Shown here piece by piece: positions 1-64,000 of a stretch of DNA of 64,000 nt. Source of the DNA: Nocardia brasiliensis (lineage in GTDB: Bacteria; Actinomycetota; Actinomycetes; Mycobacteriales; Mycobacteriaceae). The notes under the pieces were generated by a model that searched no databases, was not told the origin of the DNA, and worked only from the letters and a program-made list of their open reading frames with translations. Within the stretch, counting starts at the first letter, position 1, and every line of letters starts with the position of its first letter. Where the stretch lies: positions 7,440,001 to 7,504,000 of the forward strand of contig NZ_CP046171.1 in the NCBI RefSeq assembly GCF_011801125.1. The letters are read 5' to 3'. Both the position numbers and the translations under genes were made by a program.

Positions 1-1168
1 CGTCGCCCTCGGGCAGCACGATCCGCTTGCGATCGCTCCTGGCCCGCTCGATGAGCTGGTATTCGAACATCTGCGGGGTCACCACGCTGGTGAGCGGAAC
101 CTCGATGCGCCGCAACAACTCCGCGGCGTCAACGTGCTCCTCCATCAGCGCGAGCGCGGTATCCACCTTGCGCGGGCTACCCGCCGACATCCGCCCGCGA
201 GTGCGGTAGGCCGCGCTGGCTGTGTCGTAGGTGCCGAGTTCGGTGGTGAGGATCGGCAGCTTCGGCTTCAGGCCGGTCATCAGCCGGGCGACGGCGGGGT
301 GGGGCAGCATGCCGCCGTTCATGATGATGCCCGACAGCGACGGAAAGCCTTCTGCCTCATGTGCGTTCACGACGCTGAGTAGCACGTCGGAACGATCGCC
401 CGGCGCGATCACCACGACGCCGTCGGTGAGCCGCTCCAGAATATGTTCGGCGGTCATGCCGCCGACCATGATCTTCAATGCCTCGCGTTGCAGCAATTCC
501 TGATCGCCGCTGTACATTTCGCCGTCGATCGCGCTACACAGCTCGGCCATGGTCGGCGCGATCAGCAGCGGCACCTCGGGCAGCGACCACGAGGGCACCG
601 CGAAACCGCCCAGCGCGGAACACACCTGGTCGAGTTCTTCCGGATCACACCGGTTGGCCACGATCGCGACCAGCTGCGCGTGCTCGAGCGAGAGTTCGTT
701 GGCGCACAGCTCGGCCAGGTGCTTCACCTCGGCGGGCGTGCGGCCCGCGCCGCGCACCACGAGCAGCATGCCCGCGCCGAGGTTCACCGCGATCCTGGCG
801 TTGAAGCGCAGCTCGCTCGGGCTGGCCACGTCGGTGTAGTCACTGCCGACCACCACCACCGCGTCACAGACCTTGGCCACCTCGTGGAAGCGCATCACGA
901 TCTCGCTGATCGCGGCGTCCGGATCGGCGTGCACCTGCTCGTAGGTCACCCCGATCGCCTGCGCGTAGTCGATATCGGCGGTGCTGTGCTCGAGCAGCAG
1001 CTCCAGGATGTAGTCCGGTTCGGTGGTCGAGCGGGTGATCGGCCGGAACACCCCGACCCGCGCGGTGGTCGCGCACAGCATCTGCAGCACGCCGAGGGCC
1101 ACCGTCGATTTCCCGGTGTCGCCCTCCGGCGAGGCGATGTACACGGTGGATGGAGCGTGATCGGCCAT
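1..1168 (-). CDS. pta: Phosphate acetyltransferase (N-terminal part, cut by window edge)
   Basis: Converts acetyl-CoA plus phosphate to acetyl phosphate and CoA in the cytosol; normally paired with acetate kinase, which would lie beyond the window. About 389 N-terminal residues are visible. A P-loop (SPEGDTGKST, residues 13-22) opens the regulatory AAA/DRTGG-type region of long actinobacterial Pta, and the last visible stretch (DRKRIVLPEGD) is the beginning of the catalytic PTA domain, so the missing part is the catalytic C-terminus. The start is the ATG at 1168. The gene is transcribed away from the Ddn-like gene. The fgd gene lies 3.5 kb away; from memory fgd1 and pta are neighbours in M. 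tuberculosis. Confidence 0.92.
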   Translation of the reverse strand, partial: MADHAPSTVYIASPEGDTGKSTVALGVLQMLCATTARVGVFRPITRSTTEPDYILELLLEHSTADIDYAQAIGVTYEQVHADPDAAISEIVMRFHEVAKVCDAVVVVGSDYTDVASPSELRFNARIAVNLGAGMLLVVRGAGRTPAEVKHLAELCANELSLEHAQLVAIVANRCDPEELDQVCSALGGFAVPSWSLPEVPLLIAPTMAELCSAIDGEMYSGDQELLQREALKIMVGGMTAEHILERLTDGVVVIAPGDRSDVLLSVVNAHEAEGFPSLSGIIMNGGMLPHPAVARLMTGLKPKLPILTTELGTYDTASAAYRTRGRMSAGSPRKVDTALALMEEHVDAAELLRRIEVPLTSVVTPQMFEYQLIERARSDRKRIVLPEGD

Positions 1169-1305
1169 GCCCGAGAGCTTAGTGAACCACCGGCTATCCG
1201 GGCTGCGGCACGAGACCGTCGTCACGAATCCGGCGAAACCCGACAGCTACGCGTTGCGCTGCCCGTCCGGTCTCGCGCGAGGGCGCGCCAGGTGACGGCG
1301 GCCGC

Positions 1306-1311
1306 TATAGT
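1306..1311 (+). promoter_or_regulatory. -10 hexamer TATAGT of a probably leaderless transcript
   Basis: TATAGT lies 6 nt before the ATG at 1318, so initiation 7 nt downstream of the hexamer would start on or next to the A of the start codon. No ribosome-binding site precedes this ATG, which fits a leaderless mRNA, common in mycolata. The -35 region is not recognisable. Confidence 0.55.
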
Positions 1312-1317
1312 CCGGGC

Positions 1318-1824
1318 ATGGTCGATCAGTTTCCGCGCCGGGAGTGGGGTTCACGCGAGAGCGGACTGTCCCGCGTAGCAAACAAATTCGCCGCGACCAA
1401 GCCCGGATCCTGGTGCATCCGCAAACTCACCCCGCTCGACCGCGCCGTGCTCGAGCGCACCGACGCGAAGTACACCGTGCTCGGCCCGATCGGCGCGCCG
1501 CTGATCCTGCTGACCACGATCGGCCGCAAGTCGGGTCAACCGCGCACCCAGCCGCTGCTGCACGTGCACGACGGTGAGGTGCTGTACGTGATCGGCAGCA
1601 ACTTCGGCCAGGCCAACCACCCCGCCTGGACCGCCAACCTGCTGGCCACTCCCACCGCGACCGTCGCCATCGCGGGCGAGCGCATCCCGGTCACCGCCAC
1701 CCTCGTCGATCCGGCGGACAAGGACGCCGTCTTCCGCCGCTTCGTCGACATCACGGGCGCCTACGCCGCCTACCGCGATCGCACCACCCGCGACCTGCGC
1801 ATCTTCGCCCTCCGCCGGGCGTGA
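1318..1824 (+). CDS. Ddn-like deazaflavin (F420)-dependent nitroreductase family protein
   Basis: A 168-residue member of the F420-binding split-beta-barrel family that includes the Ddn nitroreductase (quinone reduction, nitroimidazole activation). The signature LLTTIGRKSGQPRTQPLL is at residues 64-81, followed by the HPAWTANLLATP motif near 101-112 and a C-terminal YRDRTTRDLRIFAL segment typical of the family. Reduced F420 would be supplied by Fgd, encoded 2.8 kb downstream. The true substrate cannot be deduced. The ATG was chosen because it abuts a -10 box; the family's variable N-terminus makes this slightly uncertain. It converges with the RpiB-type gene. Confidence 0.85.
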   Translation: MVDQFPRREWGSRESGLSRVANKFAATKPGSWCIRKLTPLDRAVLERTDAKYTVLGPIGAPLILLTTIGRKSGQPRTQPLLHVHDGEVLYVIGSNFGQANHPAWTANLLATPTATVAIAGERIPVTATLVDPADKDAVFRRFVDITGAYAAYRDRTTRDLRIFALRRA

Positions 1825-1863
1825 ACCGCGGCGGTTCCTGACGTTTCGCCCGATGCGGCGCCG

Positions 1864-2301
1864 TCACTCGATCTCGGCGAGGTGCGCGATGTTCGCCCGG
1901 TCGCCGGGGTCGGTGCTGGGGTTCGTGCCGAACCAGGCGTCGAGGATTTCCCGCAGGGCGGCGCTCGAGGTCAGGCGCAGGCTCAGCGCGAGGACGTTGG
2001 CGTCGTTCCAGGTGCGCGCGCCCGCCGCGGTGGCCGCGTCACCGCACAGCGCGGCGCGGATACCGGCGACCTTGTTCGCGGCGATCGACGCGCCCGTCCC
2101 GGTCCAGCAGCACACGATCGCCTGATCGGCGCGGCCCTGCGCGACATCGGTCGCGGCGGCCGCGCTGGCCCATGCCCAGTCGTCGCGTTCGGTGTCCGAA
2201 AGCGCGCCGTGCAGGACCGTATCGTGCCCACGCGCGGTCAGTTCGGCCACCAGTTCCGGTGCTACTCCGACGTTCTCGTCTGCTGCCACGGAGATCCGCA
2301 T
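1864..2301 (-). CDS. RpiB/LacA/LacB family sugar-phosphate isomerase
   Basis: A 145-residue aldose-ketose isomerase-fold protein. Visible family motifs are an N-terminal DEN segment (residues 8-10), CWTGTGASIAANKVAGIRAAL (residues 65-85, catalytic Cys aligned at 65) and WNDANVLALSLR (residues 98-109). The CWTGTG form replaces the CGTGIG of classical RpiB and appears to mark an actinobacterial branch whose substrate is not settled, so ribose-5-phosphate isomerase activity is possible but not certain. The gene is divergent from the PfpI-like gene; only 67 bp separate the starts, with an 18-bp palindrome between them, so the MarR regulator could act on both. Confidence 0.85.
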   Translation of the reverse strand: MRISVAADENVGVAPELVAELTARGHDTVLHGALSDTERDDWAWASAAAATDVAQGRADQAIVCCWTGTGASIAANKVAGIRAALCGDAATAAGARTWNDANVLALSLRLTSSAALREILDAWFGTNPSTDPGDRANIAHLAEIE

Positions 2302-2332
2302 ACGTCCAGCTTAATTCGTCACACCCGAAACA

Positions 2333-2370
2333 TTGACAGCATGCTGTCAATCATGACAGGATGCTGTCAT
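2333..2370. promoter_or_regulatory. Two tandem palindromic operators overlapping a promoter and start codon
   Basis: A perfect 18-bp palindrome (TTGACAGCATGCTGTCAA, 2333-2350) is followed by a near-identical imperfect one (ATGACAGGATGCTGTCAT, 2353-2370), centres 20 bp apart. The first contains a consensus TTGACA -35, and CAGGAT 18 bp later is a plausible -10, placing initiation at or near the ATG at 2369 (leaderless). The second palindrome covers the start codon. This is the expected layout for repression by the MarR protein encoded 0.7 kb downstream. Confidence 0.75.
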
Positions 2371-3007
2371 GAACAAGAGAACAGTCCACGTCGCCGTCTA
2401 CAACACCTTCGCCGACTGGGAGATCGGTGCGGCCACCGCGCACATCAACCGGACGCACTGGCAGCGAGAGCCGGGCACCTGGCAGACCAAGACGGTCGGG
2501 CTGAGCACCGCACCGATCACCACGCTCGGCGGCATGCACATCACGCCGGAAATGGCGCTGGCCGAGCTGCGTCCAGAGGACAGCGCGATGCTGATCCTGG
2601 CAGGCGCGGACACCTGGGACGGCGAGGAGCTCAGGCCGTTCGCACGCAAGGCGCGCGAGTTCCTCGCGGCGGGCGTGCCGGTCGCGGCGATCTGCGGCGC
2701 GACGCTCGGGCTCGCGCTGGAAGGCCTGCTGGACGAGCGCAAGCACACCAGCAACGTCCGGGAAATGCTGCTCTACAGCGGTTACGCGGGTGCGCAGCAC
2801 TACGTGGACGAGGCCGCGGTGACCGACGGCGAGCTGATCACGGCCGGCGGCACGGCGCCGTTCGAGTTCGCGCGCGAGGTGCTCGGCAAGCTCGGCGTGT
2901 ACGAGCCGCACGTACTCGCGGGGTGGTATCAGCTGTACGGACAGTCCGACGGCGCGGGCTGGGAGGTGCTCGCTGCCTACGACGAGCAGCAGGCCGCGGC
3001 CGGATGA
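2369..3007 (+). CDS. DJ-1/PfpI family type 1 glutamine amidotransferase-like protein
   Basis: A 212-residue DJ-1/PfpI superfamily protein. The conserved acidic residue is in DWE (residues 16-18) and the nucleophile elbow is AAICGATLGLA (Cys109). Related proteins act as glyoxalase III or deglycase-like enzymes, isonitrile hydratases or stress proteins; the exact reaction is not visible. No Shine-Dalgarno sequence precedes the ATG, matching the leaderless promoter inferred from the overlapping palindromes. It is followed 69 bp later by a MarR gene, probably in the same transcription unit and probably encoding its repressor. Confidence 0.85.
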   Translation: MNKRTVHVAVYNTFADWEIGAATAHINRTHWQREPGTWQTKTVGLSTAPITTLGGMHITPEMALAELRPEDSAMLILAGADTWDGEELRPFARKAREFLAAGVPVAAICGATLGLALEGLLDERKHTSNVREMLLYSGYAGAQHYVDEAAVTDGELITAGGTAPFEFAREVLGKLGVYEPHVLAGWYQLYGQSDGAGWEVLAAYDEQQAAAG

Positions 3008-3076
3008 GCGAGCATCGCACCGCGATCCGGCCGCCCGGCCGGATCGCGCGCACGCCCGGATCGCGAGGAGGTACAG

Positions 3077-3526
3077 GTGAGCAGGGATGAACAGGAACTC
3101 TTCGCGACCGCCGCGATCACGTCATTTCGGCTGAACGGCCAATTCCTCGCCATCGCCGAGGAATTGGCCAGGCCCGCCGGGCTCACCGCGGCCTGGTGGC
3201 AGGTGCTCGGCGCGGTGCTGCGGGCGCCGCAGCCGGTCGCGGGCATCGCCAGGGAGATGGGCATCACCAGGCAGAGCGTGCAGCGCATCGCGGACCTGCT
3301 GGTGGACAAGGGCCTTGCCGAATACCGGCCGAACCCCGCCCACCGGCGGGCCAAACTCGTCGCGGTCACCGATGCCGGCCTCGCGGCGGTCCGCCGCATC
3401 GACCCGCAGCACGCCGTCGTCGCGCGGCGGCTGGTCGCCGAACTCGGACCGGAGCGGCTCGCGGCGACCGTCGATGCCCTGACCGATCTCTCCGCCGCGC
3501 TGGCGGCGATCACCGAGCCGCCGTGA
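3077..3526 (+). CDS. MarR family transcriptional regulator
   Basis: A 149-residue winged-helix protein. The recognition helix region IAREMGITRQSVQRIADLL is near residues 56-74, followed by the wing (NPAHRRAKLVAVTDAG), both typical of MarR repressors. The start is GTG, preceded by a strong GAGGAGG site. It lies downstream of the PfpI-like gene, whose promoter carries two matching palindromes, so autoregulation of the pair is the simplest reading. The effector is unknown. Confidence 0.88.
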   Translation: MSRDEQELFATAAITSFRLNGQFLAIAEELARPAGLTAAWWQVLGAVLRAPQPVAGIAREMGITRQSVQRIADLLVDKGLAEYRPNPAHRRAKLVAVTDAGLAAVRRIDPQHAVVARRLVAELGPERLAATVDALTDLSAALAAITEPP

Positions 3527-3582
3527 TCGCCGGCGCGGTCGGAAGTTCGACCGCCGCAACCTGATTCGCGTGACCTACTCGC

Positions 3583-4374
3583 TCAGGCGAACGGGTCCTT
3601 GGTGCGGCCGACGAGATCGGCCACCGAATCGAGCACCGCGGTCGGCCGATACGGATACGCCTCGACCGAGGACCGGGTGGAGATGCCGGTGGTCACCAGG
3701 ATCGTGCGCATGCCCGCCTCCAGGCCGGAGATGACGTCGGTGTCCATCCGGTCGCCGATCATCACGGTGGACTGCGAGTGCGCGCCGAGCCTGCGCAGCG
3801 CCGAGCGCATCATCAACGGATTGGGCTTGCCGATGTAGTACGGGTCGCGGCCGGTGGCGCGGGTGATCAGCGCGGCGACCGAGCCGGTCGCGGGCAGCGA
3901 ACCGTCACGCGACGGGCCGGTCGGATCGGGATTGGTCGCGATGAAGCTCGCGCCGCGCTCGACCAGGCGGATGGCGGTGGTGATCGCCTCGAACGAGTAG
4001 TTGCGGGTCTCGCCGAGCACCACATAGTCGGGTGCCACGTCGGTGAGCACGTAGCCGATCTCGTGCAGCGCGGTGGTGAGCCCGGATTCGCCCACCACGT
4101 ACGCGGTTCCGTTGGGGCGCTGCTCGTTCAGGAACGTCGCGGTGGCCAGCGCCGAGGTCCAGATCGACTCCTCCGGGATGTCCAGCCCGGTCTGGCGCAG
4201 CCTGGCCTGCAGGTCGCGCGGCGTGCGGATCGAGTTGTTGGTCAGCACCAGGAACGGGGTCTGGTTGGCACGCAGCTCGGCGAGGAATTCGTCGGCGCCG
4301 GGCACCAGCTGGTCCTCGTGCACCAGGACACCGTCCATGTCGGTGAGATAGGACAGGATCGGTTCATCAGTCAC
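3583..4374 (-). CDS. HAD-IIA (NagD-like) phosphatase
   Basis: Haloacid dehalogenase superfamily phosphohydrolase with a C2A cap. Motif I is TDMDGVL (Asp12/Asp14 from the chosen start), motif II VLTNNS, the GKPNP lysine region follows, and motif III is MIGDRMDTDV. NagD-type enzymes dephosphorylate small metabolites; the natural substrate is unclear. The GTG at 4374 gives a normal-sized 263-residue protein beginning just before the catalytic strand; an ATG at 4449 would add 25 basic residues with no family resemblance. The gene converges with the marR gene. Confidence 0.85.
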   Translation of the reverse strand: MTDEPILSYLTDMDGVLVHEDQLVPGADEFLAELRANQTPFLVLTNNSIRTPRDLQARLRQTGLDIPEESIWTSALATATFLNEQRPNGTAYVVGESGLTTALHEIGYVLTDVAPDYVVLGETRNYSFEAITTAIRLVERGASFIATNPDPTGPSRDGSLPATGSVAALITRATGRDPYYIGKPNPLMMRSALRRLGAHSQSTVMIGDRMDTDVISGLEAGMRTILVTTGISTRSSVEAYPYRPTAVLDSVADLVGRTKDPFA

Positions 4375-4647
4375 CAGACAATTGTCCGCTAACGGACGCG
4401 TTCGCGGGGGAAGTCGGCGCCGATGCGACCCTTCGCACAACCGGGACACGGTCTGACTATGGTCGAAGACGGCCGTTCAGGCGCGGCGCGCGGGCGTCGG
4501 ATTCGCTCGGACGATCGCCGTCGCCCGGGAACGTCCCGGCGCGGCCGGCGGTTGTAGCCGGAGAGGACCGCAGCGCGCCTGCGGCCGACGACGGTGTGCG
4601 GGAATGCCCGCGCACAGGTGTGCAGCGAAGCGACAGGAGTGGCGCAC

Positions 4648-5658
4648 ATGGGTGAACTCAAGCTCGGATACAAGGCCTCGGCAGAACAGTTCGGACCGCG
4701 GGAACTGGTGGAGATCGCGGTGCTGGCCGAGGAGCACGGCCTCGACAGTGCCTCGGTGAGCGACCATTTCCAGCCCTGGCGGCACAAGGGCGGCCACGCG
4801 CCGTTCTCGCTGGCCTGGATGGCCGCGGTCGGCGAGCGCACAAAGCGGATCCAGCTCGGCACCTCGGTGCTCACCCCCACCTTCCGCTACAACCCCGCGG
4901 TGATCGCGCAGGCCTTCGCGACCATGGGCTGCCTCTACCCGGAGCGGATCATGCTCGGTGTCGGCACCGGCGAGGCGCTCAACGAGATCGCCACCGGATA
5001 CCAGGGTGACTGGCCGGATTTCAAGGAGCGTTTCGCGCGCCTGCGCGAGGCCGTCGAGCTCATGCGCGCGCTGTGGACCGGCGACCGCGTCGACTTCCAG
5101 GGCGAGTACTACAACGCCGTCGGCGCGTCCATCTACGACGTGCCGAAGGGCGGCATCCCGGTCTACATCGCGGCGGGCGGTCCGCTGGTGGCCAGGTACG
5201 CAGGCCGCGCCGGTGACGGTTTCATCTGCACCTCCGGCAAGGGCATGGACCTCTACACCGAGAAGCTGATGCCCGCCGTCGCGGAGGGCGCCGCCAAGGC
5301 GGGCCGCACCGTGGACGACATCGATCGCATGATCGAGATCAAGATCTCCTACGACACCGATCCCGAACTGGCACTGGAGAACACCCGCTTCTGGGCGCCG
5401 CTCAGCCTCACCCCCGAGCAGAAGCACAGCATCACCGACCCGATCGAGATGGAGGCGGCCGCCGACGCCCTGCCGATCGAGCAGATCGCCAAACGCTGGA
5501 TCGTCGCCAGCGACCCCGACCAGGCCGTCGAGCTGATCAAGCCCTACCTCGACGCGGGCCTCAACCACCTGGTCTTCCACGCTCCCGGCCACGACCAGCG
5601 CCGCTTCCTGGATCTCTTCCAGCGCGACCTGGCCCCGCGCCTGCGCGCTCTGGCCTGA
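4648..5658 (+). CDS. fgd: F420-dependent glucose-6-phosphate dehydrogenase
   Basis: Oxidises glucose-6-phosphate to 6-phosphogluconolactone while reducing F420 to F420H2, the main source of reduced deazaflavin in mycobacteria and nocardiae. Starting at the ATG at 4648 the protein is 336 residues, the same as mycobacterial Fgd1, and is close to it throughout ([66 protein letters not shown]). It is a luciferase-like TIM barrel. GACAGGAG lies 8 nt before the ATG, which rules out the upstream GTG codons. The gene ends at a strong hairpin shared with metZ. Confidence 0.96.
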
Positions 5659-5668
5659 TCACGGACCG

Positions 5669-5700
5669 CCCGTACGTCTCACACCGGTGAGACGTACGGG
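5669..5700. terminator. Bidirectional terminator between fgd and metZ
   Basis: A perfect 14-bp inverted repeat (5669-5682 and 5687-5700, arm CCCGTACGTCTCAC) with a 4-nt loop lies 10 bp after the fgd stop and about 50 bp from the convergent metZ stop. There is no long U-tract, as is usual in high-GC actinobacteria. Confidence 0.8.
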
Positions 5701-5751
5701 GTGTCCGCGGGTTTCGCTGGTCCCGCCGAATCGCAGGCCGCGCTGAGGATT

Positions 5752-6966
5752 TCAGCCCAGAGCGTGGTCGAGGTCGGCGAGTAGGTCGTCGACGTCCTCG
5801 AGACCGACCGAGATGCGCACGACACCGTCGGTGAGACCGATGGTGGCGCGGCCCTCGGGGCCCATCGCCCGGTGTGTTGTGGTCGCCGGGTGGGTGATCA
5901 GCGACTTGGCGTCACCGAGGTTGTTGGAGATGTCGACGACGCGCAGGCGGTTGAGCACCTCGAAGGCGCGCTTCTTGGCCTCGTGCGCGGGCGCGTTGAG
6001 CTCGAAGGTGACCACGGTGCCGCCGCCGCTCATCTGGCCAGCGGCCAGCTCGTGCTGCGGATGTGATTCCAGGAACGGGTATTTCACCCAGCTGACGGCC
6101 TTGTTCGACTCCAGGAACCGCGCGATCCGCAGCGCGGACTCGGTGCAGTGCCGGACCCGCAGCGGCATCGTCTCCAGGCCCTTGAGCAGCGTCCAGGCGT
6201 TGAACGGACTCAACGCCGGACCGGTATGGCGCATCAGCGTTTTCACCGGACCCTCGATGTAGTCCTTGGCGCCGAGAATCGCGCCGCCGAGCACCCGCCC
6301 CTGTCCGTCGATGTGCTTGGTGCCGGAGTAGACCACCACGTCGGCGCCGAGCTCGAAGCCGCGCTGCAGCAGCGGCGTGGCGAAGACGTTGTCCAGCACC
6401 ACCTTCGCGCCCGCGGCGTAGGCGAGCTCGCTCACCCGCCGGACATCGACCAGGGTCTGCATCGGGTTGGCGGGCGTCTCGAAGAACACCGCCTGGGTCG
6501 GCACCGACAGCGCCGCTTCCCACTGATCCAGGTCCTCGCCGTCGACGAAGACGGTCTCCACGCCCCAGCGCGGCAGGATCTCGTTGCACACCACGAAGCA
6601 GGAGCCGAACAGGCTGCGCGCGGCCACAAGCCGGTCACCGGCACCGAGCAGCGCGCCCAAAGCCGTGAACACCGCCGACATTCCGCTCGCGGTCGCGAAG
6701 CACGCCTCGGCCCCGTCGAGCAACCGCATCCGTTCCTCGAACATGGCCACGGTCGGATTGCCGTAGCGGGAGTAGACGAAATGCTCGACCTCGCCGGTGA
6801 ACGCGGCCTCCGCGGCCTCGGCGCTCTCGTAGACGAACCCGGAGGTCAGATACAGCGCCTCGGAGGTTTCCTCGAAGCCCGAGCGGCGCAACCCACCTCG
6901 CACGCCGAGGGTCGCGGGGCCGACGCCGTCGGGCAGCGGCTTGTCGAACGCGCCACCGGTGATCAC
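5752..6966 (-). CDS. metZ: O-succinylhomoserine sulfhydrylase
   Basis: PLP-dependent Cys/Met metabolism enzyme of 404 residues that makes homocysteine from O-succinylhomoserine and sulfide. Seen: SRYGNPT near 66-72, the ATASGMSA phosphate-binding loop near 91-98, LDNVFATPLLQ with the cofactor Asp near 192, and the PLP lysine in SGTKHIDGQGR (Lys217). The HIDGQGRVLGG form is typical of MetZ rather than of cystathionine gamma-synthase. It follows the rhodanese gene by 61 bp on the same strand, both downstream of a SAM-IV riboswitch, so high S-adenosylmethionine should lower expression. Confidence 0.93.
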   Translation of the reverse strand: MITGGAFDKPLPDGVGPATLGVRGGLRRSGFEETSEALYLTSGFVYESAEAAEAAFTGEVEHFVYSRYGNPTVAMFEERMRLLDGAEACFATASGMSAVFTALGALLGAGDRLVAARSLFGSCFVVCNEILPRWGVETVFVDGEDLDQWEAALSVPTQAVFFETPANPMQTLVDVRRVSELAYAAGAKVVLDNVFATPLLQRGFELGADVVVYSGTKHIDGQGRVLGGAILGAKDYIEGPVKTLMRHTGPALSPFNAWTLLKGLETMPLRVRHCTESALRIARFLESNKAVSWVKYPFLESHPQHELAAGQMSGGGTVVTFELNAPAHEAKKRAFEVLNRLRVVDISNNLGDAKSLITHPATTTHRAMGPEGRATIGLTDGVVRISVGLEDVDDLLADLDHALG

Positions 6967-7027
6967 GACTGCCTCCCCGAGTTCGGCGCGGCGACCGGCA
7001 CGCGCGCGCTACAGCACGCCGCCGCGT

Positions 7028-7444
7028 TCACGACTGCCGCCACGGCAGACCGAGGGCGCGCCAGCCGGAGCCGCCGCGATGCCCATGTTCGTCGAGCGGG
7101 CCTTCGAAACCCTCGAGCACGTTGTACGAGGTGTGGTAGCCCGCCGCGGTGGCGGCGACCGCCGCGCCGATGGATCGCTGTCCCGAGCGGCAGAGGAAGA
7201 TCACCGGCGCCTCCGGCTTGTGTCCGTCGAGCGCGGCGACCAACTGCTCGGTGAACTCGCCGTTGCGGGTTCCGCTGCTGTCGACCCACTCGATCAGGAC
7301 CGTCCGCCGGTCGATCGAGCTGGTGTCGGGCACCCCGACGAACTTCCACTCGGCCGCCGTGCGCACGTCGACCAAGACGGCATCGGGGTTGTCGCGCAAC
7401 AGTTCCCACGCCTGCTGCGGAGTGATGTCACCGGCATAACTCAT
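7028..7444 (-). CDS. Single-domain rhodanese-like sulfurtransferase
   Basis: A 138-residue rhodanese domain. The active-site loop is VIFLCRSGQRS with the persulfide-forming Cys85; VLVDVRTAAEWKFVGVP near 23-39 is the conserved N-terminal rhodanese motif. It probably delivers sulfane sulfur for homocysteine or other sulfur metabolism, judged by its place directly upstream of metZ and downstream of the SAM riboswitch. Its ATG overlaps the TGA of a 14-codon leader ORF (ATGA), which suggests translational coupling. From memory, the rhodanese-metZ order is also seen in mycobacteria. Confidence 0.9.
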   Translation of the reverse strand: MSYAGDITPQQAWELLRDNPDAVLVDVRTAAEWKFVGVPDTSSIDRRTVLIEWVDSSGTRNGEFTEQLVAALDGHKPEAPVIFLCRSGQRSIGAAVAATAAGYHTSYNVLEGFEGPLDEHGHRGGSGWRALGLPWRQS

Positions 7445-7485
7445 GACCGCACCTCACAGGCGCTCGATTCGCTGCGCTCACTCAT
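7441..7485 (-). CDS. 14-codon leader ORF coupled to the rhodanese gene
   Basis: This tiny frame encodes MSERSESSACEVRS. It has a perfect AGGAGG at 7490-7495, 4 nt before its ATG, and its TGA overlaps the rhodanese ATG by the classic ATGA arrangement, while the rhodanese gene has no good site of its own. It starts right after the riboswitch aptamer, so SAM binding could control access to its ribosome-binding site. It contains a single Cys codon. Translation is inferred from signals only; no homologous function is known to me. Confidence 0.55.
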   Translation of the reverse strand: MSERSESSACEVRS

Positions 7486-7500
7486 GGGACCTCCTAGAAT

Positions 7501-7614
7501 CCGCACTTGCCACGCACGGTTTCGACGCGCGGCCAGGTCGTCACCCGGAGCACCCCACCGCGGAGGAGGGTTGCCGACCAGTATTGCCGGGGCTTGACAC
7601 TGGTTCTCATGACC
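7501..7614 (-). promoter_or_regulatory. SAM-IV riboswitch
   Basis: Read on the minus strand the segment begins GGTCATGAG, continues with AGTGTCAAGCCCCGG, GGCAACCCTCC, GCGGTGGGGTGC and CCGGGTGACGACC, and ends GTGGCAAGTGCGG. These blocks, in this order and spacing, match my memory of the actinobacterial SAM-IV aptamer; the initial GGTC can pair with the later GACC as the closing helix. It lies just before the AGGAGG of the leader ORF ahead of rhodanese-metZ, so translational control of methionine synthesis is likely. A covariance-model search (RF00634) would settle it. Confidence 0.85.
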
Positions 7615-7677
7615 TTCAGCTGAGATTGCCTGGCCATGGGTCACCGTGTCAAACGGCTGCTCACGCTGTGAGAAGGG

Positions 7678-8124
7678 TCAATTGCAGACCAGCCATTTGT
7701 CACCGGCTCTGGTCAGATTCCAGACGGCGGTGGCCTCGTTGCCCTCGACCTTGGTGGTGACGGTCGCCTTCGCGCGGTCACCGTCGACCATCGGGTTCTC
7801 GATTTTCGTTACCTCTACAGTCTTTCCGTCGCCGGAACGACCCGCCAGCGGTGAGCGGTCCCGATCGAAATTCGGGCAGCCCGTGCCTGGTGGGGGCACC
7901 GCGCTGGTCTGATTGCTGCCCTCGACGAAGCGGTTGACCGCGGCGGTGATCCGGTCGGATTCTGTGACATTTTTCTCAGCGGGCGAGACCACCCCGCCGA
8001 TGATGATCGCCGCGAGCACGAGCACCGCGAAAACGCCCGCCGCGACGAACGGCACCACCGAGCGCCGATCGGTCTGATCGACCACGATGGGCTCGTCTTC
8101 GGTGGGTGGCTGCTGGTCAGTCAT
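7678..8124 (-). CDS. Small membrane-anchored protein, Rv0361-like extracellular domain
   Basis: A 148-residue protein beginning MTDQQPPTEDEP: a short acidic cytosolic tail, one transmembrane segment (about residues 23-45, VVPFVAAGVFAVLVLAAIII) and an outer domain ending in DKWLVCN. This layout, with a Trp-x-Val-Cys ending and a second Cys in GCPNF, resembles the C-terminal part of the 924-residue protein at 23893-26667, so both probably share an NTF2-like fold. The function is unknown. The ATG at 8124 was chosen over upstream codons because the extra residues are Arg-rich and look non-coding. It stands alone upstream of the riboswitch operon. Confidence 0.7.
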   Translation of the reverse strand: MTDQQPPTEDEPIVVDQTDRRSVVPFVAAGVFAVLVLAAIIIGGVVSPAEKNVTESDRITAAVNRFVEGSNQTSAVPPPGTGCPNFDRDRSPLAGRSGDGKTVEVTKIENPMVDGDRAKATVTTKVEGNEATAVWNLTRAGDKWLVCN

Positions 8125-8429
8125 ACGACTGATGATCCCTGGTCGGCGGCGTAATCCGGCGATCGGCCCCCGGCCTTGCCCGCGGCCGCGACGAACTCGC
8201 CTGCGCCACCGAAGAATCAACGCGGCGGGATCGGGTATCCCGTACCGAGCGCCTCGACTGGATCGGCTGCCCCCGGTGGCATCCGCTCAGTTCACGCACC
8301 GGCGCGGGTCGGCGGACGCGCCACCGATAGAATCGCGAGACTGCGGCCTGCTGTCATAGCCGCGACGGAGTGGGCCACGAGCCGACGACTCCGGGGCCGC
8401 ATCGGTAGGTGCAACCAGCCAGCGCGTGA

Positions 8430-8445
8430 CTTAGCCTAGGCTAAG
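8430..8445. promoter_or_regulatory. Iron-box-like palindrome (IdeR/DmdR type) before fprA
   Basis: CTTAGCCTAGGCTAAG is a perfect 16-bp palindrome built from TTAG and CTAA half-sites with the CCTAGG centre, closely resembling DtxR/IdeR iron boxes. It lies 45 bp before the fprA ATG, in the 365-bp gap (8125-8489) between the divergent small membrane protein and fprA. No other feature was recognised in that gap. Confidence 0.65.
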
Positions 8446-8489
8446 CAAGACGCCGTTAATTGTTCTCGACCATAAGGGTGCCGTTAAAG

Positions 8490-9878
8490 ATGACCGAACC
8501 GAGTGCCGCTGCACGCCCGCTCCGCATCGCCATCGTCGGCGCCGGGCCGGCCGGGATCTACGCCGCCGACGCCCTGATGAAATCCGACGCCGAGGTGAGC
8601 ATCGACCTGTTCGAGCGCATGCCCGCGCCGTTCGGTCTGATCCGCTACGGCGTCGCGCCGGACCACCCGCGGATCAAGGGCATCATCACCGCGCTGCACA
8701 AGGTGCTCGACAAGCCGCAGGTGCGCCTGCTCGGCAACATCGACTACGGCACCGACATCACCCTCGACGATCTGCGCACCTTCTATGACGCGGTGATCTT
8801 CTCCACCGGCGCCAACGCCGACCGCGCGCTCGACGTCCCCGGCATCGGGCTGGACGGCTCCTACGGCGCCGCCGACTTCGTGTCCTGGTACGACGGCCAC
8901 CCGGATGTGCCGCGCACCTGGCCGCTGGACGCCGAGAAGGTCGCCGTGCTCGGCGTCGGCAACGTCGCGCTGGATGTGGCGCGCGTGCTGGCCAAGACCG
9001 GTGACGAACTGCTGCCCACCGAGATCCCGCCGAACGTCTACGCGGGCCTGAAGGCCAACAAGGCGATCGAGGTGCACGTCTTCGGGCGGCGCGGCCCGGC
9101 GCAGGCCAAGTTCACTCCGCTGGAACTGCGCGAACTGGACCACTCGCCGACCATCGAGGTCATCGTCGACCCCGAGGACATCGACTACGACGAGGGCTCC
9201 GAGGCCGCGCGCAGACACTCCAAGCAGGTCGACATGATCGCGAACACGCTGGAGCAGTGGGCCATTCGCGACGTCGGCAACCGGCCGCACAAGCTGTTCC
9301 TGCACTTCTTCGAGTCGCCCGCCGAGATCCTCGGCGAGAACGGCAAGGTCGTCGGCCTGCGCACCGAGCGCACCCAGCTCGACGGCACCGGCAACGTCAA
9401 GGGCACCGGCGTCTTCAAGGACTGGGACGTGCAGGCGATCTACCGCGCCGTCGGCTACCTGTCGCAGAACCTGACCAACCTGCCCTTCGACGACCAGGCG
9501 GGCACCGTGCCCAACGAGGCGGGCCGCGTCATCGCCGACGAGAACGCCGACGGTGCCGCCCGCTACATCCCGGCCACCTACGTGACCGGCTGGATCAAGC
9601 GCGGCCCGGTCGGCCTCATCGGCCACACCAAGGGCGACGCCAACGAGACCGTGGCCTGCCTGCTCGACGACAGCAAGGACTTCACCCCGGCCCAGCGCCC
9701 CGAACTGGACGCGGTCACCGAGTTCCTCGAGGGCAAGGGCATCCCGTTCACCACCTGGCAGGGCTGGTACCGCCTGGACGCGCACGAGCGCGCGCTCGGC
9801 GAGCCCGAAGGGCGCGAGCGGGTGAAGGTGGTCGAGCGCGAGGACATGCTGCGCGCCAGCGAGCCGCACAAGGTCTGA
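8490..9878 (+). CDS. fprA: NADPH-ferredoxin reductase (adrenodoxin-reductase type)
   Basis: A 462-residue flavoprotein of the adrenodoxin reductase family that transfers electrons from NADPH to ferredoxins, which then serve cytochromes P450 and iron metabolism. The FAD Rossmann motif IAIVGAGPAGIYAADAL is at residues 13-29, the family stretch FGLIRYGVAPDHPRIKG follows near 49-65, the NADP-binding motif AVLGVGNVALDVAR is near 153-166, and GWIKRGPVGLIGHTKGDA near the C-terminus is characteristic. The start is the ATG at 8490; an earlier TTG would add ten residues without family support. A perfect iron-box palindrome upstream suggests IdeR control. Confidence 0.92.
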   Translation: MTEPSAAARPLRIAIVGAGPAGIYAADALMKSDAEVSIDLFERMPAPFGLIRYGVAPDHPRIKGIITALHKVLDKPQVRLLGNIDYGTDITLDDLRTFYDAVIFSTGANADRALDVPGIGLDGSYGAADFVSWYDGHPDVPRTWPLDAEKVAVLGVGNVALDVARVLAKTGDELLPTEIPPNVYAGLKANKAIEVHVFGRRGPAQAKFTPLELRELDHSPTIEVIVDPEDIDYDEGSEAARRHSKQVDMIANTLEQWAIRDVGNRPHKLFLHFFESPAEILGENGKVVGLRTERTQLDGTGNVKGTGVFKDWDVQAIYRAVGYLSQNLTNLPFDDQAGTVPNEAGRVIADENADGAARYIPATYVTGWIKRGPVGLIGHTKGDANETVACLLDDSKDFTPAQRPELDAVTEFLEGKGIPFTTWQGWYRLDAHERALGEPEGRERVKVVEREDMLRASEPHKV

Positions 9879-9940
9879 GCCACGGCTCGCCCGTAACCGT
9901 CGCGACAGCGAAACTTCGCGTACTGAGGCATTCTGTACAC

Positions 9941-10804
9941 GTGTTCGATGCCCATTTCCACCTCTTCGACCCGCGGTTCCCGCTGGTCGAGAACGAGGGC
10001 TACCTGCCAGACCCGTTCACCATCGCCGACTATCGAAAGCGCATGTCGCGCTTCGACGTCGACGGTGGCGCCGTGGTCAGCGGGTCCTTCCAGGGCACCG
10101 ATCAGACGTATCTGCGGGCCGCCCTCGCCGAGCTCGGCGAGGGCTGGGTCGGCGTCACCCGGCTCGACCTCGACGCCACCGACGAGGAGATCGTCGAGCT
10201 GGACCGCATCGGCGTGCGCGCCCTGCGCTTCAACCTCAAGCGCGCCGCCGCCGACATCACCGGCATGACCCTGCAGGCGCTGCGCGCGCACGACCTGGTC
10301 GGCTGGCACGTCGAGGTCTATATCGACGGCACCATGCTCACCTCGCTGCAGCCGGTGCTGTCCAAGCTGCCCGCGTTCACCATCGACCATCTCGGCATGT
10401 CCGAGGAGGGCCTGCCCTACCTGCTCGATCTGGTCGATCGCGGGGCCAGGGTCAAGGCAACGGGTTTCGGCCGGGTCGCGCTGAACGTCGCCGACACGCT
10501 GCGCCGGATCCACGCGGTCAATCCCGAGGCGCTGATGTTCGGCACCGACCTGCCCGGCACCCGCGCGGGCCGCCCGTTCCAGGATTCCGACGTCGACCTG
10601 ATCTGCGACGTCGTCGGCACCGATATGTTCGCCGTGCTCGAGGACAACGCCCGCGCCTGCTACCGCCTGCCCGCCAAGTCCCGCCCCGTCCCCGAGGACC
10701 CGACCCCCACCCTCCCCCTGCACCGCACCGAACAACCCACCCTCCCCATCCGCCGCGACGCCATCCCCACCCCCGACACCCTCCCCCTCCCGATCATCGA
10801 GTAA
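9941..10804 (+). CDS. Amidohydrolase-2 family metal-dependent hydrolase
   Basis: A 287-residue TIM-barrel hydrolase of the amidohydrolase-related (2-pyrone-4,6-dicarboxylate lactonase-like) group. Metal and catalytic motifs are DAHFHLFDPRF at the N-terminus, WHVEVYIDG, IDHLGM and MFGTDLPGTRAGRPF. The start is GTG immediately before the HxH motif; the substrate is unknown. The last 40 or so residues form a Pro/Thr-rich tail with several TLPL/TLPI repeats not expected in the family. It lies 62 bp downstream of fprA and may be cotranscribed. Confidence 0.82.
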   Translation: MFDAHFHLFDPRFPLVENEGYLPDPFTIADYRKRMSRFDVDGGAVVSGSFQGTDQTYLRAALAELGEGWVGVTRLDLDATDEEIVELDRIGVRALRFNLKRAAADITGMTLQALRAHDLVGWHVEVYIDGTMLTSLQPVLSKLPAFTIDHLGMSEEGLPYLLDLVDRGARVKATGFGRVALNVADTLRRIHAVNPEALMFGTDLPGTRAGRPFQDSDVDLICDVVGTDMFAVLEDNARACYRLPAKSRPVPEDPTPTLPLHRTEQPTLPIRRDAIPTPDTLPLPIIE

Positions 10805-10830
10805 CACTCGGGCACAGGGCTTTTCGGCGG

Positions 10831-11313
10831 TCAGGTGAGGATGGCGCCGGTGAGCCAGACGGCGGTGGCGAGTAGGGCGCCGAGGAGTTCGATCAGCATG
10901 GACAGGCCAACGCCCTCGAGGGCGTGCACTGTTGCCCGCCAAGCCTGTTGGTTGGTGCGGTGGCGGTGGAGTTCGGAAAGGTAAACGCCGAGAACGAATC
11001 CCACGAACAGGCCGACCAGGGGGATGACGAAGAAGCCGACTATGCCGAGGACCGCGCCGAGGAACAGGGAGCGGTTGGCCACGCCCGCGTCCTTCAGTTT
11101 CCGGCCTGGCCAGGTGTATTTGATGATGCCCGAGAGCACGAGCAAGGCCGTGCTGATGCCGAAGACGGTCCATGCGGTGGCACCACCGGTCAGCACGGCC
11201 CAGACCGCGATCGCGCCGAAGATCAGGATGACGCCGGGCAGGATCGGGACGATGATCCCGAGCAGGCCGACGAGGATGACGAGGCCGACCACGACCTCAC
11301 CGGCGACACTCAT
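10831..11313 (-). CDS. DUF456 family integral membrane protein
   Basis: A 160-residue very hydrophobic protein with Gly-rich segments (VGLVILVGLLGIIVPILPG near 9-27, then a second repeat-like half LFLGAVLGIVGFFVIPLVGLF) and a C-terminal helix. The two PILPG/VIPLVGLF-type glycine-zipper halves are typical of DUF456. Function unknown. Its ATG overlaps the stop of a 26-codon upstream ORF as ATGA, the same device as at the rhodanese gene. Confidence 0.82.
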   Translation of the reverse strand: MSVAGEVVVGLVILVGLLGIIVPILPGVILIFGAIAVWAVLTGGATAWTVFGISTALLVLSGIIKYTWPGRKLKDAGVANRSLFLGAVLGIVGFFVIPLVGLFVGFVLGVYLSELHRHRTNQQAWRATVHALEGVGLSMLIELLGALLATAVWLTGAILT

Positions 11314-11390
11314 GACGGCGCCCCGCTGACGCTCGGCTCCGCCATGCGCGACGCGCGCAGTATCACAATTCGCTCTCTTCGTTCGCTCAT
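11310..11390 (-). CDS. 26-codon leader ORF coupled to the DUF456 gene
   Basis: This short frame begins MSERRERIVILR and ends SVSGAPS. A GAGGTGGAG stretch precedes its ATG and its TGA overlaps the next ATG (ATGA). Its first codons resemble those of the leader ORF before the rhodanese gene (MSERSES), at DNA level a GAGCGAACGAAG-like phrase. It could be a coupled uORF or a piece of a dispersed repeat that happens to be open. No function is known. Confidence 0.4.
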   Translation of the reverse strand: MSERRERIVILRASRMAEPSVSGAPS

Positions 11391-11596
11391 GGACTCCACC
11401 TCACTGCGCTGTCGCCGGACCTCCCGCGGCTGTCGCGCTCGCGAGGATTGTGACGTACCGGCTCGGCCCGCGCACAGCAACCGGGGGTGCATGAGTGCGG
11501 CAGAGTTATTGTCATACTGTCAATACACCTGCCGGCGGCTCCGGCGGGAGCGCCGGGGCGCCGGTGCGCTGGATCAACGACGAACCGAGGTAGGGC

Positions 11597-12694
11597 GTGA
11601 GCACTCCATCCACCGCCGCAAAGGGCCCGCTCGCGGGCATCAAGGTCATCGAGCTCGCCGGGATCGGGCCGGGTCCGCACGCCGCGTTGCTGCTGGCCGA
11701 TCTGGGCGCCGACGTGGTCCGGGTCCAGCGGGCCGGCCAGTTGCCTGGCGGGTTCGACCGTCCGCAGCTGCGCGGGCGCACCGTCGTCGAGGCCAATCTC
11801 AAGGACCCGGCCGACATCGAGCGGGTGCTCGGGCTCATCGAGAAGGCGGACGTGCTGATCGAGGGCTTCCGGCCGGGCGTCACCGAACGGATGGGCCTCG
11901 GCCCGGACGACGCGCTGGCCCGCAACCCGCGCCTGATCTACGGCCGGATGACCGGCTGGGGCCAGGAGGGTCCGCTCGCCGATCGCGCGGGACACGACAT
12001 CAACTACATCTCGATCACCGGCGTGCTGCACGCCATCGGCCGTAAGGGCGAGCGACCGGTGCCGCCGCTGAACATGGTCGGCGATTTCGGCGGCGGCTCG
12101 ATGTTCCTGGTGTTCGGCCTGCTCGCCGCGCTGGTCGAGCGGCAGCACTCGGGCAAGGGCCAGGTCGTCGACGCGGCGATGGTCGACGGCGCACTCGCGC
12201 TGTCGCACATGATCTGGGGCATGCGCGGCAGCGGGGCGTGGTCCGACGAGCGCGGCGTGAACCTGCTCGACACCGGCATGTCGTTCTACGACACCTACGA
12301 GACCGCCGACGGCAAGTACATGGCGGTGGGCGCGATCGAGCCGCAGTTCTACGCGCAGCTGCTCGCCGGACTCGGTCTCGACCAGGACGGCCTGCCCTAC
12401 CAGCTCGATCCGGCCGGTCAGGAAACGCTGAAAAAGTTGTTCACCGAACGCTTCCGGGACAAGACCCGGGACGAGTGGACCGCGATCTTCGCGGGCACCG
12501 ACGCCTGCGTCACGCCGGTGCTCACCTTCGAAGAGGCGACGAACAACGAGCACATCGCGGCCCGCGGCGCGCTGATCGAGGTCGACGACATCACCCAGCA
12601 CGCGCCGGCCCCGCGCTTCTCGCGCACCCCGAACGGCGTCCCGACCCCGCCGCCGTCGGTGCCGACCCCGATCGAAACCGTTTGGGCGGACTGA
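11597..12694 (+). CDS. mcr: Alpha-methylacyl-CoA racemase (CoA-transferase family III fold)
   Basis: A 365-residue CaiB/BaiF-fold enzyme that epimerises 2-methylacyl-CoA esters, needed for breakdown of methyl-branched lipids and sterol side chains. The catalytic residues known from mycobacterial MCR are visible: His in AGHDINYIS, Asp in [11 protein letters not shown] and Glu in GAIEPQFY. Length and sequence match MCR rather than formyl-CoA or carnitine CoA-transferases, which carry a different Asp context. The start is GTG with AGGTAGGG just upstream. It converges with the MocR gene across a strong hairpin. Confidence 0.9.
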
Positions 12695-12706
12695 TTTCTC
12701 ATCGCG

Positions 12707-12735
12707 CGGGCCCCTGCCTCGACGGCGGGGGCCCG
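12707..12735. terminator. Bidirectional terminator between mcr and the MocR gene
   Basis: CGGGCCCC (12707-12714) pairs with GGGGCCCG (12728-12735); the inner TGCC/GGCG extends the stem with one mismatch around a short loop. It lies in the 73-bp gap between convergent genes. Confidence 0.65.
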
Positions 12736-12767
12736 TTCCGCGCCCGCGTGCGGACCGGTCGCGGTGA

Positions 12768-14273
12768 TCAGTAGCAGGTGAGCGGCTGCAGTGGATCGGC
12801 CGCACGCGGCGTCAACGCGGTGTAGGCGGCGGCAATTCCCTTGACCGCCAGCCGAAGTTCCGGTTCCTGATGGGTGAACGGCAGCCGGATGAAACGCTCG
12901 AACGCGCCCTGCACGCCGAAACGCGGTCCGGCGGCGAGCAATACGCCGTGGTTGGGCGCGGTGGCCGCCAGCGCGGTCGAGACCGGGGCAGGCAGCTGCG
13001 CCCACACCGACATGCCGCCCGCGCCGTAGTCGATGCGCCAGTCCGGCAGCTCCTCGGCGACAGATTCGATCAGCGCGGCCCGCTGCGCGCGCAGCTGGTC
13101 GCGGCGGCGGTCGAGGATGGCGTCGGCGTTGGCGAGCAGGTGCACGGTGGCCAACTGATCCATCACCGGCGTGCCGAGGTCGACCGTGGAGCGGATGCCG
13201 AGCAGCTTGGTGATCAGCGGCTGGTTCGTGCGGATCCAACCCACCCGCAGGCCGCCCCAGAACGATTTCGAGGCCGAGCCGATGGTGACGATCTCGTTGC
13301 CCTTGGCGAACGCGGCGACCGGCGGCAGCGGCGGAGCACCCGAGAGCTGCAGGTCGGCCATCGATTCGTCGATCACCACGGTCATCCTGGTTTCCCTGGC
13401 GATCGCGGCCAGTTCGGCGCGACCGTCGGCATCGAGCAGCAGGCCGGTGGGGTTGTTGAAGTCCGGCACCAGATAGGCCAGCGTCGCCGCGGTCTGCCTT
13501 GCGGCACTGCGGATTCCGTCCAGATCCCAGCCCTGGTCCGGGGTTTCCGGACGCAGCGGCACCGGTACCGGCCTTGCGCCGACATCGCGGATCGCCTCGA
13601 TCGCGTTCGGGTAGGTCGGGTGATCGATGAGCACCCTGGCCGCGGGCGCGGTGAGCACATTCAGCAGCAGGCGCAGGCCGTGCTGGGCGCCGAGGGTGAC
13701 CAGGATCTGCTCCGGATCGGTGGGCAGGCCGCGTTCGGTGTAGCGGCGCGCGATCGCCTCGCGCAGCGCGAGCACACCGACCGGGTCCATGCCGTGGGTG
13801 CCGAGGTAGGCCGGAATACCCTCCAGCGCAACGGAATAGGCCTCCTGCATCTCCGGCGGCGCGGCCATCGCGGCGTAGGTCATGTCGATGGTCGGCAGCT
13901 CAGCGGGGGCCATCATCGCCAGAATCGACCTGGCAGGCTTGCTGCCGTCGTGCTGCACATCGCGCGGCAATGCCACGGTGCTGCGCGAGCCCTGCCTGCT
14001 GATCAGATACCCGTTCTCGCGGAGCAGGGAGTAGGTGGAGGTGATCGTCGTCCGGCTGACGCCCAGGGTCGCCGCGAGGTCGCGCTCGCTCGGCAGCGCG
14101 ACGCCGAGCGGCGCGCGTCCGTCGTGGATGAGCAGCCGAATGCCTTCGGCGAGAGCCAGATACGCCGGGCGCGTGCTGCGCCGGGTCGGCGATTCGCCGC
14201 CGTCCTCGTCCACGTTGCGCCACCCACCGAGGTCGCGAGCCAGCGTGCCCGCGCCGATCACTCTCGTCGCCAT
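12768..14273 (-). CDS. MocR/PdxR-type regulator (GntR helix-turn-helix fused to aminotransferase domain)
   Basis: A 501-residue GntR-family regulator. The winged helix is at about residues 33-102 (PSERDLAATLGVSRTTI, then YLISRQGSRSTV) and is followed by a class I/II aminotransferase fold: YLVPDFNNPTG near 267-277, IDESMADL near 301 and the PLP lysine in GSASKSFWGG (Lys336). Such proteins sense PLP or PLP-amino acid adducts and usually control a divergent neighbour, here a small membrane protein 61 bp away. Whether it is a PdxR-type vitamin B6 regulator or a transport regulator cannot be said. Confidence 0.9.
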   Translation of the reverse strand: MATRVIGAGTLARDLGGWRNVDEDGGESPTRRSTRPAYLALAEGIRLLIHDGRAPLGVALPSERDLAATLGVSRTTITSTYSLLRENGYLISRQGSRSTVALPRDVQHDGSKPARSILAMMAPAELPTIDMTYAAMAAPPEMQEAYSVALEGIPAYLGTHGMDPVGVLALREAIARRYTERGLPTDPEQILVTLGAQHGLRLLLNVLTAPAARVLIDHPTYPNAIEAIRDVGARPVPVPLRPETPDQGWDLDGIRSAARQTAATLAYLVPDFNNPTGLLLDADGRAELAAIARETRMTVVIDESMADLQLSGAPPLPPVAAFAKGNEIVTIGSASKSFWGGLRVGWIRTNQPLITKLLGIRSTVDLGTPVMDQLATVHLLANADAILDRRRDQLRAQRAALIESVAEELPDWRIDYGAGGMSVWAQLPAPVSTALAATAPNHGVLLAAGPRFGVQGAFERFIRLPFTHQEPELRLAVKGIAAAYTALTPRAADPLQPLTCY

Positions 14274-14334
14274 ACGGTCCAGTATCGAGTAAGTGGATAT
14301 TTAGATCAAGGCCAGTCTGGCGCACTCTGGTGTC
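14274..14334. promoter_or_regulatory. Short divergent promoter region, possible MocR operator
   Basis: The 61-bp gap between the divergent MocR gene and the small membrane protein holds CCAGTCTGG (14312-14320, a near-palindrome) followed by CACTCTGGTG, that is, a tandem CTGG motif with 10-bp spacing. Tandem direct repeats are usual MocR sites. No -10 box can be fixed. Confidence 0.35.
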
Positions 14335-14688
14335 ATGACCACCTTCGCCACCCTGCTCTTCGTCGCCGCCTTCGGCTATCTCGTCTATCGCTACCTGCCG
14401 AGGGGCACCGAACGCGCGTTCCGGCTCGAGCGATTCCATCCGCGCACCCCGGTGTCGGACCGGCCCGCGTCGTACTACGACGAGCGGCGACGGTACACCG
14501 ATCTCGCCGCGATCTACGGACGCAACGACGTTCCCGAGACAACGGCGACGCCGCAACACCAGGCCACGCCGGAAACCGGCGCCGAGCCGGAGCGCAGCGC
14601 GCGGCGGCTGACCTCGGTCCGGACCGAATCCGCGACACCGCGACGCGCCACCACGCATTCGAGTGCCCTCGACAGGAAGGCCAGTTGA
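14335..14688 (+). CDS. Small hypothetical protein with one N-terminal membrane segment
   Basis: A 117-residue protein: one transmembrane helix (about residues 4-20, FATLLFVAAFGYLVYRY), then a basic/aromatic stretch with YYDERRRYTDLAAIYGR and a low-complexity Thr/Ala/Arg tail. I do not recognise a family. It is divergent from the MocR regulator and followed 55 bp later by ogt, so it is a candidate target of the MocR protein. GC-rich coding bias and the clean ATG support a real gene. Confidence 0.6.
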   Translation: MTTFATLLFVAAFGYLVYRYLPRGTERAFRLERFHPRTPVSDRPASYYDERRRYTDLAAIYGRNDVPETTATPQHQATPETGAEPERSARRLTSVRTESATPRRATTHSSALDRKAS

Positions 14689-14743
14689 GCGAAACTGGCC
14701 TTGTTCTACTGGACTTGTCGGTGCCACGGTGCACACTGAGCAC

Positions 14744-15295
14744 GTGAGTGCCGAGGCAACACTGTTCGATACCGCGATCGGCCGCTGTGCCATCGCCTGG
14801 AGCGATGCGACCGTGATCCGGTTCCAGCTCCCCGAGGCGACCCCGGTCGCCACCCGAGCGCGCATCACGCGCCGCCGCGCCGGCCTGCCGGACAACGAGG
14901 CCCGCGAGCAGGCCCCCACCGGTGTGATCGCCGACGCCATCGCGGGCGTGATCGCCCACCTCGCAGGCGAACTCGACGATCTGCGCTGGATTCCGGTCGA
15001 CCTCGGCGGCATTGCGGAGTTCGACCGCGCCGTCCTCGAGGTCACTCGCGCCATCGACCCCGGCCACACCCTCACCTACGGGCAGGTGGCCCAGCGCATC
15101 GGGCAACCCGGCGCCGCCCAAGCCGTCGGACAGGCCTTGGGCCGCAACCCGATTCCCCTCATCATCCCGTGTCACCGGGTGCTCGCCGCCGACAACGCGC
15201 TCACCGGCTTCTCCGCACCGGGCGGGGTCGGCACCAAGCAGCGGTTGCTCGAGCTCGAACGCACCCCCGGCTTCGGCGAGCCGACGCTGTTCTGA
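14744..15295 (+). CDS. ogt: Methylated-DNA-[protein]-cysteine S-methyltransferase
   Basis: Suicide DNA repair enzyme that moves the O6-alkyl group from guanine to its own cysteine. With the GTG at 14744 the protein is 183 residues. The active site IIPCHRVL holds Cys143, the DNA-binding helix-turn-helix is TLTYGQVAQRIGQPGAAQAVGQALGRNP, and GTKQRLLELE near the end is the usual C-terminal motif. The N-terminal domain is short and divergent, so the start could also be one of the GTG codons 15 or more bases upstream. Confidence 0.9.
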   Translation: MSAEATLFDTAIGRCAIAWSDATVIRFQLPEATPVATRARITRRRAGLPDNEAREQAPTGVIADAIAGVIAHLAGELDDLRWIPVDLGGIAEFDRAVLEVTRAIDPGHTLTYGQVAQRIGQPGAAQAVGQALGRNPIPLIIPCHRVLAADNALTGFSAPGGVGTKQRLLELERTPGFGEPTLF

Positions 15296-15408
15296 CCGGC
15301 TGCCGCTGCGGTCGCGACCGCGATGAATTCCGGGCGCTCAGCCCGTCTGCACACACAGGCCCGCGACCCGACCGCCGGCCGACCATCCTCCGCGAAAGTG
15401 AGACCGCC

Positions 15409-15838
15409 GTGCAGACAGTGACCTCCGCCGACGGCACCGTGCTCGCCTACGACCGGCTCGACGGCATCGCCGGAACCGCGATCCTGATCGGTGGCGCCTT
15501 CGGCTACCGGAAAGTTTCCGAAGATGGTCGTACTGGCAGAGACATTGCACGACCAGTACGGGTTCTGGAAGCAGCTGCGCGCCACCGCTCACTCGACCGC
15601 CTACGACTGGGCCGTGATGGGTGAGTACATGCGTGGCGAGCCACTGCGGGCCGCGGACTGGTCCGGCGTCAAAGCCCAGACTTTGGTGATCGCGGGCGCG
15701 AAAAGCGGTGCCCTGCTGCGCACCGGCGCCCGCGCCGTCGCCGCCGTCCTCCCCGACGCCGAGATCGCCGGTCTCAGCCACAACCCCGACATCCTTCTGC
15801 TCGCCCCGCCCGCGGGCGAATTCCTCACCACCGCATAG
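15409..15838 (+). pseudogene. Decayed alpha/beta hydrolase (frameshift and internal deletion)
   Basis: The beginning (VQTVTSADGTVLAYDRL, then ILIGGAFGYRK) is the normal N-terminus of a small alpha/beta hydrolase. At 15511-15513 one extra A (AAAG instead of AAG) shifts the frame; removing it restores YRKFPKMVVLAETL. The restored frame then jumps from the first strand region to a C-terminal half (QTLVIAGAKS, ending SHNPDILLLAPPAGEFLTTA), so roughly 100 residues, including the GxSxG nucleophile motif, appear to be missing. Without correction the first frame stops at 15624. Two independent lesions make a functional product unlikely. Confidence 0.7.
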
Positions 15839-15969
15839 GAACACGATGGCGGCGAGGTGCGCCCCGCCCACCTGAGCCGTCCCGTCCACGGCGCACGCCT
15901 GCATCCTGCCGAGTTACGCGCAGTCCCAGCGGAATCCGGCGCCGGACCCCACGGTCCGCACGCCGCGGC

Positions 15970-18570
15970 TCAGGAGCTGGATTCGCCGCGCATGAGGGCA
16001 CCGAGGGATTCGCGGTCGGTGACGTCCATCTTGATGCAGGCGCGGTAGAGGTGGCCCTCGACGGTGCGGACGGAGACGGTGAGGCGGTCGGCGATCTGGC
16101 GGTTGGACAGGCCGGCGGCGACGAGGTTGGCGATCTCCCGCTCGCGGGCGGTGAGCGGAAGCGGTTGCGCGGCCTGGCGCAGCGCGGGGGTGCTCGCCCC
16201 GCCGCAGGCGGCCGCGAGCCGGTTCGCGGTGGCCGCGGATTCGAGCAGGCGGCGGCGATCGCCGGCGCGTTCGTGCGCCGAGGCGGCCTGCGCGGCGGCG
16301 TCGGCGGCCGAGAGCAGCGCCCCGATCTGTTCGAATTCCGCTGCGGCCGCGTCCAATCCGGGCCCATCGTGCGCGGCGAGCGCGACCGCGTGCCTGGCTT
16401 GCACCTGCACCAGCTCACCGTCCACCATCGCCGCCAGGTCCGCCAATCGGCCCGCGGCGGAGTGCTCGCCGAAGCGGGCCGCGGCATGCAGCGCCATCGC
16501 CTCGATGCCATGCTGGTTGGAGCGAGCCGCGGCATCGGCCGCGTTCATCGCGAGCCGGATGGCCGGGGTGACCGTGCCTTCGGCGGCCGCGTGCCAGGCC
16601 CGCGCGACTTCGAGCTGCGGCTCGTACACGGCGCTGTGCCTGCCGCCCCGCGCGGTGGCCTCGGCGATCGCCTCGGCCGCCTCCGCGGACCGCCCCAGCG
16701 CCGAATATGCCTCGGCGAGGCGGATTCTCGCCGGGAACATCCACGCGGCGGCACCCTCCGCGGCGAGCGCGGCCAAGGCCTGCTCCAGGTTCTCGATGCC
16801 GTCCGGGAAGTGGCCCTGCGCCACGTCGACGGTTCCTTGCAGGATCTTCGACATACCCCAGGCCAGGTACTGACCCGGCGCCGAGTAACCGAAATAGTCG
16901 GCGGCACAACGGCGTGCGGCATCGAGCCGGCCGGTCAGCACCAGCCCGAGTACCTCGGCATGGGTGGACATGAAGCGGTTGAGACCGTCGATCTCGCTCT
17001 CCACCTCGTGCCCGCGCGCCGCATACTGTTGCGCGGCTTCGCCCTTGCCCATCAGCGCCAAGGCCAGCCCGCCGCCGAAGGACGCCCACCAGATCGCCCA
17101 GGCCGGTGCGCCTTTGACGTTGATCGCTTTCTCCGCCTCGGCGATGGCGGTGTCGATCCGGTTCTCGTTGACCGCGCAGGCGGAGGCGAGCCCGTCGAGC
17201 AGCGCGACGTTCTTCGGATGCTTGGCCTTGCCACGCACCAGCGTGAGCACCTCGTCGGCGAGATCGGCATCGCCCATGGCCCACAACAGATTCGCCACCC
17301 GGGTGCTGCCCCAGCGGACCAGCTGCACCTCACTCAGCTCGTCGGGATCGAAGCTGGCCAGCGTGCGTTCGGCCTCGATCCGGTGCCCCTGCCACAGCAG
17401 CGCCCTGGCGAGCAGATCCGCGGACTCGACCCCGCCGCGCCGTTCCACCGCGGCCCTGGCGAAGCGCTCGCCGAGCGGCAGGTTGGCCAGCCCGATGGCG
17501 TCGGCGGCGGCCGCCTCGAACAGCTCGAGATCGGCGGATTTGTCACTGTCCAAAGCCAATTCGGCCAACCGGATGCGGTCGGCGGCGGAGTTGATCGGGC
17601 GCTCTTTCAGCGAGGAGTACAGCCGCCCGCGCAGGCGCCTGGCCGAGGCGATGCCGAGCCTGCGCCGGATCACCTCGCCGAACAGCGGATGGTTGTAGCG
17701 CACGATCAGCTGGTGCGAATTCTGCACGACCCGGATCACACCGCGGGTTTCGGCGGACTCCACCGCCTCCTCGCCCGCCAGCTCGGAGAGCACGTCGAGG
17801 TCGATCGGCTCGCAGAAGGTGAGCAGTTCCAGCACGTGCAGCACGTCGTCGGGGAGTTGCTCGACCCGATCTTCCAGCAGCGCGGCCAGTTCCGAGGTGA
17901 CCGCGGCCCGGCCGCGCAGCTGCCAGACGCCGTTCACCTGACGCAGCGAGCCCGCCTCGAGCGCGCCCTCGACCAAATGCCTGAGGAACAGGGCGTTTCC
18001 GCCGGAGGACTCCCACATCAGGTTGGCGGTGAAGCCTTCCAGCTGCCCGCCGAGCATCGACTCGACCAGATCCACGCTCTGGCGCTGAGTGAACGGGTTC
18101 AGGTCGATGCGTAGTAGGTGGCCGTCTTTCCACAGCGAGGTCACCGCGTCGGGCACCGGCACCCCGCTGCGCACCGTGGCCACGATGTGGGCGGCCTTGT
18201 CGATGGCCAGTTGCAGCAGCAGGGTCGCCGAGAGCTGGTCGAGCAGATGGGCGTCGTCGACGCCGATGATGGTGTGCCCGTCCGCGAGCAGCGCCTCACG
18301 CGCCGCGGACATGAACGTCACCGGATCGTGCGCCGTATAAACGCCGACCATGTGCGCGAACACCCCCAGCGGGATGCTGCGCGCCGATTCGGTGCCCGCG
18401 ACCCAGCGGATATTGCCGCCGACGGCGGCGGTCGCCTGCCTGGCCAGCGTGGTTTTCCCGACGCCGGCATCGCCGGTGAGGACCGCGCCGACGTGCGCCC
18501 TGCCGGTGAGGGCCGCGCGGATCGCCTCGAACTCGGTCTCGCGCTCGATCATCGGCCAGTTCCGAGCCAT
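15970..18570 (-). CDS. Large ATP-binding LuxR family (LAL-type) transcriptional regulator
   Basis: An 866-residue regulator: N-terminal AAA/NACHT-like ATPase with Walker A GDAGVGKTT (33-41) and a Walker-B-like IIGVDDAHLL near 98-107, a long alpha-helical TPR-like middle (about 300-780), and a C-terminal LuxR helix-turn-helix (LTAREREIANLVAAGLSNRQ, then VSVRTVEGHLYRACIKM, about 805-860). LAL regulators are usually activators of secondary metabolism or catabolism with ligand- and ATP-dependent switching. Neighbours (decayed hydrolase, purA) give no hint of target. It is the only large pathway-type regulator here and has no cluster with it. Confidence 0.9.
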   Translation of the reverse strand: MARNWPMIERETEFEAIRAALTGRAHVGAVLTGDAGVGKTTLARQATAAVGGNIRWVAGTESARSIPLGVFAHMVGVYTAHDPVTFMSAAREALLADGHTIIGVDDAHLLDQLSATLLLQLAIDKAAHIVATVRSGVPVPDAVTSLWKDGHLLRIDLNPFTQRQSVDLVESMLGGQLEGFTANLMWESSGGNALFLRHLVEGALEAGSLRQVNGVWQLRGRAAVTSELAALLEDRVEQLPDDVLHVLELLTFCEPIDLDVLSELAGEEAVESAETRGVIRVVQNSHQLIVRYNHPLFGEVIRRRLGIASARRLRGRLYSSLKERPINSAADRIRLAELALDSDKSADLELFEAAAADAIGLANLPLGERFARAAVERRGGVESADLLARALLWQGHRIEAERTLASFDPDELSEVQLVRWGSTRVANLLWAMGDADLADEVLTLVRGKAKHPKNVALLDGLASACAVNENRIDTAIAEAEKAINVKGAPAWAIWWASFGGGLALALMGKGEAAQQYAARGHEVESEIDGLNRFMSTHAEVLGLVLTGRLDAARRCAADYFGYSAPGQYLAWGMSKILQGTVDVAQGHFPDGIENLEQALAALAAEGAAAWMFPARIRLAEAYSALGRSAEAAEAIAEATARGGRHSAVYEPQLEVARAWHAAAEGTVTPAIRLAMNAADAAARSNQHGIEAMALHAAARFGEHSAAGRLADLAAMVDGELVQVQARHAVALAAHDGPGLDAAAAEFEQIGALLSAADAAAQAASAHERAGDRRRLLESAATANRLAAACGGASTPALRQAAQPLPLTAREREIANLVAAGLSNRQIADRLTVSVRTVEGHLYRACIKMDVTDRESLGALMRGESSS

Positions 18571-18746
18571 AGCTCTTACTGTAGTTGCCCGAGGTTCATG
18601 ATCGAAGCCATCCAGCCGCCCCGCACGTAGACACCATGGTGCACTCGACCCCGGCTGACCATTCGACGGCCGCTGTGCGCACCCTTCACCAAACCCCGTG
18701 CACGACCACTGTTTAGACCACTACGCCGCACCGCGGCAGGGTCCGC

Positions 18747-20123
<1,377 letters not shown>

Positions 20124-20298
20124 CTACCTGCCGTATCGAGGCGGTGGCCGGGAGCACAGTCTAGTCGACGCGTCGTCAGCGGCGTCGGACCGGATCTCGT
20201 CGTAGGCTCGACAACCGTGTGGCCGTGGCCGGGCAGGGCTAAGGTTGCACCCGTTGGTCCGACGACGTCGGCTCGAACCGAGGAGGGTGTACGGCAGT

Positions 20299-20958
20299 TT
20301 GAGTACCCACGTTCTCCGTTGCGACGGCGCACCGGTACCTATCGCCCTCGCGGCGCTGCCGACCAGTTCGACGGCCGCCATCCCGGATACCGCAGAGATC
20401 GACGAATTGCTTCCGGTCCTCGCCGCCGACAGCCTCCCCCGGCTGATCGTGCTCGGCGACGACGCCGCGCTGGCCGCGGTGCTGACCCACCTGATGCGCA
20501 CCGAGCGGCTGCACGTCGAGATCGGCTACGTGCCGGTCGAGAAGACCTACGGCTCGCGGGTCTACCAGACCGGCACCGGCAACGCCGCCGCCAAGCGGGC
20601 CATCGAGGGCCGCGCCGTCGAGGTGCCGCTGATCCGCGACGACACCGGCACGGTGCTGATCGGTCGCGCCAAGATCACCGGGCCCGCCGACGGAAAGCTC
20701 GAGGGCGAGGCCTACGTGGACGACTTCCAGCTGTTCTCCGGCAAGGTCACCGCCATGCTGGTGTCGCCGACACTGCACCAGCCCGGTGTCCGGGCGACGG
20801 TGCGCAAGGGCATCCGCAAGCGCCGCTGGGCCGAGGGCCGCGCCGCCCAGCTCGGCACCCCCGGCGCGGTGGTGACCAGGGACGATATCCGCAGCGACCG
20901 CACGGTGCCCAGGTCCAGTTTCTATCGGCACCACGAGCCTTGGCTGCTGGTCCGATGA
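20299..20958 (+). CDS. Conserved protein with diacylglycerol kinase-like fold (Rv0358-like)
   Basis: About 219 residues. The N-terminal half has a nucleotide-kinase-like look (LPRLIVLGDDAALAAVLTHLMR near 48-69, reminiscent of the DAGK/NAD-kinase GGDGT region but without that motif) and the second half (DGKLEGEAYVDDFQLFSGKV) resembles the C-terminal barrel of lipid kinases. Catalytic activity is doubtful. The TTG at 20299 follows AGGAGGG at 20281-20287 by 11 nt; a GTG at 20287 lies too near the site. Its stop overlaps the M50 protease start by 4 bp, so the two are translationally coupled. Confidence 0.7.
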   Translation: MSTHVLRCDGAPVPIALAALPTSSTAAIPDTAEIDELLPVLAADSLPRLIVLGDDAALAAVLTHLMRTERLHVEIGYVPVEKTYGSRVYQTGTGNAAAKRAIEGRAVEVPLIRDDTGTVLIGRAKITGPADGKLEGEAYVDDFQLFSGKVTAMLVSPTLHQPGVRATVRKGIRKRRWAEGRAAQLGTPGAVVTRDDIRSDRTVPRSSFYRHHEPWLLVR

Positions 20959-21737
20959 CGTCCGCGTTCTTCGCCGAAAAGCGTTCGCGCGCGGTGCGCC
21001 CGAGCCCGATCTTTCTGCTCGTCGTCGCCGTCACGATCGGTGGCGGCGTGCTGGCCTGGGATGCCCCGCTGAACTCGACCCGCGCCAAGGCCGGGGTGTT
21101 CGTACTCGTCGTGTTCGGCTGGGTGATCACGCTGTGCCTGCACGAATTCGCGCACGCGTTCACGGCGTGGCGCGCCGGTGACCGCGAGGTCGAGCTGCGC
21201 GGCTATCTCACGTTGAACCCGCTGAAGTACAGCCATCCGCTGCTGTCGATCGTGCTGCCGATGGTGTTCATCGCGCTGGGCGGCATCGGGCTGCCCGGCG
21301 GCGCGGTCTATGTCCACACGCACAATTTCGCGCCGCGCACGCAGCGGCTGATCAGCGGCGCCGGGCCCGCGGTGAACGCGGTGTGCGCGGTGGTGCTGCT
21401 GGCGGTGGTGCAGTTGTTCGGCAGTGCCGCTTCACATCCCGCGCTGTGGTTCGGGCTGAGCTTTCTCGCGTTCCTGCAGATCACCGCGACCCTGCTGAAT
21501 CTCGTTCCACTGCCGGGCCTGGACGGCTACGGCATACTCGAACCGTCGCTGAGCTACCAGACGCGTCGCTCGCTCGACCAGTTCAAGCCGTTCGGCATGT
21601 TGATCCTGTTCGCGCTGCTGTTCACGCCCGCGATCAACGGGATCTTCTTCGACGCGGTGTACGCGCTGTTCGAGGTGTCGGGGGTGCCCGCCGACTGGTC
21701 GCGCTACGGCAGCTATCTGACCCGCTTCTGGACTTAG
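20955..21737 (+). CDS. Site-2 protease family M50 membrane metalloprotease
   Basis: A 260-residue polytopic membrane protein. The zinc motif HEFAH is at residues 63-67 within the second hydrophobic segment, and the second M50 motif NLVPLPGLDGYGIL (Asn and Asp ligand region) comes near 190. It has five or six membrane segments and no PDZ domain, so it is a group of short S2P-like peptidases. Substrates are unknown; related proteases cut membrane-bound regulators. From memory the DAGK-like/M50 pair flanking purA occurs in mycobacteria (Rv0358-Rv0359). The start ATG overlaps the previous TGA. Confidence 0.85.
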   Translation: MTSAFFAEKRSRAVRPSPIFLLVVAVTIGGGVLAWDAPLNSTRAKAGVFVLVVFGWVITLCLHEFAHAFTAWRAGDREVELRGYLTLNPLKYSHPLLSIVLPMVFIALGGIGLPGGAVYVHTHNFAPRTQRLISGAGPAVNAVCAVVLLAVVQLFGSAASHPALWFGLSFLAFLQITATLLNLVPLPGLDGYGILEPSLSYQTRRSLDQFKPFGMLILFALLFTPAINGIFFDAVYALFEVSGVPADWSRYGSYLTRFWT

Positions 21738-21850
21738 CGCAGGTTGCGGTGAGCACACCGGGCCGAATCGAGTAACCACCGCCGGGCGTCGCCGATTCGC
21801 GCTGCGTCCCGCGCCGCCGCGAGTATCGGCGAATAGTGCCCGCACACAGG

Positions 21851-21890
21851 GCCGTCCGGCCGGACCTCCCCTGACCGGACGGCTCTGCTC
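21851..21890. terminator. Hairpin terminator after the M50 protease gene
   Basis: GCCGTCCGG (21851-21859) pairs with CCGGACGGC (21875-21883), followed by TCTGCTCTT. It lies in the 402-bp gap (21738-22139) between convergent genes; I see nothing else definite in that gap. Confidence 0.6.
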
Positions 21891-22139
21891 TTCGCAGCGG
21901 GCGAATCCACCCCGACCCGTCCGGCCACCACACCCCTTGGCCGGCGGGGTGGTTCGCTGATGTGCGAAGTACGTGACCGCTACACCCCTCGCCTCGTTGC
22001 GGTCTGATGATCAAGGTAGCGCGCGCGATACGCCGGAACACGAGTAGCGCACTACCCAAAGTTCATCATCTGGCACCCGCACCGCCGCCGACGGAGCACT
22101 CGCACGCCCCGACTGCTACGCGCTCGACCGGGTTGCTGC

Positions 22140-23294
22140 TCAATCCTCGGGCGCGATCCACGGTTTGGGCACGGTCGGCGGAAGCAGCGCCATCGCCGAA
22201 ATGCGTTTCATACCGCATACCTGCATCAGGTCGACCACGATCGAGCGCACCTGTGCGAACACGACGTGCGCCGAAAGACCGGCACCCTCAACGAGTTCCG
22301 GGCGCGCCCCCTTGGCGACGGTGCGCAGCACGCGCGCGCCCTCGGCCTGATCCGGCTGCTCACCCGGATCGGCGAGCATCATCCGGCGCACCACATCGAC
22401 TGCCTGGCCGAGCCTTTCGACCTCGTCGATCAGGCGGGGATCGAGGATCTCGTCGTCCTGGACCAGCGTCAGCGAGCGGCGCAGCAGCACCCTGGTGTTG
22501 CGCACCGCGTTGTCGAGCGGGTCGGCGGTGGCCTTGATGCGTTCGAGGCGGGCGCGAGAGTTCCAGTACAGCGGGGAGATTCGGCTGATCTCCCTGCCGC
22601 CCTCCAGGATCGCGCGCAACGAGTCGATCTGCGGCTGCGTCGCGCGAACCGCGGCGAGCGCCGCGCGCAGCTTCTCCGGATCCTGCTCCAGCAGCCCGTC
22701 GCCGCACTCGGTGAGCGATTTGCCCATCACGCCAAGGATTTCCGCGGCCTTGTCGCGGGCGCGGCGCACCGGATGCAGCGGAATCGAGGCCACCACAACC
22801 ACTCCCACCAGACCGCCGACCAGCGCGTCGATCATCCGGGAGAAGCCGCCGCCCGCCGACGGCGGCAGCAGGGTCGCGACCAGCACCGCGGAACCGGCCG
22901 CCTGCATGGTGATGATCGAACCGCCGTCCAGGAACACCGCCGCCGCCATGGCGACCGCGACCACCAGCGCGATCTGCCACACTCCGGTGCCCGCGTTGGT
23001 GATGAACAGGTCACCGATGCCGATACCGACCGCGACACCGACCACCAGTTCCACCGACCGGCGCAGCCTGGCACCGAAGGAGATGCCGATCGACACCACT
23101 GCCGCGGTCGGGGCGAAGAACGGTTGCGGATGGCCGACGATCTCGCGCGCGATGAACCAGGCCAGCGCCGCGCCGACGGCGCACTGCACGATCGGCAGCG
23201 CCGACAGCCGCAGCCGCGCCCAGGAGGCGCGCAGCCGATCCATCGTGCTGGTGCGCGCGATATCGACGCGCGGCTTGAATTCGAGCAGGGACAA
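22140..23294 (-). CDS. FUSC family (aromatic acid exporter-like) membrane protein
   Basis: About 384 residues: an N-terminal half with six hydrophobic segments (from LPIVQCAVGAALAWFIA to [16 protein letters not shown]) and a C-terminal cytosolic helical half rich in Arg/Glu (HPVRRARDKAAEIL onward). This is the architecture of FUSC/AaeB-type exporters, which extrude small aromatic or lipophilic acids. The TTG start at 23294 overlaps the region of the preceding stop and keeps the FKPRVDIARTS segment; an ATG at 23243 is the alternative. It is the second gene of an operon with the DUF3151 gene. Confidence 0.75.
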   Translation of the reverse strand: MSLLEFKPRVDIARTSTMDRLRASWARLRLSALPIVQCAVGAALAWFIAREIVGHPQPFFAPTAAVVSIGISFGARLRRSVELVVGVAVGIGIGDLFITNAGTGVWQIALVVAVAMAAAVFLDGGSIITMQAAGSAVLVATLLPPSAGGGFSRMIDALVGGLVGVVVVASIPLHPVRRARDKAAEILGVMGKSLTECGDGLLEQDPEKLRAALAAVRATQPQIDSLRAILEGGREISRISPLYWNSRARLERIKATADPLDNAVRNTRVLLRRSLTLVQDDEILDPRLIDEVERLGQAVDVVRRMMLADPGEQPDQAEGARVLRTVAKGARPELVEGAGLSAHVVFAQVRSIVVDLMQVCGMKRISAMALLPPTVPKPWIAPED

Positions 23295-23295
23295 C

Positions 23296-23739
23296 TCAGT
23301 CCAGGCCCAGCTCAGCCGCCGCGCGGGGATCGCAGTCTTCGAGCAGGTCCAGGCAGCGCGCGTACTCCTCGGTCTCGCCGACCACCTTGGCCGCGCGGGC
23401 CAGCGCGCCGACGCTGCGCAGGAAACCCCGGTTGGGTTCGTGGCTCCACGGCACCGGGCCGAAGCCCTTCCAGCCATTGCGCCGCAACAGGTCGAGGCCG
23501 CGGTGATAGCCGGTGCGGGCGAACGCGTAGGCGGCGACGATGTCATGGTTGATCGGCTCCGCAGCGGCTTCGCCCCTGGTGAGCGCGGCCTCGGCCAGAT
23601 AGGCCCAGGCGATCGATGCCGCCGGATGGTCGGCGGCGACACGCACCGGATCGGTGCCGTCGAGCAACGCGTCTTCGGCGTCGGAGATTTCGGGGAGGAG
23701 TACCGGTTGCGGGCCTAGCAGATCACCGAACGAGGTCAT
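23296..23739 (-). CDS. DUF3151 family protein (Rv0360c-like)
   Basis: A 147-residue soluble protein starting MTSFGDLLGPQPVLLP, with DHPAASIAWAYLAEAAL, YAFARTGYHRGLDLLRRNGWKG and HEPNRGFLRSVGALARAA. These blocks define DUF3151, a conserved actinobacterial family of unknown role with a TPR-like helical look. The ATG at 23739 gives the family's usual length; another ATG nine bases upstream is possible. It immediately precedes the FUSC exporter gene and is divergent from the large disordered protein. Confidence 0.85.
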   Translation of the reverse strand: MTSFGDLLGPQPVLLPEISDAEDALLDGTDPVRVAADHPAASIAWAYLAEAALTRGEAAAEPINHDIVAAYAFARTGYHRGLDLLRRNGWKGFGPVPWSHEPNRGFLRSVGALARAAKVVGETEEYARCLDLLEDCDPRAAAELGLD

Positions 23740-23892
23740 GGGCTTCATTGTGCACCGATGCGGCATTTGCCGGTTACGCGTGCCTGCACATTCCCGGGTC
23801 GCCGTGCGGGGTCTGAAGTCGGCCTTCGTCGGACCCTGGCCGTTAAGCTGGCCGTCGAGTTCAAGATGTTCCGCCTGACCGAGGGGTAGTGC

Positions 23893-26667
23893 GTGTCCGA
23901 CCCGAACGACAACAAGAACCCGGCGCGGGAAAGCGCCGACCCGGCAACCCCGGCCGGAACCGACGCACGCCCCGGCGCCGAGGCGACCGGCAACTCGAGC
24001 GCGAACAGCGGCGATCGCCCGGCCGATCCCGGCGCCACCCGCCCGATCCCGGCCGCGAGCGGCGGCAGCACGAACTCCCCCACACAGCCAGGCGGAACCG
24101 GACCGCAGCAGCCCGGCCCGCCCGCCGCAGGCACCGGCGCACCGAATTCCGCCGCGCGAGGCGCCGCGGGACCGAGTGGTTCGACCACCGGCGCGGGCGG
24201 GTCGTCCGCCGCGCCCGGCGCGCCGACGATCAGCACGCCGGGCGCGGCAGGCACCGGCGGATCCCCGGCCCCCGGAGTCAGCACACCGTCGGGCACGGAC
24301 GCCAAGGCCCGCACCGATGCGCGCAGCGGGTCGACCCCGCAACCACCAGCGAGTTCCGGCACACCCGGCGGCGCTACCGCGCCCGGTGGAGCGAACGCCA
24401 CGGGAACGCCACAGAGCAACACGCCCACCCCGACCGATAGCGGTACCGCCGAGACCGAGGTGATCGCCCGCCAAACCAGGCCCGCCGCGAACTCGGCATC
24501 GACCGCCCAGTCGGCCAACCCGGCGGAAATCCCTGACTCCGCCCAAGCACCAGACGCCGAAACGGTCGCGCTGAAGCGTCGGCCGGGCTCCGACCCGGCC
24601 ACTGGAACACCCGCCCCGACACCGGCCAGCGGCCCGCGCGGTCCGGAAAACGCAGTGGGGCAGCCAGATACGCCCGCTGCCCAGCAGCCCGGCGCGACCG
24701 CCGCACACGCCGGCACACCTGGCACCCCGACCAGCCCCGGCGCCGCCGAAGGCGCTGCCAAGCGACCCGGCGGCACCCCAAGCGCACCAACCCAAACCGG
24801 TGCGCCCGGCACACCGCACCCCGGCGGCGCCGTTCGTCCTGGCGGCACCGCAAGCGCGACAACGCAAACCGGTGGACCAGGCGCGGCACCGCAAGCCGGT
24901 GCGCCCGACCGAACAGGCGGCGTCGAAAGCGCTCCGGCGCAATCCGGCGGCGCAGCAGGCGCGGCGACGCAGCCCGGCGGCACCACGGGTACGGCAGGCC
25001 AGGCCACTCGGTCTCAGCCGGGCCAGCCCCGGGATGCGAAAGACACGGGGGAGCAGGCGGGTACGCCAGACGCGACTTCGCAGGCCAGCGGTGCGGCGGC
25101 AGGCGCGGCAGGCGCAGGGGCGGAGCTCACTGTTCCGGGTGCGCCGATCCAAACTGGGCAGCCCGGTGACGCGAAAGGTGCGGCAGCACAGGCGGGTGGG
25201 GCTGCCGCGGGGGCGCAAGACAGCGGCGCGGGAGCCGGGCGACCCGGCGAGACCGCGGATGCCGCAGTACCCGGTGCGGCAACATCGGCACAGGCCGGGA
25301 ACGCCAAAGAGGCGGCGACGCAAGCAGATGAGTCCGGTGCGGGGGCGCAGGGCGGCGAGGGGGCTGCGCGACCCGGCGGGGACGGGGAAGCCGCGGCGCA
25401 GGGCGGTGCCACGACAGCGGCGGCGCAGTCCGGTCCGGCCGGGGATGCCAAAGGTGCGGCGGCCGGTAGCGTTTCGCAGGCCGCGGCCGGGCAGCCCGGC
25501 AGCGCCTCCGGGGCCGAGGCGGCGACCGAGGCGATTCGGCAGGGCGACCAGGCGACCCCGGAGGGCGGGGCTCGGCCCAAGCGCAGCCCCTGGTTCGGCG
25601 GTGCGGCGGCCGGGGCGAAAGCCGCTGCGGCACCGGGCACTCCGGCCACACCGAGCACTCCGGACCAGCGGTCCGCGGCCTCGGATGACGCGCCGACCAC
25701 CGTGATGCGAGTGCAGCAGCCCGCCGGTGCGCCGGAGGACGAGACCGTCAAGATGCAGACGGCCGCCACCGAGACTCCCGCGGACGGCGGACAGAATCCG
25801 CCCGCGTCCGAGGACGTGACGGTGGCCATGCCGGTGATCACACCGGAGGACGCGCAGACCGTCGCGCTGCCGGTCCAGCGGCCCGACGCGCCGAAGCAGG
25901 CGGGCACCGACCGGGTGGCGCCGGGTCAGGGCCGGGTGCCGATCACCAAGCCGCCGAACACCCCGCGTCCGGCGTCCGGACCGAAACAGCCAGGACCGCA
26001 AGGGCCTTCGGCACCGCCGCAGGGCGGCCCGGCACCGGTCGAGGACGCGCGGCAGGCGCCGCCGAGGCCGGGTTCGGCTCCCTCGCCCGCGGATATCCAG
26101 CCCACCACGCCCGCGCAGTCGCTGGCCGGGCCGCGCCCACCGCAACCGCGGCCGATCGCGCAACCACAGCGGATCACCCCCGCCGCCGCGCAGGCGCCCG
26201 CCGCACCGGAGACACCGGCCACGGGTCGCTCCAAGCGCTGGCTGCTCGCGGTAGCAGGCGCCGCCGTGCTGGTGGTCGTTTTGATCGGCGTGGCTGTGGT
26301 TTTGGTCACGGGCGCGGGCGGCAATTCGCCGGAGGAGAAGGTGCGCGCCGCCATCACCGATTACACGCGGGCGTTGAAAAAGGGTGATCTGAACGCACTG
26401 CGCAGCACGACGTGTGGCCCACTGCACGACTTTTACCAGGGCATTCCCGCGGATCAGTTCGCCGGCGTGCACCAATTGTCGATGGATCGGCGCAACATTC
26501 CGGTGATCGACGGCATCGACGCCATCCGGATCACCGACAAGACCGCGATCGCGCAGGCGACGGTCTATACCGAGGCCGATCCGGCCAAACGCTCGGCACG
26601 CACCTTCGATCTACAGGAGACCGACGACGGCTGGAAGGTCTGCGATCCGCCGACGAGCCCGCAGTAG
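23893..26667 (+). CDS. Large disordered Ala/Gly/Pro-rich single-pass membrane protein (Rv0361-like C-terminus)
   Basis: A 924-residue protein. Residues 1 to about 780 are low-complexity (Gly, Ala, Pro, Thr, Gln; many PGG/QPG/TPG-type repeats) and should be cytosolic and disordered. One transmembrane helix lies at about 782-806 (WLLAVAGAAVLVVVLIGVAVV), then a roughly 115-residue outer domain with two Cys (TTCGPLHDF and WKVCDPP), resembling the NTF2-like domain of Rv0361. Several acidic-Thr-Val motifs occur (DAETVALKR near 221, then DAPTTVM, EDETVKM, EDVTVAM and DAQTVAL between 596 and 655), reminiscent of Ser/Thr kinase sites read by FHA domains. From memory the M. tuberculosis homologue has only about 275 residues, so the disordered part is strongly expanded. 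GTG start. Confidence 0.85.
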   Translation: MSDPNDNKNPARESADPATPAGTDARPGAEATGNSSANSGDRPADPGATRPIPAASGGSTNSPTQPGGTGPQQPGPPAAGTGAPNSAARGAAGPSGSTTGAGGSSAAPGAPTISTPGAAGTGGSPAPGVSTPSGTDAKARTDARSGSTPQPPASSGTPGGATAPGGANATGTPQSNTPTPTDSGTAETEVIARQTRPAANSASTAQSANPAEIPDSAQAPDAETVALKRRPGSDPATGTPAPTPASGPRGPENAVGQPDTPAAQQPGATAAHAGTPGTPTSPGAAEGAAKRPGGTPSAPTQTGAPGTPHPGGAVRPGGTASATTQTGGPGAAPQAGAPDRTGGVESAPAQSGGAAGAATQPGGTTGTAGQATRSQPGQPRDAKDTGEQAGTPDATSQASGAAAGAAGAGAELTVPGAPIQTGQPGDAKGAAAQAGGAAAGAQDSGAGAGRPGETADAAVPGAATSAQAGNAKEAATQADESGAGAQGGEGAARPGGDGEAAAQGGATTAAAQSGPAGDAKGAAAGSVSQAAAGQPGSASGAEAATEAIRQGDQATPEGGARPKRSPWFGGAAAGAKAAAAPGTPATPSTPDQRSAASDDAPTTVMRVQQPAGAPEDETVKMQTAATETPADGGQNPPASEDVTVAMPVITPEDAQTVALPVQRPDAPKQAGTDRVAPGQGRVPITKPPNTPRPASGPKQPGPQGPSAPPQGGPAPVEDARQAPPRPGSAPSPADIQPTTPAQSLAGPRPPQPRPIAQPQRITPAAAQAPAAPETPATGRSKRWLLAVAGAAVLVVVLIGVAVVLVTGAGGNSPEEKVRAAITDYTRALKKGDLNALRSTTCGPLHDFYQGIPADQFAGVHQLSMDRRNIPVIDGIDAIRITDKTAIAQATVYTEADPAKRSARTFDLQETDDGWKVCDPPTSPQ

Positions 26668-26699
26668 CGGCGCCCCGGCAGCCGCCGCGCGTTCGTCCG

Positions 26700-26736
26700 G
26701 CGTCTCGGTTGTTCGTCACACGGGCAACCGAGGCGC
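26700..26736. terminator. Hairpin terminator after the disordered-protein gene
   Basis: GCGTCTCGGTTG (26700-26711) pairs with CAACCGAGGCGC (26725-26736), one G-T wobble, 13-nt loop. It lies 32 bp after the stop codon. No U-tract. Confidence 0.6.
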
Positions 26737-26906
26737 CGAAGTCGTTCATAGCCATAGCGAATCACTCTTCGGCCGTGATGCACAGCGAGGACCCGCGACG
26801 CAAATGAAGAACCGGCGAAATCGATAGCAATTTTGTATCGGCCGACGGTAGCGCTGCTCACACACAGCTGGTCAAGGGTCCGCTTCATTAGTAGCGTGGC
26901 CGCATC

Positions 26907-27980
26907 ATGGTCAGGGAACAAACGCTTTCGCTAGAAACCGATGGCACGCAGCAGACGGCAGCACTGGCCGGACAACGGTTCCGGGTGCGGGACCACTACG
27001 AGGTCGGCCGGGAAAAGATCCGCGAATTCGCGCGGGCGGTGCAGAACCACCACGGCGCGCATCAGCACGAATCCGAGGCGCTGCGGCTCGGCCATGAGAA
27101 CGTCATCGCGCCACCGACTTTCGCCTCGGTGATCGGTTCGGCAGGCACCCGTTCCCTGCTCGAATCGGTGCTCACCGAATACGACCTGTCCCAGATCCTG
27201 CAGACCGATCAGGTTTTCCAGGCCTATCGGCCGATCTTGGCGGGCGACCGGCTCAGCAGCGAGATCCTGATCGAATCCATCCGCCAGTTCGGCGGCAACG
27301 ACTTCGTCGTGGTGCGTTCGGCGCTGCTCAATCAGCACGGCGAGCTGGCCCTGATCGGCTCCACCACGATCGTGGCCCGCCGCGGTGTCGCCGTGGACCC
27401 GAACGTGGCCGAGGTGGTGGACAACATCATGATGCACGGCCAGGTGGTCGAATTCCCGAGTGCGGAAAGCGGATCGGACGACAGCTCGCCGCTGATCCCG
27501 CTCGGCGCGGGCGCACTGCCGCAGCCCGCGCCCGATCGGGTGCCCGCGCCGGTGCACACGCTGCCCGATGTCGAGCGACTAGCCACCGGAGATCAGCTCC
27601 CGCCCAAGACCTTCCGGCTGACCCGCGGCGACCTGGCCAACTACGCGGGCGTATCCGGTGACGCCAACCCGATCCACTTCAGCGATCACGCCGCCGAGTT
27701 GGTCGGCCTGCCCACGGTCGTCGCGCACGGCATGCTGACGATGGGTTTGGCGAGCAGCTACCTGACCGAATGGCTCGGCGACCCCACGGCCATCGAGAAA
27801 TTCAGCGTGCGCTTCTCCGGCTTCGTCCCCGTCGCGGCGAACGCGGCGAGCACGGTCGAGTTCACCGGCCGGATCAAATCGCTCGACCCGCACGCCCGCA
27901 CCGCGACGCTCGTGCTCGGCGGCACCTCGGGCGAGCGAAAGTTGTTCGGGCGCGCGCTCGCCGAGGTCCGCTTCAGCTGA
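26907..27980 (+). CDS. Fused HadA/HadB-type (3R)-hydroxyacyl dehydratase
   Basis: A 357-residue double-hotdog protein. The N-terminal half is a FAS1/HadA-like dehydratase domain (residues about 20-170; FARAVQNHHGAHQ, APPTFASVI), the C-terminal half a MaoC/HadB-like domain with the hydratase-2 motif YAGVSGDANPIHFSDHAAEL (Asp and His catalytic) near 246-265. Such fusions dehydrate (3R)-hydroxyacyl-ACP in FAS-II/mycolic-acid elongation or act on CoA esters. A linker of about 60 residues rich in Ser/Pro joins the halves. No clear ribosome-binding site precedes the ATG. Confidence 0.87.
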   Translation: MVREQTLSLETDGTQQTAALAGQRFRVRDHYEVGREKIREFARAVQNHHGAHQHESEALRLGHENVIAPPTFASVIGSAGTRSLLESVLTEYDLSQILQTDQVFQAYRPILAGDRLSSEILIESIRQFGGNDFVVVRSALLNQHGELALIGSTTIVARRGVAVDPNVAEVVDNIMMHGQVVEFPSAESGSDDSSPLIPLGAGALPQPAPDRVPAPVHTLPDVERLATGDQLPPKTFRLTRGDLANYAGVSGDANPIHFSDHAAELVGLPTVVAHGMLTMGLASSYLTEWLGDPTAIEKFSVRFSGFVPVAANAASTVEFTGRIKSLDPHARTATLVLGGTSGERKLFGRALAEVRFS

Positions 27981-28040
27981 ACCACACGATCTGAAAAATT
28001 CACACCCCACAACCGCGCGAAATCGGCGGAGGATGGAGGC

Positions 28041-28349
28041 GTGAGAAATTCTGTAGTACGCCGCGCGGCTTGCGCGCTCGGCGCCGCGTGTCTGATGGGC
28101 GGCGCACTCACGCTGCTGCCGCCTGCCGCCACCGCGGCGCCCCCGACGGCCACAGCCGCTGCCGCGCGCCCGGACTCGCTGCCCAAGCACGACCCGAAGG
28201 ACAGCGACAAGGACAAGAAGAAGTCACGACGGACCTACACCAACTGCGACCAGGTCCGAGCCGAAGGCGCGGGTCCGCTGTACCGCGGTGAGGGCGGCTA
28301 CCAAGCCTTCCTCGACCGGGACAACGACGGTATCGCCTGCAACGAGTAG
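28041..28349 (+). CDS. Secreted excalibur calcium-binding domain protein
   Basis: A 102-residue exported protein: signal peptide (RRAACALGAACLMGGALTLL, cleavage probably after ATAAP near 31-34), a charged Lys/Asp linker (DPKDSDKDKKKSRR), then an excalibur domain with two Cys (TNCDQVRAEG and DRDNDGIACNE). The DxDxDG loop should bind calcium. The role is unknown; such domains often sit on extracellular or surface proteins. The GTG at 28041 is preceded by GGAGGATGGAGG. It ends only 6 bp from the convergent FHA regulator. Confidence 0.85.
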   Translation: MRNSVVRRAACALGAACLMGGALTLLPPAATAAPPTATAAAARPDSLPKHDPKDSDKDKKKSRRTYTNCDQVRAEGAGPLYRGEGGYQAFLDRDNDGIACNE

Positions 28350-28355
28350 CCGGAT

Positions 28356-29474
28356 CTATTGCGCGGCTTGGAAAGTCAGCATGGTCGCGCCGATCCGGAT
28401 CCGGTCGCCGTCGGCCAGCAGTGCGCCGTTCTCGATCGGATCGTCGTTGACGTAGACGCCGTTGGCCGAGTGCAGATCCTTGATCAGCAGGCCGGCCCGG
28501 CTCGGCATGATGTGCGCGTGGTACCTGCTGGCCTTCGGGTCGTCGAGGACCAGGTCGTTGTCGGTCATCCGGCCGATGCGCAAGCCGCCCTGGGCAATCG
28601 AGACCACCCGGCCGTCGGGCAGGCGCAGCTGCCCGCTGCGCACCGCGCGCGGCGCCTCGGTGACGGTCTCGGTCATCGCCGCCGCCATCCGTTCGGCCTG
28701 GCGCAGCTCGACCGTGCTCAGCGGCTCCTGCCGCAACACCCGCTGTTCCAGCTCGGTCAGTGCTGGCCCGGGGTCGATACCGAGTTCCTCGGCGAGCACG
28801 GTGCGCACCCGCCGGCACGCGTCGAGCGCGTCGGCCTGCCTGCCCGACAGGTACAGCGCGGTGATCAGCTGGCCCCACAGCGGCTCGCGCAGCGGGTGTT
28901 CGGTGGTCATCGCGACCAACTCGCCGATCACCGATGACGCACGGCCGAGGGCGATTTCGGCATCGATGCGCGCGGAGGCCACGGCGAGGCGCTCCTCCTC
29001 CATCGCGGTGGCGAAACCGTCGGCGAACTGCAGGCCGGTGAGATCGGCCAGCGCGCGCCCGCTCCACTCGCGCTGCGCGGCACCGAACAGCTGCGCGGCC
29101 CCGGCGTGATCGCCGAGTGCGGCCGCGCGGCTGCCCGCCTCCCGCGCGGTCTCGAAACGGCCGAGATCGCACGCGGTCTCGGCCACTTCGAGCCGATAGC
29201 CAGAGGATTCCGTACGCAGCACCTGCGCCGGGTCCACACCCGAATTACGCAGCGCCTTACGAATATTCGAGACGAATACCTGCAGGCTCGCCGCGTAGGA
29301 ATCGGGTGGATCCTCGTTCCACACCATGTCGGCCAGCGCGGCCGAAGAGACCGCGCGCCGTCGATTCACAGTGAGCGCGGCGAGCAACGCCCGTGGCTTG
29401 GGCCCGCCGACCGCCACCGGCTCACCGCCGACGAGCAACCGGACGGGCCCGAGCACGCGCACATCCAGACACAT
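28356..29474 (-). CDS. EmbR-like SARP regulator with C-terminal FHA domain
   Basis: A 372-residue regulator of the AfsR/SARP class: OmpR-type winged helix (residues 1-95, LGPVRLLVGGEPVAVGG, then SLQVFVSNIRKAL), bacterial transcriptional activation domain (about 97-245), and an FHA domain (about 275-372) with GR, SRYHAHI and SANGVYVND, the phosphothreonine-binding residues. This is the architecture of M. tuberculosis EmbR, which is phosphorylated by PknH and controls arabinosyltransferase genes. No kinase or emb gene is in the window. The nearby disordered protein offers candidate phosphothreonine ligands. Confidence 0.9.
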   Translation of the reverse strand: MCLDVRVLGPVRLLVGGEPVAVGGPKPRALLAALTVNRRRAVSSAALADMVWNEDPPDSYAASLQVFVSNIRKALRNSGVDPAQVLRTESSGYRLEVAETACDLGRFETAREAGSRAAALGDHAGAAQLFGAAQREWSGRALADLTGLQFADGFATAMEEERLAVASARIDAEIALGRASSVIGELVAMTTEHPLREPLWGQLITALYLSGRQADALDACRRVRTVLAEELGIDPGPALTELEQRVLRQEPLSTVELRQAERMAAAMTETVTEAPRAVRSGQLRLPDGRVVSIAQGGLRIGRMTDNDLVLDDPKASRYHAHIMPSRAGLLIKDLHSANGVYVNDDPIENGALLADGDRIRIGATMLTFQAAQ

Positions 29475-29508
29475 GAGCTGTCGAGCCCCCGGTGGGTTGA
29501 TGATCGGG

Positions 29509-30543
<1,035 letters not shown>

Positions 30544-30851
30544 AGTAAGACCTCCGTGTTGTTGCGGCAAAGACCTATTTTGTCAGCCACTACCCTAGGA
30601 CAGCGGGGTTTCGCCTGGTATCCAGGGAGGCAGACGGAGATCGCGCGGCCGGGTACGCGCGCCGCGCGCGACCGAACGCACAGGTGACCAGGCCGTGCTC
30701 GGCACGGAACCGGCAGATGACCAGCCGGTAGTTTCGCGCACAGCGCGGGCTTTCTCAGCCGAACCCGGTACTGTGGTGCCGGTAATTGCGCCGACAGCTT
30801 GCGATGCGATGCCAAGCGATCAGGTCGGCCCAATCCAGAACAGGAGACCGC
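30544..30851. other. Divergent intergenic region fba/dedA, no recognisable site
   Basis: This 308-bp gap separates the divergent fba and first dedA genes. Apart from GGAGG before fba and CAGGAG before dedA I see no convincing promoter hexamers, palindromes or small genes; some short complementary runs (for example around 30660-30670, GCGCGCCGCGCGC) are GC-rich noise. Confidence 0.5.
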
Positions 30852-31577
30852 GTGATTCTGCTGGCAGCGACAGAATCGGTGACGAGCAACATCGCATTGA
30901 CCCAGTTGCTCGATCCGATGTACCTGCTCACGGAGACGTGGCTGAAGAACGCGGTGCTTCCCGCCATTCTCGCGATCGTCTTCATCGAGACCGGCCTGCT
31001 CTTCCCGATCCTGCCGGGCGACTCGCTGCTGTTCACCGGCGGCCTGCTCGCGGCGTCGACCAATCCCCCGGTGTCGATCTGGCTGCTGCTGCCCGCGGTC
31101 GTCCTCGTCGCCTTCGCCGGTGACCAGTCCGGGTATTGGATCGGTCGCGGCATCGGACCCGCGCTGTTCCACAAGGAGGACACCCGCTTCTTCAAGAAGC
31201 ACTACGTCACCGAGACGCACGAGTTCTTCGAGAAGCACGGGCCCAAGACCATCATCCTGGCCAGGTTCGTGCCGATCGTGCGCACGTTCATGCCGGTGCT
31301 CGCCGGTGTGTCGAAGATGGACTACCGCAAGTTCGTCGCCTTCGACATCGTCGGCGCGATCCTGTGGGGCGGCGGCGTGACGATCTGCGGCTACTTCCTC
31401 GGCAACATCGCCTTCATCCGCGACCACGTCGAGGCCATCTTCCTGCTCATCGTGCTCGTCTCGATCCTGCCCGGCATCTTCGCGGTGGCGAAGCGGCTGC
31501 TCAATCGTGGCGGCGGGGCGCCGGTGGCCGCCCCCGAAGCCGAGCTGACCGTTTCGACCAGCGAGCCGACCCGCTGA
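30852..31577 (+). CDS. DedA family membrane protein, first of a tandem pair
   Basis: A 241-residue SNARE-associated/DedA (VTT-domain) protein. Seen: ETGLLFPILPGDSLLFTGGLLA (the E...PGD signature), YWIGRGIG, and RFVPIVRTFMPVLAGVSKMDYRKF (the conserved Arg-x3-Arg reentrant motif), with four to five membrane helices. DedA proteins are lipid scramblase or flippase-like and needed for membrane and proton-motive-force homeostasis. GTG start with CAGGAG upstream. It ends 4 bp before a second DedA gene; the pair reads as one operon. Confidence 0.9.
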   Translation: MILLAATESVTSNIALTQLLDPMYLLTETWLKNAVLPAILAIVFIETGLLFPILPGDSLLFTGGLLAASTNPPVSIWLLLPAVVLVAFAGDQSGYWIGRGIGPALFHKEDTRFFKKHYVTETHEFFEKHGPKTIILARFVPIVRTFMPVLAGVSKMDYRKFVAFDIVGAILWGGGVTICGYFLGNIAFIRDHVEAIFLLIVLVSILPGIFAVAKRLLNRGGGAPVAAPEAELTVSTSEPTR

Positions 31578-31581
31578 GCTC

Positions 31582-32280
31582 GTGTTCGCGGCGTCCTCGC
31601 CCCTAGCAGTGGGCAATTTCGATCCGCTGATGTCAGCGGGCCCCGCACTCGTCTGGACAGTGGTTCTGACCTTTGTCTTCCTCGAATGCGCTGTGATACT
31701 CGGGCTGTTTCTGCCCGGTGACTCGATGCTGATCACGGCGGGTGTGGTGATGGCCTCGCACGCCTCCGGCGAGACCCAGGTGTGGGCGCTGTCGGTGGGC
31801 ACCATGGTCGCGGCCATCGCGGGCAACCAGGTCGGTTACGTCATCGGCCAGCGCACCGGACACCACCTGGTGGCCCGCAAGAACGGGCGCTACATCAACA
31901 CCAGGAACCTGCAGCGGGTGGCCGAGTTACTGCAGCGGCACGGGTTCGTCGCGGTGCTCGTCGCCCGCTGGATTCCGTGGGTGCGCACGCTGTGCCCGAC
32001 GGTCGCCGGCGCGGCCGGGATGGACCATCGCAAGTTCACCGTGGCGAGCACCATCGGCGCGATCATCTGGGCGCCGGTGCTGCTGTTGATCGGCTACTAC
32101 GCGGGCAGCTTCCTCGACCGGGTGCCGTGGTTGATGCCGATCGTGATCGGCACGCTGGTGCTCGGCCTGATCGTGGGCACCGTGCTCGGCATCCGGCATT
32201 ACCGGCAGGAGATGGCCAAGCCCGCGGAGGATTTCGATTTCGAGACCGTGCCGATCCGGGTCGTCGAAGCCGAGAGCTGA
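31582..32280 (+). CDS. DedA family membrane protein, second of a tandem pair
   Basis: A 232-residue DedA paralogue with FLECAVILGLFLPGDSMLI, YVIGQRTGHHL and ARWIPWVRTLCPTVAGAAGMDHRKF. The key Glu, PGD and Arg motif match the first copy but the overall sequences differ strongly, so this is an old duplication rather than a recent repeat. The GTG start comes 4 bp after the upstream stop, indicating coupled translation. A cytosolic acidic tail (EDFDFETVPIRVVEAES) ends the protein. Confidence 0.9.
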   Translation: MFAASSPLAVGNFDPLMSAGPALVWTVVLTFVFLECAVILGLFLPGDSMLITAGVVMASHASGETQVWALSVGTMVAAIAGNQVGYVIGQRTGHHLVARKNGRYINTRNLQRVAELLQRHGFVAVLVARWIPWVRTLCPTVAGAAGMDHRKFTVASTIGAIIWAPVLLLIGYYAGSFLDRVPWLMPIVIGTLVLGLIVGTVLGIRHYRQEMAKPAEDFDFETVPIRVVEAES

Positions 32281-32322
32281 CGCGTTCGCCCGCCGCGGCG
32301 AAAGGCCCAGGCGGCAGGCTCT

Positions 32323-33528
32323 TTACAGGCCCGCCGCGCTCACCTGGTAGGCCGCCTCCATCAACATCCAGCCGGAAAGCTGCACGGACAGATCGCGTTC
32401 GGGCACCCGGGAGGCGGTGACCGAACCGCCCGCGGTGAAGTGTCCCGCGCCAGCCGTGCCGCCGGGCAGCGTCGCCGGACGACTCCAATCGTGGCCGAAC
32501 AGCGGCTCCCCCTCGACCTGCAACCGATTCGACCAGGCCGCCGTCGCCGAGGCACGCACGATCGCCGCCGCGCTACGCCGATCGGCCGCCCGCGCCTCGT
32601 CGTCGCCGGGCAGCATCAGCGCGACCAGCGCGAGGTAGCGGGCCAGAATGCCGTTGAACAGGCCGCCGTCGCCGCCACCGCCGCCGTTGATGACGCCGCG
32701 GGTCGTCATGTGCTCCTCGACCGCGCCGAGCAGCCGATGCACGCGCTCGGTGTGCCGCGGCTCGCCGGTGTGCATGGCGAGCTCGGTCTCCACCGCGAGC
32801 ACCACGCCCTGGCAGTAGGTGAACACCGGACGCTCGATCTCGCCGCCGGGCAGATGGATGCCGTCGAGGATCAGCCCGGACTCCGGATCGCGCAGCGTCG
32901 CGTCCAGCCAGTCGGCCATGTCCTGGGCGCGCTGCTGCCGCCCGAGCCGCAGCAGCGCGATCGCGGCCGGGCCGTTGGCGGGCGCGTTGTAGTAGTCCGA
33001 GGCGATCCGCCACGGTAGGCCGCCGCCGACCTCCGGGTTCCAACCCTCGTAGAGCGGCTTCTCCAAGGCGAGCAGCCCGCCGCGTACCTCGGTGACGCCC
33101 GCGATCCGTTCCGCGCGCTCCAGCGCGATCGCCAGCCAGGCCATGTCGTCGTAGTACCGGTTGGTCCAGCCGGTGAGATTGCGGATCCGATGCGATCGCG
33201 CGATCGCGGCGATCCGCTTGCGGCGCACCGGGGTCGGCGTGCGGTTCGCGGCGTCCACCGCACAGTCGATCAGATGCGCCTGCCACCAGTAGTGCCAGGA
33301 CCCGAACACCCGCTCCCGCCGCGTGGCGGGCCAGCCGACCACACCGAGCTGGGTACCGGGTAGCCCCCACAGCGGGCGCAGATGCCGGGAGATGATCGCG
33401 GATTCGGCCATGTCGGCGCGCTCGGACCAGACCGCGGCGGTCGCGACGGCGTCCCGGCCTGCCCGCGCGCGGTCCACCGGTGACTGTGCTGGCGCGTGCT
33501 GCGGGTCCTCGGCCTTCCGCGTCGTCAT
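32323..33528 (-). CDS. Glycoside hydrolase family 76 (alpha-1,6-mannanase-like) protein
   Basis: A 401-residue (alpha/alpha)6-barrel protein. The catalytic Asp pair is in NRYYDDMAWLAIAL (near 123-136), and FTYCQGVVLAVETEL and ASDYYNAPANGPAAIALLRL are typical GH76 stretches. Family members cleave alpha-1,6-mannan; in mycolata the likely substrates are lipomannan, lipoarabinomannan or phosphatidylinositol mannosides. No signal peptide is seen, so it would be cytosolic, like the M. tuberculosis homologue (Rv0365c, from memory). It converges with the dedA operon. Confidence 0.88.
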   Translation of the reverse strand: MTTRKAEDPQHAPAQSPVDRARAGRDAVATAAVWSERADMAESAIISRHLRPLWGLPGTQLGVVGWPATRRERVFGSWHYWWQAHLIDCAVDAANRTPTPVRRKRIAAIARSHRIRNLTGWTNRYYDDMAWLAIALERAERIAGVTEVRGGLLALEKPLYEGWNPEVGGGLPWRIASDYYNAPANGPAAIALLRLGRQQRAQDMADWLDATLRDPESGLILDGIHLPGGEIERPVFTYCQGVVLAVETELAMHTGEPRHTERVHRLLGAVEEHMTTRGVINGGGGGDGGLFNGILARYLALVALMLPGDDEARAADRRSAAAIVRASATAAWSNRLQVEGEPLFGHDWSRPATLPGGTAGAGHFTAGGSVTASRVPERDLSVQLSGWMLMEAAYQVSAAGL

Positions 33529-33646
33529 GCGTCAATGGTGCCAGTCTGGAACGGTTTTACGCGCCCGATTTGTTACAAAGACGATGCTCGAACGACACTG
33601 CGCGTGAATTCCCCGCCGAATTCCCAGGTCTGGGTTATAGGCCGGG

Positions 33647-34333
33647 TCACCAGGCGTCGGCGAGATCGGCATGGCGCCGGATCCAGGCGTGCATGGCGAT
33701 CCCCGCGGCGACACCCGCGTTGATGCTGCGGGTCGAGCCGAATTGCGCGATCGAAACCGTCATCGCCGCGGCCGCTTTCGCGTCGGCGGTGACCCCGGGG
33801 CCCTCCTGCCCGAACAACAGCAGGCACTCGCGCGGCAGTTCCGCGGTCTCCAACGGGATCGAGCCGGGGACGTTGTCCACGGCCACCACGGTCAGCCCGG
33901 CACGCGCCGCGTACTCGAACAGCTCGGCGACCGACGCGTGGTGCTCGATGTGCTGATAGCGATCGGTGACCATGGCGCCGCGCCGATTCCAGCGTTTGCG
34001 CCCGACGATGTGCACGGCCGCGGCCGCGAAGGCGTTGGCGGTACGCACGACCGTGCCGATGTTCGCGTCGTGCCCGAAGTTCTCGATCGCCACGTGGAAC
34101 GGATGCCTGCGCCGGTCGATGTCGGCGACGATCGCCTCGCGCGTCCAGTAGCGGTAGGCATCGACCACGTTGCGGCGATCACCCGCCGCCAGTAGTTCGG
34201 CGTCGAGCCGGGGATCCCGCGGTGGCGGCTCGGCGTGCTCGTCGGACCACGGCCCTACCCCGTGCGGGTGTTCCCCCCACTCGGTGGGCCCCGGTGGGTC
34301 CTGCTCCGCCGCGTCCGGCACTGCGTGATTCAC
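33647..34333 (-). CDS. SpoU/TrmH family RNA 2'-O-ribose methyltransferase
   Basis: A 228-residue SPOUT-fold methylase. Motif 1 is NFGHDANIGTVVRTANAF (near 85-102), motif 2 LLLFGQEGPGV and motif 3 IAQFGSTRSINAGVAAGIAMHAW, which together form the knotted SAM-binding site. The RNA target (tRNA or 23S rRNA) cannot be read from sequence. The N-terminus (about 60 residues rich in Pro, Asp, Glu, His) is low-complexity and not conserved, so the start may be internal. The gene stands upstream of the GH76 gene on the same strand. Confidence 0.88.
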   Translation of the reverse strand: MNHAVPDAAEQDPPGPTEWGEHPHGVGPWSDEHAEPPPRDPRLDAELLAAGDRRNVVDAYRYWTREAIVADIDRRRHPFHVAIENFGHDANIGTVVRTANAFAAAAVHIVGRKRWNRRGAMVTDRYQHIEHHASVAELFEYAARAGLTVVAVDNVPGSIPLETAELPRECLLLFGQEGPGVTADAKAAAAMTVSIAQFGSTRSINAGVAAGIAMHAWIRRHADLADAW

Positions 34334-34415
34334 TCCGCCGATGCTAAGCCCTGGCTCACGAGTCCGGCCGCACGCGTCCGCGGTCCGGCTCGCCTCATGA
34401 GCCAGGGCCCTGATT

Positions 34416-34434
34416 CCGGGCGAGAGACGCCCGG
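34416..34434 (-). terminator. Hairpin terminator after the DUF4190 gene
   Basis: CCGGGCG/CGCCCGG with a 5-nt loop (AGAGA) lies immediately after the stop codon of the DUF4190 gene at 34436. Placement and tight geometry support a terminator. Confidence 0.6.
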
Positions 34435-34435
34435 C

Positions 34436-34774
34436 TCAGTAGCTGGAGCTCGATCCCGCCCAGACGCCCGCCAGGCCGAGGACCAGGAACAGCACGAAGA
34501 ACAGGATGCCGAGGATGATCAGCACCGAGGAGATGATGCCGCACACATAGCCGACCATGACGTTGGAACGGCCGCCGAGCGCACCGCCGGACGCGTCGAT
34601 CTCGTTGAGCGCGCGCTTGCCCATCACCCAGGCCACCGGGCCGAGGATCTGGCAGAAGACCAGGCCGAGAATGCCGAGGATCAGGATCGTGGTGGCCTGC
34701 GGGTGATCCGGCGGCGGTCCGTAGGCCCCGTAGGCTGGATAGCCGTATGGCGGCTGCTGCGGCGGGTAGCTCAT
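34436..34774 (-). CDS. Small DUF4190-type double-pass membrane protein
   Basis: A 112-residue protein with a Pro/Tyr/Gly-rich N-terminal tail (PPQQPPYGYPAYGAYGPPPD) followed by two membrane segments (ILILGILGLVFCQILGPVAWVMG and GYVCGIISSVLIILGILFFVLFL), with the conserved KRALNEIDASGG loop between them. This is the DUF4190 architecture, function unknown, often linked to cell-division or secretion stress in actinobacteria. It is divergent from the sensor kinase gene, 91 bp away. Confidence 0.85.
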   Translation of the reverse strand: MSYPPQQPPYGYPAYGAYGPPPDHPQATTILILGILGLVFCQILGPVAWVMGKRALNEIDASGGALGGRSNVMVGYVCGIISSVLIILGILFFVLFLVLGLAGVWAGSSSSY

Positions 34775-34865
34775 CAGCAGGATGGTAATGGGTGTGGCTG
34801 GCTACACCCCACATTCGGCGGTCAGCTCCATCGAATCGAGACGCCGTGCCGACAACCATGGAGCC

Positions 34866-36239
34866 ATGACCGAGACACATGCCGAACCGACGCTGGTACT
34901 CGACCCGATGACCGGGAAAACCGGGTCGTCCGTCGCGCAGCCGCTCCGCGCCATCCTGAGCGCGCCGTTCCGGGCGCGCTTCTGGAAAGAGCTCGTCTAC
35001 GTCTTCACCGCGTTCGTCCTCGGCTGCCTCGCCGTGGGGTACATGTACGTGGCGTGGGGCGGCGGTCTACTGATCGCCCTCACCGTCATCGGCCTGCCCA
35101 TCCTCGCGTTGGCCCTGCTCGGCGGCCGGATCTGGGGCCGGATCCACCGGGCGCTCGCCAAGGATCTGCTCGGCGCGCAGCTGACGCCACCGTCCCCGTT
35201 CGCCCCGGCGCCGGGCGTCATCGGCTTCCTCAGGAGCGCGTTCACCGATCAGGCCAGCTGGCGGGTCGCGCTGTTCCTGCTCGCCCAGGCCGTGCTCGGC
35301 GCCGGCGTCGGATACCTGGTGCTGACCGTGGTCGCCATGACGGTGTTCGTCGCGCTCTCCCCGATCCCGTGGGTCTTGTTCGATCCGGTCAACATCGATG
35401 CCGATGGTGTCGAACGTCATTCGCTCGCCCAGTTCGGTGACTTCTATATCGACACGTGGCCGCGGGTGCTCGGCTTCGCGCTGCTCGGTGTGCTCGGCTG
35501 CTTCGCGCTGCCCTGGCTGGTGCGCGCGGTCTGCTGGCTGCAGCGGCTGCTGGCCATGGCGCTGCTGACCGCCACGGCCCGCGATCGGCGGATCATCGAA
35601 CTCCAGCAGGGCAGGCAGGCCGCGGTCGACGACTCCACCGCCACCCTGCGCAGGCTCGAGCGCGACCTGCACGACGGCACCCAGGCCAGGCTGGTCACCA
35701 TCGCCATGGCGCTCGGGCGGGCGGAGGCGCGCCTGGACGCGGGCGGTGATCCGCGTGACCTGATCGCCGACGCGCACGCCTCGTCCAAGGAGGCGCTGAC
35801 CGAACTGCGCGAACTGGTGCGCGGAATCCATCCGCCCGCACTGGAACTCGGCCTCGGCCCGGCGCTGGAAACGCTGACCGCGCGCTGCTCGGTGCCGACC
35901 GAACTGCGGGTGCACCTGCCGCAGCGGCCCAGCCCTGCGGTCGAGGCCATCGCCTACTTCTCCGTCGCGGAATTGCTCACCAACGTGGTCAAACACGCGG
36001 GTGCGAGCCGCGCCTGGGTCTCGGTGCTGCCGCACGACGCGCACACCATCGCGATCACCGTGCGGGACAACGGCACCGGCGGTGTACTGCAACCTTCCGA
36101 TGGCCGAATCGCCTCGGGCAGTGGGCTTTCCGGTCTGGCCGCGCGGGCACGCACGGTGGACGGCTCGCTGACCGTGCAGAGCCCCACCGGGGGTCCGACC
36201 GTCATCACCATCCTGCTACCGAAGGAGGGCTCGCGATGA
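34866..36239 (+). CDS. Two-component sensor histidine kinase (NarL/DesK-type HisKA_3)
   Basis: A 457-residue kinase: N-terminal sensor domain with four membrane helices (about 40-230, DUF/putative-sensor type), then a coiled region, phosphoacceptor helix RRLERDLHDGTQARL (His in DLHDG, near 290), and an ATPase domain with AIAYFSVAELLTNVVKHA (N-box), VRDNGTGG (G1) and GSGLSGLAARA (G2). It phosphorylates the response regulator encoded next, whose start overlaps its stop (ATGA). The ATG at 34866 is chosen because residues before it are not family-like. The signal is unknown, probably envelope-related. Confidence 0.9.
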   Translation: MTETHAEPTLVLDPMTGKTGSSVAQPLRAILSAPFRARFWKELVYVFTAFVLGCLAVGYMYVAWGGGLLIALTVIGLPILALALLGGRIWGRIHRALAKDLLGAQLTPPSPFAPAPGVIGFLRSAFTDQASWRVALFLLAQAVLGAGVGYLVLTVVAMTVFVALSPIPWVLFDPVNIDADGVERHSLAQFGDFYIDTWPRVLGFALLGVLGCFALPWLVRAVCWLQRLLAMALLTATARDRRIIELQQGRQAAVDDSTATLRRLERDLHDGTQARLVTIAMALGRAEARLDAGGDPRDLIADAHASSKEALTELRELVRGIHPPALELGLGPALETLTARCSVPTELRVHLPQRPSPAVEAIAYFSVAELLTNVVKHAGASRAWVSVLPHDAHTIAITVRDNGTGGVLQPSDGRIASGSGLSGLAARARTVDGSLTVQSPTGGPTVITILLPKEGSR

Positions 36240-36889
36240 CCGGGTCACTACGCGTCGTGATCGCCGAGGACAGCGCGATTCTGCGCGACGGGCTGGCCGG
36301 GCTGCTGACCGAACGCGGCCACGAGGTGGTCGCGATGGTCGGCGACGCGACGACGCTGAGCGACGTGGTCGGCACGCACAACCCCGACGTTGCGGTGGTC
36401 GACGTGCGCATGCCGCCGAGCTTCACCGACGAGGGCCTGCTCGCCGCCATCGAACTGCGCCGCAAATATCCGATGACCGGCGTGCTCGCCTTCTCGCAAT
36501 GGGTCGAAACCCGCTATGCCACCGAACTTCTCGCCGGTGGCGCGAGCGGCGTCGGTTACCTGCTGAAGGACCGGGTCGCCGACGTCCGCGATTTCGTCGA
36601 CGCCCTGCACCGGGTCGCCACCGGCGGCACCGCGCTCGACCCGGAGGTGGTGAGCCAATTGATGGGCGCATCCAAGCAACAGGATTCGCTGACCCGCCTC
36701 ACGCCGCGCGAGCGGGAGGTGCTCGAGCTGATGGCCCAGGGACTGTCCAACAACGCCATCGCGACCAGCCTCACCGTCACCGAACGCGCCGTCGAGAAGC
36801 ACATCGGCAACATCTTCACCAAACTCGATCTCCCGCCCTCGGACACCCACCACCGCCGCGTGCTCGCGGTACTGCGCCTCAAGGGCTGA
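36236..36889 (+). CDS. NarL/FixJ-type response regulator
   Basis: A 217-residue regulator with an N-terminal receiver domain (RVVIAEDSAILRDGL; phosphoacceptor Asp in VAVVDVRMP near 54; Lys in YLLKDRV near 108) and a C-terminal LuxR helix-turn-helix (LTPREREVLELMAQGLSNNA, then VTERAVEKHIGNIFTKL). Cognate to the preceding kinase, with which it overlaps by 4 bp. Confidence 0.92.
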   Translation: MTGSLRVVIAEDSAILRDGLAGLLTERGHEVVAMVGDATTLSDVVGTHNPDVAVVDVRMPPSFTDEGLLAAIELRRKYPMTGVLAFSQWVETRYATELLAGGASGVGYLLKDRVADVRDFVDALHRVATGGTALDPEVVSQLMGASKQQDSLTRLTPREREVLELMAQGLSNNAIATSLTVTERAVEKHIGNIFTKLDLPPSDTHHRRVLAVLRLKG

Positions 36890-36984
36890 CCCCTACCGCC
36901 GCGGCCCGTATCGAGGCCGATCCACGCACGTCAGCGCCCGTGCGGGCCTATCATGGAGGTCGAACAGTCGGGGTGGAGGCTGGT

Positions 36985-37431
36985 ATGGACCACGGGCGGA
37001 TATTGCGCACGGTGCTCGGTGTCACCGCCGGATATCTGCTGCTGCTCGGCCTGTGGCTGGGCTGGCTGGTCCAGCACACCCCGCCGGGCACGCTGCCGTA
37101 CCAGATCGTCGCGCTGGTAGGGCTTTTCGGCACCTGCCTCGGCATCGGCATGATGCTGGCCGCCCGCCCGTCCAAGGCGGACCGGCGGCTGTGGCGACAC
37201 GGCCTGGAGGGGTGGGCCACCGTGCACGGCGTGCATCCGTTGCGCCTCACCGATCATCACAGCGAGCTGACCGAACTGGATCTCGAGCTCACCGTGCCCG
37301 GGTCGCAAACCTACCGGGGCACCATCGTTTTCGACGTCACCCCGGCGGACAAGCCGAAACTCGCAGTGGGCGAGACGATTTCGATCCGGGTGGACCCGGC
37401 GAACCGGGACCGGATCATCGTGGTGCTGTGA
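36985..37431 (+). CDS. Hypothetical small membrane protein with extracytosolic beta domain
   Basis: A 148-residue protein with two membrane helices (LGVTAGYLLLLGLWLGWLV near 11-29 and YQIVALVGLFGTCLGIGMML near 39-58), then a domain with a beta-rich pattern (GWATVHGVHPLRLTDHH, ELDLELTVPGSQTYRG, AVGETISIRVDPANRDRIIVVL). The C-terminal half resembles DUF3592/NfeD-like beta barrels, but I cannot assign the family firmly. GGAGG at 36975-36979 fixes the ATG at 36985. It overlaps the convergent YhhN gene by 17 bp. Confidence 0.65.
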   Translation: MDHGRILRTVLGVTAGYLLLLGLWLGWLVQHTPPGTLPYQIVALVGLFGTCLGIGMMLAARPSKADRRLWRHGLEGWATVHGVHPLRLTDHHSELTELDLELTVPGSQTYRGTIVFDVTPADKPKLAVGETISIRVDPANRDRIIVVL

Positions 37432-38125
37432 GCGGCGCCGATCGGGCGTGCGCGGCCGGATCGGCGAGCAGGAACTGGGCCCCGGCATAGGTGGCCAGAA
37501 TGACGCCCTCGGTGCACCGCCTGCTGCGCACACCGCGCGCGAACAGCCTGCGCAGCACGATCAGACCGTCGGAGAGGGTGAACAGCAGCGCGCCGACGCC
37601 GAGCCGGCTGCGCGGGTCTGCGTTCGGAATATTAACGCCCGCAATGTTTTTCGCACCGTCCGCGAGCGCGGGATCGGAGGCCAGCACGCCCGCGGCACCC
37701 AGGGTCGCGCCGTAGGCGGTCAGCGGTAACGCGACAGCAGGCGCCTTGGCCCGCAGCAGGACGGCGGCCGCGAGCCAGGCCACCAACCGCGGCCCGGCGA
37801 CGGCCACGCGCGGGCGCGCGCCCTTACGCCACCACAGGGCGGTGTACCCGGCCTGCATCACCGCGAACGACGAGGCCCCCGCGATCAGGCGCCGGTCGTC
37901 GTCGGGATCGATGAGCAGCACGTCGCCGAGCGTCGCCGCACCGAGCGAGCCGAGCAGCACCGTGCGATCGGCCGGGTCGAGCGCCGCGCCACCGCGCGCG
38001 ACATCGGCCGCCAGCAGCGGCATCAACAGCGGCTTCGCGAGCCACTGCGCCCGCTCGCGGCCGGTCACCGCGCCGTACACGGTGACGGCGGCCGCGGCCA
38101 GGTAGCAGGCCCGAAACACCCGCAT
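37415..38125 (-). CDS. Lysoplasmalogenase-like (YhhN/TMEM86 family) membrane protein
   Basis: A 236-residue protein with about seven hydrophobic helices. KPLLMPLLAADV near 31-42, the GDVLLI segment and FTLSDGLIVLRRLF near the C-terminus are hallmark YhhN motifs (conserved acidic residues in membrane helices). Family members hydrolyse lysoplasmalogen ether lipids, which may or may not be the substrate here. The gene lies 4 bp downstream of the KAS III gene, overlapping nothing on its own strand, and probably cotranscribed with it. Confidence 0.8.
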   Translation of the reverse strand: MRVFRACYLAAAAVTVYGAVTGRERAQWLAKPLLMPLLAADVARGGAALDPADRTVLLGSLGAATLGDVLLIDPDDDRRLIAGASSFAVMQAGYTALWWRKGARPRVAVAGPRLVAWLAAAVLLRAKAPAVALPLTAYGATLGAAGVLASDPALADGAKNIAGVNIPNADPRSRLGVGALLFTLSDGLIVLRRLFARGVRSRRCTEGVILATYAGAQFLLADPAAHARSAPLTAPR

Positions 38126-38129
38126 CGGC

Positions 38130-39188
38130 TCAGAAACTCGGCTCGATCGGCTTCGGCGGCAGGGTGACGACCTGCCCCGCGTAGCTCAGGCCAGCGCCGA
38201 ACCCGAGCAGCAGCGCCAGCTGGCCGCCCTTCGCCTTGCCGGTGACCAGCATTTCCTCCATGGCCAGCGGAATGGACGCGGCCGAGGTGTTGCCGGTGTT
38301 CTCGATGTCGTTGGCCATCGGGATATCGTCGGCCAGGCCCAGGTTCTTCTTCATCAGCTCGTTGATCCGCGCGTTGGCCTGGTGCGGGATGAACACCTCG
38401 ATGTCCTCCTTGGCCACCCCGGACACCTCGAGCGCAGTGGACAGCGCCCGCGGCAAAGTGACGGCGGCCCAACGGAATACCCGCGGGCCCTCCATCCGCA
38501 GCGACATCCGGCCGATCGGTTCGACGGCCGGATCGGTGCCCTGCATCGCCTGGGCCTTCTCCATGTAGTCGAGGAAGTTCACGTCCTGGGCGATCGCGGC
38601 GGCGTTCTCGCCGTCGCTGCCCCACACCGTCGGCGAGATGCCGTTCTCCTCGCTCGGCCCGATCACCACCGCGCCCGCGCCGTCACCGAAGATCATCGCG
38701 GTGCCGCGGTCGGTGGGGTCGAGGCCGACCGTCATGGTCTCGGCGCCGATCAGCAGCACGTAGTCGGCCGAGCCCGCCCTGATCAGATCGGCGGCGACAC
38801 CGAGCCCGTAGCCGAAACCGCCGCAGCCCGAGGTCAGGTCGAACGCCGGGATGCCGTTGATGCCCAGGTCGTGCGCGATGGACGGGGCGCCGTGCGGGGT
38901 GAGCATCAGCCAGCTCGACGTGGCGAGGATCAGCGCACCGATCTTCGACCGGTCGATGCCGCTGTTCACCAGAGCGCGTTCGCCCGCCGCGGCCGCGATC
39001 GACCGCAGCGTCTCGTCACCGCTGATCCAGCGGCGGTTGCGAATGCCGGTGCGGTCGTAGATCCACTCAGGATTGGAGTCCAGTACCTCGCATACGTCGG
39101 CGTTGCTGACGATGCGCTCCGGGCGATAGGCGCCGATACCGAGCATCGCAACGTTGTCGCGACTCTTGTTGATTGCAATGCTCACCAC
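38130..39188 (-). CDS. Beta-ketoacyl-ACP synthase III-like condensing enzyme
   Basis: A 352-residue thiolase-fold KAS III. The catalytic triad is visible: Cys122 in TSGCGGFGYGL, His269 in EVFIPHQANARI, Asn300 in NTGNTSAASI. KAS III enzymes start fatty-acid chains from acyl-CoA and malonyl-ACP; many actinobacterial paralogues act in polyketide or starter-unit chemistry, so housekeeping FabH is not assured. Two GTG codons in tandem (39188 and 39185) open the gene; GAAGG upstream fits the first. It follows pyrE and precedes the YhhN gene, an unusual setting for FabH, which normally sits in a FAS-II cluster. Confidence 0.88.
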   Translation of the reverse strand: MVSIAINKSRDNVAMLGIGAYRPERIVSNADVCEVLDSNPEWIYDRTGIRNRRWISGDETLRSIAAAAGERALVNSGIDRSKIGALILATSSWLMLTPHGAPSIAHDLGINGIPAFDLTSGCGGFGYGLGVAADLIRAGSADYVLLIGAETMTVGLDPTDRGTAMIFGDGAGAVVIGPSEENGISPTVWGSDGENAAAIAQDVNFLDYMEKAQAMQGTDPAVEPIGRMSLRMEGPRVFRWAAVTLPRALSTALEVSGVAKEDIEVFIPHQANARINELMKKNLGLADDIPMANDIENTGNTSAASIPLAMEEMLVTGKAKGGQLALLLGFGAGLSYAGQVVTLPPKPIEPSF

Positions 39189-39232
39189 TGAAGATGACCC
39201 TTCACCTTTTGCAAACTAGACCGCTGTCCAGG

Positions 39233-39811
39233 CTAGCTCAGCGCCAAATCCTTCAGTCCGAGGATGGAGCGGTACTCCAGCCCCTCGGCGGCGATCACCT
39301 GATCAGCACCGGTTTCCCGGTCCACCACGGTGGCGACGCCGACCACCGTCGCGCCCGCGTCCCGCAGCGCGCGCACCGCCGTGAGCGGGGAGTTTCCGGT
39401 GGTCGTCGTGTCCTCGACGACCAGCACCCGCTTGCCGACAACGTCGGGCCCCTCGATCTGGCGCTGCATGCCGTGCGCCTTCGCGGCCTTGCGCACCACG
39501 AACGCGTCGATCGGGCGGCCCGGCGCGTGCATGACCGCGAACGCGACCGGGTCGGCGCCCATGGTCAGTCCGCCGACGGCGTCGAAGTCCCAGTCGGCGA
39601 CCAGCTCGCGCAGCAGCTTGCCGATCAGCGGCCCGGCGTCGTGGTGCAGCGTCGCCCGGCGCAGGTCGACGTAGTAGTCGGCCTCCTTGCCCGAAGAGAG
39701 GGTGACCCGGCCGTGCACCACGGCGAGCTCGCGCACCAGCGCGGCCAATCTGTCCCGGTCGGAACCGGCGGTACCGAGCGCCGATTCGTTGGTGGTTGCC
39801 TCGTCGATCAT
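39233..39811 (-). CDS. pyrE: Orotate phosphoribosyltransferase
   Basis: A 192-residue type I phosphoribosyltransferase that makes OMP from orotate and PRPP in pyrimidine synthesis. Seen: LSSGKEADYYVDLRRATL near 37-54, GLTMGADPVAFAV and the PRPP-binding loop VLVVEDTTTTGNS near 127-139. Gene order SDR-pyrE-KAS III with gaps of 2 and 44 bp suggests one transcript. From memory, pyrE is beside an SDR gene and clpB in M. tuberculosis too. Confidence 0.94.
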   Translation of the reverse strand: MIDEATTNESALGTAGSDRDRLAALVRELAVVHGRVTLSSGKEADYYVDLRRATLHHDAGPLIGKLLRELVADWDFDAVGGLTMGADPVAFAVMHAPGRPIDAFVVRKAAKAHGMQRQIEGPDVVGKRVLVVEDTTTTGNSPLTAVRALRDAGATVVGVATVVDRETGADQVIAAEGLEYRSILGLKDLALS

Positions 39812-39813
39812 TC

Positions 39814-40626
39814 CTAAGTCCTTCCGCGTGCGTTGAACAAGCCGCGATTCAGTCGGGCCGCCAGGTTTCGCGGGATCACTCCGGCGACGGTGGTAAGCGC
39901 TTTGTACTGCACGCCGGGCACACTGAGCACCCGGCCTTTCTCCAGATCACGCAGCGAGCAGGCCACCACCTGGTCGACGCTGAGCCACCAGGCTTTCGGC
40001 AGCGACGACTTATCGATGCCGGCTCGCTCATGGAATTCGGTGCGCACGAATCCCGGGCACAGGGCCTGGACCCGGACACCCGTTCCGGCCAGTCCACCTG
40101 CCAACCCTTCCGTGAAGGATACGACGTAGGACTTGGCCGCCGAATACGTCGATCCGCGTCCGGGGATCACCCCGGCCACGCTGGCCAGATTGATCACCGA
40201 GCCGTTCGCCGCCGCGATCATCGCGGGCAGCGCGGCCCTGGTGAATTGCACCACCGCGGTGATGTTGACATCCACCTCGGCCTGCAGTTCCTCGGGCGGC
40301 AGCGTCCAGAACTGCTCGGCGTGCGCGAAACCCGCGTTGTTGACCAGGAATTCGACGCCGACGCGCAGCCTTGCCACCACCCGTTCCCGGGCCGCCGGGC
40401 TGGTCAGATCGGTGACGAGCACCTCGCAGCGGGTGCCGAAGCGATGCTGCAGCGCGTTGGCGAGGGTCACCAGCCGCTGTTCGTCGCGGGCGACGAGCAC
40501 CAGGTCGTAGCCGAGTGAGGCGAGTCGCATCGCATAGCCGTGCCCGATGCCCGAGGTCGGTCCGGTGATCAACGCCACGGGCCTGGTCGCGCCGGGCAGG
40601 CGCGGTGGCACGGGGTGTTCGGTCAT
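39814..40626 (-). CDS. Short-chain dehydrogenase/reductase
   Basis: A 270-residue classical SDR: cofactor motif ITGPTSGIGHGYAMRLA near 20-36, NNAG near 92-95, catalytic Ser in NLASVAG and YSAAK (Tyr/Lys) near 157-161. A basic residue at VARDEQR after strand 2 suggests NADP(H). The C-terminus (LSVPGVQYKALTTVAGVIPR) is typical of a membrane-associated actinobacterial SDR group acting on long-chain ketones. The substrate is unknown. The ATG at 40626 precedes the Rossmann strand by a normal 18 residues. It is immediately upstream of pyrE (2-bp gap). Confidence 0.88.
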   Translation of the reverse strand: MTEHPVPPRLPGATRPVALITGPTSGIGHGYAMRLASLGYDLVLVARDEQRLVTLANALQHRFGTRCEVLVTDLTSPAARERVVARLRVGVEFLVNNAGFAHAEQFWTLPPEELQAEVDVNITAVVQFTRAALPAMIAAANGSVINLASVAGVIPGRGSTYSAAKSYVVSFTEGLAGGLAGTGVRVQALCPGFVRTEFHERAGIDKSSLPKAWWLSVDQVVACSLRDLEKGRVLSVPGVQYKALTTVAGVIPRNLAARLNRGLFNARGRT

Positions 40627-40672
40627 CGGCGCTCGGTCGGACGGACGGCGGTCACCCTGCCGACACGGCCGG

Positions 40673-41785
40673 TCACTGCGGCACAGGTCCCTGGTACGGA
40701 CGGAAGCCGGGGTGGAACGGGCCACCCGGCGGTTCGGCCGCGCGCTCGTCCTCGCGCGGCGCCTGCCGCTCGGGCTGCTCGTCGGCCCAGTCGTCGGTGT
40801 ACTCCTCGCGCGGCGCAGGCGACCAGGTGTCGCGCGGCGCGGGCGACCACTCCTCGACGGCCTCGGGCTCGTCCCGCAGCCGCGGCTCGTCGCGCACCCT
40901 GGTGCGCGCGTCCGGCACCACGGCGAGCGAGGGGCGGCGCGGCGGTTCCGGCTCGTGCGGGGTGGACAGCGGGGCGCGCTCGTCGAAGCCCCCGTCGTAA
41001 TCCTGTTCGACGAAGGGCGATTCGTCGTAGTCGTCGTCCTTGCGCAGCCGCGGCGGCTGCACGCGGGCGGCGCCGACGGGTTCGTCGAGGTCTTCGTCGT
41101 CGAGTTCCTCCGCGCGGCCACGACCGCGCGGACGCGGGCGGCCAGGATCGTGGTCGCCGCTGTCGAAGCGCGGCTCGCTCACCGGCGGCAGCACGTGCAG
41201 CAGGCCGGACAGGCGCAGCACCGCGTCGATCGAGGTCTCCCATTCGCGCGAGGAGGTACCCACCGACAACATGCCCAGCGTCCAGTTGCCTTCACTCCAC
41301 AGCATCTGCACGGTGTCGGACAGCGTCTCGATGAACGCGACCATCCGCTGATCCACGGCGTGCCTGGCGATCTCGGGGTTGGTCGCGAAGACCACCCGGT
41401 CCCCGATCGCGCCGAGCAACTCCAGGTCGGCGTCCTTGGGCGGTGAGGCCGTCTTGAGCCGCATGTCCACGTCGATGTCCGAACCGATCTGGCGACGCAC
41501 CGCGATCAGCGTCGCGGCGTCTTCCAGATCGAAGAGCACGAACTTCTCGCCCTTGCGAATTCCGGACACCACATCGACCGCGGACAGGTAGCCCAGCTTG
41601 GCCAGCGCGCCACGGCGCCAGGTCGATGGGAGCGCGGGCTCCACCGAGACATAGGTGTACCCCTGGGATTTCGCCCAGACCTGCCGCGCGTGACCGGTCC
41701 GCTGCCGCTGGATCCGATCGAAATACAGCAGCACGATCGCACCCACGAGTGCGATCGCCGCCAAGCCGAACCACATTGCCGTCAT
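40673..41785 (-). CDS. Membrane-anchored conserved protein (Rv0383c-like), disordered acidic tail
   Basis: A 370-residue protein with one N-terminal transmembrane helix (residues 3-24, MWFGLAAIALVGAIVLLYFD), a folded middle (about 40-195: QGYTYVSVEPALPSTWRRG, EKFVLFDLEDAATLIAVRRQ, TNPEIARHAVDQRMVAFIE) and a long C-terminal disordered acidic/Arg/Pro region with repeats such as SPAPRDTW/SPAPREEY. I know the family only as a conserved mycolata secreted or membrane protein of unknown function. A TAGGCT box 8 nt before the ATG could make it leaderless. It lies directly upstream of the SDR-pyrE transcript. Confidence 0.75.
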   Translation of the reverse strand: MTAMWFGLAAIALVGAIVLLYFDRIQRQRTGHARQVWAKSQGYTYVSVEPALPSTWRRGALAKLGYLSAVDVVSGIRKGEKFVLFDLEDAATLIAVRRQIGSDIDVDMRLKTASPPKDADLELLGAIGDRVVFATNPEIARHAVDQRMVAFIETLSDTVQMLWSEGNWTLGMLSVGTSSREWETSIDAVLRLSGLLHVLPPVSEPRFDSGDHDPGRPRPRGRGRAEELDDEDLDEPVGAARVQPPRLRKDDDYDESPFVEQDYDGGFDERAPLSTPHEPEPPRRPSLAVVPDARTRVRDEPRLRDEPEAVEEWSPAPRDTWSPAPREEYTDDWADEQPERQAPREDERAAEPPGGPFHPGFRPYQGPVPQ

Positions 41786-41862
41786 CGCCGTCTAGCCTAA
41801 TGGAAGCGGCCGGAGGCGGTCCGTTCTCGGCCGCGCGCCGAGCCGTGTGAAAGCGAGCCGGT

Positions 41863-42660
41863 TCATCTCGGGCCTCCGGGAAGCGACGTGCTGATGATGA
41901 CCTTGGCGTGAATCGTCCCGTCTGATCCCTTGTCGCCCTGGATCAGCACGATATCGCCTTTGGGCAGGTCGGCGACCTTCGTGCCGGACACCGAGATCAC
42001 CTGGGTGTCCGCGTCGGTGTGCACCGTGACCGTGGCGTTGGTCAGCGTGCTGACGGTGAGGGTGCCGCCGTCGTTGGCGACGACGGTGCCCATGGTGGTG
42101 CCGAGCGCATCGATACCGGGCAGCCCCGGCATGCTGGGCAGCACGGTCGGCGCGGGCCTGCCGGTGCGCGGCGGCGCTGGCGTCCGGTTGGCCGTCGGCA
42201 GCGCCGAGCTGTTCGCGGCAGCCGACGATTCGGAGTCCCTGCCGCTCAGCACCACTCCCGCGACCACGCCCGCCGCACCGACCAGCAGCACGAGACCGAG
42301 CACGAGCGCGATCCACAGCCCGGTGTTGCGCCGCGGCGGCTCCGGCGGCATGCCGAGACCGGGCGGCACGGGACCGCCCGGCGGCGCGTCGACCGGCGCG
42401 GCGGCCCACTGGTTGCCGTAGGTGCTCTCGTAGCCACCCCATTGATTGTCGGCGGGCGGGAACTCGCGGGTCGCGTTCGGCGGGGGCGCTGACCACGGCT
42501 CGAACTGCTCGGTCGCCGGATACGCCGAGGGCGCGCCGGACCCGTACGCCTCGGAATACTCCGTGGTGTGCAGCGGCTGCTCGAACCCGGACTTGCCCGC
42601 CAGGTACTCGGTCGGCGCATCCTCCGGCCGCTGCCCCCACGGATCGTTCGGGTTGGTCAT
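41863..42660 (-). CDS. Single-pass membrane protein with DUF5666-type outer domain
   Basis: A 265-residue protein: cytosolic Pro/Tyr/Gly-rich N-terminus (about 1-118, with EPWSAPPP, PPGGPVPPGLGMPPEPPRR), transmembrane helix at about 120-142 (LWIALVLGLVLLVGAAGVVAGVVL), Pro/Thr/Ser linker and a DUF5666-like beta domain (VVANDGGTLTVSTLTNATVTV, then DTQVISVSGTKVADL). The fold is OB-like; function unknown. The organisation resembles many mycobacterial membrane proteins linked to Ser/Thr kinase signalling. The ATG at 42660 is preceded by TAACCTGGAG. Confidence 0.75.
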   Translation of the reverse strand: MTNPNDPWGQRPEDAPTEYLAGKSGFEQPLHTTEYSEAYGSGAPSAYPATEQFEPWSAPPPNATREFPPADNQWGGYESTYGNQWAAAPVDAPPGGPVPPGLGMPPEPPRRNTGLWIALVLGLVLLVGAAGVVAGVVLSGRDSESSAAANSSALPTANRTPAPPRTGRPAPTVLPSMPGLPGIDALGTTMGTVVANDGGTLTVSTLTNATVTVHTDADTQVISVSGTKVADLPKGDIVLIQGDKGSDGTIHAKVIISTSLPGGPR

Positions 42661-42800
42661 GGACTCCAGGTTAGGCGTAACCCGGCCCATGCCGCGGGCA
42701 TGCGCGACAGGAATTCGGGCTTCATCCGGATAACAGTGTCAGGGCCCCGGCCTACGGCGCCATCGGCCCGACCGGACCGATGGCGCCGGCGCCGCGCGCC

Positions 42801-45356
42801 TTACTTGCCGACGATGAGCCCGTCACCGTTGGGCATCACCGTCACCTTCACCGTGTCCCCGTCGGCGATCTCGCCCGCCAGCAGTTCCTTGGCGAGGGTG
42901 TCGCCGATCGCCTGCTGCACCAGCCTGCGCAGCGGACGCGCACCGTAGACCGGGTCGTAGCCGCGAACGGCGAGCCAGAACCGGGCCGAGTCGCTCACGT
43001 CCAGCGTCAGCCTGCGCTGCGCGAGCCGCTTCTGCAGCTGATCGAGCTGGATGTCGACGATGTGCTCCAACTGCTCCTCGTCGAGCGCGTGGAACATCAC
43101 CACATCGTCGAGGCGGTTGAGGAACTCCGGCTTGAACGCCGAGCGCACCGCGTTCATCACGAACTCGCGATCGCCGCCCGCACCGAGGTTGGAGGTCAGG
43201 ATCAGGATGGTGTTGCGGAAGTCCACCGTGCGACCCTGGCCGTCGGTGAGCCGTCCCTCGTCGAGCACGGCGAGCAGGATGTCGAACACATCCGGGTGCG
43301 CCTTCTCGATCTCGTCGAACAGCACCACCGTGTACGGCCTGCGGCGCACCGCCTCGGTCAGCTGGCCGCCCTGGTCGTAACCGACGTATCCGGGCGGAGC
43401 GCCGACCAGCCTGGCCACCGCGTGCTTCTCGCTGTACTCGCTCATGTCGATCCGGACCATGGCGCGCTCGTCGTCGAACAGGAAGTCCGCCAGCGCTTTC
43501 GCCAGCTCCGTCTTACCGACACCGGTGGGGCCGACGAACATGAACGAGCCGGTCGGCCGGTTCGGGTCCGCGACGCCGGCGCGCGCCCGGCGCACCGCGT
43601 CCGACACCGCCTGCACCGCTTCGGCCTGACCGACCACGCGCTTGCCGAGCTCCTGCTCCATCCGCAGCAGCTTCTGTGTCTCGCCCTCGAGCAGCCTGCC
43701 CACCGGGATGCCGGTCCACGCGGCGACCACCTCGGCGATATCGTCCGGGCCCACTTCCTCTTTCAGCATCACATCGCCGTCGCCCGCCGCCTTCGACGTC
43801 CGCTCGGCCTCGGCCAGCTGCTGCTCCAGCTCCGGAATGTCCTTGTACCGCAGCTTGGACACCTTCTCCAGGTCGCCCTCGCGGTCGGCGCGCTCCTCCT
43901 CGCCGCGCAGCACCTCCAGTTCCTTCTTCAGGACCTGGACCTGATCGATCGCCTTCTTCTCGTTCTGCCAGCGGGTGGTCAGCTGGTTGAGTTCCTCACG
44001 GGCGTCGGCCAATTCGGAACGCAGCTTCTCCAGGCGCTGCTTGGAGGCCTCGTCGGTCTCCTTGGTCAGCGCCAGCTCCTCGATCTCCAGCCGGCGCACC
44101 GCGCGCTCGATCTGATCGATTTCCACCGGGCGGGAATCGATTTCCATCTTCAACCGGGACGCGGACTCGTCGACCAGGTCGATCGCCTTGTCCGGCAGGA
44201 ACCGCGAGGTGATGTAGCGGTCGCTGAGGCTGGCCGCGGCGACCAGCGCGGAGTCGGTGATCCGCACGCCGTGGTGGTTCTCGTAGCGCTCCTTGAGTCC
44301 GCGCAGGATGCCGATGGTGTCCTCCACCGACGGCTCCCCGACCAGCACCTGCTGGAAGCGGCGCTCCAGGGCGGCGTCCTTCTCGATGTGCTTGCGGTAC
44401 TCCTCCAGCGTGGTCGCGCCGACCAGGCGCAGTTCACCGCGGGCCAGCATCGGCTTGATCATGTTGCCCGCGTCCATCGCGGACTCGCCCGTCGCGCCTG
44501 CGCCGACGATGGTGTGCAGCTCGTCGATGAACGTGATGATCTGTCCCGCACTGTTTTTGATGTCCTCGAGCACGGCCTTGAGCCGCTCCTCGAACTCGCC
44601 GCGGTACTTGGCGCCCGCGACCATCGCACCGAGGTCGAGCGACACCACGGACTTGCCGCGCAACGACTCCGGCACGTCACCGGCGACGATGCGCTGCGCG
44701 AGCCCCTCGACGATGGCGGTCTTGCCGACGCCGGGTTCGCCGATGAGCACCGGGTTGTTCTTGGTGCGCCGGCTCAAAACCTGGACCACGCGGCGGATCT
44801 CGGCGTCGCGCCCGATCACCGGATCGAGCTTGCCCTCCTGCGCGGCCGCGGTGAGGTCGGTGGAGTACTTCTCCAGCGCCTGATAGCTGCCCTCGGGTTC
44901 CGGGCTGGTCACCCGCGCGCTACCGCGCACGGCGGTGAATGCCTCGCGCAGCGCGTCGGCGTTCGCGCCGTACTTCACCAGCAGCATCGTCACATCGGAG
45001 TCGCCCTTGGCCAGGCCGACCATGACATGCTCGGTGGAGACGTACTCGTCCCCGAGCTCGGTGGCCAGCTGCTGGGCGGCGGTGATCGCGGCCAGTGCCT
45101 CGCGGCCGAGCTGCGGTGTCGTGGTGGCGCCGCTCGCCTTGGGCAGCCGCTCCACGATGTCCTGGGCCTCGCGCCGGACCGACGCCGGGTCGACGCCGAC
45201 AGCCTTCAGCAGCGGGGCGGCGATGCCGTCGGTCTGATCCAGCAACGCCACCAGCAAATGGGCCGGACGAATCTCCGGATTGCCCGCGGCGGAGGCCGCC
45301 TGCAACGCGGCGGTCAGGGCCGCCTGGGTTTTGGTGGTGGGATTGAACGAGTCCAC
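42801..45356 (-). CDS. clpB: ATP-dependent disaggregase ClpB (Hsp104 family)
   Basis: An 851-residue hexameric AAA+ chaperone that resolubilises aggregates together with DnaK-DnaJ-GrpE, whose operon is in this window. Domains: Clp_N (1-145), NBD1 with Walker A GEPGVGKT (near 203), coiled-coil middle domain (about 405-525), NBD2 with [14 protein letters not shown] (near 605) and the C-terminal domain. Starts with GTG. A HAIR operator for HspR lies 100 bp upstream, so the gene belongs to the HspR regulon. Divergent from a quinone-oxidoreductase-like gene. Confidence 0.97.
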
Positions 45357-45456
45357 AAGTCACCTTCCTGCTAGTCGATGTGGCGGCCGCGGAGCCTGAT
45401 CCGCACGAAACCCTTCGCACGGCTCCGTGCCGTTCCTTACGTCCAACGTCGGAAAG

Positions 45457-45477
45457 GTTGAGTCTGTTCCGCTCAAG
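45457..45477. promoter_or_regulatory. HAIR operator (HspR site) upstream of clpB
   Basis: GTTGAGT-N7-GCTCAAG matches the HspR inverted repeat CTTGAGT-N7-ACTCAAG at 12 of 14 arm positions. It lies 100 bp before the clpB GTG in the 266-bp divergent region. A matching site precedes dnaK. Confidence 0.8.
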
Positions 45478-45622
45478 TTCAGTTCTTTTCCCGTGCGAGG
45501 AAACGGTACGCCGCGACACCCGTCATTGCGATGAATCACAGCGTCTCGGGGGTGTGGATGCCTACGATGAACCTGGCCGTTAGTTGATGCATCACTCTTC
45601 ACCCGACCGAGGGAGCGAATGC

Positions 45623-46558
45623 ATGCGCGCGATCGTCGTACGGAAGTTCGGAGCGACACCCGAGTTGGTCGACATGCCGGTGCCCGAGCCGGGCCCGGGC
45701 GCCGTCCGGGTGCAAATCGAGGCGGCGGGGGTCAACCCGTTCGACGCGAAAATGGCCGACGGCATCCTGGACGGCAAAATGCCGCACGACTTTCCGATGA
45801 TCCTCGGCGTCGACGGCGCGGGCACGGTCGCCGCGGTCGGGCCGGGGGTGAGCCGCTTTGCCGTCGGCGACCGGGTGGTCGGCAAGTTCCTCACCCCGCC
45901 CGCCGGGCACGGCGCCTTCGCTGAGTTCGCGGTGGCCCCGGAAAACAGCGTCCTGGTGCCGATCCCCGACTGCGTGCCGACCGCGACCGCCGCCGCGGTG
46001 CCGACCGCGGGCGTCACCGCGCAGGATCTGGTGGACGCCACCGAGATCGAGCCGGACCAGACGGTGCTCGTCGTCGGCGCCACCGGCGGCGTCGGCTCGT
46101 TCCTGGTCCAGCTGGCGAACATGGCGGGAGCACAGGTCATCGCCACCGCGCGGGCCGCCGTCACGGATCAGATGACCAGGCTCGGGGCGGCACAGACCGT
46201 CGACTACACCGACGGATCGATCCGCGCGCAGGTCGCCGCCGCGCACCCCGATGGCATCGACGTGCTCTACGACCTGGTCAGCCCGCCCGCGGCGCTGGAT
46301 GACCTCATCGGACTGGTGCGCCCCGGCGGGGCCGTGTACTCCACCATCTGGTCCACCGACGAGAACGCGCTGCGGGCCAAGGGACTGCGCGGTGGCAACC
46401 TCCAATCCACCGGCGGCGCAGCCGAATTGGCACGGTTGCTGAGCCGGGTCGCCGAGGGCGACGTGGTGGTGCCGATCGATGCGACCCACCCGCTCGCCGA
46501 CGGGGTGAATCTGCTCGGCGCCGCCGGTGCCCGCGGCAAAACTGTCCTGGCGATCTGA
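45623..46558 (+). CDS. Zinc-type MDR quinone/NADP-dependent oxidoreductase
   Basis: A 311-residue medium-chain reductase of the quinone oxidoreductase group lacking the catalytic zinc ligands: MRAIVVRKFGATPELVDMPVPEPG at the start (first residues only quoted), GGVGSFLVQLA nucleotide motif near 153-163 (preceded by VVGAT) and VDYTDGSI. NADPH-dependent reduction of quinones or enals is likely; the substrate is unknown. The ATG at 45623 follows GAGGGAGCGAATGC. The divergent clpB promoter with its HAIR site lies immediately upstream, so heat stress could affect it too. Confidence 0.85.
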   Translation: MRAIVVRKFGATPELVDMPVPEPGPGAVRVQIEAAGVNPFDAKMADGILDGKMPHDFPMILGVDGAGTVAAVGPGVSRFAVGDRVVGKFLTPPAGHGAFAEFAVAPENSVLVPIPDCVPTATAAAVPTAGVTAQDLVDATEIEPDQTVLVVGATGGVGSFLVQLANMAGAQVIATARAAVTDQMTRLGAAQTVDYTDGSIRAQVAAAHPDGIDVLYDLVSPPAALDDLIGLVRPGGAVYSTIWSTDENALRAKGLRGGNLQSTGGAAELARLLSRVAEGDVVVPIDATHPLADGVNLLGAAGARGKTVLAI

Positions 46559-46784
46559 GTACTCTCGATACCGGCATCGCCCTGCCGACAAGGCGCGAAC
46601 GCCATGATGTGATTTCGGCATCAAGGCCGTAACAGACTGCGTTAGCCCGGCGTTTACCGTTTGGTCTGGGCTTCAGGGACATACCCGCCCCGACCACGGG
46701 GAATTCAGGGATACTTGTCCGCGGAGGACGGCCGGTTACGGGTAGGTCCCCGGGCAGAAACTGAGGGAAAGGAAACACCGCGTC

Positions 46785-47942
46785 GTGGATGCGCGTTCGG
46801 CTGCGCTGGTCCGCGCCAACTTCCGTTCGGTGATCGAGGCGCCGAACGGACCCGAACGGTTGGTCAGTGCGTTCTACGGTCACTTGTTCGCCGAGAACCC
46901 GCAACTGCGCGAACTCTTCCCGCCTGCGATGGACATGCAGGCGAAGCGGATCGTCACGGCCATCCAGTATGTGCTCGACCATCTGGAGGATTGGGGACGG
47001 GCGCAGAAGTTCCTCGAACAACTCGCTCGCGACCACCGCAAGTACGGCGTCGACGCGGCGCACTACGACGCGGCGGGTCGCGCGCTGCTGTCCGCGTTCC
47101 GCGCCTACAACGGCGCCGCGTGGCACCGCGGCCTGGAGGAGGGCTGGCGCGACATCACGATCCTGATCTCGGCGTCCATGGCGATCGGCGCGAATTCCGA
47201 CAAATCGCAGCCGTTCTGGGAGGCGACCGTGGTCGGGCACCGGCGGGTGCTCGAGGATCTGGCCATCGTGCGATTACAGTCCGAGAGCCCGATCCCGTAT
47301 CAGGCCGGACAGTACGTGCCGCTCACGGTGCCGCAGCGGCCGAAGATGTGGCGCTATTTCTCCCCGGCGATTCCCGCGAACCCGTACGGCGAGATCGAAT
47401 TCCACATCCGCAAGATCCGCGGCGGCTGGGTGAGCCCCGCGATCGTCAACGAGACCAGGGTCGGTGACCGCTGGCAGATCGCCGGACCGCTCGGCGGCCT
47501 GCACGTCGAGCGGGAAAGCGGCCGCGATGTGCTGATGATCGGCGCGGGCACCGGCATCGCCCCGCTGCGCGCCCAGTTGATCGAGATGGGCCAGCGCGGC
47601 GTCAACCCGCGGGTGCACTTCTTCATCGGCGGGCGCTATCCCTGCGATCTCTACGACGTGGAGAACATGTGGCAGCTCTCGCAGAGCAATCCGTGGCTCA
47701 CCATCGTTCCGGTCTGTGAACAGAAGACGAACCCGTGGTGGTATCCGCATCCGCCGCAGGAAGAGCCGTACGGCATGCATCGGCGATTGATCGGTAACCT
47801 GGGCGCGGTGGTCGCGAGCTTCGGCGCGTGGGCGGACCGGCAGATCCAGATCGCCGGGTCGGCGAAGATGATCGCCGACACCCGCCGGGCGTTGATCGCG
47901 GTCGGCACTCCGGAGCACATCATCAGCTCCGACCCGGTGTGA
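46785..47942 (+). CDS. Flavohaemoglobin (globin plus FAD/NAD reductase), first copy
   Basis: A 385-residue flavohaemoglobin: globin domain (1-135, FYGHLFAENPQLRELFP; proximal His in LARDHRKYGV near 86), then an FNR-like reductase: FAD motif RYFSPAIP near 188-195, pyrophosphate loop GAGTGIAPLRAQL near 246-258 and NAD region IQIAGSAKMI. Such enzymes turn nitric oxide into nitrate or work as lipid/quinone reductases. The FAD motif RYFS differs from the RxYS of Hmp, as in the mycobacterial type II group. GTG start. It is cotranscribed with a globin-less reductase 14 bp downstream. Confidence 0.88.
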   Translation: MDARSAALVRANFRSVIEAPNGPERLVSAFYGHLFAENPQLRELFPPAMDMQAKRIVTAIQYVLDHLEDWGRAQKFLEQLARDHRKYGVDAAHYDAAGRALLSAFRAYNGAAWHRGLEEGWRDITILISASMAIGANSDKSQPFWEATVVGHRRVLEDLAIVRLQSESPIPYQAGQYVPLTVPQRPKMWRYFSPAIPANPYGEIEFHIRKIRGGWVSPAIVNETRVGDRWQIAGPLGGLHVERESGRDVLMIGAGTGIAPLRAQLIEMGQRGVNPRVHFFIGGRYPCDLYDVENMWQLSQSNPWLTIVPVCEQKTNPWWYPHPPQEEPYGMHRRLIGNLGAVVASFGAWADRQIQIAGSAKMIADTRRALIAVGTPEHIISSDPV

Positions 47943-47956
47943 TGAAGGAGGTCCCG

Positions 47957-48778
47957 ATGGGGGACGGTAGCGGGCCAGGTCCGCGGGGCGGGTGGACTCC
48001 CGGGGATCCCGAGACGCTCGGCAACGGCGCACAGCAGCCACCCGAATGGACCTCGACCGTGGTCGGGCATCATCGAATTCGCCACGACCTGGCGGTGATT
48101 CGGCTGATCGGTGAGTTCGTCCCGTTCGTCGCCGGGCAGTCGGTCGAGGTGACGGTGCCCCAGCAACCGAGCATGCGGCGCAGGCTGTCCCCCGCACTGC
48201 CGCCCTCGCTCGACGGCAAACTCGAGTTCCACGTGCGCACCGTGCCGGGCGGCTGGTGCAGCGGCTCGATCGTCGCCGACACCAAACCGGGCGACGAATG
48301 GAAGATTCGCGCACCACTCGGCGGCTTCCGGGTCGACCCCGAAGGGGACGAGGTGGTGCTGATCGCGGGCGGCACCGGACTCGCGCCGATGCGGGCGCAG
48401 ATCCTGGACCTGGCGCGCGCGCCGGAGCCACCGCGCACCTATCTGTTCTTCGGCGGCCATTGCCCGCGCGAGCTCTACGCCTCCGACATGCTGTACCTGC
48501 TGGCGGGCGAATTGCCTTGGCTCACCGTGATTCCCGTGGTGGAGAGCCCGGACGACCCGGGCTGGGTGGATGAGTGGTACGAGCACAGCCGCGTCGACAT
48601 CGGCTTCCCGGCCGACGACATGCTGTTCGGCACCCTCGCCGACGTGGTCGGCTCGCACGGCGCCTTCGACCGACACCAGGTGCTGGTCTGCGGCTCGCCG
48701 CGAATGGTGAGTGCGACCGTCGACCGCCTGCTGGAAACCGGAACTCCGCCGGAGCGAATCCAATTCGAAGGACTCTAG
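47957..48778 (+). CDS. Globin-less FAD/NAD(P) reductase related to flavohaemoglobin
   Basis: A 273-residue protein matching only the reductase half of the flavohaemoglobins on either side: a Pro/Gly-rich 30-residue head in place of the globin, FAD region RRRLSPALP, ring-stacking LAPMRAQILDLA after GGTGLAP, and VLVCGSPRMV. The RxYS Tyr of ferredoxin reductases is replaced (RRLS), so FAD binding may differ. It could serve as an electron donor to another globin or be an independent reductase. GAAGGAGG (47944-47951) fixes the ATG at 47957; the gene is coupled to the flavohaemoglobin upstream. Confidence 0.8.
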   Translation: MGDGSGPGPRGGWTPGDPETLGNGAQQPPEWTSTVVGHHRIRHDLAVIRLIGEFVPFVAGQSVEVTVPQQPSMRRRLSPALPPSLDGKLEFHVRTVPGGWCSGSIVADTKPGDEWKIRAPLGGFRVDPEGDEVVLIAGGTGLAPMRAQILDLARAPEPPRTYLFFGGHCPRELYASDMLYLLAGELPWLTVIPVVESPDDPGWVDEWYEHSRVDIGFPADDMLFGTLADVVGSHGAFDRHQVLVCGSPRMVSATVDRLLETGTPPERIQFEGL

Positions 48779-48846
48779 GTTCTCGAAACCCGGGCGCTGC
48801 CCAGCGGCTGGACGCTGCCTCGAAGTCCGTCGGAATCCCCGGGAGA

Positions 48847-48886
48847 CCGGAATCCGGCCGCGGTACTGGGCACGGCCGGATTCCGG
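48847..48886. terminator. Bidirectional terminator in the flavohaemoglobin cluster
   Basis: A perfect 14-bp stem (CCGGAATCCGGCCG at 48847-48860; complement at 48873-48886) with a 12-nt loop separates the convergent reductase and second flavohaemoglobin genes. Confidence 0.75.
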
Positions 48887-48930
48887 GTGGGTCCGGGATG
48901 ACGGGAGGGGTCGAAATCCCGGACGGCCGG

Positions 48931-50100
48931 TCAGAACAGTGGGTCGTGGCGGATGTTCTTGGCGAGCGTCCCCGCGGCCATCAGGCGAAACTTGGTGGTC
49001 TGCACCATCGAGGGCGAACCGACGATCTGCACGTCCCGGTCGGCCCAGGAGCCGTAGCCGGCCACCACCTTGCCGATCTGGCCGGTCAGCCGGGGCTCCA
49101 GACCGGTCCAGTTCGGCGCCAGGGCGCCGGAATCCTGGTACCACCAAGGGTTTTCCTCGTGTTCGGTCACCGGCGTCACGGTCAGCCAGCGGTTCGCGAC
49201 GGCGAGGCTGTTGAGCGTGTCCAGGTCGTAGAGGTCGCACGGATGGTGGCCGCCGACGAACAGGTGCACCTTCGGATTGGTGCGCCGCTGCGCCATCGCC
49301 ATCAGCTGGGCGCGTAACGGCGCGATCCCGGTGCCGCAGCCGACCATCAGCATCTTGCGTTTCGCGTTGCGCGGTATGCCGAGTCCGCCGAGCGGCGCGC
49401 CCAGTAGCCATCTGTCGCCGATGGCGGTGTGCCCGACGATGGCCGAGCTGACCCAGCCGCCGAGCACGCTGCGAATGTGGAATTCGATCTCGCCGTTGGC
49501 ATTTGCCGGTACGGCGGGCGACATGTAGCGCCACATGCGCGGCCGCGACGGCACCTGCACGCTCAGGTACTGGCCGGCGGCGTACTGCATCGGCTGGTCG
49601 AGCTGGAGTCGCACGATCGTCAGATTGCGCAGTACCGCACGGCTTTCCACGACGGTGCCGGTCCAGACCGCCGGCGTGGTCTCCTTCGCGGCGGCGCCGA
49701 ACATGGTGTCGCAGATGATCGTCAGGCCCTCCTCCCAGGCCCGGTCCACCTCGTCGGTCCACATCTCGGTGCCCGCGTAGAGCCGCATCGCGGTCTTCAG
49801 CGAGTTGGCCACCGCCGCGTAGTGCTCGCGCTGCACGCCATATTTGCGATGGTCGCGGCCGAGCTGAGAGAGGAACGGCAACAACTTGTTCGGCTCTTCG
49901 AGCCGGTCCAGCGCGTAACCGATGGCCTTGACAAGGCGGTCACGCTGTGCATCCATGGCTGCCGGGAAGAAATCGCGGACTTGGGGGTAGTCGGTGAATA
50001 GGATCGAATAAAACGATCTCGCTAATTTCTCCTGCCCCCCTTCCTCCGCAGCAACCGCCTTGAACGTCGTTCTGATCAAAGCGACGGTCCGCGAATCCAT
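48931..50100 (-). CDS. Flavohaemoglobin, second copy (convergent)
   Basis: A 389-residue paralogue: globin domain (FYSILFTDYPQVRDFFP; proximal His in LGRDHRKYGV), FAD motif WRYMSPAVP, pyrophosphate loop GCGTGIAPLRAQL, NAD region VQIVGSPSMV. Same domain order as the copy at 46785, but RYMS instead of RYFS. It has a long 5' region of 550 bp to hspR without other genes. The ATG at 50100 gives the family-typical N-terminus MDSRTVALIRTTF. Having two flavohaemoglobins plus a reductase-only relative in one locus suggests division of labour in nitric oxide defence or lipid-peroxide handling. Confidence 0.88.
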   Translation of the reverse strand: MDSRTVALIRTTFKAVAAEEGGQEKLARSFYSILFTDYPQVRDFFPAAMDAQRDRLVKAIGYALDRLEEPNKLLPFLSQLGRDHRKYGVQREHYAAVANSLKTAMRLYAGTEMWTDEVDRAWEEGLTIICDTMFGAAAKETTPAVWTGTVVESRAVLRNLTIVRLQLDQPMQYAAGQYLSVQVPSRPRMWRYMSPAVPANANGEIEFHIRSVLGGWVSSAIVGHTAIGDRWLLGAPLGGLGIPRNAKRKMLMVGCGTGIAPLRAQLMAMAQRRTNPKVHLFVGGHHPCDLYDLDTLNSLAVANRWLTVTPVTEHEENPWWYQDSGALAPNWTGLEPRLTGQIGKVVAGYGSWADRDVQIVGSPSMVQTTKFRLMAAGTLAKNIRHDPLF

Positions 50101-50529
50101 TTGTGTCACAACCCCATTTCGCACTCGAACACAAAGCTGTGCCGGCGAGTGAGGTGCTGCGGGACACTCGTCAGCAGCCGTTGCCATGGAGTGTAGGCGA
50201 GGTTTGCCAGCTACGGAATCCTCCGTTTAAACATCAAGCGTGTAATTCTCCTGAAACGAGGATGGGCAGCGTGAAACGCCCCCTAAACAGACTGAAAGAC
50301 CGTAAGGATCGGTGAAATCCGTCACAAACACACTGAATTTGCAAGGCTCACTCTGAAAAACTCGCCGCTGGAGCGACCGCACGGCAACTTGTGGACCATC
50401 CGTTGGTCACCCGAGCGGACGCCCGACACGGCCGGACCGCCGGGGCGAGCGACGAAATCCGCCGCGGTGCGGGGCCAGGCGCGCCATCCGCGCGAAGCCC
50501 CGCCGCACACCGACTCCGGGCTTACCTTT
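50101..50529. other. Long upstream region of the second flavohaemoglobin gene, no recognisable site
   Basis: These 429 bp hold no coding frame that looks real and I see no convincing promoter hexamer or palindrome, although the promoter of the flavohaemoglobin at 50100 must lie here. Base composition is lower in GC than neighbouring genes around 50200-50345 (GTTTAAACATCAAGCGTGTA, then TGAAAGACCGTAAGGAT). Confidence 0.5.
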
Positions 50530-50623
50530 GGCTAACCTGCCCGAGAGTGGCCACACAGCGCCTCGGGCCCCTCGACCGCGGCGCACCAATTGTGTGCCGG
50601 GACAAGGGGCCCGAGGGTTAGCC
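50530..50623. repeat. Nested inverted repeat downstream of hspR
   Basis: Three stems are nested: outer GGCTAACC (50530-50537) with GGTTAGCC (50616-50623), middle CCTCGGGCCCCT (50561-50572) with AGGGGCCCGAGG (50605-50616), and inner GGCGCAC/GTGTGCC around CAATT (about 50579-50598). It lies just past the hspR stop and can fold as one long hairpin of about 94 nt. It may end the dnaK-hspR transcript, but is far larger than a normal terminator. The GGCTAACC half also resembles an IdeR half-site. Confidence 0.6.
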
Positions 50624-50650
50624 AGCCGTATTCGGCATTGTTGCGCGGTA

Positions 50651-51058
50651 CTAGGTACCGCGACGATTACGGGGCTGCCACACCACCAGCGCGGTACTGC
50701 GTTGCGGCGGTGCGAGATCGGGCCGGTAGCCCGCCCGCAGCCGCTCCAGCTCGGCCGCCATCTCGGCGACCCGCTGTTGCAGTTCCTCGACCTGATTGGT
50801 GAGTTCGATGATGCGCTTGATGCCCGCCAGGTTGACACCCTCGTCCTGGGACAGCCGCTGCACCTCGCGCAGCAGCTCGACGTCCCTGGTCGAGTAGCGT
50901 CGCCCGCCGCCCGAAGTACGTTGTGGCGTAACCAGTCCCAGGCGGTCATAGGTGCGCAGTGTCTGCGCGTGCATGCCGGCCAGCTGCGCCGCCACCGAGA
51001 TCATGAAGAACTCGGCTCGGGACGCCCCACCGGACGCCCGCTTCGGATCATTGGACAT
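50651..51058 (-). CDS. hspR: HspR, MerR-family heat-shock repressor
   Basis: A 135-residue MerR-type repressor that binds HAIR sites and uses DnaK as corepressor. The helix-turn-helix FMISVAAQLAGMHAQTLRTYDRLGL is near residues 19-43, the wing is TSGGGRRYSTRDV, and a coiled-coil follows (VEELQQRVAEMAAELERLRAG). It is last in dnaK-grpE-dnaJ-hspR, its start overlapping the dnaJ stop, so it is coregulated with its corepressor. HAIR sites before dnaK and clpB are its predicted targets. Confidence 0.95.
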   Translation of the reverse strand: MSNDPKRASGGASRAEFFMISVAAQLAGMHAQTLRTYDRLGLVTPQRTSGGGRRYSTRDVELLREVQRLSQDEGVNLAGIKRIIELTNQVEELQQRVAEMAAELERLRAGYRPDLAPPQRSTALVVWQPRNRRGT

Positions 51059-52215
51059 CAAGCACCTGCCCATCCTGCCCGTGGATCGAATCCGCTGGCC
51101 TTCTCCGCGTCCGCGTAGCGCCGCAGCGCCTCGGCCGCATTGTCATCCAACTTCTGCGGCACCGCGACCTTGACGGTGACCAGCAGGTCACCGGCACCGC
51201 CGCCGCGCTTGGGCACGCCACGACCGCGCACCCGCAGGATACGCCCGTCGGCGGTGCCCGGCGGCACCTTCACCCCGACGCGTCCCTCCAGTGTCGGCAC
51301 GGAAACCGTTGTGCCGAGCACTAATTCGCTGTAGCTGACCGGCAGCACCAGGGTCAGGTCGTCGCCGTTGCGGCCGAAGACCTTGTCCTGGCTGACGTGC
51401 ACGCTGACGAACAGATCGCCCGATGGCGCACCGCGCAGGCCCGCCTCGCCCTGACCGGCGAGCCGAATCCGCTGCCCGTCACTGACACCAGGCGGGATCC
51501 GGACCGTGATGGTGCGGGTCCGGTTCTGGATGCCGCTGCCGTGGCAGTCCACGCACGGGTCGTCGATGATCGAGCCGGTGCCCCGGCAGTCATCGCACGG
51601 CTCGCTGAAGCCGAAGGCGCCCTGGTTGCGGCTGATGATGCCGGTTCCGTTGCAGTTCGGGCAGACCCGAGGGCTGGTGCCCGGCTTGGCGCCGCTGCCG
51701 TGACAGGTGGTACACGGCGACGGACTGGTCATCCGCAGCGGGACGGTGACGCCCTGCGCGGCCTCCCGGAAACCGAGGGTCGTCTCGGTCTCCACATCGG
51801 CCCCGCGGCGCGGGCGGCTCGTGGTCCGGGTGCCGCCCCGGTTGAACAGGCCGCCCAGCAGGTCACCGAGGCCACCGTCGCCCGCGTTCGCGTTGCCGAA
51901 GATGTCACCGATGTTGAAGTCCTGCGAGAAGCCGCCGCCCGCGCCGGGGGTGAACCCGCCGCGCGGATAACCGCCGCCCGCGAACAACTTTCGGGTCTCG
52001 TCGTACTCCTTGCGCTTGGCCGGATCCGACAGCACCGCGTGCGCTTCGCTGACGGTCTTGAACCGCTCCTCGGCCTTGCTGTCGCCGGGGTTGGCATCCG
52101 GATGCAAGTCGCGCGCGAGCTTGCGATACGCCTTCTTGATCTCGTCCTGGGTGGCGCTGGAGGAGACACCCAGCTCCTTGTAGAAGTCCTTTTCGATCCA
52201 CTCCCGTTGACTCAC
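51058..52215 (-). CDS. dnaJ: Hsp40 cochaperone DnaJ (type I)
   Basis: A 385-residue DnaJ with J domain (HPD in LHPDANPGD near 37-45), Gly-rich region ([17 protein letters not shown]), zinc-binding domain with four CxxCxGxG-type motifs ([36 protein letters not shown] near 168-235) and substrate-binding C-terminus. It stimulates the DnaK ATPase and delivers substrates. It lies between grpE and hspR; the stop overlaps the hspR start. Confidence 0.96.
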
Positions 52216-52263
52216 CGGATATCTCCTCCTCTCACCGTCTTGGGGTTGCGGCGCGCCGCGCCG

Positions 52264-52916
52264 TTACTGTTTGTTCGCACCGGCATCAGCATCCGATGCC
52301 TCTGTCCGAGTGGACTCGCTCTGCTCGGCCACCCCGTCGGTTACCCCGACGAGCGCGTGCCGAAGCACCCGATCGCCGAACCGATAGCCCTTGCGCATGA
52401 CCAGCCCGATCACCGGTTCGTGGCCCGAGCCCTCGTGCTGCACGGCCTCGTGCAGGGTCGGGTCGAACGGTTCACCCGCCGCGCCGAATTCCTCGAGGCC
52501 CTGCTTCTGCAGTGCGGTGCTCAGCTTGTCGGCCACCGACTTCAGTGGCCCGGCATCGAGATCGCCGTGCGCCTTGGCCCGATCGAGATCGTCGAGCACG
52601 CCGAGCAATTCGGTGACCACCGCGGCCTTGGCTGCATCGATCGCGGTCTTGCGATCACGCTCCACGCGACGCCGGTAGTTGGCGTACTCCGCGGTCAGCC
52701 GCTGCAGGTCGGCCGTGCGCTCGGCGAGCTCACCGCTGACGGCGTCGGCCTGCGCCTCGGGCGCCGCGCCGTTGCCGCCCTCGGGGGCCGCCCCCGCGGC
52801 GGCCTCGGCCGCCGCGGGTTCGCGCACCTCACCGGTCTCGGGATCGATCTTGCGGTTGTCCACGAAGGTGATCGGTTCCTGCTCGGTGTCGCGCTGCTCC
52901 GAATTCTTGCCGTTTG

Positions 52917-52920
<4 letters not shown>
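52264..52920 (-). CDS. grpE: Nucleotide exchange factor GrpE
   Basis: A 218-residue GrpE with long N-terminal helix (about 60-140, [21 protein letters not shown]) and the C-terminal domain with [11 protein letters not shown] and [17 protein letters not shown] low-complexity Ala/Glu-rich N-terminus and an acidic C-terminal tail are normal for actinobacteria. It releases ADP from DnaK and acts as a thermosensor. Start overlaps the dnaK stop by 4 bp. Confidence 0.95.
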
Positions 52921-54764
<1,844 letters not shown>

Positions 54765-54955
54765 TGTGGTTCCTCCTATGTGACGTACTTACAGGTGTCG
54801 GTGCCTGGGCGGGTGCCGCCCTGCGACCGGATGTCCGCATCGGGACCTGCCGTGCCGCGAGACCTCGCCCCAAGCACCTGACGGAGCACGGTCCCAGCAA
54901 CGCTGAGCGTGGTCGGCTCAATCCTGCACCCGATCATCGTTCGGGTCAACTCAAA

Positions 54956-54976
54956 CTTGAGTCCGACACACTCAAT
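54956..54976. promoter_or_regulatory. HAIR operator (HspR site) upstream of dnaK
   Basis: CTTGAGT-N7-ACTCAAT is a near-perfect HspR inverted repeat (13 of 14 arm bases), about 190 bp before the dnaK ATG. An extra ACTCAA half-site touches it on the left (from 54949), and a CTCAA at about 54988 may be a second weaker copy. The rest of the 427-bp region 54765-55191, shared with the FAD oxidase gene, shows nothing else clear. Confidence 0.85.
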
Positions 54977-55191
54977 GTTGTCGAATAGCTCAACGGACGA
55001 CCGGCGCGGATCATTCCCGGATACCGGACCGAATTTCGTCCGCCCGTCATTCTCGTCCCCGACACCCCCATCTACCAGCACTTATAGATAACAGCCGCTG
55101 GTCAGGGCCGATGCCGTACCGGCCGCCGCGGCCGCGTATCCGTGCTGCAATAGCGGCGGGACGGGCGCGAGCCCGGCGGAAAGGAGTCGGG

Positions 55192-56793
55192 GTGTCAGCG
55201 AAGACGCGGTCGTGGTGGGGCTGGGGGAATGTCGAGGACGCGGTGGCGGGGGCCGAGCGGGCGGCACTGACCAAACGGGTGGCCGCGATCCTGCCCGAGG
55301 CCGACCTCACCGTGCACGAGCCGCCGCCGCTCGCCGCGCTCGACCTTCCCGCCCCGCGGCTGAGCGCGCCGGCCGCGCTCGCGGGACTGGCCTCGGCGGA
55401 CCCCGCCGACCGTGCGGCGCACGCGCACGGACAGGCCTTCCGCGATGTGGTGCGCAACCTGATGGGCGAGATCGCCACACCGCCCGACCTCGTCGTGCGG
55501 CCGCGCACCGAGGCCGACATCGTCGATGTGCTCGACTGGGCGAGCCGGTGCGATATCGCGGTGATCCCGTTCGGCGGCGGCACCTCCGTGGTCGGCGGCG
55601 TGGAGCCGCGGCTGGACGGCGAGTTCGCCGGCGCGATCAGTCTCGATCTCGGCGCGCTCGATCGCGTGCTCGAGCTCGATCGCACCAGCCGTGCCGCCCG
55701 CATCCAGGCCGGCGTGCTCGGGCCCGCACTGGAAGATCAAGTGCGCGAAGCGAATCTGACGCTGCGGCATTTCCCGCAATCGTTCGAGTTCTCCACCCTC
55801 GGCGGCTGGCTCGCCACCAGGGCGGGCGGGCACTTCGCCACCCTCTACACCCACATCGATGATCTCGTCGAGTCCATGCGGGTGGTGACGCCCGCGGGCA
55901 TCAGCGAATCCCGCAGGCTGCCTGGGTCGGGGGCAGGCCCCTCGCCCGATCGGCTGTTCCTGGGCTCCGAGGGCATCCTCGGCGTGATCACCGAGGCCTG
56001 GCTGCGCCTCCAGGACCGGCCGCGGTGGCGCGCAACGGCTTCCGTGCACTTCGCCGACTACACCGCAGCGGTCGCGGCCACCCGCGCGGTCGCGCAGTCG
56101 GGGCTGTACCCGACGAACTGCCGGCTGCTCGACCCCGCCGAGGCGTTCCTCAACGCGGGCGCGGCGACCACGGGCGGGGTGCTGGTTATCGGTTTCGAAT
56201 CCGCGGACCATCCGACCGAGCCCTGGATGGCGCGCGTCGTCGAGATCGTGCGCGCACACGGCGGCACGTTGCCGGAACCGGTGCGCTACACCGATTCCGA
56301 CGCACCCGGCACCGGCGGCGCCGCGGCCGACACCTGGCGCTCGTCGTTCCTGCGCATGCCATACCAGCGCGACGCGCTCGCGGCCCAGTCGATGATCACC
56401 GAGACCTTCGAAACCGCCTGCACCTGGGACCAATTCGAGGCATTGAAAGCGGCGGTGACCACGGCGGCCGAGGCCGCGTTCCGCGCCGTCGGCGCCACCG
56501 GCGTGCTCACCTGCCGGTTCACCCACGTCTATCCGGACGGTCCGGCCCCGTACTTCGGCATCTACGCCGCGGGCCGCTGGGGCAGCACGCTCGCGCAGTG
56601 GGACGACATCAAAGCCGCTGTCTCCGAGGCGCTGTCGGCCGCGGGCGGCACCATCACCCACCACCACGCGGTGGGCCGCGACCACCGCCCCTGGTACGAC
56701 CGGCAGCGACCGGACCCGTTCGCCCAAGCCCTGCGTGCGACCAAAGCGACCCTCGACCCCGCGGGCATCCTGAATCCCGGCGTCCTGATCTGA
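55192..56793 (+). CDS. FAD-linked oxidase (alkyl-DHAP synthase/D-lactate dehydrogenase-like)
   Basis: A 533-residue vanillyl-alcohol-oxidase-fold flavoprotein. FAD-binding PP-loop VIPFGGGTSVVGGVEPRL is near residues 124-141, and SFEFSTLGGWLATRAGGHFATLYTHIDDLVES (quoted in parts: STLGGWLATRAGGHFATLY) near 199-217 is the ADPS-like FAD region; HHHAVGRDHRPWY near 489-501 supplies the conserved His cluster. Members include alkyldihydroxyacetonephosphate synthases and glycolate/lactate oxidases; the substrate is unclear. The GTG at 55192 follows AAGGAG (55181-55186). Confidence 0.87.
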   Translation: MSAKTRSWWGWGNVEDAVAGAERAALTKRVAAILPEADLTVHEPPPLAALDLPAPRLSAPAALAGLASADPADRAAHAHGQAFRDVVRNLMGEIATPPDLVVRPRTEADIVDVLDWASRCDIAVIPFGGGTSVVGGVEPRLDGEFAGAISLDLGALDRVLELDRTSRAARIQAGVLGPALEDQVREANLTLRHFPQSFEFSTLGGWLATRAGGHFATLYTHIDDLVESMRVVTPAGISESRRLPGSGAGPSPDRLFLGSEGILGVITEAWLRLQDRPRWRATASVHFADYTAAVAATRAVAQSGLYPTNCRLLDPAEAFLNAGAATTGGVLVIGFESADHPTEPWMARVVEIVRAHGGTLPEPVRYTDSDAPGTGGAAADTWRSSFLRMPYQRDALAAQSMITETFETACTWDQFEALKAAVTTAAEAAFRAVGATGVLTCRFTHVYPDGPAPYFGIYAAGRWGSTLAQWDDIKAAVSEALSAAGGTITHHHAVGRDHRPWYDRQRPDPFAQALRATKATLDPAGILNPGVLI

Positions 56794-56797
56794 CGCA

Positions 56798-56961
56798 ATG
56801 CGCCGCGAACGGGTCGACTACGCACTGATCCCCTCGGCGCCGGCCTGCACACCACCATCAAAACCCTGGTCACCTGGACCGAAACCGACCAGCCCGAAAT
56901 TATCGCCGCCCGCAACGCCTACGACCGCCGCACTACCCCTTCGACCAGGTATCCACCTTGA
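56798..56961 (+). pseudogene. Remnant of an HxlR family regulator (C-terminal piece with frameshift)
   Basis: The stretch reads RRERVDYALIP in one frame, then, after a single-base slip near 56830, LGAGLHTTIKTLVTWTE and ARNAYDRRTT up to a TGA at 56961. Together this is the usual C-terminus of HxlR regulators (VDYxLTPLGxxLxxxIxxLxxWxE). The helix-turn-helix part is absent; the remnant abuts the stop of the FAD oxidase gene. It is a fragment, probably left by deletion. Confidence 0.6.
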
Positions 56962-57016
56962 TCTGCGCCATCGCGTCGAACTAGAAGTCGGTGACGCCGT
57001 CGAGGTGCTTACCTGT

Positions 57017-58561
57017 TCACTCGGACAGGACGCCGAGGGCGCCTTCGGCACTGCGGGCCGCGGTCAGGCAGGCGATGGTGGTGAACTGGTCGGCCAGCGG
57101 GTGACGGGCACGGGAGCGCCACTTGTGCACCGCGGCCGCGGCCTGTTCGCGCTGCGTCGCGGGTGCCGCGTCGACCGGCAGACCGAGGCGCAGGTGTGGC
57201 GCGACGCCTGAGCCGCCGATCAGACGGTGCAGCTCCGCCAGATCCTCTGGCGGCAAGGACAATTCGTCGGTACGCAGCCGCCCGAGCAACCGCAGCTCGG
57301 CGAAGCCGTGCACGTCGGCCAGCAAGGTGCGCACTCGGGGCAGCAGCGCGTCGGCCTCGCTGCCCGGGTAGGCGCTCAGCACTCGGGCAAGCGCGGTGAG
57401 TGCCGAGTGCGCCTTGAGCTGGTCGGCCCGCTGGCCGAATTGCACGTCGAGCACCGAGCGCAGCTCGTCCACCCCGCTGCGCGCAGTCAATTCCGCGGCA
57501 AGCGTGGCCGAATCACGCACCCCGAGCCGAACCAGGGTGACCGCCATCCGAATTCCGAACAGACCGAACCGCTCGGCGAGCTGCGCGCGGACCTCGGGCA
57601 GCACCGGCAACGCGATATCGGGCCGGGCGAAGCGGTCCGCGGACAGCAAAGCCACGCTCAACTCCTCGACCGGCACGCCGGCCAGCGCTTCGAACGCCGC
57701 GTACTCCTGCTGCCGCAGCGTCGCGGCCGCGAACGCGAGCAACCCCGCGACCGGAATCACCGCCTGGCACAAGCCGGTCCGCTCCAACTCCCCCGCGAAA
57801 CGCGCGGCGACCTCACGCGCGGAATGCAACGCGTCGATCCGGCCCGCGCCGATCTCGTCGGCCCGCGAGACCACGCCGACCACGCCCAGCGGGCCCGAAA
57901 CACCCGAGGCCGCACCGGTTCCCGCGCCGACCCGCTCCAGGAATCCCACATCGGCCGCGTCGAGTCTGCGCAGCAGATAGACCACCGCGTCGGCGCCGGG
58001 GAGCGCGGGCCCCGCCTCGGCCCGCGAAGACTCCGCACCCGGCGTGAGCAATCGGGCCGTACGCTGCGACACCTCCCGCGACAGCGACGAGGTGCCCGGC
58101 GTATCGATGATCGTGGTGTGCGCCAGCGCCGCCGCGGGCCATTCGACCTCCAGGTGGTCGACCTCGCGCGGGGCGGGCGTGTGCCACCGTAATCGCTCCA
58201 GGTCGAAACTCAGCCCGTGCGTGCCGCTGCCGCGGCGCACCACCACGTTGGCGCGGGCGCCGTCGCGGGCGTGCGCGGTGACGCTCGGCGTCGAGCCGTA
58301 CCGATACCAGGTGACCACCCGGGTGCACTCGGTCGCGTCGGTCGGCGCGATGTCCTGGCCGACAAGCGAATTGAGCAGCGTGGACTTGCCCGCCTTCAGC
58401 GACCCGGCCAGCGCGATGCGCAGGGGCTGGTCGAGTCGCCCCGCGCAGTCGGCGAGCAGCGCGCGCGGCTGCGGCCGGTCCGCGAGGGCCGCCCGTGCGG
58501 CGCCGACCAACCGGTGCGCCTCGGCCACGATTCCCGGTGTCGCGCCGACCTCTCGTGTCAC
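57017..58561 (-). CDS. iniC: Dynamin-like GTPase IniC
   Basis: A 514-residue GTPase: G1 AGSLKAGKSTLLN near 52-64, G3 DTPGTSS near 152-158, G4-like SRADE near 234-238, then helical domains. It lies second in the iniA-iniC pair, its GTG overlapping the iniA stop by 4 bp. In M. tuberculosis iniBAC is induced by cell-wall inhibitors (isoniazid, ethambutol); IniA was shown to be a bacterial dynamin-like membrane-fission protein and IniC is a relative. The long N-terminal P-loop and dynamin-like helices here fit that picture. Confidence 0.88.
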   Translation of the reverse strand: MTREVGATPGIVAEAHRLVGAARAALADRPQPRALLADCAGRLDQPLRIALAGSLKAGKSTLLNSLVGQDIAPTDATECTRVVTWYRYGSTPSVTAHARDGARANVVVRRGSGTHGLSFDLERLRWHTPAPREVDHLEVEWPAAALAHTTIIDTPGTSSLSREVSQRTARLLTPGAESSRAEAGPALPGADAVVYLLRRLDAADVGFLERVGAGTGAASGVSGPLGVVGVVSRADEIGAGRIDALHSAREVAARFAGELERTGLCQAVIPVAGLLAFAAATLRQQEYAAFEALAGVPVEELSVALLSADRFARPDIALPVLPEVRAQLAERFGLFGIRMAVTLVRLGVRDSATLAAELTARSGVDELRSVLDVQFGQRADQLKAHSALTALARVLSAYPGSEADALLPRVRTLLADVHGFAELRLLGRLRTDELSLPPEDLAELHRLIGGSGVAPHLRLGLPVDAAPATQREQAAAAVHKWRSRARHPLADQFTTIACLTAARSAEGALGVLSE

Positions 58562-60420
58562 GAGGCAACCGTACCGACGGGCACACCCGGCAGCGCGGCC
58601 TGCATCGCGTCGGCGTAGCTGTTCAGCTCGGCGACCGCCCGCAACTGGCGTTCCAGCACCGCGCCGCGCTCGGCCCGGCGGGCATGCGCCATGCTCGCCG
58701 CCTCCTGTGCGGCGCGCAGCGAGTCATCGATCGAGCGCAGGCTCCGCTCGGCGATGCCCGCGTAGTGATCGCGCAGCGCGCGGTGGATGCGATGCAACCG
58801 ATCCTTCGATTCCTTGGCCGTGTGGAAGGCGACATCGTCGACGAAGCGGCGCACGGCGGCCTTCGCCTCATTGCGGCGGCGGCCGAGCCTGGCCTGCTTG
58901 TCGTCGCGGAAGGCCTTGCCGCCCACCACGAGCCCGGCGCCGATGGACAGCGGATTCAGCAGTGCGAGCCCGGCGAAGGTGCTGGCGAGCCCGACCATCA
59001 GCACGCCGCCGTAGGACCCGCGCATGCCGACCAGCAGCTTGCTGCCGAAACCGATGTCGGGCTCCAGCTCCGCGAGGGTGCCCGCGCCCGCGTGGCCGCC
59101 TTCGGTGGCGTCCGTGCGGACCGCGGGCAGCTCGACGGCACCGAGCTCGGTGAAGTGCTCGGCCACGCGCTCGGCCAGCTGCCGTGCTCGCGCGTGCGTC
59201 CACAGCAGGTTGTCGCCGATCGCGGTATCGATGGTGCCGGTGAGGTATTCGGCGATCCGGTCCCAGTGCCTGCCCGGGTCGTGCCCGTCGATCCATTCCT
59301 CGGTGGTTCTGGCGATGCCGCGCAACCGATCCCGCAGATCGTGATCGATATCGCCTGCCAGGTCGGTGATCCCGTCCGCCAGCGTCTGCTGCCACGCCGC
59401 GGTACGCCGTTGCAATTCCTGAGCCGCCGCGCGCGCCGCCCGCAGTTCCCGGACCGCGGCGGCACCGCGCGCCGGATCGCGGACCGCGACCAGTTCGCTG
59501 CCCAGCGCCAGCGCCAAATGCTCGGCCGCCGAGCGGATATCGCGCGCCACCGCTGCCCGGGTGGCGAGCTGGTCGCGGGCCACCACCTCCTCGCGCAGGA
59601 ACTGGTAGAGCGGCCCGAACCCGGACTCGAGGCCGAGCTGGCGGTCCTGCGACCGCAACGCGTGACCGCGCAGCAGCGACGACACCGCGAGCATCGGCAC
59701 CTGGACACCGGCCCTGGCCAGATGCGCGCGATCGGCCTCGTATACCTGTCGCCAATGCGGATAGAGGTCGGTCTTGGTGACCAGAAGCGCCACCGTGGGG
59801 CACAATTCGCGGACCTGGCGCAGGAAGGCGAGCTCGGGCTCGGTGAGTTCGGTGGACGCGTCGGTGAGCACAAGCACCGCGTCGGCGGCGGGCACCATGC
59901 CCAGGACGCTTGCCGCGTAAGAACTTCCGTGTCCGCCGACACCCGGGGTGTCGACCAGGACGATGCCGTCGGCAAGCAGCGGGTTCGGCACCTCGAGTTC
60001 CACTCGCAGGATCCGGCGCCCCTGCGCGAGCGGGGACCGCGCGGTGAGACCGCCGATGTCCGCGATCGGCACCGCGACCCGGGACTGTGGGCCGCCACCG
60101 TCGCCGCCTGGCGCGGCGAGCACCAACTCCGCCTTCGGCGCTGGACCGTGCGCGAGCACCGTAGTGATGGTGGTGGTCACGCCGTCGCCCACCGGGCAGA
60201 TCTCCAGATCGAGCAGTGCGTTGACGAATCGACTCTTGCCCTGATCCAGCAGTCCGGCGACGACGATGCGCCGCCGCGGGTCCCGGACCCGCTCGGCCGC
60301 CGCCTCCAGGCGGCCGACCAGATCGGTGCGCCCCGCGGCCCGCGCCGCCGCGATGGTTTCGCCGAGTACCGCGAGCAGCGGTACCGCCGGTGCGGTGGCG
60401 TTCGGTGTTGGCGTCCCCAT
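58558..60420 (-). CDS. iniA: Dynamin-like GTPase IniA
   Basis: A 620-residue dynamin-family protein: G1 GLLDQGKSRF (56-65), G3 DTPGVGG (157-163), G4 TKTD (215-218), stalk helices, a hydrophobic insert near 475-520 (GGVLMVGLASTFAGLALLN, then SIGAGLVVGGKAF) that probably embeds in the membrane as a paddle, and a long coiled C-terminus. The ATG at 60420 fits the length of the mycobacterial protein (about 640). It lies between iniB-like and iniC genes, so isoniazid/envelope-stress-induced expression is expected by analogy, not shown here. Confidence 0.9.
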   Translation of the reverse strand: MGTPTPNATAPAVPLLAVLGETIAAARAAGRTDLVGRLEAAAERVRDPRRRIVVAGLLDQGKSRFVNALLDLEICPVGDGVTTTITTVLAHGPAPKAELVLAAPGGDGGGPQSRVAVPIADIGGLTARSPLAQGRRILRVELEVPNPLLADGIVLVDTPGVGGHGSSYAASVLGMVPAADAVLVLTDASTELTEPELAFLRQVRELCPTVALLVTKTDLYPHWRQVYEADRAHLARAGVQVPMLAVSSLLRGHALRSQDRQLGLESGFGPLYQFLREEVVARDQLATRAAVARDIRSAAEHLALALGSELVAVRDPARGAAAVRELRAARAAAQELQRRTAAWQQTLADGITDLAGDIDHDLRDRLRGIARTTEEWIDGHDPGRHWDRIAEYLTGTIDTAIGDNLLWTHARARQLAERVAEHFTELGAVELPAVRTDATEGGHAGAGTLAELEPDIGFGSKLLVGMRGSYGGVLMVGLASTFAGLALLNPLSIGAGLVVGGKAFRDDKQARLGRRRNEAKAAVRRFVDDVAFHTAKESKDRLHRIHRALRDHYAGIAERSLRSIDDSLRAAQEAASMAHARRAERGAVLERQLRAVAELNSYADAMQAALPGVPVGTVAS

Positions 60421-60472
60421 CGCGGACTCGACCTCTTTCGGTTGGGCGGAACGGTTTTCAGCGGGGCGGTGA

Positions 60473-62101
60473 TCAGTGCAGCAACGCGTCGCCACCCAGA
60501 TCGGTGCCCCCGGTGCCGTCGAGACCCGCGTCCGCGTGCGTGCCGGCGAACAGTCCGGTGTTCGCCGAGCTGTCCAGCCCCGAACCGAACGCGCTCGACA
60601 CATCCAGTGCTGACCAGGCATTCGCCGTGCTGCCGACAGTTCCGTCGATGCCGGCCCCGGTGTCCACCGCACCGTGCGCGGCGGAGTCGAGCGAACCACC
60701 CAGTCCCGCAGAAGAATCCAGCGCACCATGCGCGGCGCCGCCGAGGCCGGTGTCCACACCGCCGCTGAGGTTGCCACCCGCATCGACTGAGCTGTTGAGC
60801 GCGCCACCCGAGTTCACCGCGCCGCCGAGCGAACCACCCAGATTCGCACCAGCATCCACCGCGCTGCCGAGATTCCCAACGGCATCCACCGTGTTGCCCA
60901 GCAAACCACCAAGGCTCCCACCGGCGTCCACCGTGCTGCCAAGCGAACTCCCAAGGCTCCCACCGGCGTCCACCGCGCTGCAAAGGTTTCCACCAGCGTC
61001 CACAGCGCCGCCGAGCGAGCCGCCAAGGCTCCCCACGGCATCCACCGTGTCGCCCAGCGAGCTACCAAGATTTCCACCGGCATCCACCGCACCGCCGAGT
61101 GAACCGCCCAGTCCGGCAGTGGTATTCACCGCGCCGTCGAATCCGGAGGACAGGTCGGCACCCAGCCCGGTGGCCGAGCCGATGCTCGTGGACAGTCCCG
61201 TCTCCAGCCCGGTCGCCGCCTGCGCACCCGCGTCCAGTCCGGCACCGAGCCCGGTTTCCAGACCGGTGCCCACCTGCGCGCCCGCGCTGACGGCGCGGTC
61301 GAGTCCGGCCGAGAGTCCGCCGCCGAGACCGGCGCCCGCGTCGGTGACCGCACCGAGGCTCGAGCCCAGACCGGTCGCCAGGTCAGCACCGAGGTCGGCG
61401 CCCGCGCCGAGCGAGCCGTCGAGACCGGCGGACAGATCGGTCGCGGCATGCGCGGCGCCTTGCAGACTCGAATTCAGATCCGCGCCGAGCCTGCTCTCCA
61501 GTCCGGCGGACAGGCTCGTCTCCAGGCCCGTGCCGACCTGCAACGCGCTGTTCACCGCGCTCTGCAGTCCCGTGCCGAGATCGGCACCCACCTGCACGCC
61601 CGCGCCGAGGCCGGACACCGCCCGTGCACCCGTGTCGAGCGCGCCGCCGACCGCGTCGGCCAGCTCGGCGCCCGCGGTGGCGGCCGTCTGCAGCCCGGTC
61701 TGCAATCCCGTGCCGAGGTTCGCGCCGAGCTGCAGTCCGGTGCCGATCGCGGTGTCCAGGCCCGCGCCGAGATCGATGTCGGCCTGCCCCCCGAGATCGA
61801 TGCCGAGACCGGCGTTCAACCCGGCGTTCGCGGCCGCGGCGGCGCCGACGGCACCCACCGCGCCGAGCCCGGCGGCGGCACCGGTCTGGGCGCCCGCGGC
61901 GACGATCGCGGACAGCTGCGAGCCACCCGCGACCAGTGCCGACTCGGCGACCATCGGGGCGACGGCGGCGATGTCCTCCGGTGTCACCGTGGGCAATCCC
62001 GCGGCCACGAGCGCCTGCGCCGGGTTGGCGCAGTAGCCGACCGCGGCCTCATGATCGCGAAGCAAATTCAGGATGAACTCGAGAATCGCGTTGGGTGTCA
62101 T
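60473..62101 (-). CDS. iniB: IniB-like long Gly/Ala/Leu repeat protein
   Basis: A 542-residue protein. An IniB N-terminal domain (first about 60 residues: NAILEFILNLLRDHEAAVGY, then NPAQALVAAGLPTVTPEDI) is followed by a very long Gly-, Ala-, Asp-, Leu- and Ser-rich region built of short units such as DAGGSLGSSLGSTV and TGLETGLGAGLDAG. Exact DNA repeats of 25 bp with 42-bp period occur within it. Mycobacterial IniB is also Gly-rich and thought to be surface-associated, but is of different repeat type. No signal peptide is visible. The ATG at 62101 lies 9 nt after CAGGAG; a second ATG at 62110 sits on the site itself. Confidence 0.85.
   Translation of the reverse strand: MTPNAILEFILNLLRDHEAAVGYCANPAQALVAAGLPTVTPEDIAAVAPMVAESALVAGGSQLSAIVAAGAQTGAAAGLGAVGAVGAAAAANAGLNAGLGIDLGGQADIDLGAGLDTAIGTGLQLGANLGTGLQTGLQTAATAGAELADAVGGALDTGARAVSGLGAGVQVGADLGTGLQSAVNSALQVGTGLETSLSAGLESRLGADLNSSLQGAAHAATDLSAGLDGSLGAGADLGADLATGLGSSLGAVTDAGAGLGGGLSAGLDRAVSAGAQVGTGLETGLGAGLDAGAQAATGLETGLSTSIGSATGLGADLSSGFDGAVNTTAGLGGSLGGAVDAGGNLGSSLGDTVDAVGSLGGSLGGAVDAGGNLCSAVDAGGSLGSSLGSTVDAGGSLGGLLGNTVDAVGNLGSAVDAGANLGGSLGGAVNSGGALNSSVDAGGNLSGGVDTGLGGAAHGALDSSAGLGGSLDSAAHGAVDTGAGIDGTVGSTANAWSALDVSSAFGSGLDSSANTGLFAGTHADAGLDGTGGTDLGGDALLH
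60909..60975 (-). repeat. 25-bp direct repeat with 42-bp period inside iniB
   Basis: CCAAGGCTCCCACCGGCGTC plus CACCG occurs at 60909-60933 and again at 60951-60975. The period is 42 bp, that is 14 codons, so the unit is in frame and tandemly repeated within the coding region. Similar diverged copies extend over about 60800-61100. Confidence 0.75.
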
Positions 62102-62224
62102 CGGAAACATCTCCTGAGAGCTGGCGGACCTTCACGATCCGCGTCGTTGGAATGAATTTCACGCTAGGGGCGCAACTCGTTACGCGGAACGGGGCAGGCC
62201 CCTACTGCTCCCTCGGCGCGGCCG

Positions 62225-62269
62225 TTAGGGGCGGGGTCGGCATTAGGGGAATTTCCCCGCGAGTTCCCC
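62225..62269. promoter_or_regulatory. Operator-like repeats in the iniB/Hsp70-like divergent region
   Basis: The 294-bp gap between iniB and the Hsp70-like gene carries two TTAGGGG copies (62225-62231, 62243-62249; 18-bp spacing), a perfect GGGGAATTTCCCC palindrome (62246-62258) and a further TTCCCC 11 bp after the palindrome's own (62264-62269). The 11-bp phasing of half-sites suggests cooperative binding on one helix face. I see no clear promoter hexamers. Confidence 0.5.
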
Positions 62270-62395
62270 AACGCAGGTAACGGCGGACCGCCAGCTACCG
62301 AAACAACTGATGCATCGGCGTGCCCGCACTGCCTTTCGCACCCGGACTACACAGCAGCGAGACCCGACCACACAGTTTTCGAACGGGGTTCACGA

Positions 62396-64000
62396 ATGAC
62401 ACAGCGTGTGGCGCTCGGCATCACTGTCGGAGCGTCGAATTCGGTCGCCGTGGCGGCCGCGGGGGATGAACGAGACAGCGTGCGCACGCGGCCGAGCGTG
62501 CTACGGCTCAGCCCCGACGCTCCGCCCGCGCTCGGCGCCGCCGCGCACGGCAGCGCACCGCACGCCCGCGAGGTATTACTCGAAGGATTCCTGGCCAGGG
62601 TCGGCGACCCGGTCGACATGCTGGCCGAGGACGGCTCCTCGCATTCGGCCGCCGATCTCGTCGCGACCGCGGTGAATTGCCTGATGAACGAGGCGGACGC
62701 CGAAGCACGATCGACCGTGGCGTGTCACCCGGCGTGGTGGTCGGCGCACACCGTCGAGATCCAGCGCACCGCTCTGGCGCGCGCGGGCCTGGACGAGCTG
62801 ACCCTGGTACCGGAACCGCTCGCCGCCCTGCGCTGGCTCACCGCGACCCACGGTCCGCGTGCCGACGGCGCGGTCGTCGTCTACGACCTCGGCGCCACCG
62901 GTCTCACCGTCTCGGTATTGCGCACCGGCGATCATGCCGGGCTACTCGGCACACCGGCCCGGAGCACCGACATCGCCGGTGCGGAATTCGATCTGCGCAC
63001 CATGCGCTACGTGCTGGCAAACGTTACCGACGCAAATGATTTGGACCCGTTCGATCCCGCGGTGGAGCGCGAATTGGCGACATTGCGCGATCGCTGCCGA
63101 ACGGCGAAAGAAGAGCTGTCGATAAATACCGCGACGGTCGTTCGGGTGCGCTTGAATCCGGCCGACGCGCACAGCACCAATGTGCGCCTGGTCCGTGGCG
63201 AGCTGGAGGAACTGCTCCGCGCGCCGCTGCTGGCCTCGACCGAGCTGATCCGGGACGCCGTGCACCGGGCAGGCCTGGACATCGGCGACCTGGATGGCGT
63301 CCTGCTCACCGGCGGCGGTAGCGCGATACCGCTTGTCGCCGAACTGATCTCGTCCGAGTTCGGGCTTCCGGTGCTGGCCGCGCCCGCACCGGCGCAGACC
63401 AGCGCGCACGGCGCGGCGCTGCTGGCCGCCGACCGCACCGCCGCAGGCGCGGCACCCGCGTCGGCGCCCGAAGACCTGCCGACCGTGGCGCTTTCGACCA
63501 CGCCCGCGGTGGCACCTGCCTTGTCCGGCGCACCCGCGCTGCCAACGGCGGTACCCGCGCGGCGCGGTGGCAGGCGCCGGATGGCCGTCGTCGCGGGCGC
63601 GGTCGTCGTGCTCGGCCTGCTCGCCACCGGCACCGTCGCGATCGGCACCGGCATCCAGTCGAATCCGGGCACCACCGCGCCGTCGACCCCCGCACGGGCC
63701 GGTGAGGTCGCCGCGACCTTCGGCCCGGCGCCCGATGCCCCGCGCGACCCGAACACCCCGGTCGCCGTGGTGGATTCCGCGCCACCGAGCGCGACGCACG
63801 CGAAAGCCGAGGCAGGGCAACCCGCTATCCCGCCGGCCGCCGCGGTGGCCGTCGTGGACAGCCGCCCCGCCGCCGAGCAACCCCCCGCGCCGCCCGCGGA
63901 ACCCGGTGCGGCGCAACCGGCCCCGCCCGCACCGCCGCAACCGGGCCCCGCGCCCGCTCCGGCGCCGGCCCCAGCACCGCAGCAGCCGCCGCCCGCCCCC
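62396..64000 (+). CDS. Membrane-anchored Hsp70-like protein (cut by window end)
   Basis: At least 535 residues; the C-terminus is beyond the window. An Hsp70-type ATPase domain covers about 1-350: phosphate-1-like GITVGASNSVAV near 8-19 (Asp of DnaK replaced by Thr), phosphate-2-like VVYDLGATGLTV near 161-172 and adenosine-like LLTGGGSAIPLV near 302-313. No substrate-binding domain follows: instead a short linker with TVALSTTP, one transmembrane helix (about 396-418, MAVVAGAVVVLGLLATGTVA) and a Pro/Ala-rich tail outside. Such proteins are seen near envelope and secretion loci in actinobacteria. Divergent from the iniBAC-type operon. Confidence 0.8.
   Translation, partial: MTQRVALGITVGASNSVAVAAAGDERDSVRTRPSVLRLSPDAPPALGAAAHGSAPHAREVLLEGFLARVGDPVDMLAEDGSSHSAADLVATAVNCLMNEADAEARSTVACHPAWWSAHTVEIQRTALARAGLDELTLVPEPLAALRWLTATHGPRADGAVVVYDLGATGLTVSVLRTGDHAGLLGTPARSTDIAGAEFDLRTMRYVLANVTDANDLDPFDPAVERELATLRDRCRTAKEELSINTATVVRVRLNPADAHSTNVRLVRGELEELLRAPLLASTELIRDAVHRAGLDIGDLDGVLLTGGGSAIPLVAELISSEFGLPVLAAPAPAQTSAHGAALLAADRTAAGAAPASAPEDLPTVALSTTPAVAPALSGAPALPTAVPARRGGRRRMAVVAGAVVVLGLLATGTVAIGTGIQSNPGTTAPSTPARAGEVAATFGPAPDAPRDPNTPVAVVDSAPPSATHAKAEAGQPAIPPAAAVAVVDSRPAAEQPPAPPAEPGAAQPAPPAPPQPGPAPAPAPAPAPQQPPPAP

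Follow-up and report, generated by a model that had tools for sequence, protein, structure and literature searches.

The Hsp70-like gene next to the iniBAC operon of Nocardia brasiliensis is also the direct upstream neighbor of an iniR-like gene, an arrangement that recurs across the family Mycobacteriaceae and outside it. We computed the gene order, the operon-like overlap of the two genes, the fold of the Hsp70-like protein, its missing hydrolysis residues and predicted transmembrane (TM) helix, and the conservation and orientation of repeats upstream of iniB. We hold with moderate confidence that the gene encodes a dedicated partner controlling the STAND-type activator IniR, and that this partner is membrane-tethered in the family.

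The window is the whole analyzed stretch of 64,000 nucleotides (contig NZ_CP046171.1). Open reading frame (ORF) and profile searches placed iniC, iniA, and iniB on the minus strand, divergent from the gene of a membrane-anchored Hsp70-like protein on the plus strand. The iniC-like gene (57017..58561, minus strand, 514 aa) encodes a dynamin-family GTPase with a PF00350 (Dynamin_N) match of 46.1 bits, and iniA (58558..60420, minus strand, 620 aa) encodes a dynamin-like GTPase scoring 48.2 bits against the same profile (cutoff 27). IniA also matched the solved M. smegmatis IniA (PDB 6j72) over query residues 17-610 with an E-value of 6.3e-167. The iniB product (60473..62101, minus strand) combines an IniB N-terminal domain (NF038175 IniB_NTERM, 59.9 bits, cutoff 40, E-value 1.7e-16) with an array of Gly/Ala-rich repeats. 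One operon thus encodes the IniB domain and dynamin-like IniA and IniC, both bearing the GTPase domain of bacterial dynamin-like proteins. This is the ini-type dynamin operon named in the original prediction, which began the feature at 56794, whereas the operon ends at 57017. The divergent arrangement was likewise borne out: the Hsp70-like ORF starts at 62396, and a control region of 294 bp (62102..62395) is common to both units, counted from an iniB start picked by its ribosome-binding site (start sites are heuristic). The Hsp70-like gene (572 aa, plus strand) extends from 62396 to 64000 in the window and on to window-equivalent position 64114. Its last 8 bp are shared with the iniR-like gene (window-equivalent 64107-66719), which lies past the window edge and for that reason had escaped the earlier analysis.

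The Hsp70-like protein scored 86.5 bits against PF00012 (cutoff 20.6), and the AlphaFold model of residues 1-435 has the Hsp70 nucleotide-binding domain (NBD) fold with a mean pLDDT of 80.5. At the hydrolysis positions Asp8, Lys70, and Thr199, it carries T, L, and G; the phosphate-1 Asp is a Thr (GITVG). None of 77 family proteins has all three hydrolysis residues together, in an alignment that is weak near Lys70. The substrate-binding domain is absent, as the PF00012 match stops at 373 of 599, and its place is taken by a TM helix and a low-complexity tail. Hydropathy predicts one helix at residues 398-416 (63587..63643, plus strand), just after RGGRRR, followed by a Pro-rich tail of 156 residues. 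An Hsp70 ATPase domain without the phosphate-1 Asp and the substrate-binding domain, and with a TM helix and a proline-rich outside tail instead, had been proposed from the window, and these data agree with it. Because the Hsp70 ATPase fold is present but the hydrolysis residues are missing, the protein is probably an ATP-binding pseudo-enzyme. Outside the family, six of 10 relatives have no clear TM helix, for example the Micromonospora and Amycolatopsis forms. One truncated ORF was excluded from the residue and TM counts. Homology of the tail to IniB was considered and is not claimed, both being merely Gly-rich low complexity. In a tree, 76 of the 77 iniR-linked proteins fell into one clade with local Mycobacterium duplicates; its basal support was only 0.34, and it carries no weight in our conclusions.

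Ssz1 of the ribosome-associated complex binds ATP without hydrolyzing it. Among known structures, Ssz1 (PDB 6sr6 and 5mb9) had the highest VIA Z against the model, tied with ordinary Hsp70s, and shares the Hsp70 NBD fold; unlike the protein described here, it has a substrate-binding domain, is soluble, and is eukaryotic. We take Rv0312/MSMEG_0692 and Rv2264c to be single-TM Hsp70-like relatives, with MSMEG_0692/Rv0312 presumably a paralogue. Rv0312 is proline- and threonine-rich, with one TM helix and an ATP-binding annotation, like the Nocardia protein; however, neither type has a described linkage to iniR. More Hsp70-like copies occur elsewhere in Mycobacterium genomes, and these extra copies may include the Rv0312 and Rv2264c types.

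The IniR-like protein matched NCBIfam NF038181 over its full length (profile positions 3-824 of 827) with 490.9 bits, and carries a LuxR-type helix-turn-helix (HTH) at its C-terminus (GerE HTH, 52.5 bits), and it matched AAA only at a score under that profile's cutoff. We call it IniR-like rather than filing it as an equivalog because its score is under the 750-bit equivalog cutoff, which was passed by only six of 161 family genomes, all of a single genus (g28). No ORF with both the Hsp70 and IniR domains above 60 bits each was found in the three sets scanned.

Of 86 loci in the family, 78 have the Hsp70-like gene immediately 5' of iniR, and contig ends truncate six of the remaining eight. The same order recurs outside the family, with 10 of 12 inspected loci showing it, among them Micromonospora and Amycolatopsis. 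The two genes overlap or nearly overlap, and iniR is the most constant neighbor of the Hsp70-like gene. Linkage to the ini locus in other mycolata, on which the original prediction had staked itself, is therefore conserved; at the operon level, however, the immediate neighbor is the regulator gene iniR and not a dynamin gene. In Mycobacterium, 16 of 66 genomes examined (from 70 with IniR) lack the Hsp70-like gene in this position; one locus was excluded for a stretch of Ns. The gene is likewise missing there from the named slow-growing mycobacteria that we saw, and 18 of 27 such loci have a copy just beyond iniC. These distributions suggest an early origin of the Hsp70-like partner and its later displacement in the slow growers that we surveyed. 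A possible second dynamin-Hsp70 association was considered at 2.078 Mb of the same N. brasiliensis genome, where an IniA paralogue (39% identity) lies about 8 and 14 kb from Hsp70-like genes; in four congeneric genomes having only the paralogue, no Hsp70-like gene was found near it within stretches of up to about 8-9 kb per side.

IniR was described as the activator of iniBAC, whose promoter is said to respond to isoniazid and ethambutol more strongly and specifically than any other, and in M. tuberculosis it regulates iniBAC only, according to Boot et al. 2017 (PMC5760070). In the same report, only iniB* lies between iniR and iniBAC in M. marinum and M. tuberculosis, and dnaK occurs once, for a dnaK-like gene placed downstream of iniR in M. 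smegmatis; the legend of its Fig 2 mentions gene insertions in that species. This published order differs from that of the rapid growers surveyed here. The three effectors and the kind of adjacent activator are the same in both systems (PMC5760070, in part), whereas in Nocardia the iniR operon begins with the Hsp70-like gene. Table 1 of that report, from the loss-of-induction screen in M. marinum, names no Hsp70-like gene and gives two genes without a product. Beyond the single sentence in PMC5760070, we found nothing on the Hsp70-iniR pair in the open-access literature, the range of our search.

We propose that the Hsp70-like protein and IniR would be made from the same operon, and that the ATPase-like domain would bind nucleotide with little or no hydrolysis. 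The Hsp70-like protein would contact IniR and hold or free it according to its nucleotide state; where a TM helix and an outside tail exist, the state of the envelope may also govern hold and release. Freed IniR would bind the direct TTAGGGGAT repeats that precede iniB, turning on the membrane-remodeling proteins IniB, IniA, and IniC. Neither the adjacent gene nor its putative envelope-sensing role is obligatory, because soluble relatives exist and IniR demonstrably works in M. marinum and M. tuberculosis without the adjacent gene. IniR and the STAND activator MalT of E. coli share a layout of ATPase, sensor, and LuxR-type HTH (PMC5760070); in place of a transport system, an Hsp70-like protein would be the partner here, and the signal would be envelope damage.

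In a rather unlikely alternative, the Hsp70-like protein is itself an effector, acting with the dynamins IniA and IniC and with IniB at the membrane, and sits beside iniR only for constant co-production; this is the view taken in the original prediction. Pertinent here are the copies that directly follow iniR in some mycobacteria, which carry predicted IniR boxes in 24 of 26 loci and so look co-induced with iniBAC; because they carry the same repeats, cooperation with the dynamins is possible. The copies just past iniC point the same way, as does the interactome of FhaA in cell-wall elongation (PMC11898655), whose listed members include the ATP-binding, single-TM protein MSMEG_0692/Rv0312. Against this, the most constant neighbor is iniR, the upstream copy is on the opposite strand to iniBAC, and the forms without a TM helix suit a membrane effector less.

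The common region contains conserved direct repeats of CRTTAGGGGAT, most often 18 bp apart. In the window, TAGGGG boxes were found at 62165..62170 (box 1, plus strand), 62226..62231 (box 2, plus strand), and 62244..62249 (box 3, plus strand, 18 bp after box 2), with an inverted copy at 62199..62204 (minus strand). Across the 7.95 Mb genome there are two tandem matches, and boxes 2 and 3 make up one of them. The corresponding intergenic region spans 195-377 bp in 72 loci, i.e., the 78 pair loci minus six without iniB in the stretch. The 18 bp spacing is the commonest (35 of 76 consecutive spacings), and an 18-bp pair occurs in 36 of the 72 regions. Relative to iniB, the repeats keep one orientation at 272 of 278 IniB starts, a count that, like that for the Hsp70-like copies, is per locus and not per species, with some genomes entering twice (e.g., L011/L100 and L012/L104). 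Such constancy is more in keeping with IniR action on iniB than with a single promoter serving both units. TAGGGG in the orientation of the Hsp70-like gene is missing from two of the 72 family regions, and three genomes that have the locus (G011, G066, and G132) show no tandem box there. Most box counts derive from loci where the box had been found, and two Hsp70-like genes upstream of iniR (L030 and L055) were sorted as "other, same strand" and left there. Scans of the common region for sigma-70 promoters and terminators gave no match. The palindromes and 11-bp phasing first proposed as the regulatory feature were set aside: the inverted repeats were seen in this one sequence, whereas the feature with demonstrated conservation is the direct TAGGGG repeat, our predicted IniR operator. 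Such direct, non-palindromic repeats recall MalT boxes.

We consider it unlikely that the repeats are instead the site of another regulator or a G-quadruplex. A putative G-quadruplex is listed for a stretch assigned to M. tuberculosis Rv0339c (PMC5515968, in part), and HpoR binds a site in the iniBAC promoter that is different and palindromic (PMC13413693). However, the constant orientation and the commonest spacing suit side-by-side protein binding, the box recurs ahead of an IniB-domain gene unlinked to the locus, and in M. tuberculosis published ChIP data show IniR bound just upstream of iniBAC. The published M. tuberculosis iniR stretch contains the boxes as well. Very improbable is a bystander gene kept in order by general synteny of the dnaK-to-Fe-S-reductase region: protease-like genes and an Fe-S reductase are also frequent neighbors and the N. 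brasiliensis genome has several PF00012 proteins besides DnaK, but the neighbors outside the module vary more than the Hsp70-iniR pair, the order is kept in other families, and the copies directly downstream of iniR bear boxes.

If the Hsp70-like protein is a dedicated partner of IniR, it would fill a gap, namely how cytosolic IniR learns of damage outside the membrane. Boot et al. put sensing in the periplasm and name no protein (PMC5760070), and Shetty and Dick propose ATP as the signal (PMC6104191, in part). A conserved, predicted membrane-spanning, and probably ATP-binding partner from the same operon is a candidate for both, and the predicted operator makes IniR binding directly testable. 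More tentatively, the pair may represent a new kind of signaling, in which an inactive Hsp70-type ATPase domain would act as gatekeeper of a STAND activator and couple it to nucleotide and membrane. The envelope-stress circuit of Hsp70-like protein, IniR, TTAGGGGAT operator, IniB, and dynamins may then be older than the mycolic-acid envelope, because it is also present in Micromonospora and Amycolatopsis, and may have been rearranged in the slow-growing mycobacteria where IniR has mainly been studied. The Micromonospora and Amycolatopsis families have no mycolic acids, and the module in them would mean that it did not originate for mycolic-acid damage.

The three ini genes, transcribed leftward in the order iniB-iniA-iniC, are intact and were correctly identified in the original prediction: IniA matches the solved M. 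smegmatis IniA structure (6j72, E 6.3e-167), IniC carries Dynamin_N, and IniB matches IniB_NTERM above the cut-off. The product of the divergent gene is 572 residues long and combines an Hsp70 nucleotide-binding domain with a predicted transmembrane (TM) helix and a proline-rich tail; the gap between this gene and iniB is indeed 294 bp (window 62102-62395). Inside iniB, units of 42 and 114 bp are repeated in tandem (window 60804-61090). The genome is a single contig of 7.95 Mb, in which the 3' end of the Hsp70-like gene lies 114 bp past the window edge; judged by the product of that gene, the nearest named relatives belong to Nocardia (76% identity for N. brasiliensis). An iniR-like gene with a good ribosome-binding site overlaps the end of the Hsp70-like gene by 8 bp. 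Its product matches NCBIfam reg_ATPase_IniR over the whole length (490.9 bits, E 8e-147), below the curated cut-off of 750, which in the family survey was reached by only 6 of 161 genomes, all from one genus (g28) judged by its named loci to be Mycobacterium. In both M. marinum and M. tuberculosis, iniBAC has IniR as its dedicated activator (PMC5760070).

In the family survey, IniR was present in 86 of the 161 genomes and 19 of 30 genera; all 86 also had an IniA match, found without IniR in nine more genomes. All 86 iniR loci were examined, and in 78 the gene immediately preceding iniR, in the same orientation, was an Hsp70-like ORF, with two in tandem at one locus (L055). The other eight comprise six that end at a contig end and two without an Hsp70-like ORF. 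From Mycobacterium, 66 of the 70 IniR genomes were examined: the upstream ORF was present in 47, absent in 16, and cut or gapped in three. Among the 80 named loci listed, which overlap with those Mycobacterium loci and are not an independent set, the upstream gene was present in 46, absent in 27 and cut in seven. The 27 include the slow growers M. simulans, M. szulgai, M. gastri and M. gordonae, together with other isolates and MAGs; 18 have an Hsp70-like gene just past iniC, and several of the other nine stop short of there. Beyond the family, IniR was found in 56 genomes of the order sample. Twelve were examined, and ten had the Hsp70-like gene directly upstream; nine of the ten also carried iniB and iniA in divergent orientation. 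Two such loci were assigned by identical protein to Micromonospora pattaloongensis and Amycolatopsis arida, whose families, to our knowledge, lack mycolic acids.

Several further genes were noted. After iniR, L009:10781-11890 (window-equivalent 66780-67889) encodes a shortened Hsp70-like protein without a Pfam match, which resembles the N-terminal part alone and continues with a hydrophobic helix and a proline-rich tail; many relatives have a comparable gene after iniR. Next come two trypsin-like proteins in a row (L009:11939-14854), of which one exceeds the Pfam cut-off and the other narrowly misses it; many genera have them downstream of iniR. Another Hsp70-like gene whose product has a proline-rich end (L010:8947-10359, genome 7520947-7522359; PF00012, 37.5 bits) adjoins a gene that by eye resembles a sugar-nucleotide dehydrogenase. 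An additional IniA-like gene, 39% identical, lies within about 18 kb of two Hsp70-like genes (L126:8323-10137; L127:3464-4810 and 9149-11248); no such grouping was seen in four congeneric genomes over stretches reaching at most about 8-9 kb to each side. Within the window's genus, one genome carries two IniA genes about 5 kb apart (G118:C1:23236-25047 and 29778-31556; 70% and 69% identity to the window IniA), and two have a second, partial IniR-like ORF right after iniR (L051:11340-12935, L057:2809-4392).

The AlphaFold model of residues 1-435 of the Hsp70-like protein (mean pLDDT 80.5) shows an Hsp70 nucleotide-binding domain and, after it, a helix; pLDDT is low from residue 358 onward, TM helix included. 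Among 77 family proteins, Asp occupies the DnaK Asp8 position in one, Thr the Thr199 position in four, and Lys the Lys70 position, near which the alignment is weak, in none; Asp194 (76/77), Glu171 (59/77) and Asp201 (53/77) are kept. The ten relatives beyond the family keep Asp8 and have Lys70 in 0 of 10, again with weak alignment nearby. We read the protein from these residues as an ATP-binding fold with predicted impairment of hydrolysis. In all 77 family proteins a TM helix is preceded by more basic residues than follow it, so that the ATPase domain is predicted to lie inside the cell and the tail outside. Only four of the ten relatives beyond the family have a clear TM helix.

The iniB/hsp region was obtained from 72 of the 78 pair loci, and a direct repeat, CRTTAGGGGAT, is prominent in it. 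Of 56 nonredundant regions, 43 contained TAGGGGAT, where dinucleotide shuffles would give 0.3. In hsp-sense orientation, TAGGGG had at least one copy in 70 of the 72 regions and at least two in 61, and a pair spaced exactly 18 bp was present in 36. These regions hold 146 forward and 27 reverse boxes in 20,661 bases, against 103 on both strands of the other 1,361,288 bases. Box orientation is nearly constant, reading ATCCCCTAA towards the target gene. Counted per locus, a box so oriented lay within 350 bp upstream of 272 of 278 IniB starts (645 copies against 70 opposite) and upstream of 24 of 26 Hsp70-like genes directly downstream of mycobacterial iniR (51 against 3); for Hsp70-like genes elsewhere, the per-locus figures by position group were only 1/26, 2/19 and 0/2. 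The box also occurs in eight of nine iniB/hsp regions beyond the family, and, in a table of putative G-quadruplexes, the stretch given for M. tuberculosis Rv0339c contains two (PMC5515968).

Tandem boxes are uncommon: when 15 genomes having an ini locus were scanned for them, 28 of 51 matches fell inside the locus, with none at the ini locus in three of the 15 (G011, G066, G132); three genomes without the locus gave four matches. The Nocardia genome has two, one of them in the shared control region. We predict that the box repeat is the IniR operator. One off-locus match (G144) sits, in the expected orientation, roughly 150 bp in front of an unlinked Mycobacterium gene (L276:3781-4776). The product of this gene has an IniB N-terminal domain (60.1 bits against a cut-off of 40), and the gene, with its own TTAGGGGATTAGGGG box, is likely a new regulon member; no ini gene was found at four other off-locus sites examined (L277-L280).

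Already known were iniBAC, the protein that activates it and, in M. smegmatis, a neighbouring dnaK-like gene (PMC5760070). As far as the open literature searched shows, the following are new: hsp-iniR pairing is widespread, it extends outside the mycolic-acid bacteria, hydrolysis residues have been lost, and the predicted operator is found also at Hsp70-like copies. The same study describes species with a working IniR and no adjacent Hsp70-like gene, and names no Hsp70-like gene from its M. marinum loss-of-induction screen (PMC5760070). The Micromonospora and Amycolatopsis forms have no TM helix, which shows that conservation centres on the cytosolic domain and not on the outside tail. Thus a role as IniR partner is better backed than the originally proposed role as envelope sensor.

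In the STAND class, a partner can hold the protein, and ligand and nucleotide can switch it. IniR belongs to this class and has been compared with MalT (PMC5760070). IniR and the Hsp70-like protein are predicted to be produced together, the latter spanning the membrane in this family. Trehalose induction of iniBAC does not need the sole known inner-membrane trehalose transporter, and the authors of that study therefore place sensing in the periplasm (PMC5760070); another study places induction after an increase in cellular ATP (PMC6104191). A gatekeeper that binds nucleotide and spans the membrane would register the periplasmic signal as well as ATP, and could act by either holding or activating IniR. 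These two published puzzles, transporter-independent trehalose induction and the ATP rise, fit an Hsp70-like gatekeeper.
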